Positions 1 to 64,000 of a stretch of 64,000 bases of DNA are shown in pieces (position 1 is the first letter of the stretch; each line of letters opens with the position of its first letter). The DNA is taken from assembly GCA_028285105.1 (NCBI GenBank), contig JANQQE010000021.1, positions 434,001-498,000 of the forward strand. The letters are read 5' to 3'. Origin of the DNA: Alphaproteobacteria bacterium. GTDB lineage: Bacteria > Planctomycetota > Phycisphaerae > UBA1845. Both the position numbers and the translations under genes were made by a program. A model generated the notes under the pieces. It was not told where the DNA came from. It saw only the letters and a list, made by a program, of their open reading frames with translations, and ran no database searches.

Positions 1-1
1 G

Positions 2-1114
2 GCCAACCAGGCACAGATCGATGCGGCGCTCGCTTCAATCGACCGGATCGCCAACACGACAACATTCAATGGCAAGAGTTTGCTCAACGGTTCGCAGTCG
101 ATCGACGTGACAGGCGTGGCTGCCAATACAGTCGAAAACCTTCAAGTCTACTCGCGCGGTTCCAGCGACAACGACGTCGATGTCGTCGCAACAGTTGACA
201 CAGCCGCGGCGGAGGCTAAAGCCACAATCACGCTCGCATCCGGTGCCAAAACAACCGACGCCGAAACTGTTATCGAAATCCAGGGCACACTTGGAACAGC
301 TACCGTAACTGTTCAGCAAAACGCCATCGACAACGATATTCGCGATGCCATCAACAGCGTCACCGACATCACGGGGGTGCAAGCCGCCACGGTCGGAAAT
401 GACGTCGTACTCAGTTCGGGCGATGGAACTAACCTCGCCACGGGAAGCGAAGAATTCGTATCGCTGAACGTGATCTCCGGCGGAACCATGAGTTCGGGTG
501 GCAACATCATTGACCTGGATCGGCAGGAAGGTGTCGATGCGGTGGTCGAAGTGAACGGTCGATTGATCACAGCCGACGGCGGGCTGGTGTCATACAACGA
601 AGGCGGTTACAGCCTCGCATTCAACCTCGGTACATCACTGGATGCTGTCGGTAACACCGAAACATTCACCATTGAAGCTTCGGGCGGTATGACATTCCAG
701 TTGGGTTCCGAATCGAACACCCGCTCGACGCTCGGTATCGACGCAGTCACTTCGAGTCGTCTCGGTGAAGGCGGTACCAATGGCACATCGCTGGCGCAGA
801 TTCGATCGGGCGGGTCGGCTGACCTGAATTCCAAGAGTGCGAACACATTGCAAGCCATCCGCGGCGCCATCTCGCAAGTTGCTTCGATCAAGGGTCGCAT
901 TGGTGGATTCCAGAAGTTCCAGGTCGAAACATCGATCAATGCGTTGACCCAACGCACCGAGGCATTGACCGCAGCCCGTAGTGCGATCGCTGACACCGAC
1001 TTCGCAGAAGCTTCGGCTGAGTTGAATCGCCAGAGCGTGCTGTTGAATTCGGGTATCTCGCTTCTGGGCCTGGCCAACCAGCAGGCGAGTCAGATCCTCT
1101 CGCTTCTCGGATAA
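2..1114 (+). CDS. Flagellin, 5'-truncated by the window edge
   Basis: This is the structural subunit of the flagellar filament, exported by the flagellar type III system and polymerised outside the cell. The frame is open from base 2, so the N-terminal D0 helix is missing. The visible part starts inside the conserved D1 region (SIDRIANTTTFNGKSLL at codons 12-28). It then has a variable surface region of roughly 200 residues rich in T, S, D and G. It ends with the typical flagellin C-terminal domain: IADTDFAEASAELNRQ, then LGLANQQASQILSLLG at the extreme C-terminus. About 370 residues are visible. The gene is followed by a strong hairpin terminator, so it is the last or only gene of its transcript. 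The family is certain; the paralogue cannot be assigned. The first canonical start codon in the window, a TTG at base 80, is internal to the D1 domain and is not the true start. Confidence 0.96.
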   Translation, partial: ANQAQIDAALASIDRIANTTTFNGKSLLNGSQSIDVTGVAANTVENLQVYSRGSSDNDVDVVATVDTAAAEAKATITLASGAKTTDAETVIEIQGTLGTATVTVQQNAIDNDIRDAINSVTDITGVQAATVGNDVVLSSGDGTNLATGSEEFVSLNVISGGTMSSGGNIIDLDRQEGVDAVVEVNGRLITADGGLVSYNEGGYSLAFNLGTSLDAVGNTETFTIEASGGMTFQLGSESNTRSTLGIDAVTSSRLGEGGTNGTSLAQIRSGGSADLNSKSANTLQAIRGAISQVASIKGRIGGFQKFQVETSINALTQRTEALTAARSAIADTDFAEASAELNRQSVLLNSGISLLGLANQQASQILSLLG

Positions 1115-1170
1115 TCATAGTTGAAAAGCCGATGGGCCCAACGCTGAAAGGGCTTGAGGCAGACATTACA

Positions 1171-1217
1171 GATCGGCGGACCGTGCGGAGGGGCGGTCCG
1201 TCGATCTTCTATTTTTA
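1171..1217 (+). terminator. Rho-independent terminator after flagellin
   Basis: A 13-bp stem (1171-1183 with 1194-1206, one G-U pair) closes a 10-nt loop and is followed by a T-rich tract (TTCTATTTTTA). It lies 57 bases after the flagellin stop, which fits strong termination of an abundant mRNA. Confidence 0.9.
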
Positions 1218-1371
1218 CGCGACGGTTCTACACAGCTGTCTCCACATCTTACGCCCTATAAGTAAGCAAAATCCCGGGCAGACAAAGGCTGCGATTCGAT
1301 CGCCCGATGAAACAGAAAGGTGCGGATTCATTTGGATGCGCGAGTATCACGGGTTTGGATCAGGGCTTGGC

Positions 1372-2289
1372 ATGAAGCAAAATCGAAACGCACCTTGTTC
1401 CTGCGGCAGCGGTAAGAAAGCCAAGCAATGTTGCATGCGTTCGCCCGCGATGCCCGCATCGACCCAACCCAATATGCGCGTGCCGATGAAGGTCATTCAA
1501 CGCTCGGCTGCAACCGATGGCATCATCCGCTCTTGCGACGGATGCCAAGCGTGTTGCGCCGGCGCGCTGACAATCAACGATCCGGAGTTGGTCGTGTCGC
1601 GCGGTGTACGCTGCCCCAATCTCAATGCGACGGGTTGCTCGATCCATGGTCCGTCGCTACCGAAAACCTGCTCTGGGTTTGTTTGCAGCTATCTTGTCGA
1701 GCCCGGCGACTTGTCTGCGGACGATCGGCCCGACCGTGTCGGCGCGATTGTGCGCTTGGTGCGTAACAACAAGCTCGAACCACCACTTGATCGCGTGGTG
1801 CATTTGAATGAATGCATGCCCGAAGGGTTGCAGCGCATTCTTGCGAATCCGAATTGGGGCACGATTATTCTCAACGATGTGATGGCCGGCATCCCGCTGC
1901 TTTGTTCATTCTGGGACGACGATCACGCGCGGGAAATCATTCACTTGCGATTCGAGGGTGGGCGACTACGCTGTGAACTGACGTCATGCCAATCGGATGG
2001 ATCACCGATTCTGCAGCCACAAGAAACAGCCACGGGCGAACCGCTCTATAAAGCGCTGATGATTCCGCAGGGGTTCGCGTTTGAAACCGATGCGCTGATT
2101 AGTCAACTGGGCAGTGGAGAGCAAACGGTGCTCGGTCCATCCGTGACGTCCGAATCCGGCCGCCGCCTTGGGTTTTGTTTCACGCGGCGACAGGCCAACT
2201 TGATTGACGCTTTGACGCGGTTGATTCACGAAGGACCCGCTAGGCCAGGCACATCTGAAACACCATCAACGACTTTGCAAGTGTGCTAG
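1372..2289 (+). CDS. YkgJ-type cysteine-cluster protein with N-terminal SEC-C motif
   Basis: Predicted cytoplasmic metal-binding protein of 305 residues. Residues 4-21 form a SEC-C zinc motif (NRNAPCSCGSGKKAKQCC), as found at the SecA C-terminus. Residues 55-105 form the YkgJ/UPF0153 cysteine cluster: C55, C58, C61-C62, C81, C89, C100 and C105, including the GCSIHG...KTCSGFVC segment. The family is annotated as binding zinc or iron, but its reaction is unknown. The frame is open further upstream, through the flagellin terminator. The ATG at 1372 is chosen because it begins directly before the SEC-C motif; an in-frame ATG at 1336 is the alternative. It is transcribed separately from flagellin. 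The SEC-C plus YkgJ combination fits a metal-dependent binding role, but no substrate can be named. Confidence 0.85.
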   Translation: MKQNRNAPCSCGSGKKAKQCCMRSPAMPASTQPNMRVPMKVIQRSAATDGIIRSCDGCQACCAGALTINDPELVVSRGVRCPNLNATGCSIHGPSLPKTCSGFVCSYLVEPGDLSADDRPDRVGAIVRLVRNNKLEPPLDRVVHLNECMPEGLQRILANPNWGTIILNDVMAGIPLLCSFWDDDHAREIIHLRFEGGRLRCELTSCQSDGSPILQPQETATGEPLYKALMIPQGFAFETDALISQLGSGEQTVLGPSVTSESGRRLGFCFTRRQANLIDALTRLIHEGPARPGTSETPSTTLQVC

Positions 2290-2400
2290 ACTGCAACCTC
2301 GGACGCCTCCCTTACTTGTTGCACCTGCTTCCCATGGCTAGACTTGAGCTGATCGTCAACTGATTGGCAGGTGCGTATTAAATGGTGTAGGAGTCTTGCG

Positions 2401-2895
2401 ATGCGACAGTTTCTTATGGGTGTGGTGTTGTGCGCGGTGGTTTGCGGGGTCACATTGGTGTCGACCGGCGAGGACAAAACACCTGCCGTTCCTCCGGATA
2501 TGACTCAGTATTTCGTCGGCGTGATCTATCGTGGCGAGAAGTGGGCACCGCAAGTGACCGAAGAAGTCATGGAACTTCAAAAAGCGCACCTTGCCAATAT
2601 CGGTCGACTTGCCGAAGAAGGCAAAATGGTGATGGCCGGTCCTTTTGGCGACAACGGCGAGATGCGCGGGCTATTCTTTTTTGACGTAAAGACCATGGAA
2701 GAGGCTGAGGCGCTCGTCAACACCGACCCAGCCGTCAAAGCTGGCCGGTTGCGTGTGGAGCTTCATCCGTGGTGGGGACCAACCGCTCTTCGAACCGTTC
2801 TCGATGACATGATCGCCAAAGACAAAGCCGCACAAGCGGAATCGAAAGCAAAGGAAAGTACGCCCAAAGAGAATAACGCCAACAACAGCGACTAG
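2401..2895 (+). CDS. Exported YciI-like protein
   Basis: A 164-residue protein with an N-terminal hydrophobic export signal (about residues 1-23) and a YCII-type ferredoxin-like fold. The fold shows as the pattern YFVGVIYRGEKW...HLANIGRLAEEGKMVMAGPF...GLFFFDV...EAEALVNTDPAVKAGRL. Cytoplasmic YciI relatives are small and often of unknown reaction; this one is longer, apparently secreted, and has a charged K/E/N-rich tail (about 25 residues). The ATG at 2401 is preferred because a TAGGAG ribosome site sits 8-9 bases upstream and the signal peptide begins there; the in-frame GTG at 2371 lacks both. Its stop codon interlocks with that of the convergent lipoprotein gene in one CTAG (2892-2895). 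Confidence 0.85.
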   Translation: MRQFLMGVVLCAVVCGVTLVSTGEDKTPAVPPDMTQYFVGVIYRGEKWAPQVTEEVMELQKAHLANIGRLAEEGKMVMAGPFGDNGEMRGLFFFDVKTMEEAEALVNTDPAVKAGRLRVELHPWWGPTALRTVLDDMIAKDKAAQAESKAKESTPKENNANNSD

Positions 2896-3209
2896 CCCTT
2901 GGGCAGAGTCTTCAGCGGATCCTTCGCGCATGTTTCCTTGCAGTGGGCTGAGCAGAAATGCAGCGTGTAGCCCTCAAGCTCTAACTCGTTATCGGCGCTG
3001 CCGTCCATGCGCAGGGCGCAGGTTGCGCATTTGTGGACGACGTTGTCGGTCGTACCGTCGGCAGCGTCGGCGGCTGCCAGTCTGGCTTTGAGTTCGCCCT
3101 TCTGATCGGCGGGGGTTTCTTTGGGGGCTTTGTCTTTGCTGCACGCGCCGAGAACCAGAAGGCTTGCAAGACAAACGATTTGAATGGTACGCATCAGTTG
3201 TTGTGACAT
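2892..3209 (-). CDS. Small lipoprotein with a cysteine-rich metal-binding-like tail
   Basis: A 105-residue protein with a signal peptide ending in lipobox LVLGAC (C23), so probably membrane-anchored outside the cytoplasm. After a charged linker the C-terminal half carries C61-x2-C64 (KCATCALRM) and C86-x3-C90-x3-C94 (HFCSAHCKETC). This resembles short TRASH/YHS-like metal-binding modules. A role in metal sensing or binding is inference only. ATG at 3209 is used; an in-frame ATG six codons in is also possible. It converges on the YciI-like gene and the two stops overlap, so no terminator fits between them. No known family is recognised over the full length. Confidence 0.75.
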   Translation of the reverse strand: MSQQLMRTIQIVCLASLLVLGACSKDKAPKETPADQKGELKARLAAADAADGTTDNVVHKCATCALRMDGSADNELELEGYTLHFCSAHCKETCAKDPLKTLPKG

Positions 3210-3297
3210 AGGAATGATTTCACTTTCACAAGATTCGGTATTGAATCGCTTCAGAAGTTATTCGCAAAACCCGCCCGCAACAAGATTCGTAAGCGGG

Positions 3298-3564
3298 CTA
3301 TTGGCCAAACAGGTTCGGGGCGATGTACGGCACGATCACCAACCCCATCGCGATGAAGCAGATGATTTGAGCCACACGCGCTCCAAGATGGCCCGTCGTA
3401 CCCGCCAACGTCTTGCCGGCAAGGGTGAATCCAAACCACACCCCGCCAATCAACATGCCCGAACTGAGCAAGCTAAAAGGTCCGCCTCAGCCAAAACTGC
3501 ATCGCATCGTCGCGCCAGCCACCGCGACCAGCGACGAACCGATTGCCAATAGATTCTGCATCAT
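3298..3564 (-). pseudogene. Small multi-helix membrane protein gene interrupted by an in-frame TGA
   Basis: From ATG 3564 the frame encodes a hydrophobic start (MMQNLLAIGSSLVAVAGAT), meets TGA at codon 26 (3489-3487), and continues in the same frame for 62 more codons to TAG at 3300-3298. The part after the TGA is clearly membrane-like: LLSSGMLIGGVWFGFTLAGKTL, then VAQIICFIAMGLVIVPYIAPN. A GGGAG ribosome site precedes the first ATG. A weak hairpin (GCCCGC...GCGGGC followed by GGGTTTT on this strand) overlaps the second stop. Read through, the product would be 88 residues with about three hydrophobic segments. Likely explanations are a recent nonsense mutation, a sequencing error, or reinitiation at the internal ATG 13 codons after the stop. 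Recoding is possible but unsupported. Function unknown. Confidence 0.55.
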
Positions 3565-3653
3565 TCGCTCCCGAAACCGTGTTGCTGTCAGTGTATTCAA
3601 GAATACGTTTCAGATATTTCAATAAACCCCTTCCAATCAAGACTATGTCGGAC

Positions 3654-4013
3654 TTATCGGCTGGTCAGTTCCACGCGATGACCATCGAAGTCCGTTACGA
3701 CAGCCCGCCTTCCCCAGTCGGAATCGTTGGGCGGACTTGTCCCAACCGCACCCAGATCAATCAGATCCTCGAAGACTGTATCGACCGATTCCACCGCAAA
3801 ACCAATGCGAGTAGAAGACGTCGGACTATGGGTATCGGTCAACGGGTAGATTTCAAACGTGTGGGATTCAGTCTCATGAGCTAGGTGCATCGGGCCTTGA
3901 CCGTGACGATGCTTGGTCAATGTGAGACCCAACCGCTCATAGAATATAGCCGCCCGTTCCAGATCGGTCGATCGTATGACGGTCAGATTGCAACTTGCTG
4001 GCTTGCTGCTCAC
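3654..4013 (-). CDS. VOC-family (glyoxalase/dioxygenase fold) protein
   Basis: A 119-residue single-domain protein with the paired beta-alpha-beta-beta-beta modules of the vicinal oxygen chelate fold. The first module is LTVIRSTDLERAAIFYERLGLTL. The second is TRIGFAVESVDTVFEDLIDLGAVG, followed by RRAVVTDFDGHRVEL near the C-terminus. Candidate metal ligands are the H in MHLAHETE, the E in TFEIYPL and the E in HRVELTS. Substrate cannot be predicted. ATG at 4013 is used. It is divergent from the TPR membrane protein, and the two genes share a short promoter region of about 70 bases. Confidence 0.87.
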   Translation of the reverse strand: MSSKPASCNLTVIRSTDLERAAIFYERLGLTLTKHRHGQGPMHLAHETESHTFEIYPLTDTHSPTSSTRIGFAVESVDTVFEDLIDLGAVGTSPPNDSDWGRRAVVTDFDGHRVELTSR

Positions 4014-4083
4014 GAATTCCGTCCACTCTGTGCTTCAGTCCAAAAGGCATTCTCGAAGTTGCTCGAATCCGTACAATGTGCGA

Positions 4084-6429
4084 ATGGCTCAAGACGAAGT
4101 CAATCAATCGCCAACCCGTTTGTCGATACTTGGCGGATTTGTGCTGCTTATCATCGTGATACTGGCCGCACATTGGCCGGTGCTGTCGGCTGGTGCGCTT
4201 TCGCTTGATGATTCGGAATTTCTGACGCGCAACCGATTGGTGCAGAATCCCGGTTGGGATTCGACGAGAACATTTCTGACCGAAGTTCTCGAACCATCCA
4301 CCGTGCGCGGTTATTACCTGCCGCTCTCGATGATTTCGCTGATGGGCGATTACGCGTTGGGTGGGCGGCCCGACGATCTTCGCCCGTTTCATCGAACGAG
4401 TCTGCTGTTTCATATGCTTAACTGCTTGTTGCTTACGCTACTGCTCGGGCAGTTGTTCGGATGGGGTGTGCCGGTATTTGCGGCGGGGTTGTTGTTTGGC
4501 TTGCATCCGCTGGTTGTTGAGCCGATTGCATGGGTCGGTGAGCGCAAGACGCTGCTAGCTGCTTTCTTTGTACTTCTTGCGATGCTCGCCCATGTACGAC
4601 ACGCACGGGCGGGCGGATGGCGATGGGTGATTGCTGCCACCGTCGCATACGCGCTTGCGATGATGTCCAAACCGACAGCTGTGATGCTGCCGCTGCTTCT
4701 TATCGTGATGGACTATTGGCCGCTTGAGCAACTCAACAAACGTGCGATCTTCGATAAAGTGCCACTGTTTGGCATTGCGGTTCTGTTCTCGGTGATCGCG
4801 TTGATGTCGCATGGGCGGACGGCTGGGTTTTTGTCGGATGAATCGCCAACGTCGGCCAACCGGGTGCTTCTGGTGTTCTATCTGTGTTCGTTCTACGCAA
4901 GCAAGATTGTTTGGCCGGTTGATTTGACGCCTGTATATCAGCTTCCCAACCCTCTAGCGATCTCCCATCCGATGGTGCTTGTTGGCATTTTGCTGGTGAG
5001 TGGACTGGGAGTGATCGCCTGGAAAGTATCGAAGCATTCACGAGCGGTGGCTGGGGGGGGCTTGTTTTTTGGGTTGGCGATTGCACCGACGCTGGGCGTG
5101 GTGCGGTATAGCTGGGTAACGGCCTCGGACAAGTATGTTTATCTGCCGGCAATTGGTTTGGCGATGTTGGCTACATGGCTGACATGCTTGCTCTGGAAGA
5201 TGGCCGGAAAGCATGGTCGCTTGATAATGGTGACGGTATTCGTCGCCTTTCTTGCATTGGAATTCGTCGGTACACGAGCGGCAATTGCCCATTGGCGTGA
5301 TACCGAATCGCACTTTCGATACCTTGTGGCGAAGGCACCCGGGCATCGGATGGCCCATTACGGTTTGGGACAAGCGCTGCATGAACAAGGGCAATATGTT
5401 GAGGCGGCAGAGCAGTACAAGACGGTGCTGAAAGTCGCGCCGAACTATGCAGAAGTACACCACGATTTGGGTGTTTGCTTCTTTGAACAAGGTCGCATTG
5501 ACGAAGCGGTTGAACAGTATCGTTTGGCGATCGAATCCAAGCCCGATATGAGTGAGTTTCATCGATCGCTTGGTCTTGCGCTCGAAGCCGCAAGCGAATC
5601 CGAATCCGCCCTCGATTCGTTGAACAAGGCGATCGAACTCGATCCGCAGAATGCACACGCACATTCGGACCTGGCCAAGTCCATGTACGGTCGCGGTGAT
5701 TTTTCGGCAGCGATTGCGGGGTTTCGAAGGGCGCTGGAACTTGCCCCGTCGCTGGTCGTCGCGCGGAATGGCTTGGGTGTTGTGTTGGCAGAGACAGGTG
5801 AAGTTGACGCTTCTATTGTAGAGTTTTTGGCGTGTCTCAAGGTCGAACCCGACAACGCCGAGGTACACAATAGTCTTGCCAATTCATATCTACGAAAGCA
5901 GAAATTCGATGAGGCGATTCGTCATTACCAGTTGGCGATCAAAGCCAAGCCCGACTATGCGACAGCACATCATAACCTTGCTGTGCTGCTCGCGCAGTTG
6001 AAACGAACAGACGAAGCCGCCAAACATCACCTTGAGGCAATCCAATTCAATCCCGACTTTCTCGAAGCGCGTTTGAATCTTGCAAACCTCTACGCCGGGC
6101 AACAGCGGTTTGATGATGCAGCCGTTCAACTTCGCGTGGCGATCGAAAGTCATCCTGATGCCCCCGCGCCATACAACAATCTCGCGACGATTTTGCGGTG
6201 GCAGGATCGCATCGCGGAAGCGGCTGACGTTTATGCCAACGTCGTTCGGTTGATGCCAGACGATGCCAACGTTCAGTACACGATGGGCAAGCTGCATCTG
6301 CATTTGGAAAAAAGGACAGTGGCTGTCGCGTATTTTGAACGGGCGCTTGAGATTGATCCCAATCACGAGCGCGCTCAGGCTGAGCTGTCGTCACTTCGAG
6401 AAACGCCTGATCCGAATCGCGAGCCATAA
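4084..6429 (+). CDS. Polytopic membrane protein with C-terminal tetratricopeptide repeats
   Basis: A 781-residue protein. The N-terminal 380 or so residues contain about ten hydrophobic segments and motifs seen in glycosyltransferase-like TPR membrane proteins: LSLDDSEFLTRN in the first loop, and GLHPLVVEPIAWVGERKTLL, matching the HPL-VE--AWV-ERKD-L signature of this group. From about residue 415 to the end there are roughly ten TPR units (for example AHYGLGQALHEQGQYVEAAE). The arrangement resembles eukaryotic TMTC-type mannosyltransferases, but no bacterial reaction is established, so glycosyl transfer is inference. The ATG at 4084 is chosen over an open upstream extension that would overlap the divergent VOC gene; it directly precedes the first membrane helix. 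The repeats suggest a protein-interaction platform at the membrane. Confidence 0.9.
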   Translation: MAQDEVNQSPTRLSILGGFVLLIIVILAAHWPVLSAGALSLDDSEFLTRNRLVQNPGWDSTRTFLTEVLEPSTVRGYYLPLSMISLMGDYALGGRPDDLRPFHRTSLLFHMLNCLLLTLLLGQLFGWGVPVFAAGLLFGLHPLVVEPIAWVGERKTLLAAFFVLLAMLAHVRHARAGGWRWVIAATVAYALAMMSKPTAVMLPLLLIVMDYWPLEQLNKRAIFDKVPLFGIAVLFSVIALMSHGRTAGFLSDESPTSANRVLLVFYLCSFYASKIVWPVDLTPVYQLPNPLAISHPMVLVGILLVSGLGVIAWKVSKHSRAVAGGGLFFGLAIAPTLGVVRYSWVTASDKYVYLPAIGLAMLATWLTCLLWKMAGKHGRLIMVTVFVAFLALEFVGTRAAIAHWRDTESHFRYLVAKAPGHRMAHYGLGQALHEQGQYVEAAEQYKTVLKVAPNYAEVHHDLGVCFFEQGRIDEAVEQYRLAIESKPDMSEFHRSLGLALEAASESESALDSLNKAIELDPQNAHAHSDLAKSMYGRGDFSAAIAGFRRALELAPSLVVARNGLGVVLAETGEVDASIVEFLACLKVEPDNAEVHNSLANSYLRKQKFDEAIRHYQLAIKAKPDYATAHHNLAVLLAQLKRTDEAAKHHLEAIQFNPDFLEARLNLANLYAGQQRFDDAAVQLRVAIESHPDAPAPYNNLATILRWQDRIAEAADVYANVVRLMPDDANVQYTMGKLHLHLEKRTVAVAYFERALEIDPNHERAQAELSSLRETPDPNREP

Positions 6430-6548
6430 CCACGTTAACCAGCATCGCGCGATGCCGGCTTGGATGGCGAGGCGTCTGCTGATACGATTTCGGTGGTTTG
6501 AAAAATCCTGTTTGAAGAATCATTCGCCTTTTTGGAAAGGAATTCGCG

Positions 6549-7175
6549 ATGACTCGAGGCACTTTACGACTTGCTTTGGTGGCGATATGTGGTGTCGCGT
6601 TGGGGGCTGGCTTGGTTGCTTATGCCGACGACGATGATGACGACAAGAGAAATGGCTACGACGCAGCGGATGACCCGAAAATGGCCGCCATGATGAGGTA
6701 TTCCACACCGGGGCCAGAGCATGGTGCGATGCATCAATTGGTTGGCAAGTGGGAACAGCAGGTCAAATGGCGGACGGCGCCAGATCGTCCCTGGGTGACT
6801 TCAACCAGCGAATGTGAAAGCGAAATGGTGCTGGGCGGGCGGTTTCTGCGCACGATAACCGAGTCGGAAGGCGACGACGGTGTTGAGTTCCGCGGCATCG
6901 CCTACATGGGTTACGACCTTTACCGAAAGAAGTACGTCGTGACGTGGGTAGACAACATGACCACCATGATCAACTTTTCGGATGGCAGCTACGACCCGAC
7001 GGCGCGGATGTTCATGTTTATCGGGTCAACGCCAAACTTTGAAACGGGCAGGACCAAGCACTACCGCAGTCAGATCACGATCCATCACAAGGATGCCATG
7101 ACCGAGCAGTTCTACGAAACGGACGACCTCGGCCATGAGTTTTTGAGTTTGGAGATTCACCACAAGCGCGACTGA
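6549..7175 (+). CDS. Exported DUF1579-family protein
   Basis: A 208-residue protein with an N-terminal signal peptide (about residues 1-26) followed by a six-aspartate run. The rest matches the DUF1579 lipocalin-like pattern: GPEHGAMHQLVGKWEQQVKW, then GGRFLRTI, then GIAYMGYDLYRKKYVVTWVDN, with a beta-rich remainder. DUF1579 proteins have no established reaction; a beta-barrel binding role is inferred. The start is well supported, with AAGGAA seven bases before ATG 6549. It stands alone downstream of the TPR protein and convergent with the GNAT gene of the topoisomerase VI operon. Confidence 0.86.
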   Translation: MTRGTLRLALVAICGVALGAGLVAYADDDDDDKRNGYDAADDPKMAAMMRYSTPGPEHGAMHQLVGKWEQQVKWRTAPDRPWVTSTSECESEMVLGGRFLRTITESEGDDGVEFRGIAYMGYDLYRKKYVVTWVDNMTTMINFSDGSYDPTARMFMFIGSTPNFETGRTKHYRSQITIHHKDAMTEQFYETDDLGHEFLSLEIHHKRD

Positions 7176-7193
7176 TGCGTTGGTGCTTGATAA

Positions 7194-7730
7194 CTAGGCG
7201 TTTGCCTGATACTGCTCGCGCGTGATTCGATAGAGAACGTGGGGCATGTCGGCATGAATGATGTCGCGCTCATAGGTCATGTGCAGTTTTTCCATGACCC
7301 GGCGCGACGCTTTGTTGTCGGGCAGGGTGAAAGCGACGACGTTGGGCATGTCGAACGTGTTGAATGCGATATCTGCGGCATGGGCAGCGATCTCGGTGGC
7401 ACGGGCCTGTCCCCAATGTGACGCCGGGATCGCGTAAGCGATTTCGATTTCCGTTTCGCCATCTTGCATGAGTTTGCGAAGTCCGCCCCTGCCGACGAAT
7501 TCGTTCGTTTCCAAATCGAAGTAGCACCACAAACCGAAACCGTTTTCGTTCCAGTGGGCGACGTTTTGCTCGAAGCCGTCGCGGATCTGTGATTCGGTCT
7601 GCACACCGCCGAGGGTGGCCATCACTTTTGGATCTTGGTAGAGAGCGACGAGATGGGCAAAGTGCTGTTCGGCGATGCGCTCGGCTCGCATGCGCTTGGT
7701 GATCAGTGTTTCGATGGGTTGCGTCGGCAT
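7194..7730 (-). CDS. GNAT acetyltransferase, RimJ/RimL-like
   Basis: A 178-residue GNAT-fold protein that probably transfers acetyl from acetyl-CoA to an amine. Features of the subgroup acting on protein N-termini or small molecules are the N-terminal TERMRAERIAEQHFAHL-like helix region, GLWCYFDLETNEFVGRGGL, EIEIAYAIPASHWGQARATE (motif A with an imperfect Q-x-x-A-T loop) and VVAFTLPDNKASRRVMEKL (motif B). The ATG lies directly after the top6A stop, with one base between, so it is co-transcribed and probably translationally coupled. Whether the acetyltransferase acts on the topoisomerase is unknown; the spacing only shows co-expression. Confidence 0.88.
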   Translation of the reverse strand: MPTQPIETLITKRMRAERIAEQHFAHLVALYQDPKVMATLGGVQTESQIRDGFEQNVAHWNENGFGLWCYFDLETNEFVGRGGLRKLMQDGETEIEIAYAIPASHWGQARATEIAAHAADIAFNTFDMPNVVAFTLPDNKASRRVMEKLHMTYERDIIHADMPHVLYRITREQYQANA

Positions 7731-7731
7731 G

Positions 7732-8919
7732 CTAGTCCAACCAAGACTTGCGTTGTTTCAAGCGTTGCGGCGTGTACTCGTCGGTGACGAAGGTCAGGTT
7801 TTTGCTGCAAAGCGCTTCGACTTCCATTTTGAAACCGTTCTTGATCATCTGCTTGATTTCTTTTTCCCAGGCTTTTTTTCCGGCGAACCAAGGGTAGTTG
7901 AGGATTTGCTTGGCGCGTTTGACGTCGTTGCCATCGAGTTCGATTTTGACGTCGTCGGTCAAGTCGAAGCGTTTGTAGTCGAAGCTGGAAACGCCGATGA
8001 ATTGGGCGTTGGGGACGGCCATCCTTGACGACTCGAACGCGAGGTTGATCGAACCCTGCTTGATGACTGAATAGATGTAGTAACCCCACGGGTCATTGTC
8101 GAGCAGGCAGACGATGGGTAGTTTGAGTTCGTCGTGCATTCGGTAAAGCATCCGCCGTACACCGCGAGACGGCTGACCTCCACCGTGGGTGAGGATGCAG
8201 CGGTGTTTTTCCCAAAAACGGTCTTCCACAAAGCGTCGCCATACAGTGTCTTTTTCGACATGAAGTACGTACTTGGCTTTGCACTTTTTGAATTGAATCA
8301 CGTTCGGTTCGACGATGCTGGGGATGGCGTAGCCCCCACTGCCGAGTTTGGTGGCGTCGATGGTGTCGCCGCTGTCGACAAACGTCAACTCGCCGATGAG
8401 CGCCCCCTTGCTGCCGGCGAATACGTGCAACTCTTCGCGCAGGGCTTCGAGGGCAACTTCCAAATCTTCGATGACGGGATCTGATTCGTCCTGACTGTCG
8501 AAGGTTTTTTCTTTGGTGCCTTTGATGGTGTGTTTCGCTAGATAGTAGATTTGTCGAATGCTGGCCGTCTTGTCGGCATCGACGAGTTCCTTGCATTTAC
8601 TAGCCACCAATAGCGTCTGCATGAAGCGTTTGGCTTGTCCGTAATTAAACAGGCTGCGTTGTTGGCAACGGTCGCCCATTTCGATGTAGCGCGTCTTGGG
8701 GTTGAAGCTGACGTTGCTCAGTGCGCGAATGGGAATATCGATCGCCGGTTCGCGCTTGCCGAATGCATTCTCCACCACCGACTCAGCCAACCCCTCCAGT
8801 TTGTTTGTGGTCTTAACGCCATTCTTCCCGCGCTTCGATCGTTTTTTGATTACGGTCTTGGGCGCTTTTTTGGATGCGGACTTTTTGGATTTCTTCGTGC
8901 TGGTTTTCTTTTTGGCCAT
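7732..8919 (-). CDS. top6A: DNA topoisomerase VI subunit A
   Basis: The Spo11-like catalytic subunit of a type IIB topoisomerase, which cuts both DNA strands through a phosphotyrosyl bond. It is 395 residues, close to archaeal homologues plus a tail. The CAP/winged-helix domain contains the active-site signature SIRQIYYLAKH (catalytic tyrosine 125 or 126). The Toprim domain supplies E222 (LHVEKD) and the DNDPWGYY motif with D274 and D276, the Mg2+ ligands. The first 35 residues are a lysine/serine-rich extension (MAKKKTSTKKSKKSASKKAP...), not typical of archaeal subunits and probably disordered and DNA-binding. It lies 43 bases downstream of top6B and abuts the GNAT gene, forming an operon. 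Most bacteria lack this enzyme. All visible catalytic residues are intact, so it is probably active. Confidence 0.96.
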   Translation of the reverse strand: MAKKKTSTKKSKKSASKKAPKTVIKKRSKRGKNGVKTTNKLEGLAESVVENAFGKREPAIDIPIRALSNVSFNPKTRYIEMGDRCQQRSLFNYGQAKRFMQTLLVASKCKELVDADKTASIRQIYYLAKHTIKGTKEKTFDSQDESDPVIEDLEVALEALREELHVFAGSKGALIGELTFVDSGDTIDATKLGSGGYAIPSIVEPNVIQFKKCKAKYVLHVEKDTVWRRFVEDRFWEKHRCILTHGGGQPSRGVRRMLYRMHDELKLPIVCLLDNDPWGYYIYSVIKQGSINLAFESSRMAVPNAQFIGVSSFDYKRFDLTDDVKIELDGNDVKRAKQILNYPWFAGKKAWEKEIKQMIKNGFKMEVEALCSKNLTFVTDEYTPQRLKQRKSWLD

Positions 8920-8962
8920 TTTCTGTATTCGACTGGGTTAGCCGGATCGGGTCCGGATGGTT

Positions 8963-10930
8963 TTATCTGCGTTTCTTCGTTTTACTGGATGACTTCTTCT
9001 TGGATTTTTTGCTTGATTTCCTGGTCTTTTTGGCGCGGGTGGTGCGTTTTGGCGTGGTTGGGGCGCCGTTGGAAAACAACTCCAGTTGACCGGCTGGCGC
9101 TTGCTGCGATTCGTCCAGTACGATCGTGTTGTCCATCTCTGAATCGCCGTTCTTGCGCTTCGCGATAATCTTACCGTGATCGTCGAATTCCATGTCTGCT
9201 GCTTCGGTAGCGCGGGCGGCCAAATCGCTTAGTGCATTGCGCAAATCATCCTTGTTGCAGACCGTCATGGCTCGGCAAGACTCGACGATCTCGTGGATGT
9301 ATCGATGGAACACATCGCGACGCTGGGCGAAGTGCGAGCGTTTTTTCTTTCGGCGGATGTATGTGCCAAGGCGCCGGCCGCACTCGGATAAGCCGAGTTT
9401 GATTTCTTTGCGAATTTCGTCGTAGTCGGCGATGGCTTCTTTCGATTCCGACGTGAACGGAACCCAGACGCTGGCCATGTGGATGAGAACGACGAAGGGT
9501 GCTTGCGGAAGCGTCGAGCGCGATTGCGACAAGCCGTAATTGTTCCACTTGGTATCGACGACGCTCTTGAACGTGCAGCAAGCGCCTTGTTGATAGAGCA
9601 GGGGGACACGATTTGCAAAACGGATGACGCGTGCCGATTGTGGCTGCTTGGATTTGTCGTCGCCTTTGCTGTTCGCATCGAGCGAACCAAGTTGTCCGCC
9701 GAATGCCATCCCGACTTCGATTTGAAACGGGTTGCCGCGATAGACTGCGGGTGGCCTGGTGGATGCGGTGTAGAACTCGGCTTTGATGCCCTTGAGTAAA
9801 CCGTTGAGGATCGCTTCCGCACCGATCGGGGCAAGGCAGTTCGTGCTTGGGGCGCGTAGTTTGGTTTCTTGCAAGACATTGTAGATCTTTTGGATGTCGC
9901 TCGGGCCGACGCTTTGGAGCCAGGTGCGTTGGGTCAGGCCGGCTTTGCTGCATACTTCTTTGGAGATCTTTGGGCTGACGCGCGAGAATTCACCGCTTAA
10001 AAATGCGCCCAACTGTTTTGCGCTGGTTTCCTTGACCATCTTCATCAGAACACCGAGTTCGACACCGTGTGGGTGCGGTTTGATTTCTTCGGTTTGTTCA
10101 GGCAGTTCGTCGACATTCCGCAGGTATTCGAGGACTTTCTTGTCTGGCCCCTTGAAGACGATGGTGGTGTGCGGGTTGGCGATCGCGGTCAGTTCGATGT
10201 ATTCCGCGACGCTTTGGCGGCCTTTGTTGTAGCTGGCCACCATTTCGATTTCGATTTCCGTTCCGCGTTCCCACGGAACTTCGACGGTTTTTTCGGCAAT
10301 GATGTCGGGCTTGTTTTTTTTGGTGTCGATCGCGAGTTTGTAATGGTGGGCGGGCTTGCCTTTGCCGGTGCGGCTGATAATGCTGACGGGCTTACCGGTG
10401 GTAATCAATCCGTACATGCCGGCTGCACTGATACCGATGCCCTGTTGACCGCGCGACATTTTAAGGCGATGAAATTTCGAACCGTACAGCAGCTTTCCGA
10501 AGATATTTGGGATTTGCGCTTTGACAATGCCCGGCCCGTTGTCGCGACAGATCATGCGAAAACGGTCTTCTGAAAGCTGTTTGATTTCCAGATAGATCTC
10601 CGGAAACACACCGCCTTCTTCGCACGCATCGAGGGCATTGTCGACGGCTTCCTTGACGCTGGTCAACAGTGCTTTTCTCTTGTTATCGAAACCGAGCAGA
10701 TGGCGGTTGCGTGCGAAGAATTCGGAAATAGAAATCTCGCGTTGCTGTTTTGCCATCGTTTCCGCGGATGCGCGGGATGTGCGACTTTTTTTCTTGCTCA
10801 CCTTGCCTGCCTTGATACGGGTTAACTTTCCGACGGTGTCGGAGATTGAACATTGCGGGCTAAGTTTGACGTTCGTCTGGCCTGTGATATCTGACGGGAT
10901 ACCAACGGCATTCGCCCGCTGATCTTCCAT
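8963..10930 (-). CDS. top6B: DNA topoisomerase VI subunit B
   Basis: The ATPase subunit that clamps DNA and drives strand passage by subunit A. It is 655 residues. The GHKL ATP-binding fold shows KEAVDNALDACEE (N98 as Mg2+ ligand), DNGPGI (130-135) and GQQGIGIS (161-168). A helix-two-turn-helix and transducer region follows, containing KAGLTQRTWL and a QLGAFLSGEFSRV segment. There is an N-terminal extension of about 58 residues (KAGKVSKKKSR) and a strongly basic C-terminal tail (KKTRKSSKKSKKKSSSKTKKRR-like, last 30 residues), both unusual compared with archaea. It is the first gene of the operon top6B-top6A-GNAT. Its promoter lies in the 387-base region shared with divergent dnaA, so topology genes and the initiator may be co-regulated. 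Confidence 0.96.
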   Translation of the reverse strand: MEDQRANAVGIPSDITGQTNVKLSPQCSISDTVGKLTRIKAGKVSKKKSRTSRASAETMAKQQREISISEFFARNRHLLGFDNKRKALLTSVKEAVDNALDACEEGGVFPEIYLEIKQLSEDRFRMICRDNGPGIVKAQIPNIFGKLLYGSKFHRLKMSRGQQGIGISAAGMYGLITTGKPVSIISRTGKGKPAHHYKLAIDTKKNKPDIIAEKTVEVPWERGTEIEIEMVASYNKGRQSVAEYIELTAIANPHTTIVFKGPDKKVLEYLRNVDELPEQTEEIKPHPHGVELGVLMKMVKETSAKQLGAFLSGEFSRVSPKISKEVCSKAGLTQRTWLQSVGPSDIQKIYNVLQETKLRAPSTNCLAPIGAEAILNGLLKGIKAEFYTASTRPPAVYRGNPFQIEVGMAFGGQLGSLDANSKGDDKSKQPQSARVIRFANRVPLLYQQGACCTFKSVVDTKWNNYGLSQSRSTLPQAPFVVLIHMASVWVPFTSESKEAIADYDEIRKEIKLGLSECGRRLGTYIRRKKKRSHFAQRRDVFHRYIHEIVESCRAMTVCNKDDLRNALSDLAARATEAADMEFDDHGKIIAKRKNGDSEMDNTIVLDESQQAPAGQLELFSNGAPTTPKRTTRAKKTRKSSKKSKKKSSSKTKKRR

Positions 10931-11317
10931 GATCGATGCCTGCCTCCGTGCCTCGAACGATTCAAAGCGAATCGATATGAGGTGATTGGTTGAGGGCCTA
11001 TCCTAACGCCGAAGATTCAAAGTTAACAGATGGCGAAAACGCGCAAAAAGATTCGCGCTGCGATGGCACTGCATCGTCAATTTTGTCGTAAGCATTTTGT
11101 GGATAAAAGCTTCGGGTGTGGACCTCATTTTGTGTTGATCGCTGACAATTCACACTGGAGTTTCCGCCAGGTTTTGGTACAATAACCCTTCGCTCGAATG
11201 CACGGGTCGGCGTTCGTAACTGCAATAAAGAAAGAGCTTTACGTTTTCGTCATCTCGATTCAACGGGTTATCAACGGGTCGGGGGTTTGTCGCTCGATTC
11301 GTTTTATGGATATTTGC
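10931..11317. promoter_or_regulatory. top6B/dnaA divergent intergenic region with a perfect DnaA box
   Basis: A 387-base region between divergent top6B and dnaA. At 11098-11106 the minus strand reads TTATCCACA, the exact DnaA-box consensus. Just before dnaA, TTATCAACG at 11264-11272 is a weaker relative. A TACAAT at about 11177-11182 is a possible -10 for dnaA. One perfect box in front of dnaA fits autoregulation of the initiator and could also contribute to a bipartite origin with the dnaA-dnaN intergenic cluster. No gene is seen here. Confidence 0.65.
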
Positions 11318-12649
11318 ATGTCTGCGATTGCTGCGGCTGAGTGGAAAAGCATTTTGGAACGGATTCGGGCTGTTCATCCAGCCTTGGTTCGCGGTTGGTT
11401 CAGCAGTTTGCGGCCCATCGATTTAGCCGGTGGTGTGCTGCGGATTCGGGCTGGCAATCTCAAACAGGTCCGTTACCTGGAGGACGAATGCAAGCCGGCA
11501 TTTGTGGAGGCGACTCAGGAAGTTCTTGAGCAATTGGTCACGACGGCTTTCGAGACCGACGCGCCCAACGACATTGCCGACGACGAGGGCTACCCGCTTT
11601 CCATTTCAGAGAACAACCAGCTTCAACTCAACGACGATTATGTCTTCGACAATTTCGTCGTGGGGGCTGGCAACCGGATGGCCCACGCAGCGGCTGTCGC
11701 GGTAGCTGAGAACCCGGGCCAGGTTTACAATCCGCTGTTCGTGCATGGCGATGTCGGTTTGGGTAAGACGCATTTGCTTCAGGCGATTTGCCACGCAACC
11801 AAACGACTCGGAACGTGTCCGACGACGCTGTACATATCGTGCGAGACATTTGCGAATCATTTCATCGAAGCCGTCGAGCGCGGCGCGATGAATCAATTTC
11901 GCTTTCATTACCGTCATGTCGATTTGCTGGTGATTGACGACATCCAATTCCTTGGCGCACGGGAGCGCAGCCAGGAAGAATTTTTCCACACGTTCAACAC
12001 GCTGCATCAGGCGCAGAAACAGATCGTTTTGTCGGCTGACTGTTTGCCGTCGGAAATCCCAACGCTGGAGAATCGGCTGGTGAGTCGTTTCAAGTCTGGT
12101 CTGGTTGCGTCAATCGATGCACCGTGCATGGAAACGCGGATGGCGATTCTGCGAAAGAAGTCGCGACTTCGCTGCATCGAAGTTCCCGAAAACGTTATCG
12201 AATATGTCGCTACCCAGATTCACACGAACATTCGCGATCTGGAAGGGGCGCTGCTTCGACTCGACGCGATGAGCCAAGCCGCTGACGGTACGATCAATCT
12301 CGAACTTGCGCGACGGGCGCTGGCAGATGGGGCTGAGTCTTCGGCAATATCGATTCAGCAGATCATCGATGTAGTGACGCGCCACTTTGGCGTGCGGGTC
12401 AAGGATTTGCAGAGCAAGAAGCGTCCAAAGTCGATCAGCCATCCGCGACAGGTCTGCATGTATCTGGCCCGTGAATTAACCGGGCACAGCCTCGAAGAGG
12501 TGGGTGGGTACTTTGGTGGGCGAGACCATTCAACGGTGCTGCACGCGACGCGAACGATCAAGAAGATGGTGGATACCGACTCCAAGATTCGACAATCGAT
12601 GGAGAACCTGCGAGCCATGCTTCGGAGCCAGCAGAACGGTTCCAGCTAG
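11318..12649 (+). CDS. dnaA: Chromosomal replication initiator protein DnaA
   Basis: The AAA+ initiator that binds DnaA boxes, melts oriC and recruits the replicative helicase. It is 443 residues from the ATG at 11318; ATG 11306 is the alternative, and longer in-frame extensions are not conserved. Domain I is WKSILERIRAVHPALVRGWFSSLRP. After a short acidic linker the AAA+ domain has Walker A GDVGLGKTH (about residues 143-151), Walker B VIDDIQFL (about 205) and the sensor region LENRLVSRF. Domain IV carries the box-binding helix-turn-helix with the DnaA signature GRDHSTVLHATR (about 400). Gene order with dnaN, dciA and gyrB is the classical origin arrangement. It is divergent from the topoisomerase VI operon. 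Confidence 0.97.
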   Translation: MSAIAAAEWKSILERIRAVHPALVRGWFSSLRPIDLAGGVLRIRAGNLKQVRYLEDECKPAFVEATQEVLEQLVTTAFETDAPNDIADDEGYPLSISENNQLQLNDDYVFDNFVVGAGNRMAHAAAVAVAENPGQVYNPLFVHGDVGLGKTHLLQAICHATKRLGTCPTTLYISCETFANHFIEAVERGAMNQFRFHYRHVDLLVIDDIQFLGARERSQEEFFHTFNTLHQAQKQIVLSADCLPSEIPTLENRLVSRFKSGLVASIDAPCMETRMAILRKKSRLRCIEVPENVIEYVATQIHTNIRDLEGALLRLDAMSQAADGTINLELARRALADGAESSAISIQQIIDVVTRHFGVRVKDLQSKKRPKSISHPRQVCMYLARELTGHSLEEVGGYFGGRDHSTVLHATRTIKKMVDTDSKIRQSMENLRAMLRSQQNGSS

Positions 12650-13028
12650 GCACATCGACATAAGCCACTGTCGGTGCAAAGGATGCGCGGTGTTTCATCC
12701 TTGTGTACAACGCGGATGCGGATATCACGACTGCACTTCAGATCTGTCATTTGCACCGTGAAAGATTCGCAGTTGATTCACATGATCCAACAGCCCGATG
12801 TGGACAAGTCGCCAGCCAGTGAGTGGATTCGATGTTGGTCACGCTGGCACAAACAGGTTGTCCACTTGTTGGTGGGCTTGGAAATATCGCTTAAGATATG
12901 GCCAAGCAAAAACTTACCCATGTCGCAAGATCGAAAGCTGCTTTTGTGACAGGATATAATACTAAGAAGTTTCTTATAGATTGGTTTTACATACTACACC
13001 ACTCAAGAATTTATCAAGGTCAACGTTC
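12650..13028. other. Putative oriC in the dnaA-dnaN intergenic region
   Basis: A 379-base noncoding region. Three near-consensus DnaA boxes of the form TTGTnCAC(A/T) occur: TTGTACACA on the minus strand at 12702-12710, TTGTCCACA on the minus strand at 12799-12807, and TTGTCCACT on the plus strand at 12858-12866. An AT-rich stretch follows (about 12945-13020, including GATATAATACTAAG and TTTCTTATAGATTGG), a plausible unwinding element that also holds a TATAAT (12955-12960) for dnaN. The boxes share TTGT rather than the TTAT seen in front of dnaA. The location, box cluster and AT-rich edge support an origin; a GC-skew switch could not be computed here. Confidence 0.7.
12955..12960 (+). promoter_or_regulatory. 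dnaN: Candidate -10 element of dnaN
   Basis: Perfect TATAAT 69 bases before the dnaN start. No convincing -35 is seen at the usual distance, and the hexamer sits inside the AT-rich edge of the putative origin, so it may be part of the unwinding element instead. Confidence 0.35.
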
Positions 13029-14126
13029 ATGAAAGTCCGAATGAACCGGCAGGAACTTGCCGAAGCATTGGTCGCTGTCGGATCGGTGGCAGCCTCGCGC
13101 ACCCCGAAAGAGATTCTCGAATGCACCATGATCGAGGCGCACAAAGATCACTGTGTACTCATTGCGACCAACCTTGAGATCGGTATCCGCTACACCGTTG
13201 CCCAGGTTGAAGTCGACGAGAAGGGGCCGGTGGTCGTTGCGGCTGACAAGTTGACGCAGATCGTTCGCGAATCGACTGACGAGGTGCTTGAGTTCAGTTC
13301 GGACGACAGCATCTGCCACGTACGCGGCAGTGGTGCCCACTATCAGATCTACACCAAGCCACCCGCGGAATTCCCACCCACCGCAGAGCTGACCGGCGAA
13401 CCTGACCTGACGGTTGATGCCGGTTTGCTGCGTCGCATGTCGGAATGGACGGTGTTGGCTGCCGCCCGCGAGAACACGCGCTATGCGATCAACGGTGTGC
13501 TTTGGGATCGCAAGGGCAAGGAACTGGTGATGGTGGCGACGGACGGTCGGCGACTGTCGCAGGCGAAGGGCAAGCTGGAATCGGACGCTGGAGCGAATCT
13601 GGAGAACATCGTTCCGGTCAAGACGATGGGCATCTTTCAGCGGGTGCTGGGTCCCGGGGATTCAACGGTGGCGATCAAGGCGACCGGAAATCAGTTGGTG
13701 TTCAAAACGGCAAAGGCGACGATCAGCACGAGTCTGGTCGAGGGACAATTCCCCAAGTACCAGGATGTGATTCCAGCGAAGGGTGACCGGGTTGCGACGA
13801 TCAAGACGGCTGACCTGCTTAGCGCGGTGAAGCGTTCGGCGCTATTGACGAATGAAGAATCCAAAGGCGTACGGATGTCGTTTTCCGCAGACAATCTCAA
13901 ACTGACAAGTCGCGCTCCGACGCAGGGAGAATCGATGATCGAAATTCCCATTGAGTACAACGGCGCGGATATGGAGATCGGTTTCAACCCGACGTTTCTG
14001 GTCGAAGCGCTGCGGGCGATCTCGGCTGACGAGGTTCGGTTTGAAATGAGCGAATCGAATCGGCCGGGTGTGCTGCGCGGTGACGAGGGCAACCTGTACG
14101 TCGTGATGCCGGTAAATCTGTCATAG
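13029..14126 (+). CDS. dnaN: DNA polymerase III beta subunit (sliding clamp)
   Basis: The ring-shaped processivity clamp of the replicase, 365 residues, normal for the family. It shows three clamp folds: an N-terminal domain starting MKVRMNRQELAEALVAVGS, a middle domain with NTRYAINGVLWDRKG and VATDGRRLSQAKG, and a C-terminal domain ending in DEGNLYVVMPVNLS, the usual clamp C-terminus (YVVMP-hydrophobic). The ATG at 13029 is chosen because it aligns with the first beta strand; the frame is open 16 codons further upstream without conservation. It is the first gene of dnaN-dciA-gyrB, with 44 bases before the next start. recF, which often follows dnaN, is not here. Confidence 0.96.
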   Translation: MKVRMNRQELAEALVAVGSVAASRTPKEILECTMIEAHKDHCVLIATNLEIGIRYTVAQVEVDEKGPVVVAADKLTQIVRESTDEVLEFSSDDSICHVRGSGAHYQIYTKPPAEFPPTAELTGEPDLTVDAGLLRRMSEWTVLAAARENTRYAINGVLWDRKGKELVMVATDGRRLSQAKGKLESDAGANLENIVPVKTMGIFQRVLGPGDSTVAIKATGNQLVFKTAKATISTSLVEGQFPKYQDVIPAKGDRVATIKTADLLSAVKRSALLTNEESKGVRMSFSADNLKLTSRAPTQGESMIEIPIEYNGADMEIGFNPTFLVEALRAISADEVRFEMSESNRPGVLRGDEGNLYVVMPVNLS

Positions 14127-14170
14127 GTCGATATTCAACTCTTGAAATAGCAGCGGGGAATGGACTGACG

Positions 14171-14551
14171 GTGGAACCCTCGAAGGACAACATTTCACCG
14201 GATCAGTTGCGGTGGTGTCATGCCAATCGGCAGGCCCGGACGCGGACGAAGTCGATCGGTGCGTTGGCTGAGAAAGTGTCGTTGGAGGTGGGTCGGTCAG
14301 CCTCTCACGAAGTGGCTGTTTTTGAGGCGATTTCGGCGGTTGTGGACGACGAGTTTCGACGGTTTTGTCGCTATGGGGGAATGTCGTCTGGAAGCGTCTT
14401 GATATTGGTGAATCCAGCCGATGCGCGGTATCATAGCGTCTTGCGAACGAAGTGGCATTTGCCACTCCGGGAGCATCTCGAACGGGAGTGTCGCGGGACG
14501 TTGATTCGGCGCATTCGCTTTGAGTTGGGGACCGACGGGGCGGCATTCTAA
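14171..14551 (+). CDS. dciA: DciA-like protein (DUF721), replicative helicase loader/regulator
   Basis: A 126-residue protein with GTG start. The N-terminal part is basic (RQARTRTKSIGALAEKV). The C-terminal part carries the DUF721 KH-like core, with LILVNPADARYHSVL matching the pattern 'L-V---s--w---L' and LERECRGTLIRRIRFELG matching the closing strand of the fold. In bacteria without DnaC/DnaI, DciA is known to interact with DnaB for loading. Its place between dnaN and gyrB is typical of the family, although recF normally lies before it. Sequence conservation is modest and position supports the call. Confidence 0.82.
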   Translation: MEPSKDNISPDQLRWCHANRQARTRTKSIGALAEKVSLEVGRSASHEVAVFEAISAVVDDEFRRFCRYGGMSSGSVLILVNPADARYHSVLRTKWHLPLREHLERECRGTLIRRIRFELGTDGAAF

Positions 14552-14644
14552 AGCAGGCCGTCGCCGCAATTGGGCAACCACTCCGAGAGTCAGTCAAAGT
14601 GACAAAACGCAGTCAAAAGCAGCGGTAGCAATACCGGAAGAGTA

Positions 14645-17278
14645 ATGAGTGAAGCAGCCAAACAAACCGATCCTATTGAAACACCCACCATTCCAGTAAG
14701 CGATGCGGACAATCTAACTGACTATGACGAAAGTCAGATCACCGTGTTGGAGGGGTTGGCGGCGGTTCGCAAACGTCCGGCGATGTACATTGGCGGGACG
14801 GGAGTGAACGGTCTGCATCATCTGATTTATGAACTTGTCGACAATGCGATCGACGAGGCGATGGCTGGGTATTGCACGAAGATTCTCGTGAAGCTCAATG
14901 CCGACGGCAGTTGCACGGTGGTCGATAACGGTCGCGGTATTCCCGTCGGCCCGATGAAGCATGAAAATCCGTTGCTCAATGGCAAGCCAGCCGTCGAAGT
15001 TGTGATGACGGTGCTGCATTCAGGGGGAAAATTCGACCAGAGCGCTTACAAGGTTTCCGGTGGTTTGCACGGTGTGGGCGTTAGTGTGGTCAATGCCCTG
15101 GCTGAGTGGATGGAAGTGACGGTTGAACGCGATGGCAAGACGTATTCGATGCGGTTTGAACGCGGCGATGTGGTTCGTGAGCTTTCGGTCGTCGGCGAAA
15201 CATCGAAGAGTGGAACGCGAATCGAGTTCGCACCGGATCCGGATATCTTTCCTGAGATTGTGTTCAAACTCGATACGTTGGGCGTGCGACTTCGCGAGTT
15301 GGCGTACCTGAATGAAGGGTTGGCCATCGAGGTTTTGGACGAGACTTCCGGCAAGGAAATGTCGTTCTGTTTCGATGACGGTATTAAGCAATTCGTGCGT
15401 CACCTCGCGGGTGGGGCTGAACCGATTCATCGCGATGTGATCAAGCTCAAAGCCGAAGATCCCAAGCAAGGTCTGGCTTGCGAAATCGCCCTTCAATATT
15501 CCGACAGCTACAACGAGAACATTCTGGCGTTTGCGAACAACATCAAGAACATCGACGGTGGGATGCATTTGTCGGCATTCAAAAGTGCGCTGACCCGTGT
15601 TGCAAATAACTACGCCAAGAAGAACAACCTGGTGAAGGGTTCGGTGATTCCATCCGGCGACGATTGGCGTGAGGGACTGACGGCTGTCATCAGCGTGAAG
15701 GTGCCGAACCCACAGTTTGAATCGCAGACCAAGGTTCGCTTGCTCAACCCGGAAGTTGAAACATTCGTTCAGCAAACGGTCAACGAACAGCTTCGCAACT
15801 TCCTCGATGAGAATCCTGCCGACGCCAAGAAGATTGTGCAGCGCGGTGTAAATGCTGCCCAGGCGCGAGAGGCTGCCCGAAAAGCCCGCGACCTCGCGCG
15901 AAAGAGCGTGATGAGTACCGGCGGACTTCCGGGAAAGCTTTGGGATTGCAGTTCCAAGAGTGCGGAAGGCACTGAGATTTATCTCGTCGAGGGCGATTCA
16001 GCCGGCGGGAGCGCCAAACAGGGGCGCGACTCGCGCACACAGGCGATCCTTCCATTGAAGGGAAAAATCCTAAACGTCGAGAAAGCACGCATCGACAAGA
16101 TGCTCTCCCACGATGAAATCGCGCACATCATTAAAGCGATGGGATGCGGAATCGGTAAGGATGAATTCGACGTCTCCAAACGGCGCTACGACAAACTCAT
16201 CATCATGACCGATGCCGACGTCGATGGCAGTCATATTCGTACACTGCTCTTGACGTTCTTGTTCAGGCACATGCGTCCGCTGATCGAAGAAGGTCGCGTC
16301 TACATCGCTCAACCACCTTTGTATTTGCTCAAGCGCGGTAAGAAGGAACAATATGTTCTAAATGAGTCGGTGATGAATGGCATGCTGACCGATCTGGGTC
16401 TGGACGACACGACATTGATCGTTCGCGAATTGTCTGACGATGGGACGAAGGCGACAGGAGACGAACGTCGGTTTGCCGGCGTTGAGTTGCGTCAGTTGCT
16501 GGAGACCCTGGACGGTATCGATCAGAATCGCCAGGTGCTTGAGCGTCGGGGCATCGACTTTAGGGCGATGATTCTAGAAAACTGTAAGGATGGCGAGCCA
16601 CTGCCGACGATCTTTGCCGAGATTCACGGCAGCGATCCCGAATTCTCGGGGCGACGATTCTTCCGCGATGATGCTGCGTTGACTGAGTACCGCAACGAGC
16701 TGATAAAAAAACACGAGCGCGTCGATTTGATTGAAGCGCGTCACATCGAGGTCGCGCGTTCCAACAATGGCGACGACGACAGCGAAGCATTGGCAGACAC
16801 GTACATCGTTCGACATGAACTTTCGGAGTGTCGCAAACTGAGTTCGTTGATCGAGCGACTGGCTGAGATGAAAATCGACGTTGCCGATTACTTCTCATCT
16901 CGCGAACAACTGGTTACCGGTGAACTCACGCCGGCGAAGTATCTGTTGGCTCAGGGCGAGCGCGATCCGAACGAACTCAACAACCTTGCCGACGTGCTTG
17001 CCGGTGTGCGTCGGTTGGGCAGCAGTGGGATCACGTTGAAGCGCTTCAAAGGTCTTGGTGAAATGAACGCTGAAGAGTTGTGGGAAACCACGATGGATCG
17101 GTCGAAGCGCACCTTGCGGCGCGTCACCATCACCGACGATCCCGACGATGCCGAGCAGTTGGCACTCGATGCACAGGAAGCCGACCGAATGTTTCATGTG
17201 TTGATGGGCGACAGTGTTGAAGAGCGCCGACGTTTCATCGAAGAGAACGCAATCAACGCCCAGAACCTCGACGTTTAG
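14645..17278 (+). CDS. gyrB: DNA gyrase subunit B
   Basis: The ATPase/Toprim subunit of gyrase, which introduces negative supercoils together with GyrA (not in this window). It is 877 residues, longer than Bacillus GyrB (about 640) and E. coli GyrB (804). The GHKL motifs are ELVDNAIDEA, DNGRGIPV and GGLHGVGVSVVNAL. The Toprim domain has EGDSAGGSAKQGRD (about 448) and DADVDGSHI (about 523). Between roughly residues 555 and 770 there is an insertion before the conserved LKRFKGLGEMN tail, comparable in place to that of proteobacterial GyrB. It is the last gene of dnaN-dciA-gyrB. Its presence beside topoisomerase VI means the cell has both a type IIA and a type IIB enzyme. Confidence 0.97.
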   Translation: MSEAAKQTDPIETPTIPVSDADNLTDYDESQITVLEGLAAVRKRPAMYIGGTGVNGLHHLIYELVDNAIDEAMAGYCTKILVKLNADGSCTVVDNGRGIPVGPMKHENPLLNGKPAVEVVMTVLHSGGKFDQSAYKVSGGLHGVGVSVVNALAEWMEVTVERDGKTYSMRFERGDVVRELSVVGETSKSGTRIEFAPDPDIFPEIVFKLDTLGVRLRELAYLNEGLAIEVLDETSGKEMSFCFDDGIKQFVRHLAGGAEPIHRDVIKLKAEDPKQGLACEIALQYSDSYNENILAFANNIKNIDGGMHLSAFKSALTRVANNYAKKNNLVKGSVIPSGDDWREGLTAVISVKVPNPQFESQTKVRLLNPEVETFVQQTVNEQLRNFLDENPADAKKIVQRGVNAAQAREAARKARDLARKSVMSTGGLPGKLWDCSSKSAEGTEIYLVEGDSAGGSAKQGRDSRTQAILPLKGKILNVEKARIDKMLSHDEIAHIIKAMGCGIGKDEFDVSKRRYDKLIIMTDADVDGSHIRTLLLTFLFRHMRPLIEEGRVYIAQPPLYLLKRGKKEQYVLNESVMNGMLTDLGLDDTTLIVRELSDDGTKATGDERRFAGVELRQLLETLDGIDQNRQVLERRGIDFRAMILENCKDGEPLPTIFAEIHGSDPEFSGRRFFRDDAALTEYRNELIKKHERVDLIEARHIEVARSNNGDDDSEALADTYIVRHELSECRKLSSLIERLAEMKIDVADYFSSREQLVTGELTPAKYLLAQGERDPNELNNLADVLAGVRRLGSSGITLKRFKGLGEMNAEELWETTMDRSKRTLRRVTITDDPDDAEQLALDAQEADRMFHVLMGDSVEERRRFIEENAINAQNLDV

Positions 17279-17705
17279 ACTCGACCGAATTTCTCTCCAC
17301 AAGCTCAATTCCATTGCCCAAATCCCCAGGATTGGGCACCAGAATGGTGGATGGTTTGACTTCAATTTCACAGCCGCCACGCCAACGACGTCGCGCTTAA
17401 CCCCCACCCCTAATCGCCGATATTGAGGCGTCCCAATAACCTGTTACTACAACACTAAGCTTATGCTATAAATAGATTTGCAATCATTTGTGATTGTCAG
17501 TTGCCTCGGCCCAATCCGTGGTTATCATACGGGTGGAAGAAGCGTCAGGACGGCTGTCCGGGGGGATAGCCGCGGGGAAGAAGCTCCCATCACATCGTAG
17601 CTCAAGTTGGGCTTCAATCCCCTTGCATCTCTGCCGCCTTATTTGGGTCGCCGGGTTTGGCACATTGCTAACTTTGGCAATCTGCGCGAGTAAGGGAACT
17701 GGGGT
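17279..17705. other. Intergenic region after gyrB with a hairpin
   Basis: A 427-base gap. At 17315-17338 an inverted repeat pairs TGCCCAAATCC with GGATTGGGCA (one bulged A) but has no T-run. Its GGGCACC end recalls the hairpin repeats found elsewhere in the window. The section around 17440-17490 is AT-rich (TTATGCTATAAATAG) and may hold the promoter of the next gene. No gene or RNA recognised. Confidence 0.4.
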
Positions 17706-18557
17706 ATGGGATCGAACAGCAATAGGCGTCAACTGCCTTGTGTGTTGGTGGACGTCAACACGCAGAGAGATTTTCTAAACGTTGATGGCGCGTGTCCGGT
17801 TGAAGGGCGCGAAGACTTGATTCGTGCGCTGCGGCGGATGGTGGCATGGGCGAAGTGGAACCATGCACCGGTCATCTCTTCGGTCGATTGTCATCGCGAT
17901 TGTGAAGTTCAATTTGCGAGATTGCCCGCGCATTGCATCGATGGCACACCCGGTCAACAGAAAGTCAACTTCACGCTGTTCGGTAGTTACGTCAAAGTCG
18001 AGGGCGACAACACACTCGTTGTACCCATCGATTTGTTCCGCAAGCATCAGCAAGTCATCTTCCGCAAACGCACCACCGATTTTCTCGCCAACCCAAAAGC
18101 CGACCGATTCATCAGCAACTTGCCCGCAACCAATTACGTCGTGTATGGCCTCGGGATCGAAGGTTCGGTCAAGGCGATCGCGCTGGGCTTGCTCGCAAGG
18201 CACAAGCATGTGACGGTTGTCGTCGATGCGTGTGGGAGTTGGTGCAGGTCGGATGCTGAACAGGCGCTGCGTTTAATGGATGCCAAGGGCATCGAGTTGA
18301 CCACGGTGGATCAGTTTGTCGCCACACAGTTGCCGCGGCCCATTCGCTATCCGCGTGTTCGCATCGGGCAGGTCTCGCTTCGAAACGGCATGTACGCCTC
18401 GTTAGTGCGTCAGCCGCAAGCCAAAGAGGACGCCGAAGTCGAAGCTGCAGCCAAGGCCAACGGATCGTCCAAGACGAATGGAACAGCCAATTCCAACGGC
18501 TCACCAAGGTCAAACGGCACCCGCATGAACAGCAATGGCCACCGCGCCCGCGGCTAG
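17706..18557 (+). CDS. Isochorismatase-fold protein lacking the catalytic cysteine
   Basis: A 283-residue protein. Residues 11-175 follow the cysteine-hydrolase fold: first strand with D16 (VLVDVNTQRDFL), second triad residue K121 (VIFRKRTTDFLANP), and the segment YVVYGLGIEGSVKAIALGLL, where the nucleophile cysteine is expected. That position is serine (S154). Members with a D-K-C triad hydrolyse isochorismate, nicotinamide or similar amides; with serine this protein may be inactive, binding-only, or altered. The last 50 residues are a low-complexity S/N/G/K tail (SNGSPRSNGTR). ATG at 17706 follows a purine-rich AAGGGAACTGGGGT stretch. It is not in an operon with gyrB. The tRNA-Cys promoter begins about 90 bases downstream. 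Confidence 0.8.
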   Translation: MGSNSNRRQLPCVLVDVNTQRDFLNVDGACPVEGREDLIRALRRMVAWAKWNHAPVISSVDCHRDCEVQFARLPAHCIDGTPGQQKVNFTLFGSYVKVEGDNTLVVPIDLFRKHQQVIFRKRTTDFLANPKADRFISNLPATNYVVYGLGIEGSVKAIALGLLARHKHVTVVVDACGSWCRSDAEQALRLMDAKGIELTTVDQFVATQLPRPIRYPRVRIGQVSLRNGMYASLVRQPQAKEDAEVEAAAKANGSSKTNGTANSNGSPRSNGTRMNSNGHRARG

Positions 18558-18648
18558 TCGAATGCATCGGGTCGCCAACTGAGCCGATTTTTCCATTCAC
18601 TTCAAAAATCCACCAATAAAGCCAAAATTCGCCGAGTTGCGCGCCGTC

Positions 18649-18676
18649 TTGCTCAGCGATTTTGGAAGGATATACT
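18649..18676 (+). promoter_or_regulatory. Sigma-70-type promoter of tRNA-Cys
   Basis: TTGCTC (18649-18654) and TATACT (18671-18676) with 16-base spacing, 36 bases before the mature tRNA. An imperfect inverted repeat (CCAAAAT...ATTTTGG arms at 18622-18636 and 18652-18665) overlaps the -35 and may be the upstream gene's terminator or an operator. Confidence 0.55.
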
Positions 18677-18712
18677 GGGCAATTCTGCCGGGCAAAGACC
18701 CATCGCCCTGCC

Positions 18713-18786
18713 GGCTGCGTGCCCAAGTGGACTAAGGGGGTGGATTGCAAATCCATTATTCGTCGGTTCGAATCCGACCGCAGCCT
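18713..18786 (+). tRNA. tRNA-Cys (anticodon GCA)
   Basis: A 74-base cloverleaf. Acceptor GGCTGCG pairs with CGCAGCC and the discriminator is U. The anticodon stem TGGAT/ATCCA encloses TGCAA with anticodon GCA. The variable loop is short (TTATT), and the T-arm GTCGG-TTCGAAT-CCGAC is canonical. CCA is not encoded. It is the only tRNA seen in the window. Confidence 0.96.
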
Positions 18787-19266
18787 GTCATTTCAATTCC
18801 CTCGCAAAACTCAATTCACGTCCCATGTTCTAATACTGATCACCGACGCATTGGCATTCCATTCGTGCATTGGTAGATGAGAATTCAATTGGCAATTCTA
18901 AACATTCGGTTCAGGTTCAACGTGAATTCATTCTCCTAATCGTCGTTAAACCCTTGCAACATCAACAGAACGCACGTCCTACTCCAGAGTTACGAATGTC
19001 GGAGTACATTCATTCAAAAATTGAATCAATAGCAATCGCAAAACGAACCAAGAAAAAGTTACGAGTTCGATGCCCTCAATCGTTTGTATTTATGAAGCGC
19101 GTTGCCGAACGCACGATGTCGAAACACTGTTACCACATGAATGGGAGAAACGATGAAGTTACTCAAATGGTCAATGGCCCCACCACTTATTGCAATCAAG
19201 CAACATCTAGCATGGTTCGGTGAAAAACTCAGCGTGCCTGCTGCTGCGAATCGAAGGGCGACACGA
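18787..19266. other. Lower-GC noncoding stretch after tRNA-Cys
   Basis: 480 bases, visibly richer in A and T than the flanks. Short open frames occur but none has a ribosome site plus a protein-like composition. No integrase, no repeated tRNA 3' end and no attachment-site duplication was found. It may be the promoter/leader of the secreted protein or a remnant left by insertion next to the tRNA. Confidence 0.4.
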
Positions 19267-21291
19267 ATGAAGAGTACAAATTTGTTTGTGGTCTTGGTTT
19301 GTCTTGCTTCGACAGTGGCGACGTCTCAGGCGGGCGACGATAAGTTTGGTATCCCCCTTAAGGCGGATGGAAAATCCAATCTCAGGGTCGGCAGGTGGGA
19401 CGGGCAAGTCAGCTATCGAATTAAGGCACTGCGGAGTGGGTCTCTAACAGGATTTACCTATGCAAGCAGGTTTAATGACCCGGGATCGGAAGCTTACAGC
19501 AAAGGCAATGGCGGCGAATTCACGGTTCGACTTGTAGCAGACGATGGTACCCAGGACCATCTTCCCGATGAAAACACAGTTCTCGCTTCGGTGACATTTA
19601 CTTTCACAGAGGATCCGGGGGATCTTGTTTATTATGCGGACAGCAGCCACCGTCAGGTCGATTTTGACGAGCCTTACGATATTGAAGAGGGACAACTTTA
19701 TCATCTTTGGTTTGAAAACATTGACACCGATCAAGCCAACCATTTTTCGTCAGTCAACGACCTTGTCCAGATAGAGAGTGGTATTCCTTCACAACCTGCC
19801 TACGATGATCTTGACTTGGCGGTATTATTCAGATGGTATCCAAACAGCTGGGATCATCTGGAACATCACACTGCCTTTTACACTTTGCATTTTGCTGACG
19901 GTGGGTCGCAATCGCAGGGTTACGGTGATGCATGGAGTCAAAGTGGAGATCATCCTGTTGAAGGCGAATCGGAAGTTCGGCAAGTGATCGAGAATGTTAA
20001 GGAAGGATTCATAGCAAACAAGATCCATGTAGCCCTCAGGAAATTCAACGATCCCGGTTTGCTGAGAATCACGATCGAGGAGAGTGATGGTTCAAATTCG
20101 CAAACCATTGATATTTCCTCAAATTCAATCAATAGCACTGGATGTGAGACCGAACCCAATTGTGGTGTGGATTGGACAAGTAACGGGTCTGTCTCGTATA
20201 CATTTGAAGCATCCAAGGATTATCACATTGAGTTTTCTGCTCCGAACGCTACGTCTGGAAACTATTACGAGTTCTTTCCATTACAAGAATATGTGACAAC
20301 GGGGATAAGCGGCACGCTGGTCAACGGATATGCAGACTTAAAGGAAACAGACTCCGGCGGCTGGAAGGATGGTTGGCTTAGGGGATCGAGTTCTACTCCA
20401 CGACAAGACGGCGATCTCATGGTTTACTTTGAAGGAGATCCCGATTGTAACGCCAATGACGTAGCAGACTCTACCGATATCTCTGGTGATACAAGCGCTG
20501 ATTGTAATAGCAACTGTATACCGGATGAATGCGAGATCGCTCAAGGGACAAGCGGTGATTGCAATTCAAACGGCATTCCTGACTCATGCGACATCGCTAG
20601 TGGGACGAGCGATGACTGCGATACCAATGGCGTTCCTGATGTTTGTGATCCGCCTGATTACTTCGATGATTTTGAAGCATACGACACAGGGACAACGGGA
20701 ATTCCTGGATGGGTTGATACTGAATCGAACAGCAGTCTTGTCGTAGACGATTCGTTATTCGATATCGCCAGTTTTGGAGGAACGAACGGAGTTCTGCATA
20801 CGTCAAACACATTAACCAATATTCACGCACACCGTACCCCATGTGGAAGCGAGGGCTGGAGTTCGTTTGAATATACGGGCAAGATGCGATTCTCAAATAG
20901 CAGTGGTGGAATAGGCGTTACGTTCCTGTCGGGATTCCCGGATGAAGCTGTATACCATCGACTGCGCAGAACGAAATTCGGAACTGATACGAAGTTTCAT
21001 ATCTCGCCTTCAAACGCAGGGACAAATACGCTCGAAGGAACGACGAGTACGGGAGTCGAGGCATATTCGAACACTTGGTACAATTTCAAGATTCAAGTGA
21101 CGAACACGACTTCACAGACGACGATCAAAGCAAAGGTTTGGGACGGGCTCACTGAGCCTGGAACTTGGCAGGCTGACTGCTATGACGACGGCGGAACATA
21201 TGATCGCTTAACGGAAGGGACATTTGGAGTGTGGTCGATGGATCAAGGCGACAAATACTGGGATGACTTGAAAGTCACACCCATTCCGTAG
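19267..21291 (+). CDS. Large secreted protein with D-C-N-x-N repeats and LamG-like C-terminus
   Basis: A 674-residue extracellular protein with a clear signal peptide (MKSTNLFVVLVCLASTVATSQA). Residues about 25-385 are beta-rich with no recognised domain. Around residues 393-460 there are calcium-loop-like repeats (DCNANDVAD, DCNSNCIPDECEI, DCNSNGIPDSCDI, DCDTNGVPDVCD), resembling thrombospondin type-3/EF-hand-like stalks common in Planctomycetota exoproteins. The last 200 residues begin DDFEAYDTG and look like a concanavalin/LamG-type jelly roll that could bind carbohydrate. ATG 19267 has AAGGG eight bases upstream and starts the signal peptide; an earlier in-frame ATG (19153) also has a ribosome site. 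Codon third positions are richer in A/T than in neighbours, hinting at transfer. Function not assignable. Confidence 0.78.
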   Translation: MKSTNLFVVLVCLASTVATSQAGDDKFGIPLKADGKSNLRVGRWDGQVSYRIKALRSGSLTGFTYASRFNDPGSEAYSKGNGGEFTVRLVADDGTQDHLPDENTVLASVTFTFTEDPGDLVYYADSSHRQVDFDEPYDIEEGQLYHLWFENIDTDQANHFSSVNDLVQIESGIPSQPAYDDLDLAVLFRWYPNSWDHLEHHTAFYTLHFADGGSQSQGYGDAWSQSGDHPVEGESEVRQVIENVKEGFIANKIHVALRKFNDPGLLRITIEESDGSNSQTIDISSNSINSTGCETEPNCGVDWTSNGSVSYTFEASKDYHIEFSAPNATSGNYYEFFPLQEYVTTGISGTLVNGYADLKETDSGGWKDGWLRGSSSTPRQDGDLMVYFEGDPDCNANDVADSTDISGDTSADCNSNCIPDECEIAQGTSGDCNSNGIPDSCDIASGTSDDCDTNGVPDVCDPPDYFDDFEAYDTGTTGIPGWVDTESNSSLVVDDSLFDIASFGGTNGVLHTSNTLTNIHAHRTPCGSEGWSSFEYTGKMRFSNSSGGIGVTFLSGFPDEAVYHRLRRTKFGTDTKFHISPSNAGTNTLEGTTSTGVEAYSNTWYNFKIQVTNTTSQTTIKAKVWDGLTEPGTWQADCYDDGGTYDRLTEGTFGVWSMDQGDKYWDDLKVTPIP

Positions 21292-21332
21292 GGGCTGTCT
21301 TTAGATCCAGAATTCCACTCGATTTTTGATTT

Positions 21333-21374
21333 AAGCCGCTTACCCCAGCATCTGGCGTAAGCGGCTTTTCTTTT
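21333..21374. terminator. Strong terminator between convergent secreted-protein gene and lepA
   Basis: AAGCCGCTTAC (21333-21343) pairs perfectly with GTAAGCGGCTT (21357-21367), an 11-bp stem with a 13-base loop, followed by TTCTTTT on the plus strand. An ATTTTTGATTT stretch on the other side gives an A-rich approach, so it may act in both directions. Confidence 0.88.
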
Positions 21375-21416
21375 GTGCCAGAGAATTCGGGGACTGCAGT
21401 GTATGAGAATCGAACT

Positions 21417-23216
21417 TCAATCCCCCGGGTCGAGGATGGACATAAAGGCGTTCTGGGGGATGGCTACCATGCCTACTTGCTTCATGCGCTTCTTTCCCTC
21501 TTTTTGCTTCTCTAAGAGCTTTCGCTTTCTGGTGATGTCGCCGCCGTAGCATTTTGCGGTTACGTCTTTTCGCATGGCCGCTATGGTTTCTCTTGCGATG
21601 ATCTTTCCACCGATGGCGGCTTGTAAGGGGATTTCGAATTGGTGGCGGTTGATTTCCTTCTTTAATCTTTGGATCAGGCGGCGGCCTCTGGTGGCGGCTT
21701 TGTCTCGGTGGACGATTACGCTTAGGGCGTCTACCGGCATGGCGTTGACGAGGATGTCGAGCTTGACGAGGTTGTCGGTGCGGTAGCCGGTGACGTCGTA
21801 GTCGGCAGTGCCGTACCCTTTCGTCGCGCTCTTCAGTTTGTCGTAGTAATCGTAAATGATCTCGCCCAGCGGAAACTCAAAGTTGAGCATGACGCGCGAG
21901 GGCGAGAGGTACTCCGTCTTGGTGTGCGTACCGCGCCGCTCCAGCGAAATCTTTAAGACGTCGCCAATGTAGTCGGCTGGTACGATGACTGAAGCGGTGC
22001 AGATCGGTTCGCGAATATCCTGCACGATGGATAGGTCCGGAAGTTCGCTCGGCGATTCGATGTGCTTGACGGTCCCGTCCTTGAGTTCCACTTCGTACGT
22101 GACAGTCGGTGCGGTCTGAACGATGTTGACGTCACCTTCGCGCTCCAACCGTTCCTGAATAATCTTCATGTGCAGCAGGCCCAAAAACCCGCAACGAAAA
22201 CCGATTCCCAATGCGTCGGAAGAAGTCGTTTCATAGGTAAACGAACTGTCGTTGAGCCAGAGTTTCTCGAAGGCGTCGCGCAGGTCGGGCGTTTCGGTTC
22301 CCGGACCGGGGAAGAAGTCGCAGAAAACCATCTGCTGGGGGGCTTGGTAACCGGGAAGCGGACGATCGGTCGGGTCGTGGGCCAGCGTGATGGTGTCGCC
22401 AATGTTGACGTCGGCGATGGTTTTGATGCTGGCGAGCATGTAACCCACTTCGCCTTCGGAAAGTGACGGAACGGCACCGGGTTTCGGCGTGAACTTACCG
22501 ACCTCGGTGATGATGCGTTCGGATTCGGCGGCTACGAAGCGCATTTTGTCGCCGCGCTTCATGCTTCCGCCAAAGACACGCACGTGGGTGATGACGCCGC
22601 GGTGTACGTCGTTCTTGGCGTCGTAGACCAGGGCGCGGAGTTTGTTCTCCGGGTCGGGTTCGGGGGCTGGCATCCGCTTGACGATCGCTTCGAACAGTTC
22701 GTCGATACCGTGACCGGTTTTAGCCGACGTGAATATCGCTTCGTCGGCAGGTATACCGAGTACATGTTCGAGTTCGAGGGCGCAGTCTTCCGGATGCGCA
22801 CCGGGCAGGTCGATCTTGTTGATGACCGGGATGATTTCGGTGGCGGCTTCCACTGCGAGGTAGGCATTGGCGACGGTTTGTGCCTGAACGCCCTGCGCGG
22901 CATCGACGAGTAGAAGGACGCCTTCGCACGCGGTCAAAGCGCGCGAAACTTCATAGTGAAAGTCCACGTGGCCGGGGGTGTCGAGCAGGTTCAGCAGGTA
23001 CTCTTCGCCCTCGAATTTGTATTTCATCGAGCAGCGGTTGGCTTTGATGGTGATGCCCATCTCGCGCTCGAGGTCCATGTCGTCGAGCATCTGGGCTTTG
23101 AGTTCGCGCTGGCTGACGGCGCCGGCATGCTCCATGAGACGGTCGGCGAGGGTGCTTTTGCCGTGGTCGATGTGGGCGACGATGGCGAAATTGCGAATGT
23201 GCTTCAGGTCCGTCAT
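21417..23216 (-). CDS. lepA: Elongation factor 4
   Basis: A ribosomal GTPase that back-translocates stalled ribosomes. It is 599 residues, the normal size. The G domain shows G1 AHIDHGKSTLADRL (14-27), G3 DTPGHVDF and G4 NKIDLPGA. Domains II, III and V follow, with FFPGPGTE and the LepA-specific C-terminal domain KSATKGYGTADYDV...KLDILVNAMPVDALS...GGKIIARETI. The end, KRKLLEKQKEGKKRMKQVG, is the conserved basic tail. The gene is single, with the strong 21333-21374 terminator just past its 3' end. ATG at 23216 matches the family start MTDLKHIRNFAIVAHIDHG. Confidence 0.97.
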   Translation of the reverse strand: MTDLKHIRNFAIVAHIDHGKSTLADRLMEHAGAVSQRELKAQMLDDMDLEREMGITIKANRCSMKYKFEGEEYLLNLLDTPGHVDFHYEVSRALTACEGVLLLVDAAQGVQAQTVANAYLAVEAATEIIPVINKIDLPGAHPEDCALELEHVLGIPADEAIFTSAKTGHGIDELFEAIVKRMPAPEPDPENKLRALVYDAKNDVHRGVITHVRVFGGSMKRGDKMRFVAAESERIITEVGKFTPKPGAVPSLSEGEVGYMLASIKTIADVNIGDTITLAHDPTDRPLPGYQAPQQMVFCDFFPGPGTETPDLRDAFEKLWLNDSSFTYETTSSDALGIGFRCGFLGLLHMKIIQERLEREGDVNIVQTAPTVTYEVELKDGTVKHIESPSELPDLSIVQDIREPICTASVIVPADYIGDVLKISLERRGTHTKTEYLSPSRVMLNFEFPLGEIIYDYYDKLKSATKGYGTADYDVTGYRTDNLVKLDILVNAMPVDALSVIVHRDKAATRGRRLIQRLKKEINRHQFEIPLQAAIGGKIIARETIAAMRKDVTAKCYGGDITRKRKLLEKQKEGKKRMKQVGMVAIPQNAFMSILDPGD

Positions 23217-23771
23217 GTTGTCGTTACCACTTCTTTCACGTTTGACACAACTTGTCGTTTGGTCGATGCGGCTGGTTATTCATTTTCCGCACTGCTCACA
23301 GAGCAGTGGCACGGCTTACAGTTTTCCGGCATTATCAGGGTATTGGCCGTTCGGCTGATTTTGGCATAGCCCCGCATTATATTTTCATCGAATCAACTCA
23401 CCACTGTTTCGGCTGGATTGGTTGCGAATTTGGGTTAGCTGTTTTGGGGTTGGCGATATTTCCTCATTTCGGATGTGCCATGTGGACGATACGACGCTCA
23501 GAGTCGCCCGAGCCAAGAATTTGAGACCAATCGGCGACCGGTGTATACAATTTGGGTGGTTGGCGACATTGGGATCGGTTGGCCAGCCTGCACAAGACGT
23601 TGGATCAGGGAGAGACTGCCTCCTTTGAAATAATATTTCACAGAATACGATTTTAGCGTTAAGTTTATTTTTTACAATTACTTGCGTTCCTAGCGGTTGG
23701 CTTGGTTGGCGTGTTGCCACTGAATCACTGCTTGACAAGGGACACATTTTTCCGGTTTCCTGTTCGCCCTT
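23217..23771. other. Divergent intergenic region lepA/topA
   Basis: 555 bases without a supportable gene. The topA-proximal third is AT-rich (around 23628-23675, with runs such as AATAATATTTC and TTTATTTTTTAC), suitable for promoters. Short open frames on both strands lack ribosome sites and protein-like composition. No structured RNA recognised. Confidence 0.4.
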
Positions 23772-26543
23772 ATGAGCAAAGCACTCGTTATCGTCGAATC
23801 GCCTGCGAAGGCCAAGACCATCTCCAAGTACCTTGGGAGCGGGTTTGAGGTGGAATCCTCCATCGGACACATTCGCGATCTGCCGTCGAATGCAGCAGAG
23901 ATCCCCGAATCATACAAGAAGGAATCGTGGTCGCGACTTGGCGTGAACGTCGAGAGTGATTTCGAGCCGCTCTACATCGTTCCGAAGAGCAAGAAAGCCC
24001 AGGTCACAAAGCTCCGCAAGATGTTGAAGGGCGTCGATGAATTGTACCTCGCAACGGACGAGGACCGCGAAGGGGAAGCGATTGCGTGGCATTTGCAGGA
24101 AGTGCTGAATCCGAAAGTTCCGGTCAAGCGGATGGTGTTCGACGAGATCACCAAGACTGCGATCGTTCAAGCCATCGATCACACCCGCGACATTGATCGT
24201 CAGTTGGTTAGCGCTCAGGAGTCGCGGCGCATTTTGGATCGGTTGTTCGGTTATGAAGTTTCGCCTGTGCTTTGGCGAAAGGTGAAGCCAAGGTTGTCGG
24301 CTGGCCGTGTGCAATCGGTTTCGACACGTTTGATTGTCAATCGAGAACGAGCGCGGATGCGTTTTGTCAGTGCGGGTTATTGGGACATCGACGCGAAGCT
24401 GAATGCGCAGCAGACGACCCTATCGGCTCGCATGATTGAGTTGGGCGGTTCGCGCCTGGCGATTGGTAAGGATTTCGAGGAAACCACAGGAAAGCTTAAA
24501 AAACCCGACAGCGTTCGGTTGCTTGACGAAAAATCGGCTGGAGCATTGGCTGACCGACTTCGCACGAGCCAGTTCAAGGTCGGCGACGTTAAAGAAAAAC
24601 CATTCACCAACAAGCCGTATCCGCCGTTTATCACCTCATCGCTTCAGCAGGAAGCGGCGCGCAAGCTTCGGTTCGGTGCGCAGCGGACAATGCGATTGGC
24701 GCAGAGTCTGTATGAGAACGGTTTCATCAGTTACATGCGAACCGACTCGACGCATCTTTCGGCGCAGGCATTGAACGCATCGCGTCAGCAAATCGGCGAG
24801 ATGTACGGCGCCGAGTACCTTCCGGATTCTCCGCGAACCTACAAACGCAAGAGCAAGAACGCGCAGGAAGCGCATGAAGCGATTCGTCCGACGGGCGACG
24901 CATTTCGTACGCCGAAGGAATTGCAGCGAGAACTCGACACCGATGCACTCAGACTCTATGAGTTGATCTGGATGCGTACCGTCGCTTCGCAAATGAAAGA
25001 TGCCAAGGGCGTTCGCACCAGTGTTCGGATCGTTGCCGATGCGGGAAAAGATGGCGAAGCCGTATTTACGACATCGGGCAAGGTGATTCAGTTCCCCGGG
25101 TTTTTGCGGGCATATGTTGAAGGTTCGGACGATCCGGATGCGAAGTTGGAAGATCAGGAATCGATTCTGCCACCGCTTAAGGTTGGCGAGGCGTTGGGTG
25201 TTGAAGCGATTGAACCCTCGGGGCACACCACTCAGCCTCCTGCACGGTTTACGGAAGCATCACTGGTTAAGGAGTTGGAAGAGCGAGGCATCGGTCGGCC
25301 TTCAACTTACGCGAGTATTATTCAGACGATTCAGGATCGCGGGTACGTCTGGAAGAAGGGCAGCGCTCTCGTTCCGACGTTTACAGCTTTTGCCGTAGTG
25401 AATCTTTTGGAGACGCATCTTCCCGAACTCGTGGATTACGAGTTCACCGCCAAGATGGAGGATGGTCTTGATGCGATTGCCAATGGAGATCGCGATGCCG
25501 GTCCGTGGCTGCACGATTTTTACTTCGGCGATCCGAATGGCAAGAAGAATGGCGACCATGTTTCCGACATCGGTTTGAAGAAACTGATTGGTTCCGGCTG
25601 GGAGGAGATCGATGCGCGTTCGATTTGTTCAATCCGCTTAGGCGAGAACCCTGAAGGGCAGGAAGTTTTCGCTCGGGTGGGTCGTTATGGCCCCTACGTT
25701 CAAGTCGGCGATGAAGATTTGCGGGCGACGGTTCCCGATGACATTCCGCCGGATGAACTGACGATCGACCGAGCGGTTGAGTTGCTTGAGCAAGCCGCAT
25801 TGGGCGATCGCGTATTGGGCAATCATCCGGAAACGGGTCAGCCGATTTACATCAAGACTGGACGGTTCGGTCCGTACGTGCAGCTTGGCGATCCGGAATT
25901 GACGCCGAAAGGGAATATCAAGAAGGGTTCCAAGCCCAAGATGGCCAGTCTTTGGCCAAACATGTCCATCGAAACCGTATCGCTTGAGGAAGCGACGATG
26001 TTGCTCTCATATCCGCGCGAGTTGGGCAAGCATCCGGAATCGGACGAGGCGATTACGGCGCAGGATGGAAAGTTTGGTCCTTATCTTAAGATGGGAACGG
26101 ACAGCCGAAGTCTTGAAAATCACGAACACCTAGCCCGCGTTTCGCTTGAGGAAGCCGTCAAGATTTTTAAGGAACCAAAGCGCCGGCGTGCTCGCGGGTC
26201 TTCAACAATTGCGGAACTTGGCAAGCATCCTGACAGCGAGTTGGAATTGAAGGTCAAGAATGGTCGCTTTGGACCGTATGTGACCGATGGCGAAGTCAAC
26301 GCGACGATTCCCAAGGGACGCGATCCCGCGTCGGTAACGCTTGAGCAGGGGATTGAACTGATCGAGGCGCGCGAGCAGAAGATGCGCGACCAGGGCAAAG
26401 ACCCCCGTGCCAAGAAAACGGCAAAGAAAAAAACTGCGAAAAAGAAAACGGTAAAGAAGAAAGCGGCTGCTAAGAAAAAGACAGTCAAGAAGAAGGCCGC
26501 AAAGAAAAAGTCGACCAAGGAAAACGCAGGGTCTGCCGCTTAG
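23772..26543 (+). CDS. topA: DNA topoisomerase I
   Basis: A type IA topoisomerase that relaxes negative supercoils. It is 923 residues. The Toprim domain begins KALVIVESPAKAKTISKYLG and contains LATDEDREGEAIAWHL. The cap domain has VSAQESRRILDRLFGYEVSP. The active site FISYMRTDSTHLS places the nucleophile at Y321. RPSTYASIIQTIQDRGYV closes the catalytic core. Instead of classical four-cysteine zinc fingers, the C-terminus has several cysteine-free Toprim_C-type repeats of the form GRFGPYV (five or so, from about 625 to 870). The last 60 residues are a lysine/alanine tail of repeated KKKTAKK units, as in topoisomerase I of many GC-rich bacteria, probably for DNA binding. ATG 23772 is at the family start. 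Single-gene transcript. Confidence 0.97.
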   Translation: MSKALVIVESPAKAKTISKYLGSGFEVESSIGHIRDLPSNAAEIPESYKKESWSRLGVNVESDFEPLYIVPKSKKAQVTKLRKMLKGVDELYLATDEDREGEAIAWHLQEVLNPKVPVKRMVFDEITKTAIVQAIDHTRDIDRQLVSAQESRRILDRLFGYEVSPVLWRKVKPRLSAGRVQSVSTRLIVNRERARMRFVSAGYWDIDAKLNAQQTTLSARMIELGGSRLAIGKDFEETTGKLKKPDSVRLLDEKSAGALADRLRTSQFKVGDVKEKPFTNKPYPPFITSSLQQEAARKLRFGAQRTMRLAQSLYENGFISYMRTDSTHLSAQALNASRQQIGEMYGAEYLPDSPRTYKRKSKNAQEAHEAIRPTGDAFRTPKELQRELDTDALRLYELIWMRTVASQMKDAKGVRTSVRIVADAGKDGEAVFTTSGKVIQFPGFLRAYVEGSDDPDAKLEDQESILPPLKVGEALGVEAIEPSGHTTQPPARFTEASLVKELEERGIGRPSTYASIIQTIQDRGYVWKKGSALVPTFTAFAVVNLLETHLPELVDYEFTAKMEDGLDAIANGDRDAGPWLHDFYFGDPNGKKNGDHVSDIGLKKLIGSGWEEIDARSICSIRLGENPEGQEVFARVGRYGPYVQVGDEDLRATVPDDIPPDELTIDRAVELLEQAALGDRVLGNHPETGQPIYIKTGRFGPYVQLGDPELTPKGNIKKGSKPKMASLWPNMSIETVSLEEATMLLSYPRELGKHPESDEAITAQDGKFGPYLKMGTDSRSLENHEHLARVSLEEAVKIFKEPKRRRARGSSTIAELGKHPDSELELKVKNGRFGPYVTDGEVNATIPKGRDPASVTLEQGIELIEAREQKMRDQGKDPRAKKTAKKKTAKKKTVKKKAAAKKKTVKKKAAKKKSTKENAGSAA

Positions 26544-26585
26544 TTTGTGTTTGAGTTGAGACCTCTCGGGTTAGTCAATTCTTCA

Positions 26586-26624
26586 GTCCCCCACCCTTCC
26601 GCTGCGCTCAAGGATGGGACATCC
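26586..26624. repeat. CCCAC...GGGGCACC hairpin repeat, copy 1
   Basis: GTCCCCCACCCTTCCGC, loop, AAGGATGGGACATC. Nearly identical to copy 4 at 48954-48991. The stem pairs CCCACCCTT with AAGGATGGG (one mismatch). It lies just after topA. Confidence 0.7.
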
Positions 26625-26715
26625 TATATTTAACCATTCAAATTAATTGCGTTTTGCTCGTCATTCCTGCGCAATACGTCCATCCGATACTCACCAACAT
26701 CGACTTCGCTTTCAT

Positions 26716-26752
26716 CTGGATTCCCGCGTGCGCGGGAATGACGGTATTGGCG
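26716..26752. repeat. REP-like palindrome TTCCCGCxTGCGCGGGAA, copy 1
   Basis: CTGGATTCCCGC-G-TGCGCGGGAATGACG followed by GTATTGGCG. Copies at 43466-43502 and 50266-50294. The 16-bp core is a near-perfect palindrome. The same motif is a common interspersed repeat in many bacteria. Between convergent topA and the zinc-ribbon gene. Confidence 0.75.
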
Positions 26753-26778
26753 CGATGCCACGTTTGAGCTTCGACAAT

Positions 26779-27933
26779 CTATCGTCTGGTTTCGACGTTG
26801 ATCTTCCAGGCCTTGTTCATGCCTGTGAGGGTTCGGGCGAGGCTGCTGGCTGCGAGTGGCGTGGTGGCTAGTGTTGAAACGCTCAAATCGTTCTGATGGA
26901 TATCGATGTTGGCGAGTGACGGGGTGGCTTCGATTTCGAGGTATCCCTGATGATCGAGGCGATACTCGCGAAGGGCGGCGTACTTCTTGTAGACGAGGCG
27001 CTTGTCGGTCAGAACCACGCCGGCTGCCCCTCGGTCCGATTGGGTGAAGTCGCGATCGGCATAGTAACCCAGGAAGTTTTCATCGCTTTGCGGTTTGAAC
27101 CATTGGCCGAGTTTGACGCGAACGCCGACTGCGAGTGACTTCCATTGGTTGTCGCGGCGCTGACGACTGGCTACGAGCAATTTCTTATAGCCTGGTGTAT
27201 TGCGTCCGCCGTTGTTGCGATAAAAGTCGAGGGCGATCGATGGATGGGCGATGATGAGTTCGCACTGTTCTTTACCTTCGTCGGAATGAACGCGGCCTCG
27301 AATGGCACCGATCACGCTGCAATGGGGGCAGATGCAATACGGGAAAGGTTCTTTGAAGGGCGCGGGCATCGTCTCGATGGGTTTGAGCGACTGGAACCAG
27401 TTGAGTTTGTGTTCGGCCATCAAGTCTTCGAGTTTGCGGTGCGTTCGCGTTTCGGTTTCGTTGATCATTGCAGCATCGCGGCCTGGGACTTTTTCGGGCC
27501 AGATGATTAGGTGGACTTCGAGTTGATCGCGCACAAGACATTGCGAGCAGCGATGGGGGAACGAACAGCGCAGGTCGCGATCGCGAAGATCCTGAGGCGC
27601 GAACGTGAAGTGGGCGCCCTGTTCGTCAAGTCCGGTGAACTCCACACGAGGTGAATCGGGCGGGGCAGGGTGGACCCAACGGTTGCGAACGGGCACGTGG
27701 GTGGCATCGCTGAACGATTGGCCAAACAGTCCGGTTCCGCCGAGGACGCTGTTGCTGGATGGGTCGTCTTCCGTTACCCAGCCGAAGATGGTTTCATCGT
27801 CGATGGGCGGTTCTTCGAGGATTTTGAAGGGTTGGCCACAGTTCTTGCAGCGGGCGCGCATTCCAATATTGGAATTGGGGACTCGGTACTTTTGGGAACA
27901 CGAGGGACAAATTGCAACGATGGCATCACCCAT
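26779..27933 (-). CDS. Zinc-ribbon protein of unknown function
   Basis: A 384-residue protein. The N-terminus is an MJ0042-type zinc finger: CPSCSQKYRVPNSNIG, then RCKNCGQPFKI (C9, C12, C29, C32). The middle contains two further possible zinc pairs, HRCSQC (about 128-133) and CICPHC (about 202-207). The C-terminal third holds GVVLTDKRLVYKKYAALREY, which resembles a PH-like 'tolerates membrane or ligand' fold, but no family is certain. No membrane helices are evident, so it is probably cytoplasmic. It stands alone between topA and cmk. Function unknown. MJ0042 domains are frequent in delta-proteobacteria and Planctomycetota, often at the front of regulatory proteins. Confidence 0.72.
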   Translation of the reverse strand: MGDAIVAICPSCSQKYRVPNSNIGMRARCKNCGQPFKILEEPPIDDETIFGWVTEDDPSSNSVLGGTGLFGQSFSDATHVPVRNRWVHPAPPDSPRVEFTGLDEQGAHFTFAPQDLRDRDLRCSFPHRCSQCLVRDQLEVHLIIWPEKVPGRDAAMINETETRTHRKLEDLMAEHKLNWFQSLKPIETMPAPFKEPFPYCICPHCSVIGAIRGRVHSDEGKEQCELIIAHPSIALDFYRNNGGRNTPGYKKLLVASRQRRDNQWKSLAVGVRVKLGQWFKPQSDENFLGYYADRDFTQSDRGAAGVVLTDKRLVYKKYAALREYRLDHQGYLEIEATPSLANIDIHQNDLSVSTLATTPLAASSLARTLTGMNKAWKINVETRR

Positions 27934-28275
27934 GGGTTCTCGATGCCCTTCCGTTTGGATTTCAATGATGTCGGCATGGGGAAGAGGTGCCGACGAACCC
28001 GCTCACATCCACACGTTCTTTTCGCGAGAATAACGCGACGTGAAATGCCACACACACACTTCATTGAATTTTACCGTACGGGAATATCACAGTCAACGCA
28101 GAAGTATGCACCGTCGCTTTGTCGCCAAGCACTTAAGGCTTTAATAGCAGAGATTCGTGGCTGGTCGGTCGGTGTGTCCTGTCAGAGTCGCAGATGCCAA
28201 TTGGTCGGTTTTCGGTTCGTTGAACCAGTTTGTTATCGGGTGCTTGATCGCATTTGAAATGAACCTACAATCGAA
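27934..28275. other. Divergent intergenic region before cmk
   Basis: 342 bases between the zinc-ribbon gene and cmk. Open frames on both strands lack start signals or protein-like composition. It probably carries both divergent promoters. No repeat or RNA seen. Confidence 0.4.
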
Positions 28276-28950
28276 ATGCAAATGATCATTACCATTGATG
28301 GACCGGCAGGTTCCGGCAAATCAACTGCTGCCCGCAAATTGGCAGCCCACCTTGAGATTCCATATCTGGATACGGGGGCGATGTATCGCGCCATTGCCCA
28401 CCTTGCGCTGGAGGAAGGCGTCGCGGTCGACGACCATGCGGGGCTGATCCGCCTTGCAGAAGAAGCCGACCTTTGGCTCGACTGCGGGCCGACGCACACG
28501 CGGGTGAAAGCGAACGGGCACGACATCAGCGAGGCAATTCGCACGATGGCGGTGAGTCAGGTAACGTCGCCCATTGCGCGCATCCCGGAAATTCGCGAGA
28601 TTCTCGTGCAAAAGCAGCGGGCGATCGGCAGCAAACTCGGTTCGTTTGTCACAGAAGGGCGCGACCAAGGCAGCGTGGTTTTCAAAGACGTTGCTGACGT
28701 GCGCTTTGTCGTCGATGCCGATCTTGAAAAACGCGCGGAACGGCGCTACCAGGAATTGATTGCAGATGGCGAGGACGTTTCGCTGGAAGAAGTTTGCGAA
28801 AATCTGAGCGCGCGAGATTCCAACGACTGCAAGCAATGGGCACCGCTGTTGGAACTGGGTCAATCCATTAAGATTGACACCACCGAAATGAGCCTCGCCG
28901 AGGTCGTCGACTGCCTCGAAAACCACGTCCGCGAATCGGTTGGGGCGTAG
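28276..28950 (+). CDS. cmk: Cytidylate kinase
   Basis: Phosphorylates CMP/dCMP to CDP/dCDP using ATP, in pyrimidine salvage and dNTP supply. It is 224 residues, standard size. The P-loop GPAGSGKST is at 9-17, then YLDTGAMYRAIAHLAL (nucleotide-binding). SQVTSPIARIPEIREILVQKQR, GSFVTEGRDQGSVVFKDVADVRFVVDADLEKRAERR and ARDSNDCKQWAPL match the CMP-specific domain and lid. ATG 28276 or 28282 can serve; neither has a clear ribosome site. It is followed by a zinc-ribbon membrane protein gene 100 bases on, probably an independent unit. Confidence 0.96.
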   Translation: MQMIITIDGPAGSGKSTAARKLAAHLEIPYLDTGAMYRAIAHLALEEGVAVDDHAGLIRLAEEADLWLDCGPTHTRVKANGHDISEAIRTMAVSQVTSPIARIPEIREILVQKQRAIGSKLGSFVTEGRDQGSVVFKDVADVRFVVDADLEKRAERRYQELIADGEDVSLEEVCENLSARDSNDCKQWAPLLELGQSIKIDTTEMSLAEVVDCLENHVRESVGA

Positions 28951-29050
28951 TTCTCCGCACACTCGCTTCATCTGGCAATTCATTACTCACCTCTGATAGG
29001 ATGCAGGCCAACTGGCGGATGATCTGTCAGTATTGCATTGAGAGAATTGT

Positions 29051-29635
29051 ATGGCTGCATCGCACCGCCCTTTGTCGAAATCCGAATCTGACGATTCCCA
29101 GTACACCGCTGTCATCGCATTTCTTGCGCGCTACCGGATTCTCCTGGGGATATTTGTTCCTGTCTGTTTGTTGGTCGTTCGTATCGTTTTGGATCGCGTT
29201 TACGTGCCTGTTGGCGGGATGACGGCTTCTTACGCAATGAATGTGTCGTACGTGCAGACCGGAATTCATTTCTTGATTCTAACCGCACTGTGCTGGCCTT
29301 GGACGGGCTACGGAGATGCGCTTCTTCTGTCGGTTTCTTCGGGGTCAGTGCTGGTGGTTTTTGGATGTTTGAAAACGCTGTTGACATCTGGATGGGGAGT
29401 CTCGACGCTTCTCTGGTACATTCCGTTCATGATTGTTTTTGCGGGTGTCGTATTCATGCTGGCTCCATTTCTTTTGATGTCGGTGTTTATTTGGGTGCGT
29501 AGGCGATATTGGCCCATTTATGAAGATGGTTGCTGTTTCAATTGTGGTTATGATTTGACAGGCAATGTGAGCGGAACTTGTCCGGAGTGCGGTCATGCGT
29601 CGGAGGATCACCAAGGCGCGATTGCAAAATCGTAG
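29051..29635 (+). CDS. Four-helix membrane protein with C-terminal zinc ribbon
   Basis: A 194-residue protein with about four hydrophobic segments (around residues 27-45, 70-88, 95-115, 127-148). A basic linker RRRYWP precedes a C-terminal zinc ribbon CFNCGYDLTGNVSGTCPECG (about 160-180). The ribbon sequence (C-x2-C-G-Y-D-L-x-G...C-P-E-C-G) recurs in two other proteins of this window (33122-33676 and 55896-56984), so it is a lineage-typical module of unknown role. The ribbon is predicted to face the cytoplasm. Its 3' end precedes the lipoprotein gene by 40 bases, suggesting co-transcription. Confidence 0.75.
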   Translation: MAASHRPLSKSESDDSQYTAVIAFLARYRILLGIFVPVCLLVVRIVLDRVYVPVGGMTASYAMNVSYVQTGIHFLILTALCWPWTGYGDALLLSVSSGSVLVVFGCLKTLLTSGWGVSTLLWYIPFMIVFAGVVFMLAPFLLMSVFIWVRRRYWPIYEDGCCFNCGYDLTGNVSGTCPECGHASEDHQGAIAKS

Positions 29636-29675
29636 GTCCGATCATCGACCCGACGTGCCGTTCAGGAGGTGTGGT

Positions 29676-30026
29676 TTGATACAACGAACGTCTATTTTTG
29701 GATATGTACTCATTGTTTTGTTCCTTGTTGGTGTTGCAGGAACGACCGGATGCGACGATCAAGCGACGAAGCAGGCAAGAGCCAGTTTTTGGAAAACGCA
29801 GCAGCAAGGATTGGAGAAACACATTGCCGACTGGGAGTTGCGAGTAAAACGGGAAACCGCCGAATGGGAGCGATCCGTTCAACTCGCAAAGTCGCAAGAA
29901 GCGAGGTACGAATCGTTGTTGGCCCGGTGGGAGCAACAAGCCGACCGAACGGATTTGCTTCTGGACAAGTGGGCCCAAATCTTAGGCACTTTTGAGGATC
30001 GCTCTGGCCAGAAGTCGGGTCGATGA
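29676..30026 (+). CDS. Small coiled-coil lipoprotein with TTG start
   Basis: A 116-residue protein. The frame is open from further upstream, but a perfect AGGAGG (29664-29669) stands six bases before TTG 29676, and from there a signal peptide follows (IFGYVLIVLFLVGVAGTTGC, lipobox cysteine at 26). The rest is a charged helix rich in K, E, Q, W and R (KTQQQGLEKHIADWELRVKR...) with heptad-like spacing, probably a periplasmic coiled coil attached to a membrane. No family recognised. Co-directional with the preceding membrane protein. The TTG-start reading is inferred from the ribosome site and lipobox. Confidence 0.72.
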   Translation: MIQRTSIFGYVLIVLFLVGVAGTTGCDDQATKQARASFWKTQQQGLEKHIADWELRVKRETAEWERSVQLAKSQEARYESLLARWEQQADRTDLLLDKWAQILGTFEDRSGQKSGR

Positions 30027-30087
30027 CCCGAACTACGCGCCTTCCAGTGGCACATCGAATTACGTTCTTATTATTGTTGTGAACCGA

Positions 30088-31674
30088 TTAAAGCTTCGGG
30101 CCAGCATTGCGGACTTCTTGTGTTACGCCCTCTTCGAAGTTCTTGAAGTTTTCGATGAAGAGGCTGGCTAGTTTTTTGGCGGTCTTGTCGAAGGCGTCTT
30201 TGTCGCTCCAGGTGTTGCGGGGGATGAGTACTTCTGTTGGCACGTTCGGGCATTCATTGGCTACCTCGAAACCGAAGATCGGATCTGGTGTTGTCGCCAC
30301 GTTTTTCAGTGCGCCGCTGTGGATACCGTCGATGATCGCCCGGGTGTATGAAAGTTTCATGCGTTTTCCTACGCCGTGGGCTCCACCGCTCCAACCGGTG
30401 TTGACCAACCACACGTTGGCATTGTGCTTCTTGATATTCTCGGCGAGAAGTTCGGCGTACTTGCCGGGATGCCATACGAGAAACGGCGCGCCGAAACATG
30501 CCGAGAAGGTGGCTGACGGTTCGGTGACGCCCATTTCGGTTCCCGCGACCTTGGCGGTGTACCCGCTGATGAAATGATACATCGCCTGTTCAGGCGTGAG
30601 TTTGCTTACCGGAGGCAACACGCCGAACGCATCGCACGTCAGAAAGATCACGTCATCAGGATGGCCAGCAACGCACGGAATTTGCGCGTTTGAAATGTTC
30701 TCGATCGGATACGCGCCGCGCGTATTTTGCGTGATGCTGACGTCGGAATAATCGACCTCGTGGGAGTGCTTGTCGAAGACGACGTTTTCGAGGACGGCAC
30801 CGAAGCGGAGGGCCTGGTAGATTTCGGGTTCGGATTCGGGCGACAGGTCGATGGCTTTGGCGTAGCAACCGCCTTCGATGTTGAAGATGCCGTCCTCGGT
30901 CCAGCAGTGTTCGTCGTCGCCGATGAGTTTGCGCTTCGGATCGGCAGACAGCGTCGTTTTGCCCGTGCCGCTGAGTCCGAACATCACCGACGATTTACCG
31001 GTGTCCTCGTCCGTGGTGGCTGAACAGTGCATTGACAGGATGCCTTCTTTGGGCATCAGGTAATTCATCACTGTGAACACACCCTTTTTCATTTCACCGG
31101 CGTACTCGGTTCCCAGGATGACGATCGAATTGGTTTCAAAGCAGATATCGACGCTGGTTTTGGACGTCATGCCTGGCGTGTGGGTGTTGGACGGGAATTG
31201 CCCGGCATTGTAAATGACGTAGTCGGGTTCGCCGAATGTTTTGAGTTCTTCCTTCGTCGGGCGTATCAGCATGGTGTACATGAACAGTGCGTGGTAGGCG
31301 CGAGCGCAGATGACGCGAACCTTGATGCGATGTTTGGGGTCCCACCCAGCGAAGGCGTCGATGCAGTACAGGCGTTCGCAGGTGTGAAAGTAATCGCGGG
31401 CGCGCTCGAGGTTGGCGTCGAAGCCTTTTTGTTCGAGCGCGATGTTGATCTTGCCCCACCAGACGTCTTGTTCGGAGGCCGGGTTTTTTACGATGCGTTT
31501 GTCGTTGGGCGAGCGGCCTGTCTTGCTGCCGGAATAGGCTATCAATGCCCCGCTGGAGGCGATGCTTGTGTTTTTTTCAAACCGGAGAGCCTCTTCATAA
31601 AGCCTTGCGGGTCCGAGGTTGCGGTTGACTTCTTTAACGAGAATGCCGTGGCTTTCGAGACTGATCTTGCTCAT
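30088..31674 (-). CDS. pckA: Phosphoenolpyruvate carboxykinase (ATP)
   Basis: Converts oxaloacetate plus ATP to phosphoenolpyruvate, CO2 and ADP, the entry to gluconeogenesis. It is 528 residues, typical of the ATP-using class. It shows YSGSKTGRSPNDKRIV (substrate site), the P-loop GLSGTGKTTLSADPKR (about 233-248), the following IGDDEHCW (metal-binding) and NTGWSGGAHGVGKRM near the C-terminus. GGAGG six bases before ATG 31674 confirms the start. It is a single-gene unit. In context with leucine and tyrosine catabolic genes it suggests growth on organic acids or amino acids. Confidence 0.97.
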   Translation of the reverse strand: MSKISLESHGILVKEVNRNLGPARLYEEALRFEKNTSIASSGALIAYSGSKTGRSPNDKRIVKNPASEQDVWWGKINIALEQKGFDANLERARDYFHTCERLYCIDAFAGWDPKHRIKVRVICARAYHALFMYTMLIRPTKEELKTFGEPDYVIYNAGQFPSNTHTPGMTSKTSVDICFETNSIVILGTEYAGEMKKGVFTVMNYLMPKEGILSMHCSATTDEDTGKSSVMFGLSGTGKTTLSADPKRKLIGDDEHCWTEDGIFNIEGGCYAKAIDLSPESEPEIYQALRFGAVLENVVFDKHSHEVDYSDVSITQNTRGAYPIENISNAQIPCVAGHPDDVIFLTCDAFGVLPPVSKLTPEQAMYHFISGYTAKVAGTEMGVTEPSATFSACFGAPFLVWHPGKYAELLAENIKKHNANVWLVNTGWSGGAHGVGKRMKLSYTRAIIDGIHSGALKNVATTPDPIFGFEVANECPNVPTEVLIPRNTWSDKDAFDKTAKKLASLFIENFKNFEEGVTQEVRNAGPKL

Positions 31675-31789
31675 GACGCCCTCCGATCGGCAGAGAAGTT
31701 TTTGTGGTCAAGGAACCAAGGATAGATTCGTTGCCCAAGTCGTCAAGCGAACTCGGATAGATTGGGGGTCTGAACGTAAAACCAATGAA

Positions 31790-31811
31790 GGCGGGGATGA
31801 TTGTCCCCGCC
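31790..31811 (-). terminator. Hairpin terminator of the basic secreted protein gene
   Basis: GGCGGGGA (31790-31797) pairs perfectly with TCCCCGCC (31804-31811) with a 6-base loop. On the minus strand it is followed by TTCATTGGTTTT. It ends the 32273-31869 transcript. Confidence 0.75.
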
Positions 31812-31868
31812 CGGTGAGTCAACAGTATATTACGGCATGAATTTCAGACGATGGTCGTTTTGTTCGGC

Positions 31869-32273
31869 TTAGCGTCGAAAGCTTCGGCGGAAGCCCCGCG
31901 ACCGGCGGCTGTGGTGGCCACGACTTCTGAATCGATTCGATCTAAATCCCCTGTCGTTGCGGAAATTTCGGTGGTGACCGTAGCTTCCGCGAAAGTTGTT
32001 GTTGCCGAAGCTAAGGTTCAGATTGAAACCACGCGACCTGAAACGCGGAGCCACGTAGACTGGCTGATCGACGTATACGGTTCTGGGAACGTAGACGGGC
32101 TGACTGACGAAAACCGGTCTGGCAGGAACGACAGCCGGGGCGTAGTCAACATAGGTGACGGGTGCGTAGACGGGACGATGGCACTGCGCTTTCGCAGATG
32201 CCGGGGCAGCGAGCGTTGCAAGCCCGGCCAATGCGGTGCATGCGGTTATCATCGATAGTTTGGTGTTGGTCAT
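31869..32273 (-). CDS. Small secreted arginine-rich protein
   Basis: A 134-residue protein with a signal peptide (about residues 1-29, cleavage after ASAKA). It has a Y/P/V-rich middle (PVYAPVTYVDYAPAVVP; PVYVPRTVYVDQPVYV) and a strongly basic R/F/G/H-rich last 50 residues (FRSRGHHSRRSRGFRRSFRR at the end). It resembles low-complexity exported or cell-envelope proteins rather than an enzyme. GGAGG eight bases before ATG 32273 supports the start. The upstream 220 bases are AT-rich, indicating a strong promoter, and a clean terminator follows, so it may be highly expressed. Function unknown. Confidence 0.75.
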   Translation of the reverse strand: MTNTKLSMITACTALAGLATLAAPASAKAQCHRPVYAPVTYVDYAPAVVPARPVFVSQPVYVPRTVYVDQPVYVAPRFRSRGFNLNLSFGNNNFRGSYGHHRNFRNDRGFRSNRFRSRGHHSRRSRGFRRSFRR

Positions 32274-32498
32274 CGCAATGTCCTCCGTGGCTGATTTTGT
32301 CCGGCTAGTGATCCAAATTCGTTTGTGAATCCAATGTCTAGATTGTTCTTTGTGGGGGACAATCTTTCGAGTAATTCACATCGACTATAATAAACTTACA
32401 ACATGAATAATAATTGTCAAGATATATTTTCTTTACGTTAACTAAATTGTCCAAAATGGCCTCTGGCGGTGCTCTGGCTGGGGTTTTTCAAAATGTAA

Positions 32499-32969
32499 CT
32501 ACTTTGTTTTAATCGAGTTAGAGATGTGTTCGCGCATTTTGCGGAGCATATTCATAAAGTCATCGCGCTCGGAGTGGTTGAGGACGGAGAGGATTTTCAG
32601 GATCATCGACAGGCGGGCTTTTCGGTAATTTGATAGGGCTTTTTTTCCGGCAGGTGTGATGGATACGTTGATCATTCGGCGGTCATCGGGGTTGATGTTG
32701 CACTCGATGTAGGCCGTTCCCCCTTTGTCTTCAAGCGCACGAACGATGCGCGACATTTGGGCGGGCAATACGCCAACAGCTTTCTGAATCTCGCCGACAG
32801 TCATCACATCATTCTTGCTGAGCAGATCCAGCGTGAGGTTTTCAGTCTCGGTCAGCGTTTCGACGTGTTTGTTGCTGGATTGAGCGCGGGCGTGGGCAAC
32901 GATCTTGGTCAGTTCAAAGATTTCTTCACCCAGGGCTTCGAGTTGCTCTTGGTTTTCAGTTTCGGACAA
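32499..32969 (-). CDS. MarR-family transcriptional regulator
   Basis: A 156-residue dimeric winged-helix regulator of the MarR family. Helix-turn-helix: VMTVGEIQKAVGVLPAQMSRIVRALEDKGG (about 55-84); wing: NPDDRRMINVSITPAGKKAL (about 93-112). Long terminal helices form the dimer interface. The start is the TTG at 32969. The gene lies head to tail with the zinc-ribbon gene upstream and with the basic secreted protein downstream, separated by a 225-base AT-rich gap. Its ligand and targets are unknown; the nearby divergent acyl-CoA carboxylase gene is a candidate only by proximity. Confidence 0.9.
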   Translation of the reverse strand: MSETENQEQLEALGEEIFELTKIVAHARAQSSNKHVETLTETENLTLDLLSKNDVMTVGEIQKAVGVLPAQMSRIVRALEDKGGTAYIECNINPDDRRMINVSITPAGKKALSNYRKARLSMILKILSVLNHSERDDFMNMLRKMREHISNSIKTK

Positions 32970-33121
32970 GGGGTCACCGTTTCCGCCCGGATGGGTTGGG
33001 GGCAGCCAAACGACTCATCGGGGAACAAATCCACGCACGGTAGTTATTATTCGAGCGGTATAGTTTACGACTTGAGACAATCGCGTCCAGTGTGGGTGGA
33101 CCGGTAACTTGCGGTACAGAT

Positions 33122-33676
33122 TCAGGGGCCTGGGCGCTGCAATCCGCATTGCCAGCAGACTTCGAAGGATTCGGGGTTTTGCTCATTGCAACCGGAGCAG
33201 GCCCAATCTGGCGTGGATTCTGGGGTGGTGGGCTTATCGCCGGTTTTGAATTCGCGCCTGCCGAATTTGGAATCGAGAAGTTGAGCGGCTTCGTGATAGA
33301 ACTTGAATGGGACCATGATGTGGGGGAGGCTTTGGCGGCGGGTGAATATTCCAAGGACTGGGTCAAAGCTACCTGAGGTGATGAGGTTGGAAATTTCGTT
33401 CTGGTCGAGGACCATAGCGGCAGCCCACACGAGCGATTGATCGGCGGCTGCGAATATGGTGATGGGTTCGTACGACAGATCGATACCGCATTCGGGGCAG
33501 TATTCGGCTGAAATGCGGGCGAGGCTGTACTTGCATTTGGGGCAGTGGAGGTCTTCTTCGCCTTCGGGCACGTCGGCATTGTCGATGGTAGGGGCGCGGT
33601 CGGGGAACACCGACATCTCGGGGTGGCCGGGAAGTTCGCGCAGTTCGATCCAGCGGCTTGGAAGGTGGCTATCCAT
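33122..33676 (-). CDS. Protein with two zinc ribbons and a DUF2007-like middle
   Basis: A 184-residue cytoplasmic protein. An N-terminal zinc ribbon CPKCKYSLARISAEYCPECG (about 44-63) matches the family found in two membrane proteins of the window. The middle (FAAADQSLVWAAAMVLDQNEISNLITSG...) resembles DUF2007-type putative signal-transducing domains, in which a short beta-alpha unit handles small ligands. The C-terminus is a RanBP2-like zinc finger, WACSGCNEQNPESFEVCWQCG split as WACSGCNEQNP and CWQCG. A role in sensing or protein/RNA binding is inferred. It is divergent from the methylcrotonyl-CoA carboxylase gene, with 163 bases between starts. Confidence 0.72.
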   Translation of the reverse strand: MDSHLPSRWIELRELPGHPEMSVFPDRAPTIDNADVPEGEEDLHCPKCKYSLARISAEYCPECGIDLSYEPITIFAAADQSLVWAAAMVLDQNEISNLITSGSFDPVLGIFTRRQSLPHIMVPFKFYHEAAQLLDSKFGRREFKTGDKPTTPESTPDWACSGCNEQNPESFEVCWQCGLQRPGP

Positions 33677-33839
33677 TGACAGATGATAGCAGGTTCACCG
33701 CCGGTGATGCTACTGGTGGCGGATTCAAGCGCAGCGGACTGTCGCCAGGAACCAAAACCGATTAGGTTTTTCGGATCAGGAATTGATGAGCGGGCAAGAT
33801 ATTTGCAAATGGCAATAAGCTGACAGGAAGTACCCACTT

Positions 33840-35450
33840 ATGGAAATACTCTCATCTGCGATCGATCCTTCGTCGCCGGAGTTTTTAGAGAACAAATCGG
33901 ACCTTGAAAGCAAGGTCGCCGATTTGAAGACGCACCTGGCTGCGGTCAAGGTGGGCGGCGGGGAGAAACTGGTTGCGCGTCATCGCAAGCGCGGCAAACT
34001 GTTCGTGCGAGATCGTATCGATTTGCTGACCGATGCGGATACGCCGTTTCTGGAGTTCAGTTCGTTGGCGGCGAATGGCATGTACGACGGTGGCGCTCCG
34101 GCGGCCGGCGTTGTTACGGGGATCGGTTGTATCGAAGGGCGCGAGTGTGTGATTGTTGCAAACGATGCAACGGTCAAGGGTGGGACGTATTTTCCGATGA
34201 CGGTGAAGAAGCATCTTCGGGCGCAGGAAATTGCGCGCGAGAATCATTTGCCGTGTGTCTATCTGGTCGATTCTGGTGGTGCATTCTTACCCCTTCAAGC
34301 TGAGGTGTTTCCCGACAAGGGGCATTTCGGGCGGATCTTTTTTAATCAGGCGCAGATGTCTGCGGAAGGTATTCCGCAGGTGGCGGTGGTGATGGGTTCG
34401 TGTACGGCTGGCGGGGCGTATGTGCCGGCGATGAGCGATGAAGCTGTCATCGTGAAGGGGCAGGGGACGATCTTTTTGGGCGGTCCGCCGCTCGTCAAAG
34501 CCGCGACTGGTGAAGAGGTGTCGGCAGAAGAACTGGGTGGCGCCGACGTGCATTGCCGGACTTCTGGTGTCGCAGATCATTTGGCGGTCAATGATGAAGA
34601 TGCGCTGGCGATCACTCGGCGCATCGTCAGGCATCTGGGGCGCAGTCGAAAGGTTGACGTGCCACGAGTTGCGGTCGAAGAGCCGCGCTACGATGCGAGC
34701 GAGATTTATGGCATCATTCAAAAGAACATACGCAAGCCCTATGACGTGCGTGAAATCGTTGCGCGAATCGTCGATGGCAGTAAGTTTCAGGAATTCAAAG
34801 CGCTGTACGGTTCGACGCTGGTGACGGGATTTGCGCATATTTGGGGTTATCCTGTTGGGATACTCGCGAACAATGGCGTTTTGTTTTCGGAAAGCGCACA
34901 GAAAGCCGCTCACTTTATTGAACTGTGCAACCAGCGGCGTACGCCGCTTGTGTTCCTGCAAAATATTACTGGGTTCATGATTGGTAAGCAGTTCGAGTCT
35001 GGCGGTATTGCGAAGGACGGTGCAAAGATGGTGGCTGCGGTTTCCAATGCGTGCGTGCCAAAATTTACGGTGGTGATCGGTGGATCGTATGGTGCCGGTA
35101 ATTACGGCATGTGTGGTCGGGCGTATGGTCCGAGGCAGATGTGGATGTGGCCTAATGCGCGGATCAGTGTAATGGGCGGAGAGCAAGCCGCGAATGTCTT
35201 GTTGACGGTCAAGCAGGATCAATTGGCCGCCAAGGGTGAACCGCCGATGGATGCCGATCAGCAGCAAGAGTTCATGAAGCCGATCCTCGATAAATATGTA
35301 ACAGAAGGCAGTGCGTATTACAGTTCGGCACGTTTGTGGGATGATGGGATCATTGATCCGGTAGATACGCGGATGGTTCTGGCGCTGGGCATTGCGGCCA
35401 GTTTGAATGGACCTTGGCCGGAACCGAAACAGAGCGTTTATCGAATGTAG
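33840..35450 (+). CDS. mccB: Methylcrotonyl-CoA carboxylase beta subunit (carboxyltransferase)
   Basis: The carboxyltransferase that moves CO2 from biotin to 3-methylcrotonyl-CoA in leucine breakdown. It is 536 residues, the usual size. It matches MccB along its length: [86 protein letters not shown]-type oxyanion glycines, and [26 protein letters not shown], ending in the [15 protein letters not shown] tail. AGGAAG before ATG 33840 supports the start. The biotin subunit MccA is not in the window. The next genes are a SusD-like protein and a methylglutaconyl-CoA hydratase-like protein, which is the next step of the pathway. Confidence 0.93.
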
Positions 35451-35496
35451 CGACGATGTTTTCGTGTCGTTTGTTTGAAAGAAGGAGTCGAAGGAT

Positions 35497-37527
35497 ATGT
35501 TTCGATTTTTCGCAGGTGTCGTGTTGGCGTTTTCGATTATTACGCTGGGCTCAGGTTGCACGATGCCTTCCAGCGATCCGACGGGTGTGTGTTGTCAGAA
35601 TGACGGTTCGTGCGTCGAGACAGTGGCGGCCAACTGCACGACCAACGGCACGTTCAATGAGGGCGAGAGCTGCGACGAATTTGTTTGCACGCCGTCGGAC
35701 AGTGCGTGCTGTCTTGAGGATGGGTCGTGTCTCGAAGTGACATCGGACGAGTGCGACACAGCCAACGGTACGTTTAACGATGGCGGATCGTGTGACGACA
35801 CGGAATGCCCGGCTGCTGGCGCATGTTGCTTGATTGATGGCTCGTGCGAAGATTCCAATTCGGACGACTGCGCTGCGCAAAGCGGTGCGTTTAATGAAGG
35901 CGAAATCTGCGACGATGTCGATTGTCCACAACCGGGCCCGCAGATTGGGGCATGTTGTCAGGACGATGGATCTTGTCTCAATGCCGACAGCAACGGGTGC
36001 GATACGGTCGGCGGAACGTTTGAAGCCGGTACGAATTGCGATGCGTTTGAATGCCAGGCGGCTGCCCCGGCGATGGGGGCGTGCTGTTTGACCAGTGGGC
36101 TTTGCGTGGATGATTCCGACGCCAATGCGTGTGGGGGTGTTGGTGGTACGTTGAACGAAGGGATGCTTTGTATCGAGGTTCAATGCGAGCAGCCGCTTGG
36201 GGCTTGCTGTTTCGTCGATGCGACGTGCGAAGTGATCGAAGCCGACGAGTGCCTCGCTGTGGGTGGCGAGTTTAATCAGGATGACATCTGTAGTGAAGTT
36301 CAATGTGACGCACCGTCGCTTAACGATATTCGTGACCTTGCAGAAGAAGTGGAAGCCGTTGTAGCTGACGACCTTGGTTTCTACATCAAGACGGTGAGCA
36401 TCATTGGCCGCGAGTATTGGAATCTTAATGGCGACGATGCGGAGTACACCGGAGAATTGCTTGGCAAGAACGGGTCTGAACTGGATGAAGACAGCGAGTT
36501 GGTGACGCGCACATTCGTTGCGCGGTATCGAGCGGTGCGACACTGTCAGTCGGTCATCAACGCTGTGATGAATTCGGACGGTTCGCTGTCGGCTGAGCAG
36601 GAAAACGGCGTGCTGGGTTATGCGCGGACGATGCAGGCATACTCGTTGTTGCTTGCATTGAATCATCAGTTTGCCAATGGAATCCTGCCGCCGTCGGCAT
36701 TGGGCGGTCAGAATCCATCGTCAAACTTCCTGGACTATACAGCGGGTTTGAACTTGATTGAGGATTTGCTCGATGATGCGGCTATAAATCTGACGAACGG
36801 CGGGGCAAGTTTCATCTTCAATCTATCGAACGGGTTTACCGCTTTCGCGACGCCGGCAACATTTCGGCAGTTCAATCGGGCGCTTATGGCGCGGGTCAGG
36901 ATTTATCAGGGCGACAAAGCCGGGTCCGTTTCTGCGATTGCCGGGTCATTTTTTAATATCAATGGTCTGATGGCGACGGGCCCGTCGTTCAGTTTTGACT
37001 CCGGCACGCCAAACCCGATGTACTTTGAGCCCGACGAGGATTTGTACACGGTTCATCCCGATGTTGCCGCAGATGTCGCCGCAGGTGATACCCGTTTGGA
37101 TTCTAAGTCGCGTATGTATGTGGCTTCGTCTGAGCTGACGGTTCCCGTCACGCACGATGGATTGTCGGGAACGTTGCAAGTCGAAACCGTTGCGTCGATG
37201 ACGTCTCCCTTTCCGATCATTCGAAATGAAGAACTAATCTTGATATACGCTGAAGCGCAAATCGGGTCCGATGTCAACGAAGTGCTTGCCGGCATCAATC
37301 GGGTTCGGAATGCGGCTGGCTTGGGTAACTACCTTGGCGCGACAGACGATGCATCGCTGCTGAACGAAGTGATCAATCAACGGCGGTATTCGCTGTTTGG
37401 CGAGGGGCATCGTTGGGTTGATATGCGTCGCACTGGAAAGATTGGCCTGGTGAATATCGATCGCGTGGGTGATGTCGTACGCACAGAATTTCCGCGGCCG
37501 AGTGCTTCGGTCATCAATGATCTTTAG
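35497..37527 (+). CDS. SusD/RagB-like lipoprotein with six cysteine-rich repeats
   Basis: A 676-residue protein exported as a lipoprotein (lipobox ITLGSGC, cysteine about 25). Residues about 31-265 hold six repeats of the form G-A-C-C-x-x-D-G-S-C-x(6)-C-x(3)-G-T-F-N-x-G-x-x-C-x(3)-C. The rest looks like a SusD/RagB helical fold: RYRAVRHCQSVINAV, YARTMQAYSLLLALNHQF, and near the end RNEELILIYAEAQI, INRVRNAAGL, NQRRYSLFGEGHRWVDMRRTG. SusD proteins bind glycans outside the cell with a TonB-dependent partner; no SusC gene is nearby, and the cysteine repeats are not part of known SusD proteins. GGAG stands ahead of ATG 35497. It sits between mccB and the hydratase gene, 46 bases after the former, in the same direction. 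Confidence 0.82.
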   Translation: MFRFFAGVVLAFSIITLGSGCTMPSSDPTGVCCQNDGSCVETVAANCTTNGTFNEGESCDEFVCTPSDSACCLEDGSCLEVTSDECDTANGTFNDGGSCDDTECPAAGACCLIDGSCEDSNSDDCAAQSGAFNEGEICDDVDCPQPGPQIGACCQDDGSCLNADSNGCDTVGGTFEAGTNCDAFECQAAAPAMGACCLTSGLCVDDSDANACGGVGGTLNEGMLCIEVQCEQPLGACCFVDATCEVIEADECLAVGGEFNQDDICSEVQCDAPSLNDIRDLAEEVEAVVADDLGFYIKTVSIIGREYWNLNGDDAEYTGELLGKNGSELDEDSELVTRTFVARYRAVRHCQSVINAVMNSDGSLSAEQENGVLGYARTMQAYSLLLALNHQFANGILPPSALGGQNPSSNFLDYTAGLNLIEDLLDDAAINLTNGGASFIFNLSNGFTAFATPATFRQFNRALMARVRIYQGDKAGSVSAIAGSFFNINGLMATGPSFSFDSGTPNPMYFEPDEDLYTVHPDVAADVAAGDTRLDSKSRMYVASSELTVPVTHDGLSGTLQVETVASMTSPFPIIRNEELILIYAEAQIGSDVNEVLAGINRVRNAAGLGNYLGATDDASLLNEVINQRRYSLFGEGHRWVDMRRTGKIGLVNIDRVGDVVRTEFPRPSASVINDL

Positions 37528-37545
37528 ATTTTGGCGAGCGTTTGC

Positions 37546-38328
37546 GTGAAAGTATTTGTCGAACAGTTGATTTCGGACCACATTGCGCATGTGCAGCTGC
37601 GCCGGCCCGACTTGCACAATGCGTTCAATGAGCAGGTCATCGAGCAATTGACCGGCGTGTTTGGCGAGTTGGACAAACGCGATGACGTTCGGGCGATTGT
37701 GCTGTCGGGCGAGGGGAAATCGTTCTGCGCCGGTGCCGATTTGAACTGGATGCAGAAAATGGTGGATTACACGTTTGAAGAAAACGTGGCCGATGCCGGG
37801 CAGTTGGCTTCGATGCTTAATGTGATCCGGTGTTGCAGCAAACCGACGATCGCCCGAGTGCATGGGGCGGTGTTTGGCGGCGGGGTTGGTTTGGTGGCTG
37901 CTTGCGATGTGGCGGTGGCGCTTGATCGGGCGGTGTTTTGTTTGAGTGAGGTAAAGCTCGGGATTGCGCCGGCGGTTATCATGCCGTTTCTTGCTGAGAA
38001 GATGATGCCGTCAGCGGTGCAGCGCTATGCTTTGACGGCAGAGCGGTTTGATGGGGTTGAGGCGAAGCGGGTGGGTCTGGTTGCCAAAACGGTGAAAACG
38101 GTTGACGAGTTGGACGCAGAGGTTGGCCGGATTGTTGAAGCGATCAAGGCGACGGGGCCGACTGCGGTAGCTGCTTGTAAGGCGCTGATTCGCGAGACGC
38201 GCGATTGCGAGTTTGACGAGGCGCTTGAATTGATGACGCGGCGCATCGCTGAGCTTCGGGCGTCGGATGAGGGGCAGGAGGGGTTGAAGGCATTTCTTGA
38301 GAAACGCGAACCCGGTTGGTGTGGTTGA
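37546..38328 (+). CDS. Enoyl-CoA hydratase family protein, methylglutaconyl-CoA hydratase-like
   Basis: A crotonase-fold enzyme of about 260 residues. SGEGKSFCAGADLNWMQKM contains the oxyanion-hole strand, and the ADLNWM sequence is typical of methylglutaconyl-CoA hydratases (LiuC/AtuE type). HGAVFGGGVGLVAACDVAVA is the second oxyanion region. The acid/base residue region LSEVKLGIAPAVIMPFL follows, with E in the expected SEVKLGI position. It would hydrate 3-methylglutaconyl-CoA to HMG-CoA, directly after MccB. The start is either GTG 37546 (preferred, purine-rich GGCGAG upstream) or TTG 37531, which nearly abuts the SusD-like stop. Same-strand close spacing suggests a common transcript with mccB and the SusD-like gene. 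Confidence 0.85.
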   Translation: MKVFVEQLISDHIAHVQLRRPDLHNAFNEQVIEQLTGVFGELDKRDDVRAIVLSGEGKSFCAGADLNWMQKMVDYTFEENVADAGQLASMLNVIRCCSKPTIARVHGAVFGGGVGLVAACDVAVALDRAVFCLSEVKLGIAPAVIMPFLAEKMMPSAVQRYALTAERFDGVEAKRVGLVAKTVKTVDELDAEVGRIVEAIKATGPTAVAACKALIRETRDCEFDEALELMTRRIAELRASDEGQEGLKAFLEKREPGWCG

Positions 38329-38354
38329 GTGTTGCTGGTCTTGTAGGCTTATCA

Positions 38355-38387
38355 GTCCCCCACCCGGTAAGGGCGGGGCACCCATTT
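38355..38387. repeat. CCCAC...GGGGCACC hairpin repeat, copy 2
   Basis: GTCCCCCACCCGGTAA followed by GGGCGGGGCACCCATTT. The stem is CCCACCC/GGGCGGGG. It lies between the convergent hydratase and anti-sigma-like genes and shares the GGGGCACCCATTT end with other copies. Confidence 0.6.
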
Positions 38388-38414
38388 CTTAGGTTGGTTT
38401 GATTTCTTAGAAAA

Positions 38415-39380
38415 TTAGGGCGTCAGAAATGCGTCTGTTGCGCTTTGTTGGGCTTCGGTGCCTTGGTATTCCTCGATGTTGTTGGCCGTCCAGATGTTGT
38501 CGTCGTTTTTGTCGAGGATGGGCGTCTTGATGAAGCGGGTTGAGCCGTCGTTGAAGAGGATGTTTTGGCCTTCACCGTCGTGGGTGTGCGAGTTTGGCGT
38601 TAATGTGCCGTTGGCACCGCGGCGGAACTTGCCTTCCTGAAAGAGCGGGTTGGCGTCGGCAGCTAGCGGGATGTTGATGCGGATGTTGATCTTCGGGACC
38701 GGTCCGTTGGCATTGGGAACAGCCCAGAACGGAAGATCGGTGCGACGCAGGAATGCTTCGATGTTCTTCATCGTGGCTTCTTCGTCGATGGTGCCGTCGG
38801 CATCTGCGTGAATCAGATGTTTGGGAAGGACAAAACGATGCCGAATCGCCGGAAGGAGGTGACGGCGATTCGGATCGCGTAGCCAATTTTGATTCTGCGA
38901 CGGTCCCACATAGGGCAGGTTTCCATCGTTTACGACGGTGTAAGCGCTCATGCCTTCGCCAAATCCGGACAAATGCATTTCGCAGACGTTCTTCAAATTG
39001 TTGCGTTTGATCGTCTGCACACCGGGGAAGTAGAGGCTGACCATCAAGGCAATGCATGCGGCGATGGCGATGAGTTCGCCGAGGCGGAAGCGACTGGGTT
39101 TGCCTGCCGACTGCGAATCGGTCGGGCTCATCGAAGTTGATGCCGCGACGTATTCGAGCGGTGTCGTCGTGGTGGCTTGGATGAGGATGTTGTCGACGAG
39201 GGTTGTCGGTGGCAGCGGGGCGGACCATGTGTCGAGCGGTGCCAGCGTGCGGCGCGCGGCGTCGACCTTCCTGGCTAACTCGGTGTCGGTCTTGATCGTT
39301 GCCTCGAAGGACGCTTTCTTGGAATCGGAGAGCGCCCCGAGGATGTATGGAAGAATACTGTCTTCGTTTAATTGCGACAT
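38415..39380 (-). CDS. Anti-sigma-factor-like membrane protein with DUF1559-like C-terminus
   Basis: A 321-residue protein. Residues 1-60 (SILPYILGALSDSKKASFEATI...LARKVDAARRTLAPL) match the cytoplasmic part of ECF anti-sigma proteins. One membrane helix follows (about 118-137, ELIAIAACIALMVSLYFPGV). The outside portion has the marks of DUF1559/prepilin-like proteins: KRNNLKNVCEMHLSGFGEGMSAY, NDGNLPYVG and SHTHDGEGQNILFNDGSTRFIKTP. ATG 39380 is used; the frame is open 20 codons upstream without conservation. It lies 219 bases downstream of the ECF sigma gene on the same strand, so it is the probable antagonist, with an exterior sensor region. That pairing is inferred from order and composition. 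Confidence 0.72.
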   Translation of the reverse strand: MSQLNEDSILPYILGALSDSKKASFEATIKTDTELARKVDAARRTLAPLDTWSAPLPPTTLVDNILIQATTTTPLEYVAASTSMSPTDSQSAGKPSRFRLGELIAIAACIALMVSLYFPGVQTIKRNNLKNVCEMHLSGFGEGMSAYTVVNDGNLPYVGPSQNQNWLRDPNRRHLLPAIRHRFVLPKHLIHADADGTIDEEATMKNIEAFLRRTDLPFWAVPNANGPVPKINIRINIPLAADANPLFQEGKFRRGANGTLTPNSHTHDGEGQNILFNDGSTRFIKTPILDKNDDNIWTANNIEEYQGTEAQQSATDAFLTP

Positions 39381-39537
39381 TTCTGAATTCTCATCGAACG
39401 GACCCAGGTGTACATTCGGACCCTGACACACGTTGTACATACGGGCGGCTTGAGGCGTAGGTTCGGGTATTGGGATTTTTCTTTTTGGGTTTCATTTTGG
39501 CTTTATTTCAATGGGTGCTGTCCGTTTTCGATCATCG

Positions 39538-39572
39538 GCTCCCCCACCATTGAAATGGCGGGCCACCCATTT
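39538..39572. repeat. CCCAC...GGGGCACC hairpin repeat, copy 3
   Basis: GCTCCCCCACCATTGAAA then TGGCGGGCCACCCATTTGG. The stem is CCCACCATT/AATGGCGGG (imperfect). It lies between the sigma and anti-sigma-like genes. Confidence 0.55.
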
Positions 39573-39599
39573 GGGGTCGGGTTTTTACCGGAGCTTGGG

Positions 39600-40205
39600 T
39601 TAGCCGGGGTCGTCCTTTGATGGGCCAGTGCGTTGGCGGTAGAGGGTTCCGAATTGGGCGACGGCAGCATGGAGGCGGCTCTTCACTGTTCCGAGGGGGA
39701 TGTCGAGCATGTCGGCGATGTCGCGGTATGGGAAGCGGTGGAAGTAGGCCAGAATCAGGATTTCGCTGAGGTGGGCTGGCATTTCTTCGACTACGGACTG
39801 GACGAACTTTGACTGCTCGGCATCTTCGAGTTGGGCGGTGGGCGACGTGATCTCGTCGGCGAGCAGATCGAGGAAGCGTTGGCCGTCATCGTCGTCACCG
39901 CCGACCTGGGCGTCGAGGGGCACTTCGCGTTTGCGGGTGCGACTTCGCAGGTGGTCGCGGGCTTTGTTGGCAGCGATGGTGAAGAGCCACGGCTTGAATC
40001 GCCGATTGGTATCGAAGCTTTGACCGGCTAGGTGAACTTGAATGAAGGTGTCTTGTACGACATCCTCAGCCGCTGACTTTCGATTGGTGAAGCGGCAGAC
40101 AAATTGGAACAGCTCGGTCGAGTAACGTTCGACGAGTGCGCGGAAGGCGTCTGAGTCTCCCGAAAGGTGCGACGCTAGAAGTTGTTCGTCGGTTGGCGCG
40201 TTCAC
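39600..40205 (-). CDS. ECF (extracytoplasmic function) RNA polymerase sigma factor
   Basis: A 201-residue sigma-70 family protein. Region 2: SDAFRALVERYSTELFQFVCRF and SAAEDVVQDTFIQVH. The -10-reading helix is WLFTIAANKARDHLRSRTRKRE. Region 4: LSEILILAYFHRFPYRDIADMLDIPLGTVKSRLHAAV, the -35-binding helix-turn-helix. An acidic run (GGDDDDGQ) links the two. ATG 40205 is at the usual ECF start. The gene for a candidate membrane anti-sigma lies downstream; the L,D-transpeptidase is divergent, with 178 bases of shared control region that includes TTGACA on the minus strand (40273-40268). An envelope-stress role is inferred from this context. Confidence 0.95.
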   Translation of the reverse strand: MNAPTDEQLLASHLSGDSDAFRALVERYSTELFQFVCRFTNRKSAAEDVVQDTFIQVHLAGQSFDTNRRFKPWLFTIAANKARDHLRSRTRKREVPLDAQVGGDDDDGQRFLDLLADEITSPTAQLEDAEQSKFVQSVVEEMPAHLSEILILAYFHRFPYRDIADMLDIPLGTVKSRLHAAVAQFGTLYRQRTGPSKDDPG

Positions 40206-40383
40206 CCTGGCGAGTTATCCTTGGGATTGTGATCCAATATCAATAACGACTGACGGTGTTTCAAGCGTGTCAAGTTGCACAGCATGCTATGCTCCTTGAA
40301 TGTGCAGAGCAAAAAGTAAGTTGCGAAGTGACGTTGGCGAACGCTCTGTGCTAGTATTCGACCTAATCAGATTACACCTTTGA

Positions 40384-41019
40384 ATGCGCGCGTCGTCGAG
40401 CAAAATAACTGCATCGGTTATGTCAAAACTCAAACGCATCTTCGAGCCATTTCATTACTACGTATTCGCTGCAGTGCTTGGCATTTTCAGCCTGGCCGCC
40501 GTCGTTGTCAGTCATGCTGCCAATGTGCCGGTGGATTTGCCTGTTCGACTGGAGCTTTCCGAGCCGCGCGTCGTGATCCTGAAGTCGGCGCGGAAGCTGC
40601 ATCTGTTCGATGGCAGCGATCTGGTAAGAACGTATGACATCGGGTTGGGGTTCAAGCCGGTTGGGCAGAAAGTGTGTGAAGGCGACGGGCGCACACCACT
40701 TGGACATTTTCGAATCTGTACAAAAAATCCGGACAGTGCGTATTCGCGTTTCATGGGCATCGATTATCCGGACCCGCCAGCCGCGGTTCGTGCGCTGCGC
40801 TCTGGGCTGATCAGTCCGGGCGAGCATTCGGGAATACTCTCAGCCCATCGCGAAAAGCGCTGCCCGATCTGGACGTCGGCGCTGGGTGGTGGCATCGGCA
40901 TTCACGGAGACGGATCGCGAAGCGATTGGACGGCAGGTTGTGTTGCGCTGGATGATCGCGATGTGGAGGAGTTGTTTAACGTGTTACGCCTTGGCGATCC
41001 GGTTGAGATACTCCCGTAG
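40384..41019 (+). CDS. L,D-transpeptidase (YkuD) family protein, membrane-anchored
   Basis: Forms or cleaves L,D-peptide links in the cell wall. It is 211 residues. An N-terminal transmembrane or signal segment (about 25-43, YYVFAAVLGIFSLAAVVVSHA) is followed by the YkuD domain. This begins RVVILKSARKLHLFDGSDLVRTYDIGLGFKPVGQK, has DGRTPLGHFRICTKNP, and carries the catalytic HGDGSRSDWTAGCVAL (H about 170, nucleophile C186) with the preceding IGIHG. ATG 40384 or 40420 may be the start. It is adjacent to the ECF sigma gene, divergent. The domain is exported to the periplasm, where it would act on peptidoglycan or on lipoprotein attachment. Confidence 0.9.
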   Translation: MRASSSKITASVMSKLKRIFEPFHYYVFAAVLGIFSLAAVVVSHAANVPVDLPVRLELSEPRVVILKSARKLHLFDGSDLVRTYDIGLGFKPVGQKVCEGDGRTPLGHFRICTKNPDSAYSRFMGIDYPDPPAAVRALRSGLISPGEHSGILSAHREKRCPIWTSALGGGIGIHGDGSRSDWTAGCVALDDRDVEELFNVLRLGDPVEILP

Positions 41020-41024
41020 TTGCT

Positions 41025-41630
41025 TCAGCGATGGCGCGTTTTACTTCTAAATGCGTCAAATTTCTTGACGGCACCTTCGTCTCTTAACAGTTCGCACAAA
41101 GGTATTGGCTCGCGCGGGGCGTGGTTTGTTTCGAGATCAAGTTCAAACCATTGGGTGCTGTGCCATTTTTCGAATTTGAATCCAACGTTCTGAAACACGC
41201 CAATGGTTTTGAATCCAAGACGTTCGTGAATTGCGACACTTGAAGCGTTAGGGACTGTTGCACCGGCAACGACCGTTTGAAAACCCTGCATTCGCAGGAT
41301 ATCGAACAGGGCAGCATAGAGTCTGTGGCCAATTCCTTTGCCCTGATGATTTACGTCAACATAAATGGCTGACTCGGTGGTCCAGCGGTATGCCGCCCGG
41401 TCGCGGTGTGTTCCGGCATAGGCGTAACCGACGACAGAATGGTCGGGTGGGGCGGACGGATCGCAACACACCAGCCACGGGAATCTTTCGAGGGTGGTGC
41501 TGATTCGCGTGGCGAACTCTTCTGTAGTTGGCACGGCCTCCTCGAACGAGATTGCTGTGTCGCGCACAATAGGCCCATAGATGCGCAGGCAGTTGGTTGC
41601 ATCGGTTGCTTTGGCGAGTCTGATCTGCAT
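41025..41630 (-). CDS. GNAT acetyltransferase, phosphinothricin/methionine-sulfoximine acetyltransferase-like
   Basis: A 201-residue GNAT protein. IRLAKATDATNCLRIYGPIVRDTAISFEE matches the N-terminus of the Pat/MddA group (RxAxxxDxxxIxxIYNxxVxxTxxSFE). It has VGYAYAGTHRDRAAYRWTTESAIYV and the acetyl-CoA loop HQGKGIGHRLYAALF (Q-x-x-G-x-G), then NASSVAIHERLGFKTIGVFQNVGFKFEKWHSTQWFEL, typical of the group. The members acetylate amino groups of methionine sulfone/sulfoximine or phosphinothricin; substrate here is unproven. The final 30 residues are a basic extension. Convergent with the L,D-transpeptidase gene, with five bases between stops. Confidence 0.87.
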   Translation of the reverse strand: MQIRLAKATDATNCLRIYGPIVRDTAISFEEAVPTTEEFATRISTTLERFPWLVCCDPSAPPDHSVVGYAYAGTHRDRAAYRWTTESAIYVDVNHQGKGIGHRLYAALFDILRMQGFQTVVAGATVPNASSVAIHERLGFKTIGVFQNVGFKFEKWHSTQWFELDLETNHAPREPIPLCELLRDEGAVKKFDAFRSKTRHR

Positions 41631-41818
41631 GAATTAACCCTGATCTATTCAGGCGTTACTGGCGGCTCAAAGCCAACTGTGGTGCGTGGTTAGCGTATGA
41701 TAATTGGTTGTGCGTGTTGATGCTGCATTTCAGCTCGGAACTCAGTTTTGAGTGCGGAAATCAGGTTGGGAATCGTTGGTAATGCACGAATCTGTTTGGA
41801 TGCGTTATAGTATCTGGT

Positions 41819-43366
41819 ATGTCCACGCCCGACCCATCTTTTTCTGATGCTTTGAAACATGGCTCGTCCAAGATCGCCGGCGAGACTTGGAATGAACTTG
41901 TCGACGTTCTGTCGATGATCATGGCTTCCCTCGATCCCAACAGCGTTTTGAATGGGATTGCCCAGGCGGCTACGAAGATCATGAAAGCTGAGGCCAGCAG
42001 TGTGTTGGCGCTCGACAAACGGCGGGAGAAGTTGGTGTTTTCGGCTGCTGCTGGCCCTGTTGGAGCGGAATTGATTGGGCAGGAGTTTGACGCCAAGCTT
42101 GGCATTGCCGGGCGGGTGATTGATCGCGGCGTTCCGGAAATCGTTCGCGACGTGGCGACTGATCCGAAGTTTTTCAAGGGCATTGATCAGAAGAGTGCGT
42201 TTGTGACACGCGAGATGATTGCGGCGCCGATGATTTTTCGCGGCGAAGTGATCGGTGTTGTTGAAGTGATCAATCGCGTCGGTGGGGATTTCGAGAATAC
42301 CGATCTTGAAACGCTGGGTTTGTTTGCGGCGCTGGCTGCTTCGGCGCTGGATAATGCTTGTGTTCATCAGCGTTTGAAAATTGAGAACGAAGGCTTGCGA
42401 ACGTCATCGATGACGCAGGGCGGGATAATCGGGCAGAGCGAGGCTTTGCATGATGTATTGGTGCTTTGCGAACGGGTGGCGAAGAGTACAGCCACCGTGT
42501 TGCTTTTGGGGGAAACGGGAACCGGTAAGGAGTTGACCGCAAGGCATATTCATGACCTTTCGCCGCGGGCTGACAAACCTTTCATCGGGATTAACTGCGC
42601 GGCGCTCAGTGAGACACTGCTCGAAAGTGAATTGTTCGGGCACGAGAAGGGGGCGTTTACCGGCGCGGTAGCGAAGAAGCTGGGACGCTTTGAGCTTGCC
42701 AGCGGTGGGAGTTTGTTTCTCGACGAGATCGGCGACATTTCGGCGGCTACTCAGGTGAAACTGCTACGCGTCTTGCAGGAGAAGGAGTTCGTGCGGGTTG
42801 GTGGGACGGCAACCGTGGCGTGCGATGTACGGGTAATTGCGGCGACCAATCGCGATCTGAAAGCTGCGATCGCCGACGGTGAGTTTCGCGAAGATTTGTA
42901 TTATCGATTGAACGTATTTCCGATTCGGTTGCCGCCGCTGCGTCAACGACGCGAGGACATTCCGCTGCTGGTTCAGAATTTTGTTGAGACTTCCGCGAAG
43001 GACCTTGGTGTGGACGTGCCGACCGTTTCGACCGAGGTGGCTGCCCTTTTGACGTCGCACAGTTGGCCGGGAAACATTCGCGAATTGCAGAACGTGGTTG
43101 AGCGGATGGTGTTGATGTGCGACGGTGGCGAGATTTTACCGATGCACGTTCCGCGTGAGATCGTTGGCGAGACGCGGGAGATCATCAACACGTCGATGGA
43201 AACGGGCTTGCGCGGTTACGAGCGGGCGATGATCGTGCAGGCGCTGATGGAAAACGGTTGGAATCAAACCAAAGCGGCAAAGACGCTGAACATCAGCCGC
43301 GACAATTTGCGCTATCGCGTGAAGAAGTACAATATCGAAAAGCCGGACACCCAAAACAGCGAATAG
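41819..43366 (+). CDS. GAF-domain sigma-54-dependent transcriptional activator
   Basis: An enhancer-binding activator of sigma-54 RNA polymerase, 515 residues. The GAF domain (about 35-180, VLNGIAQAATKIMKAEASSVLALDKRREK...RPITV-like) senses a small ligand or redox state. The AAA+ domain (about 200-435) shows Walker A LLGETGTGKE, the sigma-54-contacting loop ESELFGHEKGAFTGA, Walker B GGSLFLDEIGD and sensor NRDLKAAIADGEFREDLYYRLNVFPI. A C-terminal Fis-type helix-turn-helix (NQTKAAKTLNISRDNLRYRVKKY) binds enhancers. ATG 41819 gives a normal N-terminus. The divergent gene is the GNAT protein. Targets are not evident in this window; no -24/-12 promoter was sought systematically. Confidence 0.94.
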   Translation: MSTPDPSFSDALKHGSSKIAGETWNELVDVLSMIMASLDPNSVLNGIAQAATKIMKAEASSVLALDKRREKLVFSAAAGPVGAELIGQEFDAKLGIAGRVIDRGVPEIVRDVATDPKFFKGIDQKSAFVTREMIAAPMIFRGEVIGVVEVINRVGGDFENTDLETLGLFAALAASALDNACVHQRLKIENEGLRTSSMTQGGIIGQSEALHDVLVLCERVAKSTATVLLLGETGTGKELTARHIHDLSPRADKPFIGINCAALSETLLESELFGHEKGAFTGAVAKKLGRFELASGGSLFLDEIGDISAATQVKLLRVLQEKEFVRVGGTATVACDVRVIAATNRDLKAAIADGEFREDLYYRLNVFPIRLPPLRQRREDIPLLVQNFVETSAKDLGVDVPTVSTEVAALLTSHSWPGNIRELQNVVERMVLMCDGGEILPMHVPREIVGETREIINTSMETGLRGYERAMIVQALMENGWNQTKAAKTLNISRDNLRYRVKKYNIEKPDTQNSE

Positions 43367-43465
43367 TTCCAGACTGTAGCAATTTCGATCAAGGCGTAGC
43401 GTTCTTCTCGTCAGCTCTGCGCGGTTCGGTGATCCAGTATTCGTCAAGACCGAATTCGCTTTCTC

Positions 43466-43502
43466 CTGGATTCCCGCATGCGCGGGAATGACGGTATTGG
43501 CG
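43466..43502. repeat. REP-like palindrome, copy 2
   Basis: CTGGATTCCCGCATGCGCGGGAATGACG followed by GTATTGGCG. The flank CGAATTCGCTTTCTCCTGGA is related to the flank of copy 1 at 26699-26720. After the sigma-54 activator gene. Confidence 0.75.
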
Positions 43503-43581
43503 TATCTCTACGAATGAACTTAAGGCGGTCTAGACGGTGTGATCGAAATGTCGGCGCATGGTTTGGCGATGTGCGCGCAAA

Positions 43582-43609
43582 AAAAGGTGCAGACGATTGC
43601 GCCTGCACC
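43582..43609. terminator. Terminator downstream of the 32-residue micro-ORF
   Basis: GGTGCAGACG (43586-43595) pairs with CGCCTGCACC (43600-43609), a 10-bp stem with a 4-base loop. Read on the minus strand it is followed by eight T residues. It stands 33 bases after the micro-ORF stop, and in plus orientation is followed by AACTTTTTATC, so it is possibly bidirectional. Confidence 0.9.
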
Positions 43610-43641
43610 AACTTTTTATCGCTGCTTGAAGCGTGGGGTTT

Positions 43642-43740
43642 TTAGAAGACGCCCGTTCCAAGGAAGACCTCGAACAGTGAACGAACCAGACCAAGAACGC
43701 CGCCCCAAATGTCGGTGAAGAGTGTTGTAAAATCCATCAT
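43642..43740 (-). CDS. Hydrophobic/amphipathic micro-protein, 32 residues
   Basis: ATG at 43740 (a second ATG follows directly) begins MMDFTTLFTDIWGGVLGLVR..., 32 residues ending SLFEVFLGTGVF and TAA. About 60% of residues are hydrophobic or aromatic, with D and E at near-regular spacing, giving an amphipathic helix or short transmembrane segment. A GGAGA ribosome site sits five bases upstream, and a strong T-run terminator follows, so the unit looks like a stand-alone expressed gene. It is too short for family assignment; it could be a leader peptide, a membrane regulator or a toxin-like peptide. It is in a 550-base otherwise empty gap. Function unknown. Confidence 0.55.
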   Translation of the reverse strand: MMDFTTLFTDIWGGVLGLVRSLFEVFLGTGVF

Positions 43741-43920
43741 GATTCTCCATTGGATAGAGTGAAAGTTTCTGTTGCAAAGGTGTTATCGGTCGCTGATATC
43801 TTGAACTTGATCGATTATTCGGACCCTGCTTGAAACAGGTGAATTTTTGCCTTTTCACGCTTGAAAACGCGGTATTTTGACGTTGGGTGACGCGCGGAAA
43901 TTGGGCGAACGGGGGCGAGT

Positions 43921-44784
43921 TTACCCCTGGCGGCGGGCGTGACGGGGCGGTTTATCCATTAGCATGGTGATGCGGTCGAAGTCGCTTTCGGAGATGGTTT
44001 TTTGGAGCGTGCGCTTTGCCGCACCGAGTGCGGTTCGCCGGGTTACGTGGGTGATGAGAATGTTGGGCGAGTTGATCCGTTTGAGAATGTCGGGGAATTC
44101 GCGAACGTGCAGGTGCCTGCCGGCTTTTGCGCGGACGAGGTGGTCGCTGTCGAAGAATGTGCATTCGACGATGAGTAGTTTGGCATTGCGAACGTGGTCG
44201 AGGTCGAAGAATTTTCCGTCGGCAGTATCGCCGCAGTAGGCGACGAGTGGCACATCGATGTTGTCTTGAATCTTGATGCCTTGCTTCTTGAGTTCGACGA
44301 GTTGCGGTCCGGTGCGATCGGTGTATTCGGGTTTGAGCTTGTGTCGCGTTTCGATGAGCGAGTAGCCCAGGGCGCAGGCTGCGTGGTTGACGTCGAATGC
44401 TCTGAGCGCGAGGTTGCGGTTGAGCGGGAGTTGTTCGCCATCGGTGAGGCCGTAGAACTCGGCTGGCGATGGGTGGCGTTCGATTTCGGCCCAGCATTCC
44501 ATGAGTCTTTCGAACGAACCGATGAGGCCACGATGCATGATGACTTTGCCGGGTGAGGTTCCGACGAAGATTCGCTGGGAAAGGTAGTATGGCACGCCGG
44601 CAGCGTGATCCATGTGGCCGTGCGAAAGGCACAAGTTGTCGATGGCGATGATTTCGCGTGGCGATCTGCCGGCATCGAAGCAGACGTTGAGTTCCGGCAG
44701 GGCAATGGTGGTTTCTTCGCCGGCGAGAGAGTATCCGACGATTCGGTAGTCACCGACTGTTTTTTCTACGACGCGCGTGGGCAT
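43921..44784 (-). CDS. Metallo-beta-lactamase-fold hydrolase, RNase Z-like
   Basis: A 287-residue protein. Early strand GYSLAGEETTIALPELNVCFDAGRSPREIIAI, then LSHGHMDHAAGVPYYLSQR, is the MBL signature HxHxDH. Later metal ligands are probably H in AFDVNHAACALGYSL, D in AYCGDTADG and H in ILITHVTRRT. The arrangement matches the RNase Z-like branch of the family (tRNA 3' processing in true RNase Z), but the tRNA-binding exosite is not obvious, so the activity is tentative. ATG 44784 is used because it starts before the first strand; the frame is open upstream. Its promoter lies in the gap shared with nrdR. Confidence 0.82.
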   Translation of the reverse strand: MPTRVVEKTVGDYRIVGYSLAGEETTIALPELNVCFDAGRSPREIIAIDNLCLSHGHMDHAAGVPYYLSQRIFVGTSPGKVIMHRGLIGSFERLMECWAEIERHPSPAEFYGLTDGEQLPLNRNLALRAFDVNHAACALGYSLIETRHKLKPEYTDRTGPQLVELKKQGIKIQDNIDVPLVAYCGDTADGKFFDLDHVRNAKLLIVECTFFDSDHLVRAKAGRHLHVREFPDILKRINSPNILITHVTRRTALGAAKRTLQKTISESDFDRITMLMDKPPRHARRQG

Positions 44785-45104
44785 TGATCGATTCCAGATA
44801 GCAGTTTGGGCGTTTGGTATCGGTGTTTCTAGCTTGACCGTGCGAGTGTCCACAGCTAGGCTAAAATCAGCGACGAAGTTTCCTGGACTGGAGATGTGTC
44901 GCCTGAACCGGATGCTCAAACCAGATGCAATTTCTCCAACATATCGGGGGCAGGGGAAGTTGAAAAGTCACGCCAGTCTGATTCTTGTTCGTACGATTGG
45001 GCCGATGCCTCGTTTGCTGATTTTGTTGCGGTCGGTGACTTTGGGATTTGCGATGGTTGAATGTGTTGCTTTATTAAATCGTTTGTTCGAGGACGGCTGA
45101 AGCG

Positions 45105-45605
45105 ATGCGCTGCCCGGCTTGCAATGAAATCGGAAAAGACAAGGTGATCGATTCTCGTCTGACGGAATCGGGTGGGGCGATTCGTCGTCGTCGTGTTTGT
45201 CAGGCGTGCAATCGCAGGTTCACCACGAAGGAGCGTGCGGAAGAAGAATTGCGTATTGCGGTCATTAAGAAGGACGGTTCGCGCGTTCGGTTTCGGCGCG
45301 ACAAGATCGTGGTCGGCATCCATCATGCGTGCTACAAGTTGCCGATTGGCGACGGCGACATCGAAGCGATGGTGGATGATATTGAGGGCGAGTTGTTTCG
45401 CGAGCATGATCGTGAAGTGACAAGCCGGCAGGTGGGCGAGTGTGTCGCCCGTAAACTTCGAGATGTGAATCAGGTTGCCTACGTTCGATTCATGAGTGTC
45501 TTTCGTGAATTCAATGATGTTTCCGAGTTTGCAGAAGAGATTCAGTTGGCGCAGGATCATGCTGCGACAGCATCCCCCAATCAACAATCCTTGTTTGAAA
45601 ATTGA
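45105..45605 (+). CDS. nrdR: Transcriptional repressor NrdR
   Basis: The ATP/dATP-binding repressor of ribonucleotide reductase genes. It is 166 residues, standard length plus a short tail. Zinc ribbon: C3-C6 (MRCPACN) and C32-C35 (RVCQACNRRFTTKERAE), with VIDSRLTESGGAIRRRR between. The ATP-cone follows: LRIAVIKKDGSRVRFRRDKIVVGI and the EVTSRQVGECVARKLRDVNQVAYVRFMSVFREF motif. The first finger is unusual in having ACNEIGKDK where most have xCGxxxT. ATG 45105 lies five bases after a stop in a neighbouring frame, with GAAGCG upstream. No ribonucleotide reductase gene or NrdR-box pair was seen nearby. Confidence 0.96.
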   Translation: MRCPACNEIGKDKVIDSRLTESGGAIRRRRVCQACNRRFTTKERAEEELRIAVIKKDGSRVRFRRDKIVVGIHHACYKLPIGDGDIEAMVDDIEGELFREHDREVTSRQVGECVARKLRDVNQVAYVRFMSVFREFNDVSEFAEEIQLAQDHAATASPNQQSLFEN

Positions 45606-45674
45606 CTGCGGTAATTCCGATTCCCGCTACATCCCCATGGCTGTATCGGTGCTTCCGAATCCTACAAGACGGTA

Positions 45675-46076
45675 TTAACCGTCGCTTGAAAATTTCGCGT
45701 TACGTAGCGTGTCTGCCCGCATGATGCCACGTTCGTAGACCTGGGCGAATTCATCCATCGGGATGTCGAGGACGCCACGAACGTGGATCAATACTTCGCG
45801 TTCATTGCTGGTGATGTCGCCGTCGAGACGGGCTGACGCGACCAACATTTCCAATGCGAGTTCAGGATCGGACATCGTGCGTCGGAACAGGTCGTCGCGT
45901 ACGGAAGGGTCTGCAAGGGCTTTTTCGATCATGGCGTCCAACGAGGCTTTTCCGATACCAACACGTTTTGCAAAACGGGTGAGTAGCCCGCGTTCGCTGG
46001 CGGAAATTTTGCCGTCAGCGGCGGCTAATGCTATGAGTGCCCGGATCATTTCGATTTTTTCGTGGATGGGAGGCAT
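45675..46076 (-). CDS. TerB-like acidic protein
   Basis: A 133-residue helical protein. IRALIALAAADGKISASERGLLTRFAKRVGI and LEMLVASARLDGDITSNEREVLIHVRGVLDI are two copies of the TerB motif (aDG-i---E---l-----). TerB-like proteins are small soluble helical bundles connected with tellurite resistance clusters or attached to DnaJ domains; this one stands alone, so its role is unknown. Internal acidic pairs (DG-I) resemble metal-binding loops. ATG 46076 follows AGGAG (46091-46087 on this strand). It is convergent with nrdR. Confidence 0.8.
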   Translation of the reverse strand: MPPIHEKIEMIRALIALAAADGKISASERGLLTRFAKRVGIGKASLDAMIEKALADPSVRDDLFRRTMSDPELALEMLVASARLDGDITSNEREVLIHVRGVLDIPMDEFAQVYERGIMRADTLRNAKFSSDG

Positions 46077-46378
46077 GGAATTTCGCTCCTGTGAGTTTGT
46101 TATGAAACAAGTTGCATGGACTTTGCAGCATGTAATGAAAACGCGGATATATGCTATCCCTTCGTCGATTCAGTTATCGTTACCGACACTCCCAGCGAGC
46201 GTCGAAGGCTTGGCATCTTCCGGCATTGAATCATTATATGCAATCTACATACAATGATACGTACGCTACAAATGTTGCATTGCAGATTGGCATTATTTGG
46301 GGCATGTATTAAACTTAACAGTAAGTGTGGTATTTTGGGTATTCGATTTTTTGTAAGATATCAAAGGAGTTTTTTGTA
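46077..46378. other. AT-rich promoter region upstream of the AT-hook protein
   Basis: 302 bases between divergent genes. It becomes strongly AT-rich toward the plus-strand gene (46230-46370, GGCATGTATTAAACTTAAC, TTTTTTGTAAGATATC). No gene seen. The base composition differs from both flanks and would suit a strong or AT-hook-autoregulated promoter. Confidence 0.45.
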
Positions 46379-46834
46379 ATGGGGAAGTCTACTATTAATC
46401 AGTTGGAGTCCTTGGTCGGACAGTTGCAGACGGAGCGAAATTCTCATGTCGAGGAGATTGCTCGAATTGATGAAGCGTTTCAGCGGTTGGGATTGGAGGC
46501 TGGCTCGCCTGTTAGTCGGGGTTCGGGTCGTCGGGGACCTGGACGTCCACGTGGCGGCGCCAAGAACGCCGGTATGAAAGCCAAGTCGGCAGCGGGTCGT
46601 CCAGCCAAGAGCGGCAAGCGCAAAAAGTTCAGAACAACCGCTAACGAGTTGGTCGTCGATTTCATCAAGAAGTCGGGCGCGAAGGGCGTGACTTCGGGTG
46701 ATATCAAGAAGCGTTGGGCGGCGGCTGGTCGTCCGGGCGAACCGTACAACACGCTCGGCGAACTCGTTCGCAACAAAGAGATCGTCAAGAAGAACATCAA
46801 GGGTCAGCGCGGTAGCCGTTACTCGATCAGCTAA
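46379..46834 (+). CDS. AT-hook DNA-binding protein with winged-helix-like C-terminus
   Basis: A 151-residue basic protein. Residues 1-40 form a coiled coil (INQLESLVGQLQTERNSHVEEIARIDEAF). Residues about 48-62 hold an AT-hook core, GRRGPGRPRGG, followed by a lysine/alanine-rich linker (KAKSAAGRPAKSGKRKK). The last 60 residues (NELVVDFIKKSGAKGVTSGDIKKRWAAAGRPGEPYNTLGEL) look like a winged-helix or SAP-like DNA-binding unit. The whole suggests a dimeric nucleoid-associated protein, H-NS-like in layout but unrelated in sequence. AAAGGAG nine bases before ATG 46379 is a strong start. A terminator follows at 46945-46978. Role inferred. Confidence 0.72.
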   Translation: MGKSTINQLESLVGQLQTERNSHVEEIARIDEAFQRLGLEAGSPVSRGSGRRGPGRPRGGAKNAGMKAKSAAGRPAKSGKRKKFRTTANELVVDFIKKSGAKGVTSGDIKKRWAAAGRPGEPYNTLGELVRNKEIVKKNIKGQRGSRYSIS

Positions 46835-46944
46835 GTAAGAGTCTTGATCAGCCAGGTAAGCATGCTGTATCCCTCTTGGTTTGGCGACATGGCAATACTT
46901 TTGCAACCCTTTTTGTATTGTCGATTCGCATGATGGATAACCGA

Positions 46945-46978
46945 CTGTCGAACCATTTTCGGGTTCGGCAGTTTTTTT
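46945..46978 (+). terminator. Terminator after the AT-hook protein gene
   Basis: CTGTCGAACC (46945-46954) pairs with GGTTCGGCAG (46962-46971; one G-U), a 7-base loop, then seven T residues. It is 110 bases after the stop codon. Confidence 0.88.
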
Positions 46979-47460
46979 GTGCGCGGTGGATATTGGTTCT
47001 CTGCGACGTGTTGTTATCGGAAGACCGATAAGCGTGTGGTGCGATCCAACGACCTTGAAGGACTCGCACAGTTGCCATCGGTGAGTACCGTATCGTACAT
47101 ATCTCAAGAATTGTTACGTTCTTGATGAGTCGAGCCAATGTGCAGGGTCGGCGTGTCGTGTCGATGGCGAAAATCTGCGACATCTGTGTGGTCCGCCTCA
47201 TTTACGGGAAACAAACGAATGGAAAATGCAACGATGGTGTTCATCGTCAATTCGCCTTCGCAGCAGTACAAGCAGCGTTTGGCGGCTACGGATGGTCAGC
47301 AACAACCCAATGGACCGATGCACAAAGCCGCTCGTCGATGTTCGGAATCTTGCGGAGCGCGTTGCAATGGTTGTGGTGGCGATGCGCGGAGCAGCCAAAC
47401 GAAACGGTAAGCCGGACAGATCGGTCTTCAAGGCGAATCGATAAACTGTGGCTTAGTGCG
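46979..47460. other. Gap with one doubtful small open frame
   Basis: 482 bases after the terminator. An ATG at 47219 opens a frame to TAA 47408-47410 (63 residues, ENATMVFIVNSPSQQY... with cysteine-rich end CGARCNGCGG), and an overlapping frame from ATG 47226 runs to 47444. Neither has a ribosome site; both may be chance. No repeat or RNA recognised. Confidence 0.35.
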
Positions 47461-48084
47461 TCAGGCCACCGGTTCGCGGTTCATGTCCGAGTAGGGGTAG
47501 TGGCCAGCCGATTTGAGCAATTCGATAAGTTTTCCGCCGCCTTCGGTTTGGGCGTACTCCATTTCTGAGCGGAAGATTTCGATAATCGCCAGGATGCCGA
47601 ACGTTCCGGCATCGCTGTCTTGGTGGCTGGCGTATCCATCGAAGATCAAGCACTTCCCGCCGACAATGTCCATTTCTTCGGGGAATTCGCACGTTTCGTT
47701 GGGGTTCAGCGTTGCATCGCGGCTAAACAGGGCGATTGCGTTGAGGATCGCGTTGAACGATGTGTAAGTTTGGCCAAACGCGGTGCTTTCGTCGCGAAAC
47801 AACTTCAAGTCCAGCGGCAGGCGGGTGAACATGACCAACTCGTAGAGGTCGTAGACATCGTTGCTTGAGCCTTTGGTTGGATGATCGGAGAGTTCCTTCG
47901 TTGCAAATCCGGTGCCTTCGATGCCATTGGGATAGAAGTAGAGATCAAGTCCGCCGCCCATTTCAAACGGGATCATCGCATGCATGACAATGCCATGTTC
48001 CTCACCGAGGGTGGCTGCGACTAATGACGATTTGCGGTCGTGCCAAGCTTCTGCAATTTGTTCGTAGTTTGAATTTGAGGGCAT
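47461..48084 (-). CDS. Suppressor-of-fused (SUFU)-like domain protein
   Basis: A 207-residue cytoplasmic protein. The core MHAMIPFEMGGGLDLYFYPN followed by GTGFATKELSD matches the SUFU-like pattern of bacterial relatives, in which a short catalytic-like ...DVY-FPP... strand pair is followed by T-G-M-S. The rest, DLYELVMFTRLPLDL...FNAILNAIALFSRDATLNPNETCEFPEEMD, agrees with the known alpha/beta layout. Bacterial SUFU proteins are often immunity proteins for polymorphic toxins; no toxin gene is found next to it, so that role is unproven. ATG 48084 is used. It lies 42 bases downstream of the membrane-protein gene on the same strand and may share its transcript. Confidence 0.72.
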   Translation of the reverse strand: MPSNSNYEQIAEAWHDRKSSLVAATLGEEHGIVMHAMIPFEMGGGLDLYFYPNGIEGTGFATKELSDHPTKGSSNDVYDLYELVMFTRLPLDLKLFRDESTAFGQTYTSFNAILNAIALFSRDATLNPNETCEFPEEMDIVGGKCLIFDGYASHQDSDAGTFGILAIIEIFRSEMEYAQTEGGGKLIELLKSAGHYPYSDMNREPVA

Positions 48085-48126
48085 GTGTGTGATCCCGTCG
48101 ATTGGCGAATACGGTCAGATAGAATG

Positions 48127-48912
48127 TTAACCAGTCAATTCACTTGTAGGCAAGTTAGGTGTTTCGTGTTGCGAAATGGCGGCGGTGAATAGCATTTCCA
48201 CGAATTCTTCCTCATCTTCCAGAGAGAAATCGGTTAGATAAATCCTCTCTGATTCTCCGCCCGGAACTTGGATCAGCAGTTCGCCTCCGCGGCGGCAGAC
48301 GATTTCAGTTTGTCGCAGAGGCCATGAGGATTTAAGAATCAATTTCGTTGAGAACAGTTTCGAACTAAGAATATCGAGGCGTCCGGGCGATACCCTGTAG
48401 TAAGTGGGGACTGCGTGATAAGTGATGAATAGAATGACCAGGAATACAAGGGAAAGGAATGCCATTGTCCAATTCGGGGAATAGCCGGCACCGCTGAAAA
48501 TAAATACAACAACTCCCCCAGTTGTCATGAAATAGAGCGTTCGTTTGAATGGCATTTTCTTCACGCCGCCAGGCAATAGAAATGGCGATGATTGAACAAC
48601 AAATGGCTCAAAGAATTGGGACCCCAAGCTTCGAATGCGATCAAGTTCATCGGGGTTTCCGAAGCATTGGAGGCGAGCTGGCTCGGCAGGATTGTGTGTG
48701 TTCTCCTTCTTTTTGCGAAGCAGCCGAGCTCCAACGGCAAAACCAATTAAGAGTATAGCGCCTATGATCCACCAAAATAGAGTTGGGCTTACCGCATGGA
48801 TTGCACTGAGCGCGAAAAGCAGTATGAACTGCCGCCATCCACGCGTGATGTGGTCGTTGAAATGGGGCGCGACAACAAGCCGGACTTGTTCTGTAGAAGG
48901 CGTTTGATCCAT
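48127..48912 (-). CDS. Membrane protein with four hydrophobic segments, unknown
   Basis: A 261-residue protein. Hydrophobic segments pair up at about 28-45 and 46-66 (WRQFILLFALSAIHAV, WWIIGAILLIGFAVGARLL) and again at about 133-155 and 158-180 (LYFMTTGGVVVFIFSGAG, FLSLVFLVILFITYHAV). A C-terminal beta-rich domain of 90 residues follows (YYRVSPGRLDILSSKLF..., acidic end DEEEFVEMLF) that resembles a bacterial PH-like fold, as in YdbS-type proteins. That is inference. ATG 48912 is chosen with GAGAG just upstream; the TTG at 48939 is the other possibility. It precedes the SUFU-like gene. No homologous family is certain. Confidence 0.68.
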   Translation of the reverse strand: MDQTPSTEQVRLVVAPHFNDHITRGWRQFILLFALSAIHAVSPTLFWWIIGAILLIGFAVGARLLRKKKENTHNPAEPARLQCFGNPDELDRIRSLGSQFFEPFVVQSSPFLLPGGVKKMPFKRTLYFMTTGGVVVFIFSGAGYSPNWTMAFLSLVFLVILFITYHAVPTYYRVSPGRLDILSSKLFSTKLILKSSWPLRQTEIVCRRGGELLIQVPGGESERIYLTDFSLEDEEEFVEMLFTAAISQHETPNLPTSELTG

Positions 48913-48953
48913 TTTCTCTCGGATTCGATTGTATCGCAATTTCGAATCATTCC

Positions 48954-48991
48954 GTCACCCACCCTTCCGCTTCGCTCAAGGATGGGGCACC
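48954..48991. repeat. CCCAC...GGGGCACC hairpin repeat, copy 4
   Basis: GTCACCCACCCTTCCGC, loop TTCGCTC, AAGGATGGGGCACC. Same sequence as copy 1 apart from about four bases. It lies between AI-2E and membrane-protein genes on the minus strand. Confidence 0.7.
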
Positions 48992-49045
48992 AGTTCGTGG
49001 CACCCTTTGCTTGTGCGCTTTCTTATGTTAACGGGTATTGTTGCT

Positions 49046-50212
49046 TTATTCAGGCTGGATGGCTTGGGCGTTCTTGTCGCCTAGTACGAAGCGTTTGTAG
49101 TATGCCAGTCCCAGGCATGTGAAGGGGATGGCTAGTACCAGGCCTAAGAAGCCTAACAATTTTCCCCAGATGAAGATGCCCAGTAGCAGGGTTACGGGTC
49201 TCAGGCCTACTGTTTTGCCCATGATTTTTGGGGTTAGGATGGCGTCTTGGATGAGTTGGCAGACTGCGAATACGCCCAGGATGGCGACGGCTGATATCCA
49301 TAGGGGACGGTTGGCTTCCAGGTCTCGGACGAAACCGAGCAGGAGGGCAGGTATCAAGCCGACGGTTTGCAGGTATGGCACCATGTTGAACATGCCGACA
49401 CCGAGGCCCAGCAGGATGGCCATCCTCAGACCGATGATTTTGAAGCCGATCGCGAAGATGATTCCGCAGGTAAACGCGATGATGAATTGGCCACGGAAGT
49501 AACGGCTCATCGCCTCGCCGAATTCGTCGGCAAAGCCCACGATGTCTTCGCGATATTTGGGCGGGAGAAACGACTTCCACGAGCCAGCGATCCTTGGGTA
49601 ATCGATCAGCAGGAACACGAGGTACAGCAACACGACGACCACACCGGTGAGTCCGAGCAGAAAGCTCAACGTGCCGGTGACGACGTTGACCAATCCCGGT
49701 GCGACGTAGTTCACGATTTTCTGAATGATCGTGGTGACTTCCAAACCCTCAACATCCTCGGTGGCTAACTTGGCTTGAAGCTCTTTCAGGAGGCTTTTGA
49801 CGACGGGGTTTTTTTGCTCTTCGACAAATTCATTGAAGGCGCGGCCAACGCCTTCGACTTCCTGCATGCTTGGCGTGTGAACGAATTCCTGAAGCAGTTT
49901 TCGCATCGAGCCGATTTCTTTTCCGCCGACGTAGACGAGTACGGAAGTCAGCGCGAACGTGACGATGCCGCAACCGATGACGGTGATGAAGACGGCAGGC
50001 GTGCGGCGGTTGAGGCGCGATTCGAGGGCGTTGACGATCGGGTTGAGCAGGTAGGCTAACAGTAAGGCGATCGCGAACGGGATGAGGACGTCGGACAGGT
50101 AGCGCACGAGGGCGAAGAACGCGACGATGGTGGCGATGGTCAGGAGCAGGCGGAATACCCGGTCGAAATCCCACGCGCGTTCTTTCTTGTCCGGTGCGTT
50201 CATGGGTTGCAT
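49046..50212 (-). CDS. AI-2E family transporter (YdiK/PerM-type permease)
   Basis: A 388-residue integral membrane protein with about eight hydrophobic segments. It shows the family marks: an N-terminal pair of helices (LLLTIATIVAFFALVRYL; LIPFAIALLLAYLLNPIVNALE), a long cytoplasmic loop with coiled potential (QEFVHTPSMQEVEGVGRAFNEFVEEQKN), and the C-terminal conserved stretch GLGVGMFNMVPYLQTVGLIPALLLGF...QLIQDAILTPKIMGKTVGLRPVTLLLGIFIWGKLLGFLGLVLAIP. Members export autoinducer-2, Na+ or unknown solutes; the substrate is not predictable. ATG 50212 or 50203 may be the start. Single gene, not coupled to luxS. Confidence 0.92.
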   Translation of the reverse strand: MQPMNAPDKKERAWDFDRVFRLLLTIATIVAFFALVRYLSDVLIPFAIALLLAYLLNPIVNALESRLNRRTPAVFITVIGCGIVTFALTSVLVYVGGKEIGSMRKLLQEFVHTPSMQEVEGVGRAFNEFVEEQKNPVVKSLLKELQAKLATEDVEGLEVTTIIQKIVNYVAPGLVNVVTGTLSFLLGLTGVVVVLLYLVFLLIDYPRIAGSWKSFLPPKYREDIVGFADEFGEAMSRYFRGQFIIAFTCGIIFAIGFKIIGLRMAILLGLGVGMFNMVPYLQTVGLIPALLLGFVRDLEANRPLWISAVAILGVFAVCQLIQDAILTPKIMGKTVGLRPVTLLLGIFIWGKLLGFLGLVLAIPFTCLGLAYYKRFVLGDKNAQAIQPE

Positions 50213-50265
50213 TGGAATAGTGGTGGCTGGGAATTGCAAGCCTTGGCTGGATTATACGCGTGCGC

Positions 50266-50294
50266 CTGGATTCCCGCCTGCGCGGGAATGACTT
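50266..50294. repeat. REP-like palindrome, copy 3
   Basis: CCTGGATTCCCGC-C-TGCGCGGGAATGACTT. The same core as copies 1 and 2 but without the GTATTGGCG extension. Between the PiT-type transporter and AI-2E genes. Confidence 0.72.
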
Positions 50295-50323
50295 CGGGTG
50301 TGCGGCTGCCAGGACATCCTTGG

Positions 50324-51829
50324 TTAATAATCTTCTTCGGCGTAGCGTTCTGGGTAGGCTCGTTCCATCATTTCTTCTCTGGTGCGGCGGGACTGTTCGT
50401 CGCCTCGGCGTTTGAATTCATTGCGGAGGATCAGGTTGATGCCGAGTACTGCGACGAGGCCGATCATTTTGGTTTCGCTAACAATCAGGCAGACGACGGC
50501 AGTGAAGGTGGCGGCGATGAGTGCGGCGAAGAACCAACTGAACACGACCCAGATGGATCGGGCTAGTTTCAAACCGGCATCGCCTTTTTGGAAGATGCGG
50601 TCGCCCATGCCCGTGCCGACGAGTGCGGCGAAGGTGACGTAGGTTGTGGAGACGGGCATCTTGAAGCTGGAAGCGACGGCGATGACGCTGGCAGACACAC
50701 CCATGATAACGGTGGCACGGAGAGCGTCGTAGTGTTGGCGTTTACCGCGCTTGGTCATTTGTACCTGGGGGGCGAGGGATTGTTCGCGCCCCGAACGTTT
50801 GGCGAGCCATTCGCCGATGGTCAGGCACCAGCCGGGTGCGTAGAGGCGGACGCGGTCGGCATGGCTGCCCATGTTGACGGCAGCTTTGGTGACGCGGGTG
50901 GCGTTCTTGGTGCGCATGCCCATAAACAGCAGGATGCCGCAGACGAACAGTTGCCAGCGGGCGATCTTGGCATCGGTTGCGACTTGGATACCTGCGTCCC
51001 AATTCTTAACGATGCTGATGGTGGCGAGTCCGGGCGAGGCGCAGTTGGCGAGATCGTTTTGTCCAAAGGCAAACGCCATCGAAAGCATGCCGCAGACCGC
51101 GAGAACTGGGAAAATCATCTTGGCAGCGCGATCTTTGTAGCGGAATAGCAAAATTGTAATCACGCCTGCAAACAGGAACCACAATCCGATGACCCAAAAT
51201 GTTGCGCCGAGCGGTGTTCGATGGATAAGGTCGTGAACATCCTTGATTCCGGGAACTTTCTTCATTCCCTTGATGATCATGAAAAAAACCATGCCGCTGG
51301 CGATGCCACCACCCACCCATGCGCCGTGAAGTTTCATGGTGCGCAGGTCCTCGGTCTTGTTGCCGATGACGCCGCGTATGAATCGTTGCACCAGAAAGGA
51401 GGAGAATCCTGAAAGGAAGATTGAGATCACGATGGCTGATACAACGCTTCCGGCTTTTGGCCAATCGACTAGGTTGTCGGTGTTGGTGATGAACGCCATC
51501 GCCAGGGCTGCGCCGATGAGTTCGAAGACGAGGCATGCAGTGGTGGAGACTGGCATGCCGAACGCGGAGTAACCGTAAAGCAGGACCGTATCGACAAGGT
51601 ACACGGAGATGTAGATGGCAGCCGCCTGTTCCAGCTTGAGGGCTGTGGGGTCGAAAATGCCTTTGCGGGCAGTCTCGATCACGCCTCCCGACAACGATGC
51701 GCCGACGATGACGGCGATGCCCGCGAGGATGACGGCGCGTTTGCGGGTCATCAGGCGGGCGCCGTAGACGGCATTGATGAGGTTGGCTGCGTCGTTTCGT
51801 CCGACTTCGACGGTATCCCAGATGAGCAT
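50324..51829 (-). CDS. PiT-family inorganic phosphate transporter (start uncertain)
   Basis: A 501-residue polytopic membrane protein with the two PiT signatures: RNDAANLINAVYGARLMTRKRAVILAGI near the N-terminus and FAFGQNDLANCASPGLATIS in the second half. About ten hydrophobic segments are present, along with a large basic cytoplasmic loop (TKRGKRQHYDALR). PiT proteins import phosphate with H+ or Na+. The first usable start codon is ATG 51829, but the frame runs on upstream to a stop at 52251-52249 and encodes a convincing N-terminal membrane helix (FGAAAFAILTLFLGQKFLLTGILIFSIS), with no ATG, GTG or TTG in it. GGAG eight bases before an ATC at 51976 could mark a non-canonical start. The DUF47 gene lies immediately upstream: a phosphate module. 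Confidence 0.9.
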   Translation of the reverse strand: MLIWDTVEVGRNDAANLINAVYGARLMTRKRAVILAGIAVIVGASLSGGVIETARKGIFDPTALKLEQAAAIYISVYLVDTVLLYGYSAFGMPVSTTACLVFELIGAALAMAFITNTDNLVDWPKAGSVVSAIVISIFLSGFSSFLVQRFIRGVIGNKTEDLRTMKLHGAWVGGGIASGMVFFMIIKGMKKVPGIKDVHDLIHRTPLGATFWVIGLWFLFAGVITILLFRYKDRAAKMIFPVLAVCGMLSMAFAFGQNDLANCASPGLATISIVKNWDAGIQVATDAKIARWQLFVCGILLFMGMRTKNATRVTKAAVNMGSHADRVRLYAPGWCLTIGEWLAKRSGREQSLAPQVQMTKRGKRQHYDALRATVIMGVSASVIAVASSFKMPVSTTYVTFAALVGTGMGDRIFQKGDAGLKLARSIWVVFSWFFAALIAATFTAVVCLIVSETKMIGLVAVLGINLILRNEFKRRGDEQSRRTREEMMERAYPERYAEEDY

Positions 51830-52037
51830 GGAGATCGAGAAGATCAGGATACCGGTGAGGAGGAACTTTTGGCCTAGGAACAGGGTGAGAATTGCGAAGG
51901 CGGCTGCACCAAACCACCACCACGGAATGGCGTCTTTCGCCCTGGCGAGTAGGCCTGTCGGTGGTTCGTAGTTGATGGCGTCGACTCCGCGATCTTTGCC
52001 GCACGTCGTTTTCGCGCGGTCGGTGGTTAAGCGGTGG

Positions 52038-52712
52038 TTACCTTGACGTCAGCATTCTTCGTACACGGTCGGCGAGGCTTTCAGCCGAATTGGCGAGTTG
52101 TCCGAGTTCCCCGAACACTTTGAACCAAAGCATGATGTCCAAACTTGAGACTTCGTTTTCAAGCGCGAACAGCGCTTTCGATAATTTGTATTGCATTCGA
52201 TCGGATTCCCACTCGGCGCGTTCGACTTGGGCGACGAGCATTGAAACTTTTTCGACCATGTCATGCGGGAATCCCTGGTGGACAGCTTCTTCGAGCGGGT
52301 CGTTTAGTCCCTGGGCGAGGTTGCAAACATTTAAGACGGAATCGACATATTCCATGGTCAGTTCGCTGATGGCTGTCGGTAACATCAGTTTTTTTACCGT
52401 CAACAGGAAAGCGACGTCTTCGGTCGCGTCGGCCATATCGTCTTGCAGTTTGACGTGACCGAGTAGGTCGCCGCGAAACACGGGCAAGTAGAACGTTTTG
52501 GGAATTGTCTGGCGGATTTCGTCTTTGATAATGTCGGCTTCGTGTTCGGTTTTGAAGATATCTTTGGTGATGTCTTCAAGTGTATTGAAGTCTCCATCGC
52601 GCACGGCTTCGAAGAGTGGCCGAACCAACGAAACGCAGCGCATGACGGCATCGAGTTGTTCTTTGAGTGGTTGGAATGGAGAATGGCGAAATGCATCCAC
52701 GAATTTCGACAA
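52038..52712 (-). CDS. DUF47-family PiT accessory protein (PhoU-like)
   Basis: A 224-residue helical protein of the DUF47/TIGR00153 family. LVRPLFEAVRDGDFNTLEDITKDIFKTEHEADIIKDEIRQTIPKTFYLPVFRGDLL matches the PhoU-like repeat with E-x-E-A-D metal-binding-like motif, and EWESDRMQYKLSKALFALEN matches the second copy. DUF47 proteins usually lie next to PiT genes and appear to control phosphate uptake. ATG 52712 is used. The downstream PiT gene begins within or just past its stop (52038), with the unusual start discussed there; translational coupling is plausible. Confidence 0.93.
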   Translation of the reverse strand: MSKFVDAFRHSPFQPLKEQLDAVMRCVSLVRPLFEAVRDGDFNTLEDITKDIFKTEHEADIIKDEIRQTIPKTFYLPVFRGDLLGHVKLQDDMADATEDVAFLLTVKKLMLPTAISELTMEYVDSVLNVCNLAQGLNDPLEEAVHQGFPHDMVEKVSMLVAQVERAEWESDRMQYKLSKALFALENEVSSLDIMLWFKVFGELGQLANSAESLADRVRRMLTSR

Positions 52713-53111
52713 GGGTCACCTCCGTCAATTTGAAATGCCAAGCGCGATTTCGCTGAGCAGGATGCCATCGTACGCAACTTCGCGTTGGGCATTATTCCCA
52801 AAGTTGATGTGGCACTTCGGGCGCGGGGTTTGTACCGAATGCGGGTGTGGGTTGCAATGGGGTGCGTGTCAAAAACGAGATAATTGAGTGGTTTTTGCGA
52901 GAGGCTGATGAATCTGGGGGAGATCGGTTTGACGGATCGGCTGGTTGGGCCGAGGGCGTGAGGGTGCGGTTTACAGGGGGGCGGGGGCTGATTAGAATTC
53001 GGGATTCCTTTGGTGTGCAAATCGCCAAAGCGTTCGTCGCAGGCTTGGCGATTTGATTCTTCCCAGACGTTTAGAAATACGCACGATCCGAACGTCACAT
53101 CGAATTATTCC
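52713..53111. other. Divergent region before the OPA-type transporter gene
   Basis: 399 bases between two divergent phosphate-related genes. A short plus-strand frame (52847-53056) is not convincing. It contains TGTGCAAATCGCCAAAG repeats but no recognised PHO-box pair or terminator. It probably has promoters for both DUF47-PiT and the antiporter gene. Confidence 0.4.
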
Positions 53112-54521
53112 ATGGCGCAATCGCAATCCAACGAGCCGCTGGTCTATCAGCACGAGCCGGGTTTTCGACTTCGGCGCGTGCGCAACTGGTTCTTCCTGGG
53201 TTTGACGTATGCGTCGTATTATCTTTGCCGCCTCAATCTTGGCATTGTTGCACCAGAATTGAAAAGCACGCTCGGTTTTACCAACACCCAATACGGTGAT
53301 ATCAACACAGCGCGTCACTGGGCTTATGGTGTGGGCCAGTTTGTCAACGGATTGTTTACCGACCGCTTGGGCGGAAAGATGGCGATGACCATCGGGGCGG
53401 TAGGGACGGCGGTACTGAATGTCGCCTTCGGATTGGTCGCTTGGAGCGATATTTCCTACATCTTCTACACATTGTTCATCATCAGGATGATTGACGGATA
53501 CGTACAGGCGTTTGGCGCCCCGGGCATGATCAAAATCAATACCGCATGGTTTCGTCGCCGTGAGCGTGGAACATTTGCCGGTATTTTCGGAATCATGATC
53601 AACTTGGGCGGAATGGGAGCGGGCGAGCTTGGCAAGATGATCGCGAAAGGTGCGACAATCCCGCTGCTTTTCTTTTCGTTCAAAATCGGGGCAATGGATT
53701 GGCGGTACATCTTCTTCATCCCGCCGGTCGTTGTGCTGACAGTCATCATCATGATGAATGCCTTCGTAAAAAATACGCCTGAAGAGGCCGGGTACGAGAT
53801 TGTTCACGACGAAGACGAACACGACGATGGCACGGATGACAAGATTTCCTTAGTAGAGGTTTTTAAGAAGATTGCGTCCAACGGTGTTGTTTGGATTGTA
53901 GCAGCCGCGTACTTCTGTACTGGCTTTGTTCGCGATTCAATCTTCAGTTGGTACGTGCTTTATCTTGACGAAGTATGGAGTGTCGGCAAGGACGCATTAC
54001 TGTTCTACATTGTTGCAACCTGGATGTTGCCTTGGCTGGCGTCGGCCGGGTCGTTGGGATCGGGAGTTGTTTCCGACAAGTTATTCAGCGGAAAGCGGGC
54101 ACCTGTGGCAGCATTCTTGTATTTTGTGCAAGCAGTCTTGATTGTGGTCGCAATGCTTATGTCAAACGGGACGCTTGGGACAACCGTCATTGCTTCTACA
54201 GTTGTACTTCTTGGGATTCACGTGGGTTGCAATGCAACACACTCGCTCCTAGGGACGGCTGCCGCGATGGATCTTGGTGGCAGGAAGATGGCGGGCTTCT
54301 CCTCCGGGGTTATCGATTCATTCCAATACTTTGGTGCCGGTGTTTCGACGATGGTCATTGGGCGGCTGATGGATCGCTATCAGACTGTCGCAGCAGATGG
54401 AAGCACTCAGATGAATCCGACTGTCTGGTTCGGAACGATGCTTCCATGGGCGATTCTGGGAACGCTTCTTATGACCTTTCTTTGGTGGCGGCATCGGGGT
54501 AGTGATGCGGCTGGCACTTGA
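53112..54521 (+). CDS. Organophosphate:phosphate antiporter-like MFS transporter (GlpT/UhpT type)
   Basis: A 469-residue 12-helix major facilitator. YYLCRLNLGIVAPELKSTLGFTNTQYGDINTARHWAYGVGQFVNGLFTDRLGGKM is typical of the OPA family (GlpT: CR-N---AxP-L), with the basic residue of the phosphate site. FGAPGMIKINTAWFRRRERGTFAGIFGIMINLGGMG follows, then a charged cytoplasmic loop (DEDEHDDGTDDK) between helices 6 and 7. OPA members exchange sugar phosphates or glycerol-3-phosphate for phosphate. The exact substrate is unknown. ATG 53112 begins the aligned N-terminus; the frame is open upstream. Its neighbours are PiT/DUF47, in keeping with phosphate nutrition. Confidence 0.89.
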   Translation: MAQSQSNEPLVYQHEPGFRLRRVRNWFFLGLTYASYYLCRLNLGIVAPELKSTLGFTNTQYGDINTARHWAYGVGQFVNGLFTDRLGGKMAMTIGAVGTAVLNVAFGLVAWSDISYIFYTLFIIRMIDGYVQAFGAPGMIKINTAWFRRRERGTFAGIFGIMINLGGMGAGELGKMIAKGATIPLLFFSFKIGAMDWRYIFFIPPVVVLTVIIMMNAFVKNTPEEAGYEIVHDEDEHDDGTDDKISLVEVFKKIASNGVVWIVAAAYFCTGFVRDSIFSWYVLYLDEVWSVGKDALLFYIVATWMLPWLASAGSLGSGVVSDKLFSGKRAPVAAFLYFVQAVLIVVAMLMSNGTLGTTVIASTVVLLGIHVGCNATHSLLGTAAAMDLGGRKMAGFSSGVIDSFQYFGAGVSTMVIGRLMDRYQTVAADGSTQMNPTVWFGTMLPWAILGTLLMTFLWWRHRGSDAAGT

Positions 54522-54775
54522 TTTACATTTCTTTGCGGGCGGCGATTGTCGCTGCAATTATTCCATCCAATTCTGCCATTTCGACATTGTGAACGGCGCG
54601 ACTTGTTTGCATCGGTCCGGAAGCGTATAGTGACGTTTCGCACCATGAGTGGTTTCGAAAGCTCGGTCGGTTTGAGTCGAGGGGCCCACTGCTTTCCTGT
54701 CGAATTCATTCCGACGATGACGGTCAATAGAACCCGGGTGAGAGCCATAGGGTTTTACGATGAGGAGAAAGTTGC

Positions 54776-55867
54776 ATGGCGACAGAACACGTTCCGTTGC
54801 AGGCGATTGATCATATCGAGTTCTTTGTGGGCAACGCTTTTCAAGCCGCTCACTTTTATCGCACAATGTTCGGATTTAACATCATCGCCCACAGCGGATT
54901 GACGACCGGGCGGCACGGGCAGTCGAGCTACCTGGTTGAGCAGGGCAAGATTCGATTCCTGTTGACATCGGCGCTATCTCCGGATTGTCCGGTGGCGCGA
55001 CACTGTGCGCTGCATGGCGATGGTGTGCATTCGGTGGCGTTTCGGGTGGACGATGTCGAAGCGACGATCAATGCGGTCAAAGCCAACGGTGCGACGGTGG
55101 TCAAACCGCTGACGACGTGGCAGGATGGATACGGCGAGTTGCGCTTTGCGGCGATCCGTACCTACGGCGACACGGTACACACGTTTATCGATCGGTCTGA
55201 TTACAAAGGCATTTTTGCCCCCAAGTACGTACCGGTGGAGTCGATCAAGACAGAGAACGCCGGGCTGCTCGCAGTCGATCATGTGGTTGGCAATGTCGAG
55301 CTTGGGGCGATGCGCTTTTGGGCTGACTTTTATGCACGGGTGCTTGGGTTCACGCAGCTGGCGCACTTTTCGGACGATGATATCAGCACCGATTACACAG
55401 CCCTTATGTCGAAGGTGATGCAAAGTGACAACGGGTTAATCAAGTTTCCGATCAACGAACCGGCAGAGGGTAAGAAGAAATCGCAGATTGAAGAGTACCT
55501 CGATTTCTACAACGGGCCCGGTGTGCAACACATCGCGATGGCGACCGGTAATATTGTCGAGACGGTGAAGCGGCTCAAGGGTGCGGGCATCGAGTTTCTA
55601 TATGTGCCCGATACCTATTACGAAACCCTCGTCAGCCGCGTGGGTGAGATCAAAGAAGACATCGACGAACTTCGAAAGTGGGGCATCCTGGTTGATCGCG
55701 ATGAAGATGGATACCTCCTCCAGATCTTCACCAAGCCAGTGGAAGATCGTCCCACGTTGTTCTATGAAATCATTCAGCGACGGGGTTCGCGCGGGTTTGG
55801 CGTGGGCAATTTCAAGGCGCTGTTTGTTTCGATAGAAGAAGAGCAGCGCAAACGCGGTACGTTGTAG
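54776..55867 (+). CDS. hppD: 4-Hydroxyphenylpyruvate dioxygenase
   Basis: A non-heme Fe(II) dioxygenase turning 4-hydroxyphenylpyruvate into homogentisate in tyrosine breakdown. It is 363 residues, normal for the bacterial/plant type. It shows two VOC halves: IDHIEFFVGNAFQAAHFYRTMFGF and AVDHVVGNVELGAMRFWADFYARVLGF. Iron ligands are likely H in AVDHVVGN, H in GVQHIAMAT and E in FYEIIQRRGSRGFGVGNFKALFVSIE, which ends the family's C-terminus. GAGGAG eight bases before ATG 54776 confirms the start. The homogentisate dioxygenase gene is not in the window. The upstream 254-base gap has no gene. Confidence 0.97.
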   Translation: MATEHVPLQAIDHIEFFVGNAFQAAHFYRTMFGFNIIAHSGLTTGRHGQSSYLVEQGKIRFLLTSALSPDCPVARHCALHGDGVHSVAFRVDDVEATINAVKANGATVVKPLTTWQDGYGELRFAAIRTYGDTVHTFIDRSDYKGIFAPKYVPVESIKTENAGLLAVDHVVGNVELGAMRFWADFYARVLGFTQLAHFSDDDISTDYTALMSKVMQSDNGLIKFPINEPAEGKKKSQIEEYLDFYNGPGVQHIAMATGNIVETVKRLKGAGIEFLYVPDTYYETLVSRVGEIKEDIDELRKWGILVDRDEDGYLLQIFTKPVEDRPTLFYEIIQRRGSRGFGVGNFKALFVSIEEEQRKRGTL

Positions 55868-55895
55868 GTTTCATTGAGAGGCGGGTCGCTTTCAT

Positions 55896-56984
55896 TCATT
55901 CCCATGTTGAAGCGATTTGTATGCATTGCGTGGTGAGGTGGCCGACAAACAATGCGACGGTAGCGATCGCCCACCCGTGCGGGATGCGCAGGTACTTCTT
56001 GTAGCCAATCCATAGCATCGCCCATACCGATACGAGCGCCAGAATCATCACGCCGTCACCAAGTCCCGAGTAATATTCGAAAGCTATTCTGGGCATTCCT
56101 CTTCGGCCATCTTTTGGCCAGGGCAAGTAGTAAAGCGTTGAGTCGAGAACGGCTTCCAACACACACCACAATGCGGTGCAAAGGCTTGCGAATAATGTCG
56201 AGTGCGCAAAGACGCGCAGCACTTGTCGCCAGTTGGCTCGGTGTTCGCGGTTGGATTGCACGAATATTTGCAGCGTCAGAAATGTGGCGACGGACCAGGT
56301 CGCGTAGGTAATGAGATCGTTGCTTTCGAAGCGAGGGTTGTAGGTGAACCGCATTCTGAGCTTTGCGAGACTGGGCAGGACGGCGATGAACTTGTTCATT
56401 ATTGGGTCGATCGCGAGGGCCATCGCATGCCAGCCGCGAGCGAACACCAACCATTGAATCAGAATTAAGAGGACGAGCGGGAAGACTCTGGGTTTGTCGG
56501 TTCGAGGATACGACTTCCAAAGTCGAAACGGACTGGCTACGCCAAGCCAAAAAGTCTTTGCAATCGATTTAAGTGGGTCGGCATACCATTGAAACTCAAA
56601 CAGATAGGCCGTCTTGCTGATGGCTGCATCGCACACATTGTCCCAATTAAATTCAATGCCACACTCCGGGCAGCGATTCGATGTCAGACCGACCAGTCGA
56701 TAGTCACATTTTGTGCAACAAAGTTCTTCAAGCGGCAGTTTGGCAACGTGCGTGTACCACAGCAGTTTGAAACGGTTGCGATGAGCGTTAATCGTGTGTT
56801 GACAGATGTCGCGCATGTCGGCGTCTGCGCCACACTCCGGGCAGTGGTCGTAGCCGTCCTGGTGGATGACGTATTGGCATGATGGGCAGCGGAGCAGTTC
56901 GCGGTCGACGGCGGTGATTTCGTCGATCAGCTCTTGCGTCGTGATGGGGGTGCTTTTTGAAGTGGTTCCGGTGAGTTCATTCAA
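55896..56984 (-). CDS. Membrane protein with two N-terminal zinc ribbons
   Basis: A 362-residue protein. Two zinc ribbons are at the front: CPSCQYVIHQDGYDHCPECG (33-52) and CTKCDYRLVGLTSNRCPECG (91-110, also DYRLVGL). The C-terminal 200 residues contain about five hydrophobic segments (for example PLVLLILIQWLVFARG, VMILALVSVWAMLWIGY). This is the third protein of the window with the C-x2-C-x-Y-x-L-x-G-L...C-P-E-C-G unit. It may be an ion-coupled or regulatory membrane protein; no reaction is known. The C-termini face the gap to the hppD gene. The start ATG 56984 is at the protein's beginning with no stronger alternative. Not in an operon. Confidence 0.75.
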   Translation of the reverse strand: MNELTGTTSKSTPITTQELIDEITAVDRELLRCPSCQYVIHQDGYDHCPECGADADMRDICQHTINAHRNRFKLLWYTHVAKLPLEELCCTKCDYRLVGLTSNRCPECGIEFNWDNVCDAAISKTAYLFEFQWYADPLKSIAKTFWLGVASPFRLWKSYPRTDKPRVFPLVLLILIQWLVFARGWHAMALAIDPIMNKFIAVLPSLAKLRMRFTYNPRFESNDLITYATWSVATFLTLQIFVQSNREHRANWRQVLRVFAHSTLFASLCTALWCVLEAVLDSTLYYLPWPKDGRRGMPRIAFEYYSGLGDGVMILALVSVWAMLWIGYKKYLRIPHGWAIATVALFVGHLTTQCIQIASTWE

Positions 56985-57232
56985 GACTCATATGGCTCCG
57001 ATTCGGTATTAAACGCATTGGCTGACAAGCACCCGGTTACCTCGAGGGGGGTTTTCTGGGCCAGCCCCTGCGCTCCTAAATATTTTAGTTGATGGGTGGA
57101 TCGGATGCACGGGCTGAGTCGTTGGAGGGACTGCGATTTTCTTGAATTTGCCAATCAGAGGGCGCGTTGTAGGTGTGCGGTATGGGTGAGTGTTTGCGGG
57201 GCTTGAATGTACTTTGCGGGGGCGATAGGGAC

Positions 57233-57712
57233 ATGAGAAGGCGAAATATATTGACGGTTGGTGGCGTGCTTTTATGCCAGTTGATGGTGGTTGGCTGCGT
57301 GTTGGATGCGCGGGTGGATCTGGCGGCTGCTGGGGCGATGGATCGATTGGCGGGATCGATGGAAGGTGTGGTCAATGAATACCACGCCGAGATCGATCGA
57401 GCCGACAACGCGATGGAAGTTGCGGTTGTCGATGCGTTTGTCGAACGGATTCGACGCGACGTTTCCGATGAAGCGGCAGTAACGTCGCACAATGAGAAGT
57501 TTCGGTTGGCGATGAAGCGGGTGCGAGACGATCGCGCAGTCGAATTCGACCGATATCGTGCTGCGCTCGACAATGTCGATCTGGTGCGCGAGGTGGCTCG
57601 TGGGTTGCGGCGCCTGGCCACCGAAAGCATGTCGTTTGAAGATGATGCCCGTAGATATCTTTTTTCACTTCTTGAAAACGCTCAGGTTTCGAGCGCATCG
57701 CCGGCATCTTAA
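57233..57712 (+). CDS. Small lipoprotein of the Mu-like cassette
   Basis: A 159-residue protein with a signal peptide ending in lipobox MVVGC (C about 21), then a charged helical domain (YHAEIDRADNAMEVAVVDAFVERIRRD; ATSHNEKFRLAMKRVRDDRAVEFDRYRAALDN) likely to form coiled coil. No known family. It is the first of five short same-strand genes (57233-59378) that resemble the minor genes in front of the terminase of Mu-like phages. A lipoprotein in front could be an Rz1-like spanin component, but it is much longer than typical. ATG 57233 is the start; the frame is open upstream. Phage origin is inference. Confidence 0.62.
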   Translation: MRRRNILTVGGVLLCQLMVVGCVLDARVDLAAAGAMDRLAGSMEGVVNEYHAEIDRADNAMEVAVVDAFVERIRRDVSDEAAVTSHNEKFRLAMKRVRDDRAVEFDRYRAALDNVDLVREVARGLRRLATESMSFEDDARRYLFSLLENAQVSSASPAS

Positions 57713-57810
57713 ACGGCTTCTCACTCTGTAAGGTTTGATTTGGCACCGGGTAGCCGGCGCGCAGTCGAGGATTGCGCTATAGGTGTGTTCGTCTTTCGGA
57801 AGGGTTTGAT

Positions 57811-58089
57811 ATGGGTGCAGTTGAAGCGTTGGATGAGTTGATTGAACAGTTGGATGGTACGGAAATTTCAGCCGCTGAAGGTGAAGAATCGAAAACGTCG
57901 CCTGACGCAATAGATCGGGTGTTGGGATCGCAGCCGCGTTCGACGAACGTTCGCAGTTTGAAGGATGACGAAACGATTGAAGCGTTTCGCCGTGAGCTCG
58001 TGGACGGTTTGATTCGCGTGGATACGGCGGGACGGGCGCTGCGTCTTTTGTCGCAGGTTGTTGGGGCTGTGCTTGCGGGTAGGGCGTGA
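57811..58089 (+). CDS. Small acidic helical protein of the Mu-like cassette
   Basis: A 92-residue protein: VEALDELIEQLDGTEIS is acidic, then RSLKDDETIEAFRRELVDGLIRVDTAGRALRLLSQVV, a helical segment with a possible HTH-like feel, ending VGAVLAGRA. No family recognised. It lies 98 bases after the lipoprotein gene, and its TGA stands four bases before the next start, so it is in the same transcript. ATG 57811 is used because the upstream 13 codons are in frame but without a ribosome site. The function may be a phage structural or regulatory minor protein; low certainty. Confidence 0.6.
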   Translation: MGAVEALDELIEQLDGTEISAAEGEESKTSPDAIDRVLGSQPRSTNVRSLKDDETIEAFRRELVDGLIRVDTAGRALRLLSQVVGAVLAGRA

Positions 58090-58093
58090 TCCG

Positions 58094-58519
58094 TTGTCGG
58101 CTGGCGTTTGGGAGATGGTGGGGGCAGGCCTGGCGGTCGTTGCGCCGCTGGTCGGTGTGCCGCTGACGGTGATGACGTTTTATCTGAAGAGTCTGCGCGA
58201 ACAGCAGGCGGGCCGGTTTTCGGATTTGACTGAACGGGTGAGTACGACCGGGAAGGAGTTGCGCCGCGTTGTGGAAGATGTCGGGCAGATTCGGCGTAAC
58301 TTTGCGACGAAAGAGGAATGGCTTCGGGAAACGATGTGGGCGCGGCAGAGAATAGAGGCGCTCAGTGCGGCATCGATGCGCGCGGAGACGGAGTTGGAAT
58401 CGCAGGGCGGGTTGGTGGCGACATCGGAGCGGACGCATCGGCTGGTGGCTGAGATGGCGAAGAAGGTTGGGGTCGGCGAAGCGCGCCCGAAGGTTCAGGA
58501 TGATGGGGAGTCGCGTTGA
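58094..58519 (+). CDS. Membrane-anchored coiled-coil protein, Mu gp25/DUF2730-like
   Basis: A 141-residue protein with an N-terminal transmembrane helix (GAGLAVVAPLVGVPLTVMTFYL, about 9-32) and a long coiled coil (LREQQAGRFSDLTERVSTTGKELRRVVEDVGQI...). The layout (short helix, then heptads with E/R-L periodicity) is that of the DUF2730 family, known from Mu-like phages as gp25, lying ahead of gp26 and gp27. The start is TTG 58094, with AGGG nine bases upstream; ATG 58115 is possible. The TGA of this gene overlaps the ATG of the next by one base. DUF2730 identity is inferred from layout and order, not from a matching motif. Confidence 0.6.
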   Translation: MSAGVWEMVGAGLAVVAPLVGVPLTVMTFYLKSLREQQAGRFSDLTERVSTTGKELRRVVEDVGQIRRNFATKEEWLRETMWARQRIEALSAASMRAETELESQGGLVATSERTHRLVAEMAKKVGVGEARPKVQDDGESR

Positions 58520-58836
58520 TGGCAAATGGACGTACGGCTCGCCAGATTAAAATGGTGCGCAATGAAGTGCTGGTTGCGTTGAACATGCTCTACCCAGCCG
58601 CCCTGCAAGCCGAGCAGTTGATGCGCAGTTTGCTGAGCGTGTTTCCGGAGATGGAGTGGGATCCGTTTCGACGCGACCTCGCGTACCTTTGCGAAAAGGG
58701 ATATGTGCAGCGGGTGGTTTCGGACAGCGAATCCGACTCGAGGTTCACGCCATGGCGACAGCGGTGGTTTCGTTTGACGAGCGCGGGAATGGAAGTAGCC
58801 GACCGCGTCATCGGCGACCCGGCACTGGATGATTGA
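58519..58836 (+). CDS. Winged-helix protein, Mu gp26/ArsR-like
   Basis: A 105-residue protein. RNEVLVALNMLYPAALQAEQLMRSLLSVFP, then WDPFRRDLAYLCEKGYVQRV and WFRLTSAGMEVADRVIGDPALDD, is a short winged helix of the type found in Mu-like phages ('-R-DL-WL-E-GLV--', then 'LT--G--VA-G' at the end), where it follows DUF2730 and precedes DUF3486. ATG overlaps the preceding stop (TGATG), so it is translationally coupled. It may bind DNA or act as a small virion-assembly factor; the real role of gp26-type proteins is not established. Confidence 0.65.
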   Translation: MANGRTARQIKMVRNEVLVALNMLYPAALQAEQLMRSLLSVFPEMEWDPFRRDLAYLCEKGYVQRVVSDSESDSRFTPWRQRWFRLTSAGMEVADRVIGDPALDD

Positions 58837-58838
58837 CC

Positions 58839-59378
58839 GTGGGCGCGACGAAGAAAACGGCAGCGAAGAAAGTGGTCAAGTGCAAGAAAACAGCGAGCAA
58901 GAAATCCACCACCAAGAAATCAGTCGCCAAGGAACCCGCGCCCAAGGGCTCGCAGCCGGCGGCTGACGAAGCCGAAACCCCCTTGGAAATAGACGAATAT
59001 CGCCAACGCCTCGGTGCCGTAGGGCGACTGATGCGGGCAGCGTTAGCCGATCTTGAGGGGGTGGAGGAGGTCAGCGACCGCATCGGTCAGGGGGCGTATC
59101 TGCAAGTCATGGGTCGAGCGTTTGAGGTACTCGACGGTTTGTCGCAGACGATTGAAGTCGACGATCTGGTAAAGATTTCCAAAGTAGTCGCCGAACAACG
59201 CCGCGCCGAATTGAATCATCGCAAGTTGCAGATGGTTGGCGAGGCGGCAGACGGGCAGGCGAATTCAAACGGAGACATTGAGTCGCGCGACCTTGAGTTG
59301 CCAGAGTCGTTTGGAGAGATCGTTCGGCAGATTTATGGCACGACGTTGGCTGCGGATTTGAATGGAGGGGGTGAATAG
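58839..59378 (+). CDS. Lysine-rich-tailed protein, possible Mu gp27/DUF3486 analogue
   Basis: A 179-residue protein from GTG 58839 (TTG 58833 is possible and overlaps the preceding stop). The N-terminal 45 residues are K/A/T/S-rich (TKKTAAKKVVKCKKTASKK). The rest is helical: YRQRLGAVGRLMRAALADLEG; AYLQVMGRAFEVLDGLSQTIEVDDLVKISKVVAEQRRAELNHRKLQ; ending DLELPESFGEIVRQIYGTTLA. In Mu-like phages the equivalent place has DUF3486 (gp27), a small-terminase-like protein with a comparable central helix set. Identity is only positional. It is the last of the five genes; the next object is RNase P RNA on the other strand, and no terminase, portal or capsid gene follows. Confidence 0.6.
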   Translation: MGATKKTAAKKVVKCKKTASKKSTTKKSVAKEPAPKGSQPAADEAETPLEIDEYRQRLGAVGRLMRAALADLEGVEEVSDRIGQGAYLQVMGRAFEVLDGLSQTIEVDDLVKISKVVAEQRRAELNHRKLQMVGEAADGQANSNGDIESRDLELPESFGEIVRQIYGTTLAADLNGGGE

Positions 59379-59400
59379 GATTGAGCTTTTTCTTCATCAA

Positions 59401-59432
59401 TTCCCCACATTCGAAAGCGTGGGGCGCCCTAT
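59401..59432. repeat. CCCAC...GGGGCACC hairpin repeat, copy 5 (variant)
   Basis: TTCCCCACATTCGAAAG then CGTGGGGCGCCCTATGG. The stem is CCCCAC/GTGGGG with an internal TTCGAA. It lies between the last cassette gene and rnpB, in a place for termination of both converging transcripts. Confidence 0.5.
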
Positions 59433-59454
59433 GGATTCTTTGATTAGCGGCGAC

Positions 59455-59820
59455 GAGGCGGGCTTGTAAGCCGAATTTTGTTCGCGATTGCTCGCGGGCG
59501 GTCATTCATCTGGGCCGACAGTTGCCTATCGGCTCGAGCACCCTACCCGCGACATTTACAGACGGGCCGCCTGGTTGCCGCTGCTTGGGTTTGCTGGCGG
59601 TGGGGTTTACCCTGCCACGGTTGTCGCCAACCGTGCGGTGCGCTCTTACCGCACCATTTCAACCTTACCGGCCACCACTGATGTGATGACTTAGGCGGTG
59701 TATTTTCTGTGGCACTTTCCCTCGACTTGCGTCGGGTTGGCGTTACCAACCACCGTGCCCTGCCCAGTTCGGACTTTCCTCCGACGATTGAAATCGCCGG
59801 CGACTGCCACCGCCCGCCTC
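59455..59820 (-). ncRNA. rnpB: RNase P RNA (class A)
   Basis: The catalytic RNA that trims 5' ends of pre-tRNA, about 366 nt on the minus strand. The 5' end GAGGCGGGCGGTGGCAG pairs with 3' GCCCGCCTC to form P1. It contains the universal core GGAGGAAAGTCCGAACT (CR-I region), GGGAAAGTGCCACAGAAA, and near the 3' end GATGAATGACCGCC plus AAAATTCGGCTTACAAG, which match bacterial class A P RNA (ACAGAA...TTCGGCTTA). The conserved AGGGTGCTCGAGC and AGACGGGCCGC also fit. There is no open protein frame here despite ORF-like gaps. Convergent with the Mu-like cassette. Confidence 0.96.
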
Positions 59821-59917
59821 GTTCGCCGTTTGGGATTGTAGCATGGAATGTGGCGATTGCGTTGGCGGATTAACTGATTAACAGGCGCGGGGTGCCGCAC
59901 CCTGCGGGTTTCTGGGA

Positions 59918-60949
59918 TTAATTCCAGGGTAGTAGGACTACGTTGCCTATGACCTTTCGGTCTTCTATGTGTTGGTGGGCTTGGGCGGCTTCGCTAAGCG
60001 GAAAGGTTCGGTCGAGGACCGGTTTGATTTTGCCGGCTTCTACCAAGGCCAGGCCTTCGCGGAGTTCGTTCATGCTGCCCATCATTGAGGCGCGGAACTG
60101 GTATTGGTTGAAGATCATCTGGGCGAAGTTGATTTCATCTTTGACGCCACCGACCAGTCCGAAGTTGACCATGATCCCTCCGCGCCGCATCGAAGTCAGG
60201 TTGTCTTTGAAAATTCCCCCACCGACGTTGTCGATGACCACGTTTACGCCCTTGCCTTCGGTCCACTCTAATACTCTTTCGCGGAAGTTTTCTTTGCGGT
60301 GGTTGATGATGAGATCGGCGCCGCAGTTCTTGGCGACTTGGAATTTGGAATCGTCACCGACGGTGGTGGCAACCTCTGCGCCGAGCGTCTTGGCCATTTG
60401 AATGCACATGCTGCCGCTGCCGGATGCGCCGGCTTGGATTAGGACGTGGTGGTTGGGTTTGACTTCACCGAGCGTTTTGACTGCGTGGACGGCTGTCACC
60501 AGTACGAGCGGCAGTGTGGCGCACTGCTCAGCCGGCAGGTTGGTTTTGTCGGCGAGCAGGAAGCGTGTCGGCACGCTCATCGATTGTGCGTATCCGCCCC
60601 AGAGGGTGGTGCCAGTGACGGTGTAGCTGGGGGCAAGGTTTTCCGGCTCGTGGTTCCAGTCGGCAGGGTCGATCGGGAAACCGGGCGCGACAATCACGCG
60701 ATCGCCGACTTTGTGTGGCGAATTGTTGTCGTCGATTTGAATGATTTTGCCAACGACGTCCGCCCCCATGACGTGGGGGAGCGACGTTTGTTGTTGCACG
60801 CCGCCCATGCGCAGGAACAGATCGTACCGATTGATTCCGCAGGCCAGCACTTTGATGATGGCGTGGTTGGGTTGCGGCTGGGGATCGGGTGCGTCCTCGT
60901 ATTTGAAAACTTCCGGGCCGCCGAATTCGTGGATAATTGCTGCTTTCAT
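59918..60949 (-). CDS. MDR-family zinc-independent oxidoreductase (quinone-reductase-like)
   Basis: A 343-residue medium-chain dehydrogenase/reductase. The N-terminus MKAAIIHEFGGPEVFKYEDAPDPQP is typical of quinone reductase-like proteins. The substrate domain has GINRYDLFLRMGG and LPHVMGADVVGKI. The Rossmann domain shows HVLIQAGASGSGSMCIQMAKTLGAEVATTVG (G-x-S-G-S-G) followed by NHRKENFRERVLEWTEGKGVNVVIDNVGG, an NADPH-binding arrangement. The structural zinc cysteines are not present, supporting a zinc-free reductase. Substrate unknown. ATG 60949 is preferred over 60964 because it aligns with the usual MKA start. Single gene downstream of a 339-base gap. Confidence 0.9.
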   Translation of the reverse strand: MKAAIIHEFGGPEVFKYEDAPDPQPQPNHAIIKVLACGINRYDLFLRMGGVQQQTSLPHVMGADVVGKIIQIDDNNSPHKVGDRVIVAPGFPIDPADWNHEPENLAPSYTVTGTTLWGGYAQSMSVPTRFLLADKTNLPAEQCATLPLVLVTAVHAVKTLGEVKPNHHVLIQAGASGSGSMCIQMAKTLGAEVATTVGDDSKFQVAKNCGADLIINHRKENFRERVLEWTEGKGVNVVIDNVGGGIFKDNLTSMRRGGIMVNFGLVGGVKDEINFAQMIFNQYQFRASMMGSMNELREGLALVEAGKIKPVLDRTFPLSEAAQAHQHIEDRKVIGNVVLLPWN

Positions 60950-60964
60950 TTCAATCGCTCGCAT

Positions 60965-61303
60965 ATGCCTGGGGACTTCGTGTTGGTTTGCGGCTTAGGA
61001 TGTTGCGAAGAATCAACGCAGTTCGCACGATCCGCAGCATCTTGTCGGATCGCACGATCAGCCCTTCGGCGCCTGAATCAACCCTCGCATGTTATAGGAA
61101 ACTTATATTATCAGACGTTCCAACGTTCGCGAAATGCATGATGTGGGTCGGTTGTCAGCGGACTGCGACGTGCAACCGGTTGAGTGGACGGATGGCGCAG
61201 AAAGTCTGTCCGCGTATTTTGGCCAGCCAATTAACCCACTGACTTGGGCCCACTGACTCGGGGGCACTGCCCAGGTCTGCCTGATTGCCAAGGAGCGTCG
61301 GCA
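60965..61303. other. Divergent intergenic region before the VanZ-like gene
   Basis: 339 bases. No convincing gene; a possible short frame on the plus strand from 60937 is an antisense shadow. An AT patch (AACTTATATTATCAGAC at about 61099) may hold a promoter. AAGGAG at 61290-61295 is the ribosome site of the next gene. Confidence 0.4.
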
Positions 61304-62692
61304 TTGCTTCATCGTGGTTGCATTTCATCGCGGACGGGATTCCTGCGTAGCGGGTTGGAATTCCCGTGTTTGTTGATATCGGTTGTGTTCATTGTGCTGG
61401 GTTCGCTGACACCGTTTCGGGTGGATGTCGAAGCGTTTCGGTCGATTTCATCCGGCGGTACGCTTTCATTTTGGCCGAAGTGCAATGCCGGCGATGCGTT
61501 CGTTAATTTGTTTGTCTACATTCCGTTGGGTGCGAGTTTGTTTGCGCTGATGCGCAATCGATTCAGGCACCATTCGTCTCTCATTCTTACGTTTGCGTGC
61601 GGAAGCGTCTTGAGTCTTGGACTTGAGTTGACCCAGTCAATACTCAAGGGGCGCTACGCATCTTTGTGGGATGTGCTATTCAATTCGATTGGGACGTTTC
61701 TTGGCGCGATGTTGGTTTTGATTTTCGTGCGGTCGATTGTCCGTCGATTGCTTGGGCTTCGACGCGCGTTTCATGAATCACCGTTATCTGCGGTTGAGGC
61801 GATGGTTGTCTTTGGGTTGCTGATCTTGTCGGTTGTTCCGTTTGATTTTGTGACTACGGCGAAGGGGCTTCGCGAGTCGATGCAGGAGGCGCGAATAACC
61901 GTATTGGCCGCAACAATGGCGGGACGGCCTATGCTGGCGTTTGGCGTGACGAGTCATTCATGGTCGGATCAGTTGGCGGGCGATTTGGGCTGGGCAGCCG
62001 CGTTTGGGTTGCTGGGTTATCTGTTCGTGGTGCGAAATCGAAGTCAAGGCGCAGGATTGTGGAATGCGGGTATCAGATCGCTGGGGTCGGGTTTTTTGCT
62101 CGCGATTGTGATGGAGGTGTTGCAACTTTTTGCCAGCGGTCATGTGTTTGCCGCGCCGGATATTCTTGTTCATGGTGTAGGCGTGTTGATGGGGGCCACG
62201 TTGGGTGTTGTGCGGGAGGTTCGACGTCGCGGGGAGTCAACCAACATCTTTAGCAACGGATTGCTTGCGGTGGTTGTATTGGGTCAAACGTTGGTGATCT
62301 TGCTTCCGTCCTGGTTTCGGGTTTACGGTGCAGGGGTTGACGGGGGCGCAAAACTCGCGAATTGGGTTCCCTTGGCCGATGTATTGCAGATGCCATTTGC
62401 GTTGGCGGTCGCGAGGCTTGCGGACGTGTGTTGTGTTTATGCTCTGCTGATTGTGCCGGCGTATCTTTGGTGGTCGCGATTAGTGCCTCGTTGGAGTGCT
62501 GTGTTGGCCGTCGGTTTGGCGATGTTTGTTGCGGGGGCGGCAGGCTTGTCTGGGCAGGGCGAAAGTGCGCTCCGTTTCTCGACGCAAGTGTTAGCCGCTA
62601 TTGTTGCATCGTACGGCACGATTTGCCTCGTGCGGTTTTTGGTTGAAGATCGCAATATGTATCCTCAGCCTACGGTTCCTTCCCTTGATTGA
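61304..62692 (+). CDS. Double VanZ-like membrane protein with TTG start
   Basis: A 462-residue polytopic membrane protein. AGGAG stands eight bases before TTG 61304. The frame is open upstream, but no ATG is better placed. The first VanZ-like unit is SLTPFRV...DAFVNLFVYIPLGASLF...LELTQSILKGRYASLWDVLFNSIGTFLGAML. A second is DLGWAAAFGLLGYLF...AIVMEVLQLFASGHVFAAPDILVHGVGVLMGATLG: both have the E-x-x-Q...D-x-x-x-N/H-x-x-G pattern, showing internal duplication. A third helical region follows. VanZ relatives confer low-level teicoplanin resistance or have unknown roles; no other van gene is here. Most single-domain VanZ proteins are about 160-200 residues. Confidence 0.82.
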   Translation: MLHRGCISSRTGFLRSGLEFPCLLISVVFIVLGSLTPFRVDVEAFRSISSGGTLSFWPKCNAGDAFVNLFVYIPLGASLFALMRNRFRHHSSLILTFACGSVLSLGLELTQSILKGRYASLWDVLFNSIGTFLGAMLVLIFVRSIVRRLLGLRRAFHESPLSAVEAMVVFGLLILSVVPFDFVTTAKGLRESMQEARITVLAATMAGRPMLAFGVTSHSWSDQLAGDLGWAAAFGLLGYLFVVRNRSQGAGLWNAGIRSLGSGFLLAIVMEVLQLFASGHVFAAPDILVHGVGVLMGATLGVVREVRRRGESTNIFSNGLLAVVVLGQTLVILLPSWFRVYGAGVDGGAKLANWVPLADVLQMPFALAVARLADVCCVYALLIVPAYLWWSRLVPRWSAVLAVGLAMFVAGAAGLSGQGESALRFSTQVLAAIVASYGTICLVRFLVEDRNMYPQPTVPSLD

Positions 62693-62848
62693 TCTTGCGT
62701 TAACGACTAAACATTAAGCGTGCGGTGAGCGCGTCGAATGGTCGCCCTGCTTTCGGGCTGAGGGCGCCAGTGCAGGCCGCGACCGAGCAGCGTTGTCGGT
62801 GCAGAACCTACGTAGCCAGTGACTTTTTCCGGCCCAGGGGTTTCGTTC

Positions 62849-64000
62849 GTGTCGAATCGCGAGGTCAAACATCACTGCGGGCTTTTCGGGGTTTGGGGGC
62901 ACGAGCAAGCCGCACTGATGACGCAGTTGGGTCTATATGCCCAGCAGCATCGCGGGCAGGAGTCGGCGGGAATTTGCACGTCCGACGGCATCGAGATGCG
63001 CCGCCATGTCGAAATGGGCCTCGTCAACGAAGTCTTCACGCAATCCACTCTAGAGCGCATCAATCTTCCCAACGCCATCGGTCATGTGCGTTATTCGACC
63101 AGCGGTTCAAGCTGCGAAACGAACGCCCAACCGCTGATGTTTCAATTCGCCGGTGGGAAAGTGGCACTGGCGCACAACGGTACGCTGACCAATGCCCGCG
63201 ACCTTCGCCATGAATGTGAGCAGCGCGGACAGATTTTTCAATCCACCGGTGATACAGAAGTCATTGTGCACTTGCTGGCAGCGAAGGTATGCCGCGACGA
63301 CCCGGACGGATTGACGCGGGTGCTGGGGCGGTTGGAGGGGGCGTACAGCCTGCTGTTTTTGTTTCTCGATCGGTTGGTAGCGGTCCGCGATCCGATGGGG
63401 TTTCGGCCTTTGTGCTTGGGGCGAACGCCATCTGGCTCGGTTGTAGCCGCGTCTGAAACGTGTGCGCTCGACATCCTCGATGCGGTGTACATTCGCGATG
63501 TCGAACCGGGTGAAATCGTAACGATTGACGGATCGGGCATGCACTGCCAACGTTTCGGGCCGGAATCGCCGTCGCGAGGAGGGGCGTGTATCTTCGAACA
63601 CGTGTATTTTGCCGACCCTGCAAGCGACATCTTCGGTGAAAACGTCCACAGCGTACGCGAAAAGACGGGGAGGATGCTCGCGCAAGAGGCTCATATCGAT
63701 GCCGATCTGGTGATTCCGGTTCCGAATTGCGCCCGATGTGCGGCGATTGGGTATGCGGCGGAGTCGGGTTTGCCGCTGGGGCGAGGTTTTACGACGAGTC
63801 ACTATGCGGGCCGGTCGTTTATCATGCCCGATCAGTTGCAGCGTGACCTTGCGGTAAAGCTGAAATTGAACGTGATCAAGGAGGTCGTTCGCGGGAAGCG
63901 GCTTGTGGTCGTTGAAGACTCCGTTGTGCGAGGGACGACAACCCGCGGCAAGCTCAACGCCCTACGAAAAGCCGGCGCAACCGAGATTCATTTGCGGGTG
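62849..64000 (+). CDS. purF: Amidophosphoribosyltransferase-like protein, 3'-truncated by window edge
   Basis: The first committed step of purine synthesis: glutamine plus PRPP gives 5-phosphoribosylamine. 384 residues are visible. GTG 62849 begins SNREVKHHCGLFGVWGHEQ, in which C10 would be the glutaminase nucleophile after propeptide removal. The class-II glutaminase domain has LYAQQHRGQESAG, IGHVRYSTSGSSCETNAQPL, ALAHNGTLTNA, STGDTEVIVHLLA and YSLLFL. The phosphoribosyltransferase domain has CIFEHVYFADP and the PRPP loop VVVEDSVVRGTTTR. Compared with the usual VPVPDSG...A-GYA motif it reads IPVPNCARCAAIGYA, so the PDSG is replaced by PNCA: unusual. The rest runs out at the window end. No other pur genes are present upstream. 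Confidence 0.93.
   Translation, partial: MSNREVKHHCGLFGVWGHEQAALMTQLGLYAQQHRGQESAGICTSDGIEMRRHVEMGLVNEVFTQSTLERINLPNAIGHVRYSTSGSSCETNAQPLMFQFAGGKVALAHNGTLTNARDLRHECEQRGQIFQSTGDTEVIVHLLAAKVCRDDPDGLTRVLGRLEGAYSLLFLFLDRLVAVRDPMGFRPLCLGRTPSGSVVAASETCALDILDAVYIRDVEPGEIVTIDGSGMHCQRFGPESPSRGGACIFEHVYFADPASDIFGENVHSVREKTGRMLAQEAHIDADLVIPVPNCARCAAIGYAAESGLPLGRGFTTSHYAGRSFIMPDQLQRDLAVKLKLNVIKEVVRGKRLVVVEDSVVRGTTTRGKLNALRKAGATEIHLRV

Follow-up and report, generated by a model that had tools for sequence, protein, structure and literature searches.

A candidate gene transfer agent-like system of Mu-like phage ancestry, dispersed over planctomycete chromosomes

Introduction

Gene transfer agents (GTAs) have been recognised in a small number of lineages, and how widespread they really are is hard to judge, since sequence separates them poorly from prophages. 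Loss of the DNA-binding domain from the small terminase (TerS) is a stated hallmark of GTAs (PMC6854486, PMC11841831). In phage Mu, TerS is encoded within a run of late genes that reads o-spanin (a lipoprotein), gp24, gp25 (releasin), gp26 (a winged HTH protein), gp27 (TerS) and gp28 (the large terminase, TerL). Capsid-forming PICIs, phage satellites that borrow the tails of their helpers, carry head and terminase genes and no full tail. In the literature searched, subscription papers and most preprints lying outside its scope, no planctomycete GTA is described.

The stretch of DNA analysed here (the window, 64,000 nucleotides) carries a five-gene cassette beside rnpB. We consider it likely that the cassette is the packaging and lysis module of a multi-locus, domesticated GTA-like system descended from a Mu-like phage whose head was of the B3/B23 type. 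In what follows, G000 is the window's own genome, C10 is the contig that holds the window, and f1, f2 and so on are arbitrary codes for families of relatives.

The cassette and its relation to Mu gp25-gp26-gp27

The first-pass annotation had described five tightly packed or overlapping genes followed by RNase P RNA. All five open reading frames (g1 to g5) are present on one strand, and the Rfam match places rnpB on the other (Table 1). The intervals between g1 and g2 and between g2 and g3 are 98 and 25 nucleotides, the g3 stop and g4 start overlap by 1 nucleotide, and 2 nucleotides separate g4 from g5. The block 5' of g1 is the same in most species of the window's genus, as judged from the g1 upstream sequences of five species.

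Table 1. Positions of the cassette and of the associated features (window coordinates unless C10 is given)
Feature	Position	Strand	Description
Conserved block 5' of g1	57151-57181	+	CCAATCA..GGGC.CGTTGT.GGTGTGCGG; putative promoter or regulator site
g1	57233-57712	+	Lipoprotein, lipobox ...MVVGC, with Cys22 as the lipobox end
g2	57811-58089	+	Small acidic protein
g3	58115-58519	+	N-terminal hydrophobic/transmembrane segment and coiled coil; gp25 homologue by profile comparison
g4	58519-58836	+	Winged-helix protein; Mu gp26 homologue by profile comparison
g5	58839-59378	+	GTG start; small-terminase-like (gp27), Lys/Ala/Thr-rich tail, no helix-turn-helix
rnpB (RNase P RNA)	59451-59820	-	Rfam RF00010, E 2.4e-95; neighbour of the cassette, not part of the system
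Topoisomerase VI	7732-10930	-	Archaeal type; subunit A PF21180/PF04406, subunit B PF09239; each lysine-tailed
Cassette on its contig	C10 491.2-493.4 kb		g1 to g5
Head operon	C10 ~126-139.5 kb		TerL, portal, protease, decoration protein, gpT capsid, gp36 adaptor, terminator/distal-tail fusion, hub, small appendage proteins
TerL and portal	C10 137.0-139.5 kb		Part of the head operon
TerL of G000	C10 138.3-139.6 kb (L060:18344-19600)		128-nt deletion and frameshift after Walker A
Third locus	C10 22.9-25.6 kb (L223:8869-11550)		Three consecutive genes, for a 71-aa holin-like protein, an ABC-type ATPase and a CI/LexA-like S24 repressor

The same annotation had likened the cassette to the Mu gp25-gp26-gp27 module. 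The likeness stands for g3, g4 and g5, only at the level of profile-profile comparison and through planctomycete prophages, and was not demonstrated for g1 and g2. Profiles of the cassette proteins were compared by hhalign with Phycisphaerae prophage and Mu/B3/B23-type profiles. g3 reached 96.9% (E 2e-10) against the planctomycete prophage gp25 set and 10% against the Mu-type gp25 set. g4 reached 99.8% against the prophage gp26 set and 76.5% against the Mu-type set, matched phrog_436 among the PHROGs (E 1.7e-5), and approached NCBIfam VpaChn25_0724 at an E-value of 0.15, below the cut-off. Orthologues of g5 that bear an HTH gave 96.5% (E 8e-10) against all phage gp27 sets and 86.5% against the Mu-type gp27 set alone; reversed controls for g5 stayed below 0.4%, and off-diagonal comparisons of cassette with phage profiles were clean. 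Because the full g5 set, many members of which have no HTH, scored only 9%, the case for g5 as TerS rests on the HTH-bearing orthologues and on position. By these comparisons, made through the prophages, g3, g4 and g5 appear to be distant homologues of Mu gp25, gp26 and gp27.

Single-protein scans of Pfam, NCBIfam and PHROGs returned almost nothing for g1 to g3 and g5. The two Pfam families named in the annotation were not found by hmmscan: g3 had no Pfam match, DUF2730 included, and neither had g5, DUF3486 included, the window protein representing the C-terminal part only. Matches of g5 to Rv3852 and to H1-like families were discarded as due to the lysine tail. Neither g1 nor g2 matched any of the phage gp25-27 profile sets by hhalign, and g2 matched no family in Pfam, PHROGs or NCBIfam; no phage homologue was demonstrated for either gene, though both are conserved with the cassette, and g1 sits in the slot of phage lipoprotein/spanin genes.

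True Mu-like prophages occur in five of the relatives. Here a g4 relative, at 31-46% identity, lies between a transmembrane coil gene and the small terminase, and TerL, portal, protease and capsid then come 3' of the latter. The cassette shares with Mu the order transmembrane coil, winged helix, TerS. Unlike Mu, it lies far from TerL and the head genes, its g5 has no HTH, and no transposase, sheath or gpF was seen.

Domain loss and a lysine-rich tail in g5

Alignment of g5 orthologues revealed that the HTH domain is missing from the window genus, where a Lys/Ala/Thr-rich start stands in its place; the lysine-rich part is the N-terminus, about residues 1-35. Many relatives have the HTH, and in one of them it is predicted with a pLDDT of 93-96 as a homeodomain-like fold. 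Foldseek, run with the HTH form of g5, returned homeodomain-like HTH matches only and no terminase among solved structures, so the fold search alone does not prove that g5 is TerS. The g5 of the window genus, having no N-terminal DNA-binding domain, fits the GTA small-terminase hallmark and adds a basic tail to it. The HTH persists in many relatives, so that DNA specificity has not been lost throughout.

Similar lysine-rich tails occur in the same window on topoisomerase I and on both subunits of topoisomerase VI, which would fit a DNA-binding role for the g5 tail. The topoisomerase VI subunits lie near dnaA, dnaN and gyrB, in a planctomycete.

Conservation, position and selection of the cassette

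Among 120 relatives, g4 was found in 61, mostly in single copy and at 31-93% identity. The cassette itself, prophage copies aside, occurs in about 59 related Phycisphaerae genomes, mostly once per genome, and the order g1-g2-g3-g4-g5 is repeated across many genera. Those relatives that bear a name are Phycisphaerae MAGs, Phycisphaerales bacterium UBA1845, of the window's genus, being one of them. At 48 named loci, g4 was recognisable in all 48, g3 in 47, g5 in 37, and g1 and g2 in 31-32, figures to be read with the simple in-house script that called genes in relatives, by which small genes may be missed, and with the draft state of most of these genomes, which makes absences weak. Across the class, close orthologues of g4 are confined to families f1, f2, f3 and f5, plus f6, other matches being of prophage type. 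All g4 relatives on viral contigs are at most 38% identical, with no close copy in a free phage.

Antiparallel rnpB lies 3' of the cassette in at least 17 of the 48 loci (12 confirmed by Rfam), and since this adjacency is common to many genera, the position of the cassette is old. Within the genus, dN/dS is 0.17 for g1, 0.16 for g2, 0.15 for g3, 0.07 for g4 and 0.16 for g5; with the genes of the other loci the range is 0.07 to 0.19, TerL standing at 0.09, and a value of 2.7 for the protease, produced by a query in the wrong frame, is left out of account. The cassette is under purifying selection.

The head operon and its reduced tail

Terminase, portal and capsid had been reported missing, which is correct beside the cassette and incorrect for the genome: a separate locus was sought and found on this contig, at a distance of about 350 kb. 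Like Mu gp28-gp37, this head operon has a portal, a protease (PF10123, 2e-57), a gpT capsid (PF10124, 7e-59) and a gp36 head-tail adaptor (PF07030, 1e-21), together with a decoration protein (phrog_1731, 5e-21), the E-values being those of the window's own genome. In the congener or sister species G002, TerL matches PF03237/PF17289 and the portal PF06074. Of 120 relatives searched with profiles, 77 have TerL (by a profile built from prophages), 96 a portal and 97 a capsid. TerL and portal are usually adjacent and in single copy, and TerL is present in 53 of the 59 genomes with a non-prophage cassette. In several genomes of different families the TerL-portal operon is close to gyrB, at distances between a few and some tens of kb (G071, C1:2414739-2421952; G034; G013; G028).

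TerL is intact in G001, G002 and G004. The copy in the window's own genome carries a deletion and a frameshift (Table 1) and is dead or misassembled, leaving G000 with no intact packaging motor. Because of this lesion we call the system GTA-like and not a GTA.

Comparison with prophage late genes identified the tail hub at 100% over 675 columns. A fusion protein was also recognised, the second half of which is the distal tail protein (95%), while the first shares phrog_490 with the tail terminator, a weak match. The small appendage proteins matched their prophage counterparts at 95%, 99% and 49%. A Neck1-type protein, tail tube and tape measure had no counterpart in the head operon in this comparison; of these names, PHROGs supplied Neck1-type alone, and hub, distal tail, tube and tape measure were assigned by prophage order and size. 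Searches of 110 relatives found the tube in 6 and the tape measure in 12, with the strong matches in prophage-bearing genomes and none in the window genus, G000 included. A contractile tail was rejected, a sheath occurring in only 4 of 120 relatives. AlphaFold gave no usable model of the 737-aa hub (pLDDT 32).

A third locus and links between the loci

The holin-like protein of the third locus recurs in 59 of the 110 genomes searched, as a rule in single copy. Its gene lies directly 5' of g1 in f2 and f5, near the capsid gene in f4, at C10:22.9 kb in G000, and 5' of the coil gene in prophage L047. The third-locus ATPase likewise lies directly 5' of the cassette in f5, and in G082 and G067 it precedes g1 together with the holin-like gene; both genes adjoin the cassette in a sister family. 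Only comparative synteny would tie this locus to the system. A palindrome, TATTGCTATATAGCAATA, is found at the start of the S24 repressor in sister species. A motif search found no operator common to the three loci, and the flanks read around the cassette, head operon and third locus contain no replication or integration genes.

The dispersal seen as three loci on C10 has parallels elsewhere. In G011 the cassette (3.40 Mb), TerL-portal(-protease) (2.44 Mb) and capsid (0.42 Mb) are separated on one chromosome. In G073, from another family, the cassette is about 12 kb from a protease-decoration-capsid-gp36-hub group, and TerL-portal is on a separate contig.

Ancestry and differences between lineages

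The TerL tree places 47 chromosomal copies in a single clade (100/98), whose sister group is the TerLs of planctomycete prophages. Within the clade the copies are ordered by host family, with f8, f5 and f1 (with f2) branching off in turn. For g3, g4, g5, TerL, portal and capsid, distances track those of gyrB (Mantel r 0.71-0.87, p 5e-4), also without sister species (r 0.56-0.78, p 5e-4), and the matrices of these six genes correlate with one another. Phage structural genes are thus fixed in the chromosome, mostly as one copy, and follow vertical inheritance, as the TerL clade and the gyrB-like distances attest. Read from these comparisons, the pattern is that of a phage domesticated once, near the base of the order, whose genes later dispersed; the tail genes went missing, and some lineages lost other parts as well.

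Family f4 has head genes (portal, protease, capsid, gp36) and no detectable Mu-type TerL or g4 (L072 in G078, L076 in G069), and f8 has TerL and the head operon with no recognisable cassette. In G051 (L043), g1 to g5 and the holin-like gene are present, and no TerL, portal or capsid match was found at 93% completeness. A second orphan pair, gp26-like and small-terminase-like with no TerL, from another Mu-like lineage, occurs at L046:2334-3344 (G033:C531).

Five Phycisphaerae prophages (L044, L045, L047, L050 and L051) are Mu-like, of siphovirus type and have little similarity to isolated phages, the closest isolated-phage TerL being that of Alteromonadaceae phage B23 (38.7%). L044, L045 and L047, with B23, provide the nearest homologues of TerL, gp25/gp26, hub, distal tail and appendages. 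The prophages are contiguous and have tube and tape measure; the domesticated genes lie apart, are conserved and are present mostly once.

Alternative explanations

An active Mu-like prophage was rejected: no contiguous set of transposase, head and tail genes was found, the sheath is absent, and neither tube nor tape measure was detected in G000. That a complete Mu-like prophage was merely split by an assembly error, as the first-pass annotation had allowed, is rejected as exceedingly improbable. The genome is in 36 contigs, but the cassette borders rnpB in the interior of a contig of 666 kb and does so in at least 17 independent assemblies, and the single-contig genomes G011 and G082 display the same separation. 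The annotation had also offered a degraded prophage. Genes of one phage are indeed scattered, the genome's own TerL is broken and parts are missing in some lineages, as decay of an old Mu-like prophage would leave them. Conservation over several families of one order, in the same gene order and beside rnpB, the low dN/dS of all five genes (0.07-0.17) and the single TerL clade with host-like branching speak against such decay, which we reject as very improbable. The annotation's other option, a domesticated cassette or one piece of a GTA-like system distributed among several loci, is the one that the data favour.

Domestication could have served other ends. The head may be used for storage or export of protein or nucleic acid, for lysis or kin competition, or as a weapon, with the cassette supplying lysis and assembly functions. 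With no tail tube or tape measure found, it is doubtful that DNA is injected in the manner of known GTAs; f4 keeps its head genes with neither TerL nor g4, and purifying selection proves only that there is some function. Yet a protein shell needs no DNA motor, and TerL is conserved, selected and intact in most lineages; TerS is conserved with its terminal motif, and hub and appendage proteins are retained. We judge a non-transfer role unlikely, though it is the strongest competitor. A satellite-like or anti-phage role, in which orphan TerS, gp26 and gp25 block or redirect packaging by Mu-like phages as PICI small terminases do, is more doubtful still. Related Mu-like prophages do occur in several relatives (G015, G029, G045), and a head with no tail tube recalls the capsid-forming PICIs, which likewise combine head and terminase genes with an incomplete tail. 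Unlike those satellites, the present system has no mobility genes in view, no integrase in its flanks, a fixed position beside rnpB over genera, vertical inheritance across families, and head genes, hub and fibre (adsorption) genes kept at separate loci.

A model and comparison with known systems

As a domesticated GTA-like phage, the system would probably make virus-like particles carrying the cell's own DNA. The S24 repressor would be relieved by DNA damage or another cue and procapsids would assemble. Irrespective of sequence, g5 with its lysine tail would load TerL onto the chromosome, and heads would be filled headful-wise with host DNA. g1, the gp25-like g3 and the holin-like protein would probably help in cell opening and lysis. 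The particle would end in a stub tail, with the terminator-distal tail fusion, the hub and small fibres as its components; the fusion points to a hub that docks with no tube, and particles would attach to other cells and deliver their DNA.

A bolder claim, to which we give equal weight for and against, is that this is the first GTA in Planctomycetota. Domestication of a Mu-like phage would then have taken place close to the root of the order to which UBA1845 belongs within the Phycisphaerae, and the phage would have been split among no fewer than three dispersed loci. Its particles would be stub-tailed, with neither tube nor tape measure, and in one genus TerS would have given up the domain that reads sequence and gained a histone-H1-like lysine tail, leading to non-specific packaging. 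An entire bacterial order carries a candidate GTA-like system, which offers independent natural experiments: TerS with or without its DNA-reading domain, varied operon splits, and one lineage with heads and no detectable motor. The route from phage to GTA, through loss of TerS specificity, of linkage and of the tail, becomes testable by comparison. If particles form, GTA gene exchange would extend to a phylum for which the literature searched describes none.

Set beside RcGTA of Rhodobacter capsulatus, BaGTA, Dd1 and VTA, the system differs in its Mu-like ancestor, its planctomycete host and the lack of a detectable tail tube or tape measure, and it is known here from genes alone. Like them, it occupies several loci, is inherited vertically and is under purifying selection, and, like RcGTA and other GTAs, it has in the window genus a small terminase without a DNA-binding domain (PMC6854486, PMC11841831).
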